A stretch of 32,362 nt of DNA from Alphaproteobacteria bacterium (GTDB lineage Bacteria > Pseudomonadota > Alphaproteobacteria > Micavibrionales > Micavibrionaceae): assembly GCA_027482195.1 (NCBI GenBank), contig JAIXWE010000056.1:1-32362 (forward strand), read 5' to 3'. Position numbers and translations under genes: made by a program. The notes below the pieces were generated by a model, which had not been told where the DNA came from, did not search any database, and was given only the letters and a program-made list of their open reading frames with translations. Below, piece after piece: positions 1 to 32,362 of the stretch (positions within the stretch are counted from its first letter, which is position 1; the number at the start of each line of letters is the position of its first letter).

Positions 1-2
1 AA

Positions 3-1115
3 AAGTTAGATGCGCGCGCCCAAAGTTTGCCCGATGCGAAAGATGCCTTGACGGGAAGTATTTCTTTAAGTGCGTGGAAAGCCGCGGATGGCGGTTTGTT
101 GTTATCATCGGCGGTACCGCTGCATACGGGTAAGCAAATTTCGGGCGTTGTTTTAGTCACGCGCACAGACACAAGTGTGGAACGCAGCTTTGCATCCATG
201 CGTCTTGATATTTTGCGTTTATTTTTTCTTGCCTTGATCATCACTGTTTCTTTTTCCCTTTATTTATCGGGGGCGATTGGCCACCCTTTGCGCCGCTTGG
301 CGTATGCGGCGGAACGCGTGCGCATGGGCAAAAGCCAGGTGGTGGATGTGCCAGATTTGGTTATTCGCTCTGACGAGATTGGCGAATTGGCGCAGGCCCT
401 GCACACCATGACATCGTCGTTAAATTCACGCATTGATATGATTGATCGTTTTGCGGCGGATGTTGCGCATGAATTGAAAAATCCGTTGACGTCGTTGCGC
501 TCCGCTTTCGAGACATTGCCAAAAATCAAAAACCCACAGGATCAAGAAAAACTTTACGGTGTTATCGATCATGATTTGGAGCGTATGGAGCGTCTGATCA
601 CCGATATTGCCCGTGCAACACGTCTTGATGCTGAGATGAATCGCAACCCGTTGGGTCATGCCCGCCTTGACGATCTGTGGAAGGCGTTGCGCGCGCAATA
701 TCACGATCCGCGCGTGACGTTTCATCCTTGCCCATCGGTGATTGTCGCGGGTGCGGCCACGGCCTTGATGCAAGTTTTTCAAAACATCATTGAAAACGCG
801 TTATCCTTTTCCGGTGCAACGGGGCGCGTTGATATCAGTGCGGTGTCACGTGAGAATGACATCGCGATTTTGATCAAAGATACGGGGCCGGGAATTCCCC
901 CCCAACGGTTAGAGACAATTTTTACGCGCTTTTACTCCGAACGCCCCCCATCCGAAGGGTTCGGGCAACATTCGGGACTGGGCTTATCCATTGCGCGGCA
1001 AATTGTTGAAAAATGTCACGGAACATTAACGGCTGAGAATCATTATGATGATCAGGGGCGTATTGCGGGGGCGTGTTTTGTGATCAAACTCCTTCTCAAG
1101 GAGGAAGAAGAATGA
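3..1115 (+). CDS. Sensor histidine kinase, ChvG-like (5'-truncated by window edge)
   Basis: Frame open to the left edge; TM segment LFFLALIITVSFSLYLSG, HAMP-like region, HisKA motif FAADVAHELKNPLTSLRSAFETL, HATPase motifs DTGPGIP and SGLGLSIARQIVE. The ORF-track start at 27 is TTG and probably not the true start. Confidence 0.9.
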   Translation, partial: KLDARAQSLPDAKDALTGSISLSAWKAADGGLLLSSAVPLHTGKQISGVVLVTRTDTSVERSFASMRLDILRLFFLALIITVSFSLYLSGAIGHPLRRLAYAAERVRMGKSQVVDVPDLVIRSDEIGELAQALHTMTSSLNSRIDMIDRFAADVAHELKNPLTSLRSAFETLPKIKNPQDQEKLYGVIDHDLERMERLITDIARATRLDAEMNRNPLGHARLDDLWKALRAQYHDPRVTFHPCPSVIVAGAATALMQVFQNIIENALSFSGATGRVDISAVSRENDIAILIKDTGPGIPPQRLETIFTRFYSERPPSEGFGQHSGLGLSIARQIVEKCHGTLTAENHYDDQGRIAGACFVIKLLLKEEEE

Positions 1116-1981
1116 CCGAGATTGTGCGCGATCCTCTTTACATCATTACCGGTCTTTCGGGTGCAGGGTTGTCGAGCGCGCTTAAAATTCTGGAAGATGA
1201 CGGGTTTGAAATTTTTGACAATTTCCCCTTAAGTTTTTTGCCAAGCTTGTTGAAAGATCATGTGGCGGGTACGCGCCCGATTGCGTTGGGCATTGATACA
1301 CGCACGCGTAATTTTGATCCCGTGGCCGTATTGGCCGTTATGGATCAATTAAAATCCGATCCGCGTTTTGATGTGAAGACGTTTTTCTTGACGGCGGATG
1401 ATACAATTTTGCTCAAACGCTTTACCGATACGCGCCGCACCCACCCTTTGGCACGCGACCGGGCGGTGGCGGACGGGATTGGTGCGGAAAAATCTTTGCT
1501 TTATCAACTTAAATATAAATCGGATGTTTTGATTGATACGACCGATTTATCGATTCATGATTTGCGCCGTGTTTTTGATGGCCATGTTGCGGGGCATATC
1601 ACCAAAAAATTACAAATCACCTTAATGTCATTTGCCTATCGCCATGGTGTGCCGCGTGAGGCCGATTTGGTTTTTGATGTGCGCTTTTTAAAGAACCCGC
1701 ATTGGCAACGGGCTTTGCGCGATAAAACCGGGAAAGATGCAGCGGTTCAACAATTCATTGCTGAGGATGATTCTTATCATCCTTTTGAAGATCATGTGCG
1801 CGCCCTTCTTGATTTGCTGATCCCGCGTTATGAACGCGAAGGGAAAAATTATTTAACCATCAGTTTTGGATGCACGGGCGGGCAACATCGTTCGGTCTTT
1901 GTGACGGAGCGTTTCGCCGATTGGTTTCATGAGAAGAATCAAAATGTCGCGGTTCATCACCGCGAAATCAAAGGCGGATAA
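1112..1981 (+). CDS. rapZ: RapZ/YvcJ-family nucleotide-binding protein (RNase adapter family) with degenerate Walker A
   Basis: MTEIVRDPLYIITGLSGAGLSSALKILEDDGFEIFDNFPLSFL and C-terminal ISFGCTGGQHRSVFVTERFA are RapZ signatures; ATGA overlap with upstream kinase stop; AAGGAGG RBS just upstream. Confidence 0.92.
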   Translation: MTEIVRDPLYIITGLSGAGLSSALKILEDDGFEIFDNFPLSFLPSLLKDHVAGTRPIALGIDTRTRNFDPVAVLAVMDQLKSDPRFDVKTFFLTADDTILLKRFTDTRRTHPLARDRAVADGIGAEKSLLYQLKYKSDVLIDTTDLSIHDLRRVFDGHVAGHITKKLQITLMSFAYRHGVPREADLVFDVRFLKNPHWQRALRDKTGKDAAVQQFIAEDDSYHPFEDHVRALLDLLIPRYEREGKNYLTISFGCTGGQHRSVFVTERFADWFHEKNQNVAVHHREIKGG

Positions 1982-2131
1982 ATCACGAATGATTTAAGGT
2001 GAGATCCGCGTTGATGCCGTGCGGGGTTTCCACATTGCTTCCGGCATGTTTTGAAAACCCATGGGTTAAATTGAAAACTGGGTGAGAGGCTGAGGCACAA
2101 AATCCCCCCAATGTGCTGCGTGATAAAATCA

Positions 2132-2482
2132 TCATTGCACAACTCCTTCAAAAGTCAGAATGGCGTTTTCGCGTGACGAGCCTTTACCAGTGTAAGTGTA
2201 AAAAATCACTTCCGTGCGCGGATCCGTTTCATCAATTTTTGGCTTCACATGAAATAAAAGCCGTGATTTGGTGTGCTCACCCACGGGCGCCACATCGTCG
2301 CGCCCGTTTAATTGGGTGACCAAGTTCATCACTTTTAACTCCGACACATGTGCGGATTCTGATAAATCCAACACGGTGTAATCCCCAACCGGTGTCTCAC
2401 CCGATCCGTCTTTGCGAAACAGCAAATAAGACCGGTTCAAAATCGGGTTCGGGCGATAAGTAAAAACAGTGTTTGTGTGCAT
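2132..2482 (-). CDS. Hypothetical protein (about 116 aa)
   Basis: Open frame in the otherwise empty rapZ-ahcY gap; ATG at 2482 preferred over 2566; no family recognised. Confidence 0.5.
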   Translation of the reverse strand: MHTNTVFTYRPNPILNRSYLLFRKDGSGETPVGDYTVLDLSESAHVSELKVMNLVTQLNGRDDVAPVGEHTKSRLLFHVKPKIDETDPRTEVIFYTYTGKGSSRENAILTFEGVVQ

Positions 2483-2568
2483 ACGGCCTTTGTCTTTTGC
2501 TTGCTTTTTCAGTGTTCTCACCTTACAACCTAGCGCAGGAAGCTTAAAAACCCGTAAAAAAGACATAA

Positions 2569-4841
<2,273 letters not shown>

Positions 4842-4850
4842 ACGATATCC

Positions 4851-5252
4851 TTATTTATCGTCATCATCATCATCGACATCGACGTCAAGATCATCATCGT
4901 CATCATCGAGATCATCGTCGAGGTCATCATCAAGATCATCCGCATCTAAATCAATCGCGTCTTCATCTTCGTCCGCGTCTTCCGCTTCTACATCTTCAAG
5001 GCTGACGGTTTCGGTTTCTTCCAACTCGTCTTCTAAATCTTCTGGTGCGGCTTTTGCACTTGCTTGGTCATCACGTGTGTCGTCAATGTTGCTGACACGG
5101 CCGCGGCGGGTTTTGACTTTGATCTCGCCAGTAAATTCGGTGCCGCAATTCGGGCAGATGATCGGGCGTTTGTTCATGTCATAAAAACGGGTGGAGCAGC
5201 TGAGACAGATGCGTTTCAAGCCGCGTGGGTCGGCAACGGTTGCTAATGCCAT
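4851..5252 (-). CDS. FYDLN_acid/TIGR02300-type protein: zinc-ribbon-like head with long acidic tail
   Basis: N-terminus MALATVADPRGLKRICLSCSTRFYDMNKRPIICPNCGTEF with two CxxC pairs, then Asp/Glu-rich tail. Confidence 0.85.
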   Translation of the reverse strand: MALATVADPRGLKRICLSCSTRFYDMNKRPIICPNCGTEFTGEIKVKTRRGRVSNIDDTRDDQASAKAAPEDLEDELEETETVSLEDVEAEDADEDEDAIDLDADDLDDDLDDDLDDDDDDLDVDVDDDDDDK

Positions 5253-5422
5253 GGGATTTCGTCCTTCCTTAAAAAATTCAGATGTTTGATGTGACTCATT
5301 TTGCGGCGTATGTCAAACCGATTATGTTGCGCCGCAATATAAAAGATCCTGCTTCTTTGAAAACCCGTTAAGAAACGATATGTTAGATTAAAGTATTATC
5401 TTTCAAAACGGAGTCCCTTCCC

Positions 5423-6556
5423 ATGACCTTGCCTGTTCCTGTTGTAATTTGCGGCTATAAACGCTCCCCCTTCACCTTTGCGTCAAAGGGCGCACTGGCT
5501 AAAACCCGCCCCGACGACATGGCCGCCACAGTCATCAAGGCTTTAATTGCCGAGACAGGGGTGAGGGCGGAAGATATCGAAGATGTGCTGATGGGCTGTG
5601 CGTTTCCGGAAGCTGAGCAAGGCTTTAACTTGGCGCGCATTGTGGTCAATTTGGCGGGCTTGCCCGTGTCGGTTGCGGGTGCAACGGTCAATCGTTTTTG
5701 CGGGTCATCCATGTCCACCATTCACATGGCGGCCGCGGCCGCTCAGATGAATGCGGGCGAAGTTTTTATTTGCGCAGGCGTGGAATCTATGTCGCGCATT
5801 CCCATGGGTGGGTTTAACCCAATGCCGAACCCTGCTTTGGGTGCTGTGTACCCCCAAGCTTATATGGGCATGGGCGAGACGGCGGAGAATTTGGCAAAAA
5901 AATATGCGATCCCGCGTGCGGAACAAGAAGACTTCGCATTAAAATCCCAACAAAAAGCAACAGCCGCACAAGCGGCCGGCAAATTCAAAAATGAAATTGT
6001 GAGTGTGAATGGCGTTGATACAGATGGGTGTATTCGCGGTGACACAACACTGGAAACTTTGGCCGCGTTGAAATTAGCCTTTGATGAAAACGGCACGGTG
6101 ACGGCCGGCACGGCATCCCCCTTAACCGACGGCGCATCGGCCGTGTTGGTGGCAACGGAAAGTTACGCCAAGAAAAATAATTTGCCCATTCTCGCGCGCA
6201 TTGTCTCGGTCGGTGTTGCGGGATGTAACGCGGAAATCATGGGCATTGGTCCCGTGCCCGCTTCGCAAAAAGCATTGGTGCGTGCGGGGCTTACGCTTTC
6301 GGATATTGATATTATTGAACTGAACGAAGCCTTCGCCGCGCAATCTTTGGCGGTGTTGCGGGAGATGAAAGCGGATGTTGCGCGCGTGAATTTGGACGGT
6401 GGGGCGATTGCGTTGGGGCATCCGTTGGGCGCATCGGGTGCGCGCATTACCGGCAAGCTTGCAAGTTTGTTGCAACGTGAAAATAAAAAATACGGACTCG
6501 CCACGATGTGCATCGGTGGCGGCCAAGGTACGGCGATTATTTTGGAACGGGTGTAA
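5423..6556 (+). CDS. fadA: Acetyl-CoA acyltransferase (thiolase)
   Basis: NRFCGSSMSTIHMAA active site Cys, NEAFAAQSLAVLRE, GGAIALGHPLGASGAR, CIGGGQGTA. Confidence 0.95.
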   Translation: MTLPVPVVICGYKRSPFTFASKGALAKTRPDDMAATVIKALIAETGVRAEDIEDVLMGCAFPEAEQGFNLARIVVNLAGLPVSVAGATVNRFCGSSMSTIHMAAAAAQMNAGEVFICAGVESMSRIPMGGFNPMPNPALGAVYPQAYMGMGETAENLAKKYAIPRAEQEDFALKSQQKATAAQAAGKFKNEIVSVNGVDTDGCIRGDTTLETLAALKLAFDENGTVTAGTASPLTDGASAVLVATESYAKKNNLPILARIVSVGVAGCNAEIMGIGPVPASQKALVRAGLTLSDIDIIELNEAFAAQSLAVLREMKADVARVNLDGGAIALGHPLGASGARITGKLASLLQRENKKYGLATMCIGGGQGTAIILERV

Positions 6557-6559
6557 TTA

Positions 6560-7477
6560 ATGCCTCTACCACAAAATTATCAAGACTTGATGCTTCCTGC
6601 TTTGAAAGCTATTGAGAAGAAGCCTGTTGCAATCAAAGACCTTCTTTCTGAAATTTCTGATTCATTAAAGTTATCAGATGAAGAACGCGCCCAAAAAGTT
6701 GGTAAAGGGAATTATACAAAAATATATACTCAGCTAAACTGGGCAATCGCTTATATGTTTCAAGCTGGGTTGATAGATAGGCCACAACGCGGATGGGTTT
6801 CGATCACGCAAGAGGGCGCAAAGGTATTAGCTTCTAATCCTTCAAAAATTGACAATGAGTTTTTGAAAAAGTTTCCCTCGTTTGTCAGTTTTGTAATGAG
6901 ATCAAAAGAAGATCAAAAAAATAATCAAGATAAACCAGATCAGCAAGTTACAGAATCACAAACGCCTGAAGAGCTGATAGATGTTTCGGTTAGTCAGCTA
7001 CAAGATTCAACACGTAAAGAAATTCTTGACTTAATATTGCAGAGCTCACCGAGTTTTTTTGAGAGACTGATTTTAGATTTATTTACTGCGATGGGTTATG
7101 GAGGAAAAGACCAATCCTCACACGTTGGTCGGTCAGGCGATGGGGGAATAGATGGTATTATTAACGAAGACCCTTTAGGTTTAGATAAAATTTATCTCCA
7201 AGCTAAAAGATATAAATCAGACAATAAAATCAATATTGAGCAGATTAGATCATTTGCTGGTTCCTTAGAGGAACGGGGTGCCAATAAAGGTATCTTCGTT
7301 ACAACAAGTTCATTCGTCCAATCTGCTTTTGATTATGTAAATAAAATATCAAAAAGTATCATTCTGATCGATGGCGAAAAGCTAACTGACCTTATGTACC
7401 AATATGATGTTGGTGTCCGTACGGTCCAAATTTTGAAAATTAAAAAACCAGATATTGATTATTTTGAGGAATTATAA
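6560..7477 (+). CDS. mrr: Mrr-type restriction endonuclease (Mrr_N winged helix plus Mrr_cat PD-(D/E)XK-like domain)
   Basis: FFERLILDLFTAMGYGG...GRSGDGGIDGIINEDPLGLDKIYLQAKRYKSDNKINIEQIRSFAGSL; N-terminal PLPQNYQDLMLPALKAI. Confidence 0.9.
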   Translation: MPLPQNYQDLMLPALKAIEKKPVAIKDLLSEISDSLKLSDEERAQKVGKGNYTKIYTQLNWAIAYMFQAGLIDRPQRGWVSITQEGAKVLASNPSKIDNEFLKKFPSFVSFVMRSKEDQKNNQDKPDQQVTESQTPEELIDVSVSQLQDSTRKEILDLILQSSPSFFERLILDLFTAMGYGGKDQSSHVGRSGDGGIDGIINEDPLGLDKIYLQAKRYKSDNKINIEQIRSFAGSLEERGANKGIFVTTSSFVQSAFDYVNKISKSIILIDGEKLTDLMYQYDVGVRTVQILKIKKPDIDYFEEL

Positions 7478-7478
7478 A

Positions 7479-9875
7479 ATGACACAAACACACATCAAAA
7501 AAATTGCCGTGATCGGTTCGGGCGTGATGGGATCGGGGATCGCCGCGCATATCGCGAATGCGGGTTATCCTGTTGTGTTACTCGACATCAAATTGCCCGA
7601 TAAAGATTTGGCAAAGGGTGCGGTTGAGCGCATGCTCAAAGCCGACCCAGCACCATTCATGACACCGCGCCATGCAAAACTTATCACCACGGGGAATTTG
7701 GAAGACGATATCAACCTTTTATCCGATTGCGATTGGATTATTGAGGTGGTGCTTGAGGATGTGGCTGTGAAACACGCCACATATGAGAAGATCAATAAAG
7801 TCCGCAAAAAAGGCTCGATTGTTTCTTCGAACACATCCTCGATTCCGCTTGAAATTTTGACAAAACCGTTCGGCGACGAATTTGCGGCCGACTTTCTGAT
7901 TACACATTTTTTCAACCCGCCGCGTTATATGCGCCTTCTTGAATTGGTGACATCACCGAAAACACGTGACGACGCAACAAAAATTATTCGTGATTTTTGT
8001 GATATCAATTTGGGCAAAGGTGTGGTGGTGTGCAAAGACACACCGGGTTTCATTGCCAATCGTTTGGGAATTTATTGGTTGAATGTGGCGGTGCGCGAAG
8101 CGATTGAGCGCAATGTGCCGGTGGAAATTGCGGATGCGGTCATGTCAAAACCGGTTGGCATTCCGAAAACCGGTGTGTTCGGTTTGATTGATTTGGTCGG
8201 TATTGATTTGATGCCGCATCTTGCAAACTCGCTCCTCTCCACCTTGCCCGAAAATGACGATTACCGCCGTGTTTATAAGGATTTTCCGTTCATCACACAC
8301 ATGATCAAGGCGGGGTACACGGGGCGCAAAGGCAAGGGTGGTTTTTACCGCATCGACCCTCTGTCCAAATCAAAAACGAAACAAGCCTTAAAACTCAATC
8401 CCGATTCATTTGATGAAAGCTCATCTTATCGTGCTTCGGAAAAAGTGTCGGGTCTGGCCTCGGTTGATGCGGGTAAAGCGGGCTTACGCGCCGTGCTCAC
8501 ATCGCCCGATCAGGGCGGTGTCTATGCAAAGGCGGTGTTGTTCCAATTGTTACATTACGCGGCATCCCTTGTGCCCGAGATTGCGCATAATGTGTATGAC
8601 GTCGATGAAGCGATGCGTTTGGGATATAATTTCAAACGCGGGCCGTTTGAGATGATTGATGAATTGGGGCCACAATGGTTTGCCGAAGAGCTTGTCAAGA
8701 ACGGTCAAAAAGTGCCGGATTTATTGGCGAAACTGGGTGATCGTACATTTTACAAAGTTGAAAACGGCCAACAATTTTTCTTCGGCGTTGACGGCACTTA
8801 TCACCCTGTGCCGCGCGCGGAGGGTGTGTTGCTCCTCAAAGACATTAAACTCAAATCACAACCTGTATTCAAAAATGCATCGGCCGCGTTGTGGGATATC
8901 GGCGATAAAGTTTTGTGTTTAGAATTTACGGGCAAGATGAATGCACTGGATGACCACGTATTTGCGGCGATTGATCAGGCCTTAAAAATTACGGGTGAAG
9001 GCAAACAATTTTCCGCACTTGTTGTTTATAACGAAGGTTCCGCATTTTCTGCGGGTGCGAATTTGGGACTTGCGTTATTCGCCGCCAACTTGGCCTTGTG
9101 GCCGCAAATTGAGGAATTGGTCGCCGGCGGGCAACGTGCGTATAAAGCCCTTAAATATGTGGGTTTTCCCGTGGTCTCTGCTCCATCTGGTTTGGCTTTG
9201 GGCGGTGGATGTGAAATTCTTTTACACTCTGATCATGTGCAGGCGCATGCGGAAACTTATTGCGGTTTGGTGGAAGTTGGTGTTGGTTTCATCCCCGGTT
9301 GGGGCGGATGTAAGGAGATGATTTTGCGTTTCCAAGAACGCGAGCGTCACGAATCCGATCAACGCACGGGTGGTAAGAAAATTTGGTTCTCACCAAAAAA
9401 CACGCCGATGTATGCCGTGCGTCAAGCGTTCGAAGTCATCGGCACCGCAAAAGTTGCAAAATCCGCATTCGAAGCGAAAGAGATCGGATATTTTCGCGAC
9501 AGTGACGGAATTACCATGAACAGAGATCGTCTTTTACATGATGCAAAGAAAAAAGCATTGGAATTAGTGACGAATTACCAACCACCCGTGCCGCAAGATG
9601 AAATAAAGCTTCCCGGCGCTTCCGGCAAATATGCGTTGGAATTAGCGGTTCAAGATTTGAAAAAATCCGGCAAGGCAACGCCTTATGATGTTGTGGTGTG
9701 TGAATCGCTGGCGCGCGTTTTATCGGGCGGAGAGAAAGCCGATTGGACAAGCCCGATTAAGGAAGATGATGTGTTGAAGTTGGAGCGCGAGGAGTTTATG
9801 AAGCTTGCTAAGCAAACCGGTACCATTCAACGCATTGAGCATATGTTGGAAAAAGGCAAGCCGCTCAGGAATTAA
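7479..9875 (+). CDS. 3-hydroxyacyl-CoA dehydrogenase / enoyl-CoA hydratase (HAD N-terminal, ECH C-terminal; FadN-like domain order)
   Basis: KKIAVIGSGVMGSGIAAHIANAGYPVVLLDI Rossmann motif; KDTPGFIANRLGIYW; C-terminal crotonase region ALVVYNEGSAFSAGANL...SGLALGGGCEILLHSDHVQAHAETYCGLVEVGVGFIPGWGG. ATG at 7479 rather than 7455. Confidence 0.94.
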   Translation: MTQTHIKKIAVIGSGVMGSGIAAHIANAGYPVVLLDIKLPDKDLAKGAVERMLKADPAPFMTPRHAKLITTGNLEDDINLLSDCDWIIEVVLEDVAVKHATYEKINKVRKKGSIVSSNTSSIPLEILTKPFGDEFAADFLITHFFNPPRYMRLLELVTSPKTRDDATKIIRDFCDINLGKGVVVCKDTPGFIANRLGIYWLNVAVREAIERNVPVEIADAVMSKPVGIPKTGVFGLIDLVGIDLMPHLANSLLSTLPENDDYRRVYKDFPFITHMIKAGYTGRKGKGGFYRIDPLSKSKTKQALKLNPDSFDESSSYRASEKVSGLASVDAGKAGLRAVLTSPDQGGVYAKAVLFQLLHYAASLVPEIAHNVYDVDEAMRLGYNFKRGPFEMIDELGPQWFAEELVKNGQKVPDLLAKLGDRTFYKVENGQQFFFGVDGTYHPVPRAEGVLLLKDIKLKSQPVFKNASAALWDIGDKVLCLEFTGKMNALDDHVFAAIDQALKITGEGKQFSALVVYNEGSAFSAGANLGLALFAANLALWPQIEELVAGGQRAYKALKYVGFPVVSAPSGLALGGGCEILLHSDHVQAHAETYCGLVEVGVGFIPGWGGCKEMILRFQERERHESDQRTGGKKIWFSPKNTPMYAVRQAFEVIGTAKVAKSAFEAKEIGYFRDSDGITMNRDRLLHDAKKKALELVTNYQPPVPQDEIKLPGASGKYALELAVQDLKKSGKATPYDVVVCESLARVLSGGEKADWTSPIKEDDVLKLEREEFMKLAKQTGTIQRIEHMLEKGKPLRN

Positions 9876-10698
9876 TGAGCCAGCGTTGTGTGATTTCGCC
9901 GTAACCAAGTGCCGCGCATAACTCAGTGCGGAAATTTTCAACGCGATCAAATAATGTGAACGGTGCGTTGAGTGTCAAAAGTCCGCAACCATTAAATGTG
10001 TCAATTTGATCGCGCGGGAATTGCAAAAATTCGCACACATGCACGCGGCTTAAACCCTTATTTTGTGCGGCTTTTGTGCAATTTTCAATCATCACATCCG
10101 CCCCCGATCCGGCCTTTACGGGGTACCATATAAAAAGGGTTGCGGTGGACGATTTTTTCAAAGCTTTTTCAACCTCAATTTGCAAAACTTCAAACTCATC
10201 TTTGCGCTCAAACGGTGGATCAATTACCACAAATTCACGCATATTTTTTTGAGGTAAAAAAGCGCGCATTGCCTGGTAAGCATCTTCTTGCGTGACTTGC
10301 ACATGAGGGTAGGGATTCATAAAATTACGCAAGGTGCGGGCGTCGTCGTTGTGAAGCTCATTCACAACCATACGGTCTTGGAGGCGTAATTTATACGCAA
10401 GGATAAGCGGGGATCCGGGATAACGCCCGCGCTTCCAAAAGGGCCTCACCGCTTTTTGATAGGCCGCCAAATCGGAATTGGTGAATTTCGCAAGCATAAC
10501 GCGCTCAATCCCGCTTTTATACTCCCCTGTCTTTTGTGGCGCATCGGCGGTGAGGTCATAACGGCCCAACCCGGCAAAAGCATCCAAAATGCCAAGTCCA
10601 CCGTCTTTTTGCTGCAAGTGCGATAAAACCATAATCATCACGCAGTGTTTGATCACATCGGCAAAGTTTCCAGCATGGTAAATATGGCGATAATTCAT
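9865..10698 (-). CDS. rlmJ: 23S rRNA (adenine(2030)-N(6))-methyltransferase
   Basis: MNYRHIYHAGNFADVIKHCVMIMVLSHLQQKDGGLGILDAFAGLGRYDL, VVIDPPFE; 11-bp convergent overlap with upstream gene. Confidence 0.93.
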   Translation of the reverse strand: MNYRHIYHAGNFADVIKHCVMIMVLSHLQQKDGGLGILDAFAGLGRYDLTADAPQKTGEYKSGIERVMLAKFTNSDLAAYQKAVRPFWKRGRYPGSPLILAYKLRLQDRMVVNELHNDDARTLRNFMNPYPHVQVTQEDAYQAMRAFLPQKNMREFVVIDPPFERKDEFEVLQIEVEKALKKSSTATLFIWYPVKAGSGADVMIENCTKAAQNKGLSRVHVCEFLQFPRDQIDTFNGCGLLTLNAPFTLFDRVENFRTELCAALGYGEITQRWLINS

Positions 10699-10745
10699 AT
10701 ACTGTCCTTAAAGATCTCTTAAACTGAACTTGAGACAATAAAACG

Positions 10746-11039
10746 ATGACCGATTGGTGGAAAGCCAAAAAAGAAGAAAATGCGAACCAAACGCCTGACG
10801 AGCGGCGCGCGGAGCTTATTAAATCTGCCCGCGCCGAGGCGGAAAAGGCACGTGATGCAATTGGCCGCGATAGATTGGCACAGTTGAAAAATCTCATTGA
10901 TGAATCGCAAAAACCACCTCCTGAAAAACCGGCGGAACCATCGCCGATGACCCAAGCTCAAGAAATTTTGAAAAAAATTGATCATGTAAAAATGTTGGAA
11001 ATTTTACGCGCGCTTCGTGGGCGCAACGACACACATTAG
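10746..11039 (+). CDS. Hypothetical small charged helical protein (97 aa)
   Basis: ORF 9 nt before the acyl-CoA dehydrogenase ATG, same strand; no recognised family. Confidence 0.65.
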   Translation: MTDWWKAKKEENANQTPDERRAELIKSARAEAEKARDAIGRDRLAQLKNLIDESQKPPPEKPAEPSPMTQAQEILKKIDHVKMLEILRALRGRNDTH

Positions 11040-11048
11040 GAGAGAACC

Positions 11049-12842
11049 ATGCCGCACTATAAAGCTCCACTTGAGAATATTCATTTCGTTTTACATGATG
11101 TGTTAAAAGCGGAACAGCTTTCTCACTTGCCCGGTTATGATCAAGCCACGCCCGATATGATGACGCAAATTTTCGAAGAAGGGGCGAAAATGTGCGAGGA
11201 AGTTTTGTTCCCGCTTAATCAATCGGGCGACAAGCAAGGCTGCGTGTTAGAAAATGGCGTTGTCCGCACACCGCAAGGTTTTAAAGAGGCGTATGAGCTC
11301 TATCGCACGGGTGGGTGGACATCGTTATCATCCGATCCCGCTTATGGCGGGATGGGCATGCCGCACCTCATGAATTTTGTGTTTATGGAGATGATATGCT
11401 CCGCCAATATGGCGTTTGGCATGTATCCGGGTTTGTCCGAAGGGGCATATCGTGCGCTTCATCTTCACGGGTCGGATGAATTAAAACAACGCTTTCTGCC
11501 AAAACTTGTAAGTGGTGAATGGACAGGCACGATGTGCTTGACGGAACCGCATTGCGGCACAGACTTAGGCCTTATTCGCACCAAAGCAAGCGTGGGCGAA
11601 AACGGATCATGGAAAATTTCCGGGACAAAAATTTTCATCTCCGCCGGTGAACATGATTTGGCGGAAAATATTATTCACCTTGTGCTCGCACGTCTTCCCG
11701 ATGCGCCCGAAGGTGTGAAGGGAATTTCACTTTTTGTGGTACCAAAATTTTTGGTCAATGATGATGGGTCGTTGGGCGCGCGCAACGGTGTGACATGTGG
11801 GTCGATTGAACACAAAATGGGAATCAAGGCATCGGCCACATGCGTGATGAATTTTGATGATGCGCAAGGTTGGCTTGTGGGTGAGGCGCATAAGGGCCTC
11901 AAGGCCATGTTTACCATGATGAACGCCGCGCGTTTGGGTGTGGGCATGCAAGGATTGGGTATCGCCGAAGTTGCCTATCAAAACGCGTTAATCTATGCCA
12001 AAGATCGTTTGCAAATGCGTGCACTCGACGGCACAAAAGCACCGGATAAACCGGCCGATCCGATCATCGTTCACCCCGACGTGCGGCGTATGTTACTCAC
12101 CTCAAAAGCATTTTGTGAAGGTGGGCGCGCGCTGTCCTATTGGGTGGGCATGCATTTGGATATCAGTGAAAAACATCCCGATCCGCAAACGCGCCAGGAT
12201 GCGGATGATCTGGTCGCACTCATGACTCCGATTGTGAAGGCCTATTTGACCGATATGGGTTTTGATGTTGCCAATCACGCGATTCAAGTTTACGGCGGGC
12301 ATGGTTATATTTGGGAATGGGGTGTGGAACAATATGCGCGCGATGCACGCATTGCCATGATCTATGAAGGTACAAACGGCATTCAGGCATTGGATTTGGT
12401 TGGGCGCAAAATGGGTCAAAGTTATGGGCGGTTATTGCGTCAATTTTTCCATCCCGTGTCGGATTTTATAAACGTTGAACAATCAAACCCCGCGATGATG
12501 GAATTTATTTTGCCGTTAGGAAAATCATTTGCGAAATTGCAACAAATCACGGGTCTCATTGCCCAAAAAGGAATGAAAGACCCGAATGAGGCGGGTGCCG
12601 CATCATCCGATTATCTGCGCCTATTTGCATTGGTCGCAATGGGGTATATGTGGGCGTTGATGGCAAAAGCGGCACTAGAGAAAAAAGAAACAACGCAAGG
12701 TGAGCTTCAAGAATTTTACGACAGCAAGCTTCACACGGCACGGTTTTTCTTTGAACGCATGTTGCCCGAAACGGAATCGCGTTTTCGTATGATCATGGCG
12801 GGTGCGGCACCGCTGATGAACCTCAAGGCCGAAGGGTTTTAA
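11049..12842 (+). CDS. Acyl-CoA dehydrogenase (long, about 597 aa)
   Basis: GTMCLTEPHCGTDLGLIRTKA, ISGTKIFISAGEHDL, QVYGGHGYIWEWGVEQYARDARIAMIYEGTNGIQALDLVGRK. Confidence 0.95.
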   Translation: MPHYKAPLENIHFVLHDVLKAEQLSHLPGYDQATPDMMTQIFEEGAKMCEEVLFPLNQSGDKQGCVLENGVVRTPQGFKEAYELYRTGGWTSLSSDPAYGGMGMPHLMNFVFMEMICSANMAFGMYPGLSEGAYRALHLHGSDELKQRFLPKLVSGEWTGTMCLTEPHCGTDLGLIRTKASVGENGSWKISGTKIFISAGEHDLAENIIHLVLARLPDAPEGVKGISLFVVPKFLVNDDGSLGARNGVTCGSIEHKMGIKASATCVMNFDDAQGWLVGEAHKGLKAMFTMMNAARLGVGMQGLGIAEVAYQNALIYAKDRLQMRALDGTKAPDKPADPIIVHPDVRRMLLTSKAFCEGGRALSYWVGMHLDISEKHPDPQTRQDADDLVALMTPIVKAYLTDMGFDVANHAIQVYGGHGYIWEWGVEQYARDARIAMIYEGTNGIQALDLVGRKMGQSYGRLLRQFFHPVSDFINVEQSNPAMMEFILPLGKSFAKLQQITGLIAQKGMKDPNEAGAASSDYLRLFALVAMGYMWALMAKAALEKKETTQGELQEFYDSKLHTARFFFERMLPETESRFRMIMAGAAPLMNLKAEGF

Positions 12843-12843
12843 G

Positions 12844-13146
12844 ATGACCTTGGACGAGATAAACAATAAATTGGCAAGCAAACTCGGCATTCCTGGTGTG
12901 TTCACCAAAACGGTGCTGTTTGATTTTGAAGATGACGGAAAAATTCATATCGATGGCACACAAGACCCCGTCATTTTTTCCCATGATGAAAAAGATGCCG
13001 ATGTCACCCTTGTGACCAACCTTGAAAATTTCTCGAAAATTTTAAGCGGGGAGCTGGATCCCAACTTCGCCTTTATGACGGGGAAATTAAAGGTGCGCGG
13101 GTCAATGGGTTTGGCGCTTCGGCTCAATGCATTGCTTGAATCATGA
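12844..13146 (+). CDS. SCP2 sterol-binding-domain protein
   Basis: DADVTLVTNLENFSKILSGELDPNFAFMTGKLKVRGSMGLALRLNALL is a typical SCP2 pattern; 1-nt gap from previous CDS. Confidence 0.88.
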   Translation: MTLDEINNKLASKLGIPGVFTKTVLFDFEDDGKIHIDGTQDPVIFSHDEKDADVTLVTNLENFSKILSGELDPNFAFMTGKLKVRGSMGLALRLNALLES

Positions 13147-13694
13147 ATCTTTATATCCGCGTTTTTCTTTTGTTTGTGCGCGCGCTTTTTAAGCCGCGCT
13201 TAAGTGATGTTTTATCCCTCTCAACTTTGCGTTTTTATGTGCTTCCTAATGATCTTGATTTCAATGGCCACATGAATAATGGGCGGTATTTGACCATCAT
13301 GGATTTGGGCCGCTTGGATCTTATTTTGCGCACGGGGTTGATGCGCATGATGCTCAAACAAAAATCGGTGCCTGTGCTTGGTTCCGCCAAAATTCGGTAT
13401 CGTCTTCCCCTCATGCCGTTTGAGCCATTTGATGTGCACACACGCATTGTCGGTTGGGATGAGAAATGGATGTATATTGAACAGCGTTTTATCAAGGCCA
13501 AAGGTGATAAAGCGGGCCAAGTTGCGGCGATTGCAGTGTTAAAGGGAAGTTTTTTTAATCAAAAAACAAAATCCACCATCCCGACACAGGATGTTTTAAA
13601 AATGATTGGATCAGGGCAAATAAGCCCGCAATTGCCCGAACATATTATCGCGTGGCAATTGGCCGAAAGCTCACTGCGTGAGGTTACGAAGTGA
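13143..13694 (+). CDS. Thioesterase-like (hotdog/4HBT-type) protein
   Basis: VLPNDLDFNGHMNNGRYLTIMDLGRLDLILRTGL hotdog motif; ATGA overlap with SCP2 gene. Confidence 0.85.
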   Translation: MNLYIRVFLLFVRALFKPRLSDVLSLSTLRFYVLPNDLDFNGHMNNGRYLTIMDLGRLDLILRTGLMRMMLKQKSVPVLGSAKIRYRLPLMPFEPFDVHTRIVGWDEKWMYIEQRFIKAKGDKAGQVAAIAVLKGSFFNQKTKSTIPTQDVLKMIGSGQISPQLPEHIIAWQLAESSLREVTK

Positions 13695-14300
13695 TGCGGT
13701 AATCATATCGGCCGTGTCTTTTCCTTTGAAAATTTTCGCCAATGTCCCATCGGGTTTCATCAGATAAATAAAGGAGGAGTGATCGACCGTGTAATCATCG
13801 CCTTGGGGCACTTTTGCCGCGTAAACTTTGAATGTTTTTTTGACATCTTCAATTTGCGCAACCGATCCGGTGAGGCCGATAAGGTTCGGGTGAAACAACC
13901 CCACATAATTTTTCATGAGTTTCACCGTATCGCGTTCGGGGTCAACGGTGATAAACAGCATTTGGATTTTGTCTTGAATTTCTTGCGGCAAACTTACATA
14001 CGCTTGCGCCATTTTTTGAAGCTCCGTCGGGCAAATCGTGGGGCAGTAAGTGAAGCCAAAATAAATCATATGGTATTTGCCCGGAAAATCGGCATGGGTG
14101 CGCGGTTTGCCGTCTTGATCGATCAAGCTCCATGCCCCGCCAATTCCGGCAATGTTTAATGTGCCTTCATCCGCGCTTTTGTCTTCGACAACGCGCACAA
14201 GATTGCGGTCATCCATACGAATGGAAAGAAAAGCAATGATCGCCCCAATAATAAGGCCAAGGGTTGCGAGAATAAGGGTACGTAAGATGCGGTTTTTCAT
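13671..14300 (-). CDS. SCO1/SenC family copper-chaperone-like protein
   Basis: YHMIYFGFTYCPTICPTELQKMAQAY (CxxxC), ITVDPERDT, VDHSSFIYLMKPDG; N-terminal TM. Confidence 0.93.
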   Translation of the reverse strand: MKNRILRTLILATLGLIIGAIIAFLSIRMDDRNLVRVVEDKSADEGTLNIAGIGGAWSLIDQDGKPRTHADFPGKYHMIYFGFTYCPTICPTELQKMAQAYVSLPQEIQDKIQMLFITVDPERDTVKLMKNYVGLFHPNLIGLTGSVAQIEDVKKTFKVYAAKVPQGDDYTVDHSSFIYLMKPDGTLAKIFKGKDTADMITASLRNLTQ

Positions 14301-14309
14301 GCTGAGAAA

Positions 14310-15005
14310 TTAATCCATACCATCCAGTTTGGGAAGAGCTTGATTGCCAAGAAGCGTCATATCGGGAAGATTATAGGTTGCCGCAAATTGTTGGCCATTT
14401 TTTTGATAAAGAATGAGAAAGTTCGTATCACTCAGTTGCGCAAGGTAAGAAACATGCTCGATATCCGGGATAAGTTTTTTGAGGTCTTTTCCGAACGCGT
14501 CACTGATGTAAATGTTTTTCTCGCCATCTTCCGCATTTGCAGTAAAGGAAACGATTTCATAGATAATCGCAAACGTGCCTTCCGATAAGGAATCGCTTTG
14601 ATAACTTTTTTTCTTGTAAAGAATTTCCCATTGATTGATTCTTTGATGAATTCCGGGAAGCAACCAATGGCTTTGTGACGTGGCAAGGTTTGTAAATAAA
14701 ATATTCGACGTTGTCCCGGTGGCGTAATATGTCTGTGGTGCTTTACTCAAATTATCAACAAGGGCGATAAAGGCGAAATCAGTTCCGGGGAGTTTGATGG
14801 GTGCTGTGAACGAATAACGCACGCGCTTCGCGCTGTTATGATTTGGCTCCACGGTTGCTGTCGGTGTTTCGTCAACGGGGCTATAGATAAAAACCCTATA
14901 GGCCACAACCCCGCCCATGATGAACGCCACAAGGCAGCATGTGTACAAAATAAGTGTACCAAAGCTGCGTAAGATTTTTTTAAACTTACTGTAAGAAACC
15001 GCCAT
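14310..15005 (-). CDS. Hypothetical single-TM protein with predicted periplasmic domain
   Basis: N-terminal TM GTLILYTCCLVAFIMGGVVAYRVFIY; adjacent to the SCO gene; no family recognised. Confidence 0.7.
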   Translation of the reverse strand: MAVSYSKFKKILRSFGTLILYTCCLVAFIMGGVVAYRVFIYSPVDETPTATVEPNHNSAKRVRYSFTAPIKLPGTDFAFIALVDNLSKAPQTYYATGTTSNILFTNLATSQSHWLLPGIHQRINQWEILYKKKSYQSDSLSEGTFAIIYEIVSFTANAEDGEKNIYISDAFGKDLKKLIPDIEHVSYLAQLSDTNFLILYQKNGQQFAATYNLPDMTLLGNQALPKLDGMD

Positions 15006-15083
15006 AACGAAGACCTGTTGTTAAGTTGTGGTTTTCAATCACTTTAAGTTCAAAAAACTCTATGTGACTGATCTTCAAACAAC

Positions 15084-15863
15084 TTAAATGACTTCAAGCA
15101 TCTCGGCAACAAGCGGATGGCGCACGATATCTTGTTGTTTCAGGCGCACAACACCAATGTTGGAAATTTTTTCCAACCGATCGGCGATGTCCGATAACCC
15201 CGACAATCCGGTGAGAAGGTCGGATTGATCCGGATCACCCGTGACCACCATGGTGGAATGCCAGCCCAAACGGGAAAGAAGCATCTTTAATTGCGCATAG
15301 GTGCAATTTTGCGCCTCATCAATCACAACGAACGCGTTGTTCAATGTGCGCCCGCGCATGAAGCCGACGGGTGCGATTTCAATCGTGCCGTCTTCCAATA
15401 ATTGGCGCACTTGTTTTCCGCCCATGCGATCCCCCAATGCGTCATAAAGCGGACGTAAATAGGGCGCCATTTTTTCATGCATATCGCCGGGTAAAAACCC
15501 GATGGATTCGCCGGCTTCCATGGCGGGGCGTGAAAGAATAATCCGCTCAACGGCGCCCTCTTCCAACGCTTCCACCGCCGCCGAGATTGCCAAGTATGTT
15601 TTGCCAGACCCGGCGGGCCCAAGGGCTAAGGTTAAATTATGCGCCTTAATCGCGTCCATTAACGCGCGCTGCCCATCCGAGCGCGGTTTAATGCGCCGTA
15701 TGTAAGATTTATCGCGGGAGTTTTCGATATGCTCGTCTAACGGATGCCAATCAGCAGAAGGGTGATCATCAAAAGCCGTGTGTACGACATTGTGAGATGT
15801 GTGCAATTTTGCCCGTTCAATCTGGCTTTTGCGGTATTTCTGTTTGGCTGGCCGTTGTGACAT
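15084..15863 (-). CDS. PhoH-like ATPase
   Basis: LTLALGPAGSGKTYLAISAAVEAL Walker A, FVVIDEAQNCTYAQLKMLLSRLG, VVTGDPDQSDL. AAAGG RBS fits ATG at 15863 better than 15869. Confidence 0.93.
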   Translation of the reverse strand: MSQRPAKQKYRKSQIERAKLHTSHNVVHTAFDDHPSADWHPLDEHIENSRDKSYIRRIKPRSDGQRALMDAIKAHNLTLALGPAGSGKTYLAISAAVEALEEGAVERIILSRPAMEAGESIGFLPGDMHEKMAPYLRPLYDALGDRMGGKQVRQLLEDGTIEIAPVGFMRGRTLNNAFVVIDEAQNCTYAQLKMLLSRLGWHSTMVVTGDPDQSDLLTGLSGLSDIADRLEKISNIGVVRLKQQDIVRHPLVAEMLEVI

Positions 15864-15899
15864 GCGCATATCCTTTCATGAGGGGTGACACAAGATAAA

Positions 15900-16066
15900 C
15901 CCGTCGGCTTTGCCGATGCACAGCACGAAGCGGACGGTAATGACGCGGACAGAAAGAAATTTGGGCGATATAAGGCCGATCGCCAAAGGTCAAAGTTTTA
16001 AGTTCAAATCGTCGGTTAAAAATCAACGAGGGGTCTCTAACACCGCGAACGCGGCACAGGGGGTGA
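15900..16066 (-). ncRNA. Candidate structured RNA / long 5' leader upstream of phoH, possibly 6S-like
   Basis: Minus strand contains GCCGCGTTCGCGGTGTTAGAGACCCCTCGTTGATTTTTAACC, which by eye has the layout of the 5' half of 6S RNA (GTTCGC-N11-CCCCT); hairpin TTTGGCGAT..ATCGCCCAAA; TATGAT -10-like element just upstream. No covariance search was possible. Confidence 0.3.
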
Positions 16067-16127
16067 ACTACTATTCGAATCATAACAGTGTTTTTTGATT
16101 CGCGGAAGGGGGAATAAAAAGTCGGAA

Positions 16128-16162
16128 AATAAAAAAGCCGGACATCTTTCGACATCCGGCTT
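16128..16162 (-). terminator. Rho-independent terminator downstream of nrdB
   Basis: Minus strand AAAAGCCGGATGTCGAAAGATGTCCGGCTTTTTTATTTT; AAAAGCCGGA/TCCGGCTTTT arms plus T tract. Confidence 0.85.
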
Positions 16163-16183
16163 TTGAATTGGTTTTAAAAAAAC

Positions 16184-17260
16184 TTATGCGGCGTCTTTGG
16201 AGGATAAATCTTCCTTCACGGCGCGTTTGTCTTTCGCGTAATTTCCGGCGAACAAATCTTCCGAGAAAACATCTTCCCATGTGCCTTGGGTGGATGCTTT
16301 GGAATATTCCGTCGCGCGGTTTTCAAAGAAGTTCGTGTGCTCCGCACCGTTCAACATTTGATCCATCCATGGCAATGGGTTTTTCTCAATGCCGTAAATG
16401 GGCTCTAAATTCAATTGTTGCAAACGACGGTCACCGATATAACGGATATAATCTTTCACCTCTTGTGGGGTGAGGCCTTCGATGGGGCCTTGCTCAAAGC
16501 AAAGATCAATAAACGCATCTTCGAATCCGACGATGGTACGGCAACAATCGGTGATTTCCGCCTTAAACTCATCATCCCAAATATCAGGATTTTCGGCGAT
16601 GAAGGCGTTGAACAATTTGATCATCGACAAGCAATGCAACGTTTCATCACGCACCGACCATGTGACAATCTGACCCATACCTTTCATTTTATTGAAACGT
16701 GGGAAGTTCATCAAAATTGCGAAAGATGCAAATAATTGTAATCCTTCGGTGAAGGCACCAAACATCGCCATTGTTTTGGCAATATCGCGGCGTGACTTCA
16801 TCGACGCATTTTGCATGTAATCGAATTTGTCCTTCATTTCCTTATATTGCATGAAGGCGGAATATTCGACTTCCGGCATACCGATTGTGTCAAGCAAGTG
16901 TGAGTAAGCGGCGATGTGCACGGTTTCAATGTTTGAAAACGCGGACAACATCATTTGCACTTCGACGGGGCCGAACACTTGAGAATAATGTTTCATGTAA
17001 CAATTATTCACCTCGACATCCGATTGCGTGAAGAAGCGGAAAATTTGTGTCATCAAATTGCGTTCGGAATCAGACAAATTCTTTTTCCAATCGCGGACAT
17101 CTTCCGCCAAGGGCACTTCCTCGGGTAACCAGTGAATGCGCTGTTGCGTCAACCACGCCTCATAGCACCATGGATATAAAAATGGTTTGTAAACATGGCG
17201 CTCCACCAAAAGCGGAGAGGGGTTCACGCCAAAATCATTTGCAACAGCATTCGCAGACAT
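16184..17260 (-). CDS. nrdB: Ribonucleoside-diphosphate reductase, beta subunit (class Ia-like)
   Basis: NLMTQIFRFFTQSDVEVNNCY, SAFSNIETVHIAAYSHLLDTIG (candidate metal ligands and radical Tyr), ETLHCLSMIKLFNAF. ATG at 17260 (MSANAVANDFG). Confidence 0.95.
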   Translation of the reverse strand: MSANAVANDFGVNPSPLLVERHVYKPFLYPWCYEAWLTQQRIHWLPEEVPLAEDVRDWKKNLSDSERNLMTQIFRFFTQSDVEVNNCYMKHYSQVFGPVEVQMMLSAFSNIETVHIAAYSHLLDTIGMPEVEYSAFMQYKEMKDKFDYMQNASMKSRRDIAKTMAMFGAFTEGLQLFASFAILMNFPRFNKMKGMGQIVTWSVRDETLHCLSMIKLFNAFIAENPDIWDDEFKAEITDCCRTIVGFEDAFIDLCFEQGPIEGLTPQEVKDYIRYIGDRRLQQLNLEPIYGIEKNPLPWMDQMLNGAEHTNFFENRATEYSKASTQGTWEDVFSEDLFAGNYAKDKRAVKEDLSSKDAA

Positions 17261-17383
17261 CGCAGTTTCTCTTTCGTCAAAAGTTACAGTTTTGTGTTTG
17301 GAAGTGGCCGCATCACACCCCGATTCGGGAGGGCAATACAAGCCAAAGATTGAAAGTCAGTATCCCCCGATTCCGACCTTATA

Positions 17384-17431
17384 CCACTAGATATAGTGTA
17401 TTTTTAGGCTTTTGTCCACATGATGTTGTGA
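17384..17431. promoter_or_regulatory. Tandem NrdR-box-like sites overlapping predicted nrdB promoter
   Basis: ccactagatatagtgt (17384-17399) and ccacatgatgttgtga (17416-17431), 32 bp start to start; minus-strand promoter TGGACA-N17-TATATC lies on them. Confidence 0.65.
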
Positions 17432-17453
17432 AAATTAATATTACAAGAATAAT

Positions 17454-17482
17454 TTGACATATAATTATAAATTGAGTATAAA
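17454..17482 (+). promoter_or_regulatory. Near-consensus sigma70-type promoter for the lipoprotein gene
   Basis: TTGACA (17454-17459), 17-nt spacer, TATAAA (17477-17482). Confidence 0.8.
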
Positions 17483-17517
17483 ACTCTCACGGATTAATTT
17501 TTTTAAGGAGAATGTGT

Positions 17518-17775
17518 ATGAAAAAATCTTTTATGTTTGCGGGTTCTGCAGCACTTGCTTTGGCGGGATGTGCTGGTCCAGAGGCTGATATTCCGGCCAC
17601 TGATAAGGATCGTGTTGATTCGGTTCAGATGATAGGCTCTGGCTATGAGGCGACTACATTTACACCAAAAGCGGCGCCTTATATGCAGTGTGTGCATGTT
17701 GTGCGTGGCGGAGTTGATTGCTGGGAGAAAAAAGAACGTATCCCTAACTACAGCGATCCATCTGTAGATCCATAA
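17518..17775 (+). CDS. Small predicted lipoprotein (85 aa)
   Basis: MKKSFMFAGSAALALAGCAG lipobox; AAGGAG RBS 7 nt upstream of ATG 17518; own promoter and terminator. Confidence 0.85.
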   Translation: MKKSFMFAGSAALALAGCAGPEADIPATDKDRVDSVQMIGSGYEATTFTPKAAPYMQCVHVVRGGVDCWEKKERIPNYSDPSVDP

Positions 17776-17791
17776 TTGATATTTTTGATAT

Positions 17792-17821
17792 AAAAAAACC
17801 CCGCGATGTGCGGGGTTTTTT
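17792..17821. terminator. Bidirectional intrinsic terminator between lipoprotein gene and nrdA
   Basis: aaaaaaaccccgc-gatgt-gcggggtttttt with A tract and T tract on opposite sides. Confidence 0.9.
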
Positions 17822-17837
17822 GTGATTCAAATTTTGT

Positions 17838-19664
17838 TTACTGACACGCCAAACATTCTTCGTATTTTTTGGGCTCCTCTAATGTGAGCTGTTCGGCCGC
17901 GGCGATATCGCGTTTTGATTTCGCCCAAGATGCGGCGCTTTCCGCCCGTTGAATGGATTTGGAGCGGCAATAGTAAAGTGATTTCACACCCTTCTTCCAC
18001 GCATCAAAATGGATGCCGTGCAAATCTTTTTTATGCACGTTGGCGGGAATGAAGATGTTCAATGATTGCGCCTGGCACACAAACGGCGTGCGATCAGCCG
18101 CATGTTCAATCAACCAGCGTTGATCCATTTCAAACGCGGTTTTGAACACGTCTTTTTCATCTTGAGATAAGAAATCAAGATTTTGAACAGATCCCTCATC
18201 GGTGAAAATTGCCGACCACACATCTTCGGTGTTCATGCCCTTTTCATTCAATAATTTTTCAAGATAAGCATTTTTCACCGCGAATGAGCCCGACAAAGTT
18301 TTGTGGGTGTAAGCATTGGCGGCATTCGGCTCAATCCCCGGCGAGGCTCCGCCGCAAATGATGGAGATAGAGGCTGTGGGCGCAATCGCCATTTTGTTGG
18401 AAAAACGCTCCATGATTCCGTAATCGGCCGCATCGGGACACGCGCCGCGCTCATGCGCCAATTTGATGGACGCATCATCCGCTTGGCGTTTGATCAGTTG
18501 GAACATTTTGCGGTTCCATACTTTTGCCATCACCGATTCCATCGGAATCATTTTCGATTGCAAAAAGCTGTGAAAGCCCATCACGCCAAGACCCACCGAA
18601 CGCTCACGCATCGCGGCATATTTAGCACGCTTCATGGAATCGGGGGCTTTGTTGATGAAATCCGTCAACACGTTATCAAGGAAACGCATGACATCTTCGA
18701 TAAAGGTTGGGTGATCATGCCACTCATCAAATGTTTCCAAATTGACGGATGATAAACAGCACACCGCCGTGCGGTCATTGCCCAAATGGTCACGCCCCGT
18801 GGGCAAGGTGATTTCCGAACATAAATTCGACATCTTCACGTTCAACCCGGCCATTTTGTGATGCTCGGGGATCGCGTTATTGACGTGGTCAATATTGATG
18901 ATGTAAGGCTCGCCGGTTTCAATGCGGGCGGTCAAAAGACGGATCCACAATTCGCGCGCTTTGACACGGGCGATAATCGCTTTGTCTTTGGGGGAACGTA
19001 ACGCCCATTCTTCATCTTTCTCAACCGCATGCATAAACGCATCCGACACCAAAACACCATGGTGAAGGTTCAACGCTTTGCGGTTCGGATCTCCACCCGT
19101 TGGGCGGCGGATCTCGATAAACTCCTCAATCTCGGGGTGGTCGATAGGCAAATAAATGGCGGCCGATCCACGGCGCAAAGATCCTTGAGAGATCGCAAGG
19201 GTGAGGGAATCCATCACGCGAATGAACGGCACGATTCCCGATGTTTTGCCGTTACGGCCAACTTTTTCACCAATGGAACGCACATTGCCCCAATAAGATC
19301 CAATGCCGCCGCCCAAGGATGCCAACCACACATTTTCATTCCACAATGAGACAATGTCTTCGAGACTATCTTGCGTTTCATTCAAGAAACACGAAATCGG
19401 AAGGCCGCGCGTTGTCCCACCATTGGAGAGAATAGGGGTTGCGGGCATGAACCAAAGTTTCGAGATATAATCGTAAAGACGTTGCGCATGTGCGGAGTCA
19501 TCCCCGTAATACATGGCAACACGGGCGAACAAATCTTGCGGGCCTTCTTCGGGCAATAAATACCGGTCCACCAAGGTGGCAATGCCAAAGCTTGTGAGTT
19601 TGGAATCGCGCGCGCGATCAATTTGAACCCGGTTTCCGCGCTCCATTTGTGCGATATCGAACAT
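17838..19664 (-). CDS. nrdA: Ribonucleoside-diphosphate reductase, alpha subunit (short form)
   Basis: MPATPILSNGGTTRGLPISCFLNE, NLCSEITLP, MAIAPTASISIICGGASPGIEP, C-terminal EECLACQ; GGGAGAG RBS supports ATG at 19664. Confidence 0.95.
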   Translation of the reverse strand: MFDIAQMERGNRVQIDRARDSKLTSFGIATLVDRYLLPEEGPQDLFARVAMYYGDDSAHAQRLYDYISKLWFMPATPILSNGGTTRGLPISCFLNETQDSLEDIVSLWNENVWLASLGGGIGSYWGNVRSIGEKVGRNGKTSGIVPFIRVMDSLTLAISQGSLRRGSAAIYLPIDHPEIEEFIEIRRPTGGDPNRKALNLHHGVLVSDAFMHAVEKDEEWALRSPKDKAIIARVKARELWIRLLTARIETGEPYIINIDHVNNAIPEHHKMAGLNVKMSNLCSEITLPTGRDHLGNDRTAVCCLSSVNLETFDEWHDHPTFIEDVMRFLDNVLTDFINKAPDSMKRAKYAAMRERSVGLGVMGFHSFLQSKMIPMESVMAKVWNRKMFQLIKRQADDASIKLAHERGACPDAADYGIMERFSNKMAIAPTASISIICGGASPGIEPNAANAYTHKTLSGSFAVKNAYLEKLLNEKGMNTEDVWSAIFTDEGSVQNLDFLSQDEKDVFKTAFEMDQRWLIEHAADRTPFVCQAQSLNIFIPANVHKKDLHGIHFDAWKKGVKSLYYCRSKSIQRAESAASWAKSKRDIAAAEQLTLEEPKKYEECLACQ

Positions 19665-20192
19665 AGTCTCTCTCCCTAAAAAACAAGCGTCACACTTGCA
19701 AAGATGGTTACAAAATTGAAATAAAATAGGTTTTATCTGGAACTGAAAGCCGCGGAGGACCCACAACCTGTAGTCTAAGACACATCAATAACCTACTACA
19801 TCTCGTATGTTTGTTCAAAAAAAATGTCACGATTCTTTTTCGCCTGTAAAGCCTGTAAATGGATCAAGAGGGCGTTTTTTAGAGTGATATCAAGGGTTTA
19901 AAATTTTTGTGGGAATCGGGGACAACTTTAAAACGCACAAAAATTACAAACTTGCGTCAAATGGTTATGGAGATAGTATTTGACGCAATTCGGACAATTT
20001 TGGTCAAGTCTTTGAAATTCCATGATTCGAGAATGATTCGGGTTTTGACCCGAACAGGTCATCCTAAAAATGCGGCATAAAGGCTGGAGATATGCGCGTG
20101 CGAAAGAATATTCCCGCGCGGATTAAACTCTATCATCTTCTTCAATCTATGCTAAAACACCGTTTTTACACGATAAAATCAAAGGTTATAAA

Positions 20193-21611
20193 ATGATTCG
20201 CGCCCGCCAGACAAAAATTGTTGCCACACTTGGCCCTGCTTCCTCAACCCCTGAGATGATCCGCAAATTATTCATGGCGGGTGTTGATATATTCCGTCTG
20301 AATTTCTCGCACGGCACGCACGAAGATCATAAATCCCGCCTTCAGATTATCCGCGATTTGGAAAAAGAATTCGCACGCCCCATCGGCATTATCGCCGATT
20401 TGCAAGGCCCGAAATTGCGTGTCGGAAAATTTGCCGATGGAAAAATTGATTTAAAGCCAGGCCAAGAAATTATCCTCGATCTTGATCCTGCATTGGGTGA
20501 TGAGAAACGTGTGAATTTGCCGCATCCGGAAGTGATTAACACCATGCCGGTTGGGTCGTTTATTTTGCTCGATGACGGCAAGGTGCGCATGGAAATTGTC
20601 GGGCGGGGTGATGGATTCTTGAAAGGCAAAATTATCTCGGGGCGCACATTGTCCAATAACAAAGGCTTTAACGTGCCGGGTGTGGTGTTGCCCATCTCGG
20701 CACTCACGGAAAAAGATCGTGTTGATTTGGTTGCGGCATTAGAGATGGGTGTTGATTGGATTGCGCAATCTTTCGTGCAAAAACCCGAAGACGTGGCGGA
20801 GGCAAAAGAATTAATCGCGGGGCGCGCGGCCTTGATGATCAAGGTTGAAAAACCATCGGCGTTGGAACATCTCGATGGCATGTTGGCTTTGTGTGATGGG
20901 GTGATGCTGGCGCGTGGAGATTTGGGTGTTGAAATTCCGGCCGAAGATGTGCCGGTTGTGCAAAAACAAGTGGTGCGCAAAGTGCGCCATGCGGGCAAAC
21001 CCATTGTCGTGGCCACTCAAATGTTGGAATCGATGATTGAAAATCCGTCGCCTACGCGCGCCGAAGCATCCGACGTGGCAACGGCCGTGTTTGACGGCAC
21101 TGACGCCGTGATGTTATCCGCCGAAACAGCCGCCGGAAATTATCCGTTAGAGGCGGTGGCGATCATGGACCGTATTTGCCAACGTGTGGAAAAAGATCCG
21201 CATTACAGATCCTTGATCGACGCCGATCACCCTGATGCGCGCCGTCATGATGCATCCGATGCGATCACCATCGCGGCCGATCAGGTGGCGCATGATTTGA
21301 ACGCCGCGTGCATTACCACCTACACCACATCCGGATCAACGGCGTTGCGCGCCGTGCGCCAACGTCCCGCCATGCGGATTTTGGTGCTCACACAAAATCT
21401 GTCCACCGCGCGCCGCTTGGCGGTGTCATATGGTGTGCATGCGGTTGAGGTGGCTGAGGTTGAAACCTTTGCCGAGGCGGTGGTTTTGGCGCGCCAAACG
21501 GTGAAAGACCAAGGCCTTGCGAAAGCCGGCCAACGTTTTGTCATGACGGCGGGTGTGCCCTTCGGCACACCGGGTTCCACCAATATTTTGCGTGTTGCCG
21601 AAGTCGAATAA
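20193..21611 (+). CDS. pyk: Pyruvate kinase
   Basis: RQTKIVATLGPASSTPEMIRKLFMAGVDIFRLNFSHG, IIADLQGPKLRVG, MIKVEKPSALEHLDGML, MLARGDLGVEIP, KPIVVATQMLESMIENPSPTRAEASDVA. Confidence 0.97.
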   Translation: MIRARQTKIVATLGPASSTPEMIRKLFMAGVDIFRLNFSHGTHEDHKSRLQIIRDLEKEFARPIGIIADLQGPKLRVGKFADGKIDLKPGQEIILDLDPALGDEKRVNLPHPEVINTMPVGSFILLDDGKVRMEIVGRGDGFLKGKIISGRTLSNNKGFNVPGVVLPISALTEKDRVDLVAALEMGVDWIAQSFVQKPEDVAEAKELIAGRAALMIKVEKPSALEHLDGMLALCDGVMLARGDLGVEIPAEDVPVVQKQVVRKVRHAGKPIVVATQMLESMIENPSPTRAEASDVATAVFDGTDAVMLSAETAAGNYPLEAVAIMDRICQRVEKDPHYRSLIDADHPDARRHDASDAITIAADQVAHDLNAACITTYTTSGSTALRAVRQRPAMRILVLTQNLSTARRLAVSYGVHAVEVAEVETFAEAVVLARQTVKDQGLAKAGQRFVMTAGVPFGTPGSTNILRVAEVE

Positions 21612-21690
21612 TTTATTGACATAACAATTAAATAAGGCTAAATAGAAGGCTGTCGTAAAGCCGCTAGAGTGCTGGCGGGTTTGGGTATGT

Positions 21691-21831
21691 ATGTTTTTTG
21701 AGTATCTGCTGCGTAAGAGGATCAAGGTGGTTGCGTTTTACGGTTTAGGGGAAAAAGTACAAAAGCATTACGGCGCACCGGCCGCCCGTTTGCTTGGGCG
21801 GTTAAACCGCGAAGGGATGATGAGCTTATGA
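21691..21831 (+). CDS. Candidate 46-aa microprotein, translationally coupled to next gene
   Basis: MFFEYLLRKRIKVVAFYGLGEKVQKHYGAPAARLLGRLNREGMMSL*; stop TGA 21829-21831 overlaps ATG at 21828. Too short for the supplied ORF track. Confidence 0.5.
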   Translation: MFFEYLLRKRIKVVAFYGLGEKVQKHYGAPAARLLGRLNREGMMSL

Positions 21832-22652
21832 GATATTTTCCATCCCTGATGAAAAAATCCCAACCTCTTTTTAAGGCGATGGGGCTTGCCGTGCCTGAGC
21901 CAAAGGATTTCGTGCACGGCAGTCACCTTTTGCTTTTTGTGGATGCGTTCGGAATATGTATCCGCATGGGCGAGGCGCGTAAACTTCCCTATCACGACCG
22001 GGTCTTGGAGCCTTTGAAAACAGTTTCTTTGGGCGGCAAAATGGTTTTTGAAATTCTGCCCATCATTCGTCATTATACACTTGAAGGGGAAGAGCCCGAA
22101 AATCTTTTTCGTTCCGGCCGTGCGGCGCAGTTTTTGCGGCGTGAATTTGCGCGCGAAGGTTTGGATTTCACCGACCCGTTCAACCGCAATATCGGCCTCA
22201 TCCCTTTTCATGATCGCGGAGTTGCGCGCCAGATTTTAGTGGTGCTGGATCGCGGAAATGATTGCATTCTTCCGATTTCAAAGTCAGGAAAAAAACCTTT
22301 ATTCACCAATTTTTTGATTCGTGAAGACGAGGATATGGAGAGCTTACAGCGCTTACGCGAAATTTTTCACCGCAATAAAAACAAGCCCGCACCATCCCCG
22401 CATTTCACCCAATTAAAAGCCTATGAAGATTTGCGCGATGTCATCACCCGCACATGGGGTGAGGGGGAAACACTCCCATCCCCCGATTTTGTCAAAGAAT
22501 TTTGGCCGGCCTGTTTAAAGGCTATGGAAGAAGGCCGTTTGGCACGCATTGCCGATCAACCCGCGCCAAATTATGAATTGATGGATTGTTTTGATGTGCG
22601 TGTGGCGGCATCAAATTACACCGAAACACTGCTCACCCATCTGCGGCCTTGA
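21828..22652 (+). CDS. Hypothetical protein (274 aa)
   Basis: Full ORF MRYFPSLMKKSQPLFKAMGLAVPEPKDFVHGSHLLLFVDAFGICIRMG...; ATGA coupling; no family recognised. Confidence 0.75.
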   Translation: MRYFPSLMKKSQPLFKAMGLAVPEPKDFVHGSHLLLFVDAFGICIRMGEARKLPYHDRVLEPLKTVSLGGKMVFEILPIIRHYTLEGEEPENLFRSGRAAQFLRREFAREGLDFTDPFNRNIGLIPFHDRGVARQILVVLDRGNDCILPISKSGKKPLFTNFLIREDEDMESLQRLREIFHRNKNKPAPSPHFTQLKAYEDLRDVITRTWGEGETLPSPDFVKEFWPACLKAMEEGRLARIADQPAPNYELMDCFDVRVAASNYTETLLTHLRP

Positions 22653-22658
22653 AATTTT

Positions 22659-23588
22659 TTAGCGCGATGCGATGACGGTCGCGGGGCGTGGGGCTGTGTG
22701 CAACCACCATGAATTTGCATTGATGGAAAAGATCGGGCGGTAATGATCGACATCATTCGCATTCGTCATGCGCTTAATTTGATTGTCGAGCAACATCGGC
22801 CCGGATTCGGTGTACACAATCAATACCGCATGCGGAATATTTTTTTGCAAATCTTTGACAATGGATACACGCATGCGGCTGTCGGGCACACCCAACGCGC
22901 GCAGCAATGAATATTTGGCAATGGCGTAATCTTCGCAATCACCGCCGCGCGTGAAAAATTCCATCGGCGTGGCCCAATAATCGGAGCGGCCATAATTATC
23001 ACTGTCTTCAATGTAACGGATATTATTGGCGAAATTATTGACTTCGAGCGCCATCACTTCCAAGGGTTTTCCTTGTAAGTGATAAATTTCATCTTTCCAA
23101 CTTGCGGCCGCTTTTTGAAAGCTGGGTGCGCGCGCCTCTTGGGAAAAACGCGCAAACATACCGTTCCATTTGGTGAAGGCGGATAAATCTTTCGAACGGC
23201 GCTCACCGCTGTTCCACAAGGTGGGGTATTGGCTTAAGCCGCTTACCGGTGCGGCCGATGCAAGCACAAGGGTTGCGGGCACATCGCGCCCACTATTCGC
23301 ATGGGCTTGTGTGGTTGGGAAACTTAAAAGAACGATCAACGCGGATAAACATGCGGCGACACCGCGCAACGCCCATTGGCTGAAAATCGCGGTATAGATG
23401 GCGGAACGTGTCACCGTGCCTTGCTGTACTAAAACGTGGCCCAAAGGTTGGGGATTTGACTTTTGAAGATGCAAGGCCTCGCGCAATTGCGCCGGGGTGA
23501 TGCGGCGTTGTTGCACCAAAATCTCGCCCAAACGATTACGTTCAAGCCGCGCGGATAATACTTTTAAAGATACAGTCGGTTTCATCAT
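22659..23588 (-). CDS. LapG-like (BTLCP) transglutaminase-like cysteine protease fused to N-terminal MshEN-like module
   Basis: GGDCEDYAIAKYSLLRALG (Cys), IPHAVLIVY (His), MLLDNQIKRM (Asp); N-terminal RLGEILVQQRRITPAQLREALHLQ-KSNPQ-PLGHVLVQQGTVTRSAIYTAIFSQ; hydrophobic segment GVAACLSALIVLLSFPTTQAHA. The ORF-track start 23648 is TTG; the true start could be 23588, 23600 (GTG) or 23648. Confidence 0.85.
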   Translation of the reverse strand: MMKPTVSLKVLSARLERNRLGEILVQQRRITPAQLREALHLQKSNPQPLGHVLVQQGTVTRSAIYTAIFSQWALRGVAACLSALIVLLSFPTTQAHANSGRDVPATLVLASAAPVSGLSQYPTLWNSGERRSKDLSAFTKWNGMFARFSQEARAPSFQKAAASWKDEIYHLQGKPLEVMALEVNNFANNIRYIEDSDNYGRSDYWATPMEFFTRGGDCEDYAIAKYSLLRALGVPDSRMRVSIVKDLQKNIPHAVLIVYTESGPMLLDNQIKRMTNANDVDHYRPIFSINANSWWLHTAPRPATVIASR

Positions 23589-23708
23589 CGAATCACGCAC
23601 GTTTGGTCTCTTTGCCTTTCCTTTATTAAACAGCGGAAAGATTGACAAAGATTAAACATTAGTAACAATGTGATCTAATTTCCCGTTTTAAGGGCTTTTA
23701 GGTGTTCC

Positions 23709-25244
23709 ATGGATAAGAAAAATTTGCGCTCCCTTGTCAAAGACGCGCCCATTTTGGTGGTGGGCGATGTCATGCTGGATCAATATGTGTATGGCGATGT
23801 GACGCGCATCTCACCCGAAAGCCCGGTGCCGGTTTTATCCATCACACGTCACACACATATGTTGGGCGGTGCGGGCAATGTGATTGCCAATCTTCACGGC
23901 TTGGGCGCGCGCCCGGTTTTATTAAGTGTGGTGGGTGATGATCCTTCGGCCAATCTTGTACGCGGCTTACTGCAAAACCAAAATTGTGACCCGCACCATC
24001 TTGTGGTTGATAAGGCGCGCCCAACACCGATCAAAACCCGTTACGTTGCGCAAAACCAACAATTGCTCCGCGCGGATTTGGAACAAGCCCATAATCTGGG
24101 TGCGGATATTGAACACGATATGATTGCCCGTGCGCAAGATTTGATCCCGACCATGCGCGCCGTGATTTTATCCGACTACGGCAAGGGGTGTTTGACCCAA
24201 CCCGTGATCGCGGCGGTGATTGCGGCGGCAAAAGCACATAAGATTCCCGTTCTGGTTGACCCGAAAGGCGATGATTACCGCATCTATGCGGGGGCGGATA
24301 TTGTCACGCCAAACCGTAAGGAACTTGCGGCCGCAACCCAAAATCACGCCACAATCGAAGATGCGGATGTGGTGGCCGCGTGTGAAAAATTAATGACACA
24401 GGCGGGTATTGGGTGCGTGGTGGCCACCCGCTCCGAAGCGGGAATGACGGTTGTGCCGGGTGTGGGGAAAAAACCAATTCATTTGCGCGCAAAAGCATTG
24501 GAAGTTTTTGATGTCTCCGGTGCGGGGGATACGGTGATTGCCACCATTGCGGCTTCGGTCGCGGTTGGGTTTGATGTGGTTACGGCCGCGCAAATTGCCA
24601 ATGTGGCGGGCGGAATTGTTGTGGCAAAAATTGGCACGGCGTCCATCAAAATCGCGGAGCTTGAAACCGCATTGGCGCAAGGTGATGATGACGAAATTTC
24701 GGCCGCCTCACGCCCTGATCCATCCCCCCTTCACACCCATCTTCAAGCTTTGGTGATCAGAGATTGGGGTGATGCCCGCGAACAGATTGACCGTTGGCGC
24801 GCGCGGGGTTTGAAAGTGGGATTCACAAACGGATGTTTTGACATTCTTCACGCGGGTCATGTGAATTATTTGAACGGGGCGCGCATGCGTTGCGACCGTT
24901 TGGTGGTGGGGCTTAATCACGATATTTCGGTGAAGCTCCTTAAAGGGCCTGAGCGGCCGATTAACCCAGAGGATATTCGCGCCACCGTCATTGGCGGTTT
25001 GGGGTCGGTTGATTTGGTCGTGTTTTTTGGGGCGAAAAATGCGGGCGATGACAACACCGCCACCGATTTAATTCGCACCCTTCAACCCGATATTTATTTC
25101 AAAGGGGCGGATTACACGATTGACCAAATTCCCGAAGCAAAAATTGTTCAATCTTATGGCGGGCAAGTGGAACTTGTGCCTTTAACTCAAGGCTTAAGCA
25201 CCACCACCACCTTGGCCAAAATTAAAAAAGCCGGAGCGGCGTAA
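23709..25244 (+). CDS. hldE: Bifunctional heptose 7-phosphate kinase / heptose 1-phosphate adenylyltransferase
   Basis: ILVVGDVMLDQYVYGDVTRISPESPVPV, DVSGAGDTVIATIAA, VGFTNGCFDILHAGHVNYLNGARMRCDRLVVGLN. Confidence 0.96.
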   Translation: MDKKNLRSLVKDAPILVVGDVMLDQYVYGDVTRISPESPVPVLSITRHTHMLGGAGNVIANLHGLGARPVLLSVVGDDPSANLVRGLLQNQNCDPHHLVVDKARPTPIKTRYVAQNQQLLRADLEQAHNLGADIEHDMIARAQDLIPTMRAVILSDYGKGCLTQPVIAAVIAAAKAHKIPVLVDPKGDDYRIYAGADIVTPNRKELAAATQNHATIEDADVVAACEKLMTQAGIGCVVATRSEAGMTVVPGVGKKPIHLRAKALEVFDVSGAGDTVIATIAASVAVGFDVVTAAQIANVAGGIVVAKIGTASIKIAELETALAQGDDDEISAASRPDPSPLHTHLQALVIRDWGDAREQIDRWRARGLKVGFTNGCFDILHAGHVNYLNGARMRCDRLVVGLNHDISVKLLKGPERPINPEDIRATVIGGLGSVDLVVFFGAKNAGDDNTATDLIRTLQPDIYFKGADYTIDQIPEAKIVQSYGGQVELVPLTQGLSTTTTLAKIKKAGAA

Positions 25245-25250
25245 TTTTTC

Positions 25251-25280
25251 TTGTATTATGGATTTTTTATTTGCTATAAA
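25251..25280 (+). promoter_or_regulatory. Predicted promoter for the 25320 gene
   Basis: TTGTAT-N18-TATAAA with extended -10 TGC. Confidence 0.55.
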
Positions 25281-25319
25281 CACTCATCTCAAAAGATTGA
25301 GTGAAGAAAGAAACTGCGT

Positions 25320-26072
25320 ATGAATGAGTTGGACGACACCCCCACCCCCAAAGCTCCTGAACCCAAAAACGATTCCGCGCGGCGCACCCATTGGCGCGGC
25401 TTTTTGAAAGAGACATTTTCGCGCCACGGTGCGCGTTATCTTGATATGCATCTTGATCCGCTTGGCGCACCCTCACCGGGAAAACATTTTCTGCGCCCAA
25501 TCTTTTTGGCGGCGATGGCCACGGGCACGCTTAACGCCATGTCAAGTAACGAGCCGCTTTCGGTTCAGTTACCCCTTCATTTAGGGGCGGCGGCCATGAC
25601 ATATGTCGCGGGGCGCGAGTTGGTTAAAGGATATCGCACTGCGATACGTAACGGCAAAAACACTTTTGAATTTAATTTCGGTACATCAAAAGTGATTGAT
25701 ACAAAACCCGATTATAAAACACCGGCAACATCCTTAAATGATACCTTAAAAGCAATGAAAATTGCTTCCAATGAGCGCTTCTCGGCATCTTTGGGGATTG
25801 GATATTTTGGGATTACTTGGGGATTTGGCGTTGCGGAGATTTTATCATCCCAGCCTGTATCTCACTCAGCAACATCAACCGCTATAGATACTGCAGGCAG
25901 CCTTTACTGGGCGTACATGATCATGCGTTATCACGCGGCGAAAAACATTGCTGATGGCAAATGGGTGATCGCGAGCGAGCCTCCGGCGAAACGTCAAGAA
26001 CAGGTTCAAACGAACTTGGTGTCGTCTTTCACCTTTGCCCCCGCACTTCAACCCGCACCCGTTAAATCCTAA
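25320..26072 (+). CDS. Hypothetical membrane protein (250 aa)
   Basis: Several hydrophobic segments (IFLAAMATGTLNAM, LHLGAAAMTYVAG, SLGIGYFGITWGFGVAEIL); own promoter. Confidence 0.75.
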   Translation: MNELDDTPTPKAPEPKNDSARRTHWRGFLKETFSRHGARYLDMHLDPLGAPSPGKHFLRPIFLAAMATGTLNAMSSNEPLSVQLPLHLGAAAMTYVAGRELVKGYRTAIRNGKNTFEFNFGTSKVIDTKPDYKTPATSLNDTLKAMKIASNERFSASLGIGYFGITWGFGVAEILSSQPVSHSATSTAIDTAGSLYWAYMIMRYHAAKNIADGKWVIASEPPAKRQEQVQTNLVSSFTFAPALQPAPVKS

Positions 26073-26075
26073 AGA

Positions 26076-26744
26076 TTACTGGCGCGTTTCATAAACGGGA
26101 CGCACATTGACATCCCACCCTTGGGGCGGTTGGTTTGAGAATCCCGGATAACGGCGATATTCCGCTTTTTCATGCGGCAAAATGGCGATGGTGGCATAAG
26201 ACCCCAGCAAACGATTTCGCGCCGACACCACATCAAGGGTCAGGTAATAAATGCTGTTTTTATCGCCTGCGGGAATAACTTCAGCGCCCAATTTTTCCCG
26301 TGCCAATTTTTCAATGGCTGGGTTGCTTAATGGCGCGGAATCATAGGTCACCGTCGGCCCCGCTTGTCCCGCATCCGCAAGCTGATACCCATATGAAATA
26401 AGGCCTTGGCGCAGGAAATGATCAAACGCGCCATCGGCCGGGTAAGTGGGGGCACGGGTGCGTAAGGTAAGGGGTTGCACTTTTGATAAACCAGACCCGG
26501 GAAGTGGGTTGATCAATTCATACACGGCTCCTTGCCAGGCGGCGGTGTTATCGGCAAGTTTGTTGAGGTTGGGGCGCGCGGCTTCTTTCACCCATGGCCG
26601 AGACGGTGCGGGCGAAGATAAGGGCGTTTCATCTTGATAACGATACCCGTTCGGCATCCATTGCGTGGGGAAAGGTTCATAAGAACATCCCGTCACCACA
26701 AAAAGCCCCATCATCATTCCAAAAATTTGTCGACACGTGCGCAT
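26076..26744 (-). CDS. Predicted lipoprotein, unknown function
   Basis: MRTCRQIFGMMMGLFVVTGCSYEP lipobox; full ORF. Confidence 0.75.
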   Translation of the reverse strand: MRTCRQIFGMMMGLFVVTGCSYEPFPTQWMPNGYRYQDETPLSSPAPSRPWVKEAARPNLNKLADNTAAWQGAVYELINPLPGSGLSKVQPLTLRTRAPTYPADGAFDHFLRQGLISYGYQLADAGQAGPTVTYDSAPLSNPAIEKLAREKLGAEVIPAGDKNSIYYLTLDVVSARNRLLGSYATIAILPHEKAEYRRYPGFSNQPPQGWDVNVRPVYETRQ

Positions 26745-26828
26745 ATGATTCCTCTGAATAAGCAAGCAGATCATAGCGCATGTTGTGCGACAGGGAAATG
26801 CGGATTCGCAGAGAAAAAAACGCGATGC

Positions 26829-27026
26829 TTATCCCAAGCTGCGCGCGTCATCCGTCAACACCGCATAAACGGTGGGGGACGAAAACACCGAACGCAGTTC
26901 AATAAAATGCGCTTTGATGGCGTCCGACACTTGTGTCTCGCCGTAACGGCGGGTCAGCTCTTCCAAAGGTGTTACGGCCGCATCACGGCCAAAATGTGTT
27001 TCAATCAAGCAAAGATCTTGGATCAT
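26829..27026 (-). CDS. Hypothetical small protein (about 65 aa)
   Basis: MIQDLCLIETHFGRDAAVTPLEELTRRYGETQVSDAIKAHFIELRSVF; GGGGGA RBS upstream of ATG at 27026. Confidence 0.5.
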   Translation of the reverse strand: MIQDLCLIETHFGRDAAVTPLEELTRRYGETQVSDAIKAHFIELRSVFSSPTVYAVLTDDARSLG

Positions 27027-27177
27027 GATATCCCCCATGTTGCGTTTTTTTAAAAGATTTAAAAGCCGAAAGGCCTTTGTGAAGAGAATCTCAGATTACT
27101 ATATCTGGGGGGTGTGATCAAATAAAAAATCAATATATTGATTTTATCCGCAGATTTCCGCCTTATGCCTGCAAAGC

Positions 27178-27867
27178 TTATCTGGCAAGAAGCACATAAA
27201 AATAATCAAATTGCGCCCCGCCGTCACATGACACGCATGCTTGATAAGCGGGGGTGCGGGTAAAGGTTGCGGGATCTAAAAGAATGGGACTTGAATCATC
27301 AAAGGTTCCTACAAAGCGATTCGAACTCGCCACACAGGTGGAAGCGGGGACGGCGGGTTGTGACCCGGGTGTGTATCCAATTTGTGTATTAATCACGGCG
27401 CAAAATTCTTGGGAGACATTTGGCAAAACGGCGACCAAATCACCTTTATCGGTTCCGGATTCCAAGCCGTTCACATCGCCTTGAAATTCCCAATTCGCAA
27501 TATTGGCGCCCCCCACACCAATACCGGTTGGCGGGATGAAAAAGGTGCCTTGCCCACCTTGGGGGGAAAAGACCTGGCGCGTGGGGTTCACCGTAATGTC
27601 ACCATATGCGACGTTTGCATCTGGGTGCGCAAAACGAATGTCGGACTCGGAAACACCATTTTCAATCAAAGCTTGAACGGCCACCGCAAAGCCTGCGGCT
27701 TGGCGTTGCACTTGGGTGGCTTTGACGGTGAGGCCGTCACGATCGATCCCTGAATCTAACCCGCTGGTGTCCCGCAAAGCCACGGTCAAGGCGCCAATCA
27801 ACACCACAGCAATCAAGATATAAAATAAAATATTCCCCGATTGTGAGGATGAGAAAGGCTTGCGCAT
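27178..27867 (-). CDS. Prepilin/pseudopilin-like protein
   Basis: MRKPFSSSQSGNILFYILIAVVLIGALTVALRD resembles a type IV pilin-like N-terminus; Cys-containing C-terminal domain; 13 nt after the dacA stop. Confidence 0.6.
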   Translation of the reverse strand: MRKPFSSSQSGNILFYILIAVVLIGALTVALRDTSGLDSGIDRDGLTVKATQVQRQAAGFAVAVQALIENGVSESDIRFAHPDANVAYGDITVNPTRQVFSPQGGQGTFFIPPTGIGVGGANIANWEFQGDVNGLESGTDKGDLVAVLPNVSQEFCAVINTQIGYTPGSQPAVPASTCVASSNRFVGTFDDSSPILLDPATFTRTPAYQACVSCDGGAQFDYFYVLLAR

Positions 27868-27880
27868 CATGGCTACAGGC

Positions 27881-29362
27881 TTAATGCGCATTGGGCGGAA
27901 TGGGAATGCATGACCCCAAAATGCGGCATGCTTGGTCGGCTTCGGCTTGGGTAAATCCGGCGAGGCGTGCGCGAAACATCCATGATTGGTTATCGCCGCG
28001 CATCGGCACAATCACCGGGTCTTTTTGCCCCATATGGCTTAAGCGCGCTTGGGCATTATAAATGGCTTGGTCGGTTGCAATTCGGGATTGAAACGCACCA
28101 ATTTGAATGGCCCAACCGCCCGTGTTGGCGGCGGGTGCGGAAACTGGCTGAGCCGGTAAGCGCACCGCATCTGTGGATGTGCTGTTCAAACTGGCAAGGC
28201 GCACCGTGCCCAAGCTCTGTGTCGTCGGGGCGGAACGGGGACGGCGGTCGGTCGTGGCCGAGGCCGCTTGTTGCGGTTTAAATTGTGCTGTGGGGGCGCG
28301 GTCTTGTGTACGGGTTGTTTCGCGATAAACCGGGCGAATTTCGGGCAAGGTGGCGGTGGCCACCACGGTGGGGGTTGAGGCGGGTGCGGCCACCGGAGCT
28401 GTTTGCTGAGCCGGAACCGGAATTTGCACCGGAGCTTGTGCCTGAATTTGTGGCTGCGCTTCCGGTGCACGTGGAATTACGCGTTCCGCTTGCGCCAATT
28501 GGGATTTCGGGGTGCGGCGCAATTCCGCAAAACCACGATCCAACAATTCGGCCATGTGATTGTTGCGCGAAACTGAAGTACGACCACCAAACACAACACC
28601 AATCACGCGGCGTCCGTCACGCCGGGCGGAGGCCACCAAATTAAAGCCCGACGCAACCGTGTACCCCGTTTTAAACCCATCCATCCCGGCATAAGATTGC
28701 ATCAAACGGTTATGGTTGGTGTGGGTGCGGCCATTGATGGTAAAGCTGCGCTTGCCGAAATAATGGTAATGGTGGGGATAGGTTTGCAAAATATGCCGTG
28801 CCAATTTCGCCATGTCGCGCGGCGTGCTCACTTGCTCGCTGTTTGGTAAACCCGATGCGTTTTTAAACACGGTGCGGCTCATGCCAATTTCACGCGCTTT
28901 TAAGGTCATTTGCCGGGCAAAAGCGGATTCAGACCCACCCAAACTTTCGGCAATCACCACCGAAATATCATTGGCCGATTTGGTCACAAGGGAATAAATG
29001 GCGTTTTCAACGGTGATGGTCGATCCGGCGGGCAAACCGATTTTACTCGGCGCTTGCCCGGCCGCACGTTGCGAAACCCGAAGCCGTGACTGAGGGCTTA
29101 ATTTCCCTTGATCCATCGCCTCAAACACCATCATCAATGTCATGATTTTGGTCAAGGATGCCGGGCGCAACACCCGGTCGGCGTTATCTTGATCCAACAC
29201 AGCACCGGTTTCCGCATCAATGACGATAGATCCATATTTGGAATTTTCCCGGGGTTGCGATTTGCCGGAACGCGCCGCTTCGGCTGCCGAAGGTAAGGTC
29301 AACAAAGCCGAAACAAGGCCAAAAACCAAAAAACGGAAAAAAGCGGAGCGAGATCTCAACAT
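27881..29362 (-). CDS. D-alanyl-D-alanine carboxypeptidase (peptidase S11) with C-terminal SPOR domain
   Basis: RPASLTKIMTLMMVFEAM (SxxK), TKSANDISVVIAES (SxN), DGFKTGYTVASGFNLVASA (KTG); Pro/Gln-rich linker; GGWAIQIGAFQSRIATDQ SPOR. ATG at 29362. Confidence 0.95.
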   Translation of the reverse strand: MLRSRSAFFRFLVFGLVSALLTLPSAAEAARSGKSQPRENSKYGSIVIDAETGAVLDQDNADRVLRPASLTKIMTLMMVFEAMDQGKLSPQSRLRVSQRAAGQAPSKIGLPAGSTITVENAIYSLVTKSANDISVVIAESLGGSESAFARQMTLKAREIGMSRTVFKNASGLPNSEQVSTPRDMAKLARHILQTYPHHYHYFGKRSFTINGRTHTNHNRLMQSYAGMDGFKTGYTVASGFNLVASARRDGRRVIGVVFGGRTSVSRNNHMAELLDRGFAELRRTPKSQLAQAERVIPRAPEAQPQIQAQAPVQIPVPAQQTAPVAAPASTPTVVATATLPEIRPVYRETTRTQDRAPTAQFKPQQAASATTDRRPRSAPTTQSLGTVRLASLNSTSTDAVRLPAQPVSAPAANTGGWAIQIGAFQSRIATDQAIYNAQARLSHMGQKDPVIVPMRGDNQSWMFRARLAGFTQAEADQACRILGSCIPIPPNAH

Positions 29363-29599
29363 AACATCATCACCGGTTGCGGTTTTAAATTTTATAAGAA
29401 ATAAGCCCTGCAAAGCTTGGGCCAGTAAAGTTAGGCGGGGTGTGCCGGGTCAGCACGTGAAAACCGACACAAATCATTCTTAAAGTATAGTAAAATTCCG
29501 CCCTTTTGTCCACAAAGGGATGGTTGTATTTTCGTAAAGTTTTAAGTGCCCGAAAATAACCCCGCTTCATACCATATTGTGCAGCGCACAAAATAAAGT

Positions 29600-29628
29600 T
29601 TGACGTGAAAGAAACACCATGCTATATC
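29600..29628 (+). promoter_or_regulatory. Predicted phasin promoter
   Basis: TTGACG (29600-29605), 17-nt spacer, TATATC (29623-29628). Confidence 0.7.
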
Positions 29629-29692
29629 CTTCTTGTGCGCTGCAACAGGTGCGGCGCAAAACTTTTTAAAAAGCGTTGAAAGCGAGGATCTT

Positions 29693-30253
29693 ATGCCATC
29701 GAAAAAACCAACGAATAAATCAAAATCCGCAGCTGCTACGCCGTCACAAACTGCGTCGTCTGCGAAAACGTCGAAAGCTTCATCGGTGATTCCGTTTGCG
29801 GCCTTCACATCAAATTTCGCACCGAATTTCGGGGCGTCTGCGTCTAACCCTTCTTTTGAATCTGTGGAGCAAATGATGAACACAAGCAAAAACCAATACG
29901 AAAAAATCACCCAAGAGGCACAAAATGCGGGCCGTCATTCCATGGAAGCATGGACAAAATGCAGCACCGTATTGCAAAAAGGCGCGGAACAATGGATGAA
30001 AATCGCCACGCAAATGTCACAAGAATCATGGGAAAAATCTTCCGAGAACATGAAGGCTTTGATGGCATGCAAAACCATCACTGAGCTTACCGAAGCGCAA
30101 AACAAACTCGCGCAACAAAGCTTTGAAGACATGATGCAATGCGCAACACGTCTTTCGGAATTGTCGATCAAGATTTGCACCGAAGCGTTTGAACCGATTA
30201 ACGACCAGCTCGCAAAGTCGATCAAAAAAGCTTCCGAATCGATGGCCGCTTAA
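29693..30253 (+). CDS. Phasin family protein
   Basis: Ala/Ser/Lys-rich N-terminus, amphipathic phasin-like helix region YEKITQEAQNAGRHSMEAWTKCSTVLQKGAEQWMKIATQ; GAGGAT RBS before ATG 29693. Confidence 0.85.
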   Translation: MPSKKPTNKSKSAAATPSQTASSAKTSKASSVIPFAAFTSNFAPNFGASASNPSFESVEQMMNTSKNQYEKITQEAQNAGRHSMEAWTKCSTVLQKGAEQWMKIATQMSQESWEKSSENMKALMACKTITELTEAQNKLAQQSFEDMMQCATRLSELSIKICTEAFEPINDQLAKSIKKASESMAA

Positions 30254-30347
30254 GGTATAGTCAATCACGCTTTTCTCTCTTCCAAACGAGAGGCAAGCCT
30301 TCTTAAATAAAAGCGAACAAATCTACGATTTGCTTCGCATCTAACAC

Positions 30348-30390
30348 AAACCCCTGCGGATCAGCTCTCCGCAGGGGTTTTTTCTTTTTT
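30348..30390 (+). terminator. Intrinsic terminator after phasin gene
   Basis: AAACCCCTGCGGA-tcagctc-TCCGCAGGGGTTT (13-bp perfect stem) then tttctttttt. Confidence 0.92.
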
Positions 30391-30435
30391 AATCCCCCTA
30401 CCCAACGTTAAAGCTTTTCCTATATAGTAGATATT

Positions 30436-30780
30436 ATGCGCGCATCGGATGACCCCAACGCCCCGACCACCCCACCCGTGCCGGACAAGGCCACGGGCAT
30501 TTTGCTCAAAACCAAGCCGAAAACGGCCAAGCCTGGGCTTTACCGCGTGCTGTTGCTCAATGATGATTTCACGCCGATGGAATTTGTCGTCCATATCTTG
30601 GAAAAATTCTTTAACAAAACCCGGGCGGAGGCGACCGAAATTATGCTGCATGTCCATCGCCGCGGCGTGGGGCTTTGCGGTGTTTACACCTATGAGGTGG
30701 CGGAAACAAAAGTCAATCAAGTGATGGATTTTGCGCGCGCCAACGAACAACCGCTTCAATGCACCATGGAACGCGAATAA
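30436..30780 (+). CDS. clpS: ATP-dependent Clp protease adapter ClpS
   Basis: [79 protein letters not shown]. Confidence 0.97.
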
Positions 30781-30804
30781 AGCGCATAAAGAAAGGGACT
30801 AAAC

Positions 30805-32362
30805 ATGTTATCCCGTAATTTGGAACACACGCTTCACAAGGCGCTCTCCGCCGCATCCGACCGCCAACAAGAATATGCGACGTTGGAACATTTGCTGTTC
30901 GCGTTGTTGGATGATCAAGACGCCATGGCGGTGTTGCGGTCTTGCGGCGTTGATTTGGGAATTTTGCGCGGCAAACTCATCACCTATATGGACGAAGATT
31001 TAGGGTATTTGGTGAATCCCACAACTGGTGACACCAAACCCACCACCGCCTTTCAACGCGTGTTGCAACGCGCGGCCATTCACGTGCAATCATCAGGGCG
31101 GGAAGAAGTCACCGGTGCGAATGTCTTGGTTGCACTCTTTTCCGAGCGGGAATCGCACGCGGTTTACTTCCTTCAAGAACAAGACATGACCCGCTTTGAT
31201 GCGGTCAATTATATCTCCCACGGGATTGCAAAAGTGGCGGGGGCGAATGATCAAACCCGTGTGCCGAAAGGGGCGGATGCGGGCGATGAAACTCCTGTCA
31301 AAATGGGCAAAGACGCGCTCGATAGTTATTGCGTGAATTTGAACGAAAAAGCGAAAAAGGGAAAAATTGACACGCTCATTGGGCGATCAAAAGAGATTGA
31401 CCGCACCATTCAAATTTTGTGCCGCCGGTCAAAAAATAATCCGCTTTATGTTGGTGATCCGGGTGTTGGCAAAACCGCGATTGCCGAAGGGCTTGCGAAA
31501 AAAATCGAAGACAAACAAGTTCCGGAAGTGCTGTTGGGATGTGTCGTTTATTCGCTCGATATGGGTGCGCTTCTTGCTGGCACGCGCTATCGCGGTGACT
31601 TTGAAGAACGCTTAAAGGCCGTGATTGCGGAATTACAAGCCCAAGAAAATGTTGTCTTATTCATTGATGAAATCCACACCATCATTGGTGCGGGGGCGAC
31701 ATCGGGCGGGGCGATGGATGCGTCAAACCTTTTAAAACCTGCGTTATCGGATGGGTCGTTGCGGTGCATTGGTTCCACCACCTTCAAAGAATACCGCAAT
31801 CATTTTGAAAAAGACCGCGCACTTGTGCGCCGTTTTCAAAAGATTGATGTGCATGAGCCATCAATTCCCGATGCGATTGAGATTTTAAAAGGCATCCGGC
31901 CTTATTTCGAGAAACATCATAATGTGAAATATACGAACGAGGCGTTGCGCGCGGCTGTGGAACTCTCCGCACGCTATATCGGTGATCGTAAATTGCCGGA
32001 TAAGGCGATTGACGTGATCGACGAGGTGGGTGCGGCGCAAATGTTGTTGCCTGCGCTCAAGCGCAAAAAAACCATCGCGGTCAAGGATATTGAGGTGGTG
32101 GTGGCGCAAATTGCGCGCATCCCGTCAAAGGCGGTATCAAAGGATGATAAATCGGTTTTGCTCAATCTCGAACGTGATTTGAAAACATTGGTCTTTGACC
32201 AAGACGCGGCGATCCAGATTTTGTGCGATTCCATTAAAATGGCGCGTGCGGGTTTGCGCGACATGGAAAAACCGATTGGGTCCTATCTTTTCTCCGGCCC
32301 CACAGGTGTTGGGAAAACGGAAGTGGCGCGGCAACTCGCCAAGACATTGGGGGTTGAGTTGA
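30805..32362 (+). CDS. clpA: ATP-dependent Clp protease ATP-binding subunit ClpA (3'-truncated by window edge)
   Basis: MLSRNLEHTLHKALSAASDRQQEYATLEHLLFALLDD, LYVGDPGVGKTAIAEGLAKKI, VVLFIDEIHTIIGAGATSGGAMDASNLLKPAL, SYLFSGPTGVGKTEVARQLAK. Absent from the ORF track because no stop lies in the window. Confidence 0.96.
   Translation, partial: MLSRNLEHTLHKALSAASDRQQEYATLEHLLFALLDDQDAMAVLRSCGVDLGILRGKLITYMDEDLGYLVNPTTGDTKPTTAFQRVLQRAAIHVQSSGREEVTGANVLVALFSERESHAVYFLQEQDMTRFDAVNYISHGIAKVAGANDQTRVPKGADAGDETPVKMGKDALDSYCVNLNEKAKKGKIDTLIGRSKEIDRTIQILCRRSKNNPLYVGDPGVGKTAIAEGLAKKIEDKQVPEVLLGCVVYSLDMGALLAGTRYRGDFEERLKAVIAELQAQENVVLFIDEIHTIIGAGATSGGAMDASNLLKPALSDGSLRCIGSTTFKEYRNHFEKDRALVRRFQKIDVHEPSIPDAIEILKGIRPYFEKHHNVKYTNEALRAAVELSARYIGDRKLPDKAIDVIDEVGAAQMLLPALKRKKTIAVKDIEVVVAQIARIPSKAVSKDDKSVLLNLERDLKTLVFDQDAAIQILCDSIKMARAGLRDMEKPIGSYLFSGPTGVGKTEVARQLAKTLGVEL

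Follow-up and report, generated by a model that had tools for sequence, protein, structure and literature searches.

A LapG-like protease with a built-in MshEN-type module in relatives of Micavibrio, and a possible role for c-di-GMP in its export

In the described cases where c-di-GMP controls the release of LapA-type adhesins, the signal is read by a membrane receptor distinct from the protease, typically LapD. The other described control of this kind passes through an unrelated receptor, DvhD (PMC13090378). The locus analysed here, in a window of 32,362 nucleotides (contig JAIXWE010000056.1, positions 1 to 32,362, of the Micavibrionaceae assembly GCA_027482195.1), belongs to an order whose members have small genomes and include epibiotic predators, and in it an MshEN module appears to be built into the protease itself, beside the export signal; what does such a module do there? 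If this head binds c-di-GMP, the protein could be a LapD/LapG switch in one polypeptide, or a second messenger could be acting on a signal peptide, of which we know no earlier case. The fused head, together with the finding of no LapD, suggests another route by which the signalling molecule may time release from a surface or from prey. The question thus bears on how cells of the order hold and release their prey, through a giant adhesin as the likely target.

The open reading frame covers 22659-23648 on the minus strand, like all features given below for this gene, and encodes 329 residues if counted from a TTG start, the numbering used here unless stated. The likely start is either the ATG at 23588, which gives a coding sequence at 22659..23588, or the GTG at 23600, with TTG at 23648 possible too. 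From N to C terminus, the product consists of a 53-residue MshEN-type head, a hydrophobic segment and a LapG-like protease of the BTLCP family, the only LapG-like protease found in this genome. The initial annotation had read it as an MshEN-type module fused to a LapG-like periplasmic protease in one polypeptide, and both parts indeed scored above the cut-offs of their profiles (NF053729 and PF06035). Since the in-frame fused layout is conserved across the order, chance or an annotation artefact was rejected as its origin. A translation start inside the signal segment was also rejected, Met being absent between residue 22 and the protease region and the head being conserved. An AlphaFold2 model, built with 26 orthologues, had a mean pLDDT of 85.6.

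The protease domain (residues 178-318, 22695..23117) aligned with LapG 4fgo in phmmer (1.1e-24), and its PF06035 (Peptidase_C93/BTLCP) core, at residues 201-301 (22746-23048), scored 73.2 bits against a gathering score of 27 (2.6e-20). The modelled domain matched the LapG structures 4fgo and 4u65 in Foldseek. The cut-off of the LapG equivalog NF045674 was missed (103.8 bits vs 320), and by these scores the protease is LapG-like, outside the NCBI LapG equivalog. The catalytic residues proposed initially were all in place: Cys238 in GGDCEDY (22935..22937), His273 in IPHAV (22830..22832) and Asp288 in LLDNQ (22785..22787) fell in columns that were invariant in the 26 orthologues. The D-C-E-D around Cys238 is also the calcium-site motif, and all four of its residues were invariant.

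Residues 39-91 (23376..23534) form the head, in which motif I RLGEILVQQRRITPAQLREALHLQ, the spacer KSNPQ and motif II PLGHVLVQQGTVTRSAIYTAIFSQ follow the 24-5-24 tandem layout that had been recognised by eye. No match to PF05157, the profile suggested for its detection, was listed by the Pfam scan of the reading frame; instead, the head matched NCBIfam NF053729 (cyclic di-GMP-binding domain, MshE-related) with 57.4 bits over a cut-off of 38 (E = 9.4e-16). Against the PDB, phmmer aligned it with PilF 6f8l (3.7e-9) and MshE 5htl. The head was modelled as a four-helix bundle, and Foldseek superposed it on c-di-GMP-bound MshE 5htl, on PilF 8pfa and on 8pdk at 0.7 Å, within a range of about 0.6-1.0 Å, over 53-55 residues, so that the model bore out the predicted fold of the head as it had that of the protease.

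Does the head family keep what is needed to bind c-di-GMP? Among 36 distinct orthologues, with contact positions defined as in PMC5013675, at least 90% constancy was reached at 6 of the 12 c-di-GMP-contact positions vs 2 of the 36 others (Fisher p = 0.0016). The third residue of both motifs (G3), L17 and L21 of motif I and Gln24 of motif II were invariant; Gln24 was retained in 30/36 protease heads in motif I and in 36/36 in motif II. The MshEN ATPases of the same genomes, in contrast, carry Lys and Ser/Thr/Ala in place of both Gln24. Gln24 was thus lost in the ATPase heads and kept in the protease heads, and the conservation of contact positions in the latter is therefore not a by-product of the fold. 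The ATPase concerned, a conserved protein of the GspE/PilB type (loci L113, L116, L118-L125 and L128; G, C and L numbers are our handles for genomes, contigs and loci), may not bind c-di-GMP itself, the contact Gln being lost.

Other positions of the motifs are less conserved. The published relaxed 24-residue binding pattern (PMC5013675) fitted motif I in 24/36 orthologues, motif II in 10/36 and both in 6/36, and neither motif of the window's head. The first Arg of motif II was present in 5/36 orthologues and replaced in 19/36 by Pro, which the relaxed pattern permits, and Gly10 of motif II was kept in 10/36. A single motif I Gly replaced by Arg had been noted in the window's copy; the Arg is there, but the divergence goes further, with Arg at both positions 10 and 11 of motif I and Pro instead of Arg at position 1 of motif II. 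In published work, the GSPII-A MshEN-type domain of PilF no longer bound the ligand once its motif II Arg was lost (PMC12002112), whereas changes of Arg9, Asp12 or Gln32 in MshE had effects of fivefold at most (PMC5013675). Overall, c-di-GMP binding is plausible for the head family, judging by its contact positions. It is least certain for the window's own copy, which, with two Arg at positions 10-11 of motif I, may still bind the ligand.

A survey of the architecture, as the initial annotation had advised, indicated that the MshEN-protease fusion is an order-wide trait of Micavibrio relatives. Within the family and order of the window, 54 of 58 genomes encoded an orthologue of the protein, and 52 of the 54 protease-bearing order genomes carried the head, counting one genome in which the head is out of frame (G001) and one in which it is split by a contig edge (G057). 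The only naturally headless members, G031 and G041, have plain signal peptides. Outside the order, the head was present in 0 of 110 protease-bearing genomes in a survey of the class (385 genomes) and in 0 of 194 in a survey of the phylum (399 genomes), two overlapping samples that together hold about 300 protease-bearing genomes from outside the order. Matches there began at the linker or the protease, which in the examples examined was immediately preceded by an ordinary signal peptide. Among 80 loci from GTDB genomes, only the two order members carried the head. Two side observations concern LapG-like genes: in one order member (G044, contig C9:1087-6502) about six of them, all headless, stand in tandem, and one such gene (L016) comes from a contig that bears the title 'Helicobacter pylori PMSS1 isolate MiH' but looks like a mislabelled environmental bin.

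Between head and protease lies a signal-peptide-like segment, GVAACLSALIVLLSFPTTQAHA (residues 96-117, 23298..23363), so classed from AxA conservation, hydrophobicity and the model; it ends in AxA, and signal peptidase I is predicted to cut behind A117, between 23298 and 23297. This possible cleavage site, already pointed out as an alternative to a retained head, was the best-conserved feature of the segment. An AxA-type site was present in 36/36 orthologues, with Ala at -1 and Ala, Ser, Thr or Val at -3 (one row, shifted by two residues in the alignment, reads ASA), and in the whole stretch that separates Gln24 of motif II from the protease region no residue other than the -1 Ala was invariant. 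The headless order members keep such a site (AYA in G031, and AKA). Position -2 of a signal peptidase I site is usually free, and Arg there, present in 25/36, is unusual. The length of the segment was constant: counted from a conserved Arg/Lys up to its final Ala, it measured 20-24 residues. The highest Kyte-Doolittle mean over 19 residues was 1.53 (sd 0.29) in this segment, vs 2.02 (sd 0.39) in 78 headless relatives. Together, the lower hydrophobicity, the AxA site in all orthologues and its presence in headless members indicate that the head is probably removed on export; by these features the segment would be a weak signal peptide, cleavable by signal peptidase I, and a permanent membrane anchor is less likely. 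The idea of a cytoplasmic sensor stably joined to a periplasmic protease, put forward initially, thus lost ground. With the head probably removed, any control by c-di-GMP would probably act at the export step, while the protease is exported, processed or released, and less probably through a permanent transmembrane switch.

The absence of a recognisable LapD, surmised from the window alone, held in a wider sample: none of the 56 order genomes searched yielded the LapD_MoxY_N domain, which was detected in 3/3 LapG-bearing gammaproteobacterial control genomes. Enzymes of c-di-GMP turnover are present, with 7 GGDEF and 4 EAL matches in the window's genome and several in each order genome.

As for the substrate, the expected co-occurrence with LapA-type adhesins was also recovered. 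LssB/LapB-type T1SS ABC transporters scored above cut-off in 37/38 order genomes, and an adhesin N-terminal family was present in 46/56 genomes, including the window's own (contig C94); genome G027 lacked both the protease and the adhesin module. In the adhesin N-termini that we examined, [VI]EPAAG or a motif close to it occurs, in many cases more than once, and a GFGFQS-like motif comes after it; the window's own adhesin has three PAAG motifs. The experimentally defined cleavage consensus of LapG is [T/A/P]AAG, cut between the two alanines (PMC13090378, PMC6890996). The LapE-, LapB- and LapC-like genes of the window's genome stand together on contig C118, with a short reading frame at the contig edge that may be an adhesin end; beside the same cluster relatives have a reading frame of 2,240-2,860 residues, which in G022 holds RTX, T1SS-143 and von Willebrand A domains. 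It is the N-termini of these large reading frames that make up the family just mentioned. No significant Foldseek match was obtained with the modelled adhesin N-terminus, a low-confidence model (pLDDT 64). Giant adhesins are thus well supported, through their motifs and genomic company, as putative substrates of the protease. Their class, the likely target of the protease, probably includes GMV0107 of M. aeruginosavorus; this protein of 2892 aa adjoins TolC/HlyB/HlyD, and its expression index was 16.9 in the attachment phase vs 0.3 in the attack phase (PMC3189940).

Also in the order, a second LssB-type T1SS (TolC, an ABC transporter with a C39 domain, and HlyD) adjoins a CHASE2 nucleotidyl cyclase in G010 (L193:5184-13493). 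Similar loci occur at L194, L195 and L196 (domains were scanned in L193), and at three of the four a protein with cyclic-nucleotide-binding and EAL domains lies alongside, an architecture that recalls Bd1971, a cAMP-sensing EAL enzyme of Bdellovibrio (PMC6717892).

When neighbouring reading frames were compared by BLAST, the fusion gene was found mostly beside housekeeping genes (hldE, pyruvate kinase, ribonucleotide reductase), and its neighbourhood is therefore of little use as a clue to partners; the protease gene usually does not adjoin a T1SS locus. In the window, a 274-residue reading frame at 21828-22652 on the plus strand is convergent with the fusion gene at a distance of about 7 bases; it had no Pfam match and no relatives in the compared neighbourhoods. 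Two genomes (G037 and G042; L152:6599-7660 and L153:9715-10749, family f2) have a diguanylate cyclase gene adjoining or near the fusion gene. In another (G003, L156:10307-14554), a 1,416-residue RTX protein with tandem cadherin-like repeats is encoded two genes downstream; no AAG site was seen in its N-terminus.

Our preferred reading, to which we give a probability of about 0.4, is that the MshEN head forms the cytoplasmic n-region of the export signal and that binding of c-di-GMP controls how the protease is inserted, processed or released. The head would fold in the cytoplasm, with its helix 4 running straight into the signal helix: in the model this helix, at residues 61-89 when counted from the ATG, bears the last Gln of the c-di-GMP contacts and continues unbroken into the hydrophobic segment at pLDDT 84-97. 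At high c-di-GMP, the ligand would clamp the bundled helices of the head to the membrane end of the weak signal, and the protease would be held back from being inserted, processed or released, leaving the giant adhesin anchored in the outer-membrane channel of its T1SS. At low c-di-GMP, the protease would be exported, and signal peptidase I would free it by cutting at AxA; once free, it would cleave the adhesin at its PAAG sites, and the cell would detach. Of this scheme, sequence shows the fusion and its conservation across the order, the selective constancy of contact positions, the AxA site, the PAAG adhesins with their T1SS and the lack of a recognisable LapD. Ligand binding, cleavage at AxA and the adhesin as substrate are steps that we infer, and the direction of control is borrowed by analogy from LapD/LapG. 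In a narrower form, which we consider rather unlikely, the export signal itself would be ligand-gated, the c-di-GMP-binding n-region deciding whether the protease reaches the periplasm and control of delivery replacing, throughout the order, the hold exerted by LapD. Against the preferred reading in either form, we found no precedent for a signal peptide gated by a ligand through the n-region.

The same continuous helix from head to membrane would also suit an uncleaved, signal-anchored receptor-protease, in which the cytoplasmic head senses and a permanent transmembrane helix relays the signal, for example by dimerisation, to the periplasmic protease. The hydrophobic run of about 17 residues is in line with this, as is the existence of a membrane-anchored BTLCP, DvhG of D. 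vulgaris (PMC13090378). We nevertheless regard it as unlikely, given the universal AxA site and a hydrophobicity below that of the T1SS-adaptor (LapC) anchors of the same genomes, which reached 2.0-2.8 in the nine with a visible helix (it was missed in 5 of 14 windows). Moreover, the linker that follows varies between orthologues and shows little order in the model (pLDDT 41-61), which would make it a poor lever for allostery.

More doubtful still is a head that senses nothing, a degenerate MshEN fold kept for docking or polar targeting, for instance to type IV pilus or T2SS machinery with its own MshEN ATPase. Such an ATPase is conserved in these genomes, some MshEN domains have lost binding (PMC5013675, PMC12002112), and the scarcity of the motif II Arg and Gly10, with the missing motif I Gly10 of the window's copy, would fit; against it, the contact residues G3, L17, L21 and Q24 are the most constant while the rest of the head varies, and Gln24 is kept just where the ATPases lost it. 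Control could, lastly, be exerted in trans on an ordinary periplasmic LapG-like protease by a LapD analogue, the head being incidental. The window's genome does encode a two-TM GGDEF-EAL protein of LapD-like topology (L198), with an unrecognised periplasmic loop of about 130 aa, relatives have GGDEF-EAL proteins of similar length, and DvhD demonstrates that an unrelated receptor can replace LapD (PMC13090378). We think this very unlikely: a LapD_MoxY_N match is absent, the EAL domain of L198 looks catalytically intact and scores best as a phosphodiesterase (119 bits, vs a LapD cut-off of 1020), and a fused head kept across the order would be left unexplained. Control at the export step by way of the fused head remains our preferred reading.

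In the open literature, we found no paper joining a BTLCP with MshEN; LapG and MshEN occur together in four papers, listed as reviews of c-di-GMP, and an earlier report of the fusion may exist. Judged by its genes, the system is a variant of LapA/LapG, with known parts in a new wiring that extends across the order. With the LapA/LapG/LapD systems of P. fluorescens and V. cholerae (FrhA/CraA-LapG-LapD) it shares the BTLCP C-H-D triad and DCED motif, a giant T1SS adhesin whose N-terminal region bears [T/A/P]AAG, a LapBCE-type transporter and c-di-GMP enzymes; it differs in that LapD was not found, that the protease has its own MshEN head before the export signal and that the protease gene usually lies outside the T1SS locus. 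The head resembles the MshEN/GSPII domains of V. cholerae MshE (5htl), T. thermophilus PilF and E. coli NfrB in its two 24-residue motifs, 5-residue spacer, four-helix bundle and conserved G3/L17/L21/Q24, but here only the N-terminal half-domain is present, fused to an exported protease, and the Arg and Gly10 of motif II are mostly lost. HvyA and other alphaproteobacterial BTLCPs (PMC4241560) are homologous at the level of the class and likewise exported with a signal peptide, but they have no head, and the role of HvyA is in capsulation, under the control of the cell cycle. The DvhA/DvhG/DvhD system of Desulfovibrio vulgaris (PMC13090378) also combines a LapG-like protease with a wiring other than LapD, and DvhG has an N-terminal membrane segment; there, however, the protease is described without a cytoplasmic c-di-GMP module, and the receptor, DvhD, is a separate dCache-PAS-HD-GYP protein.
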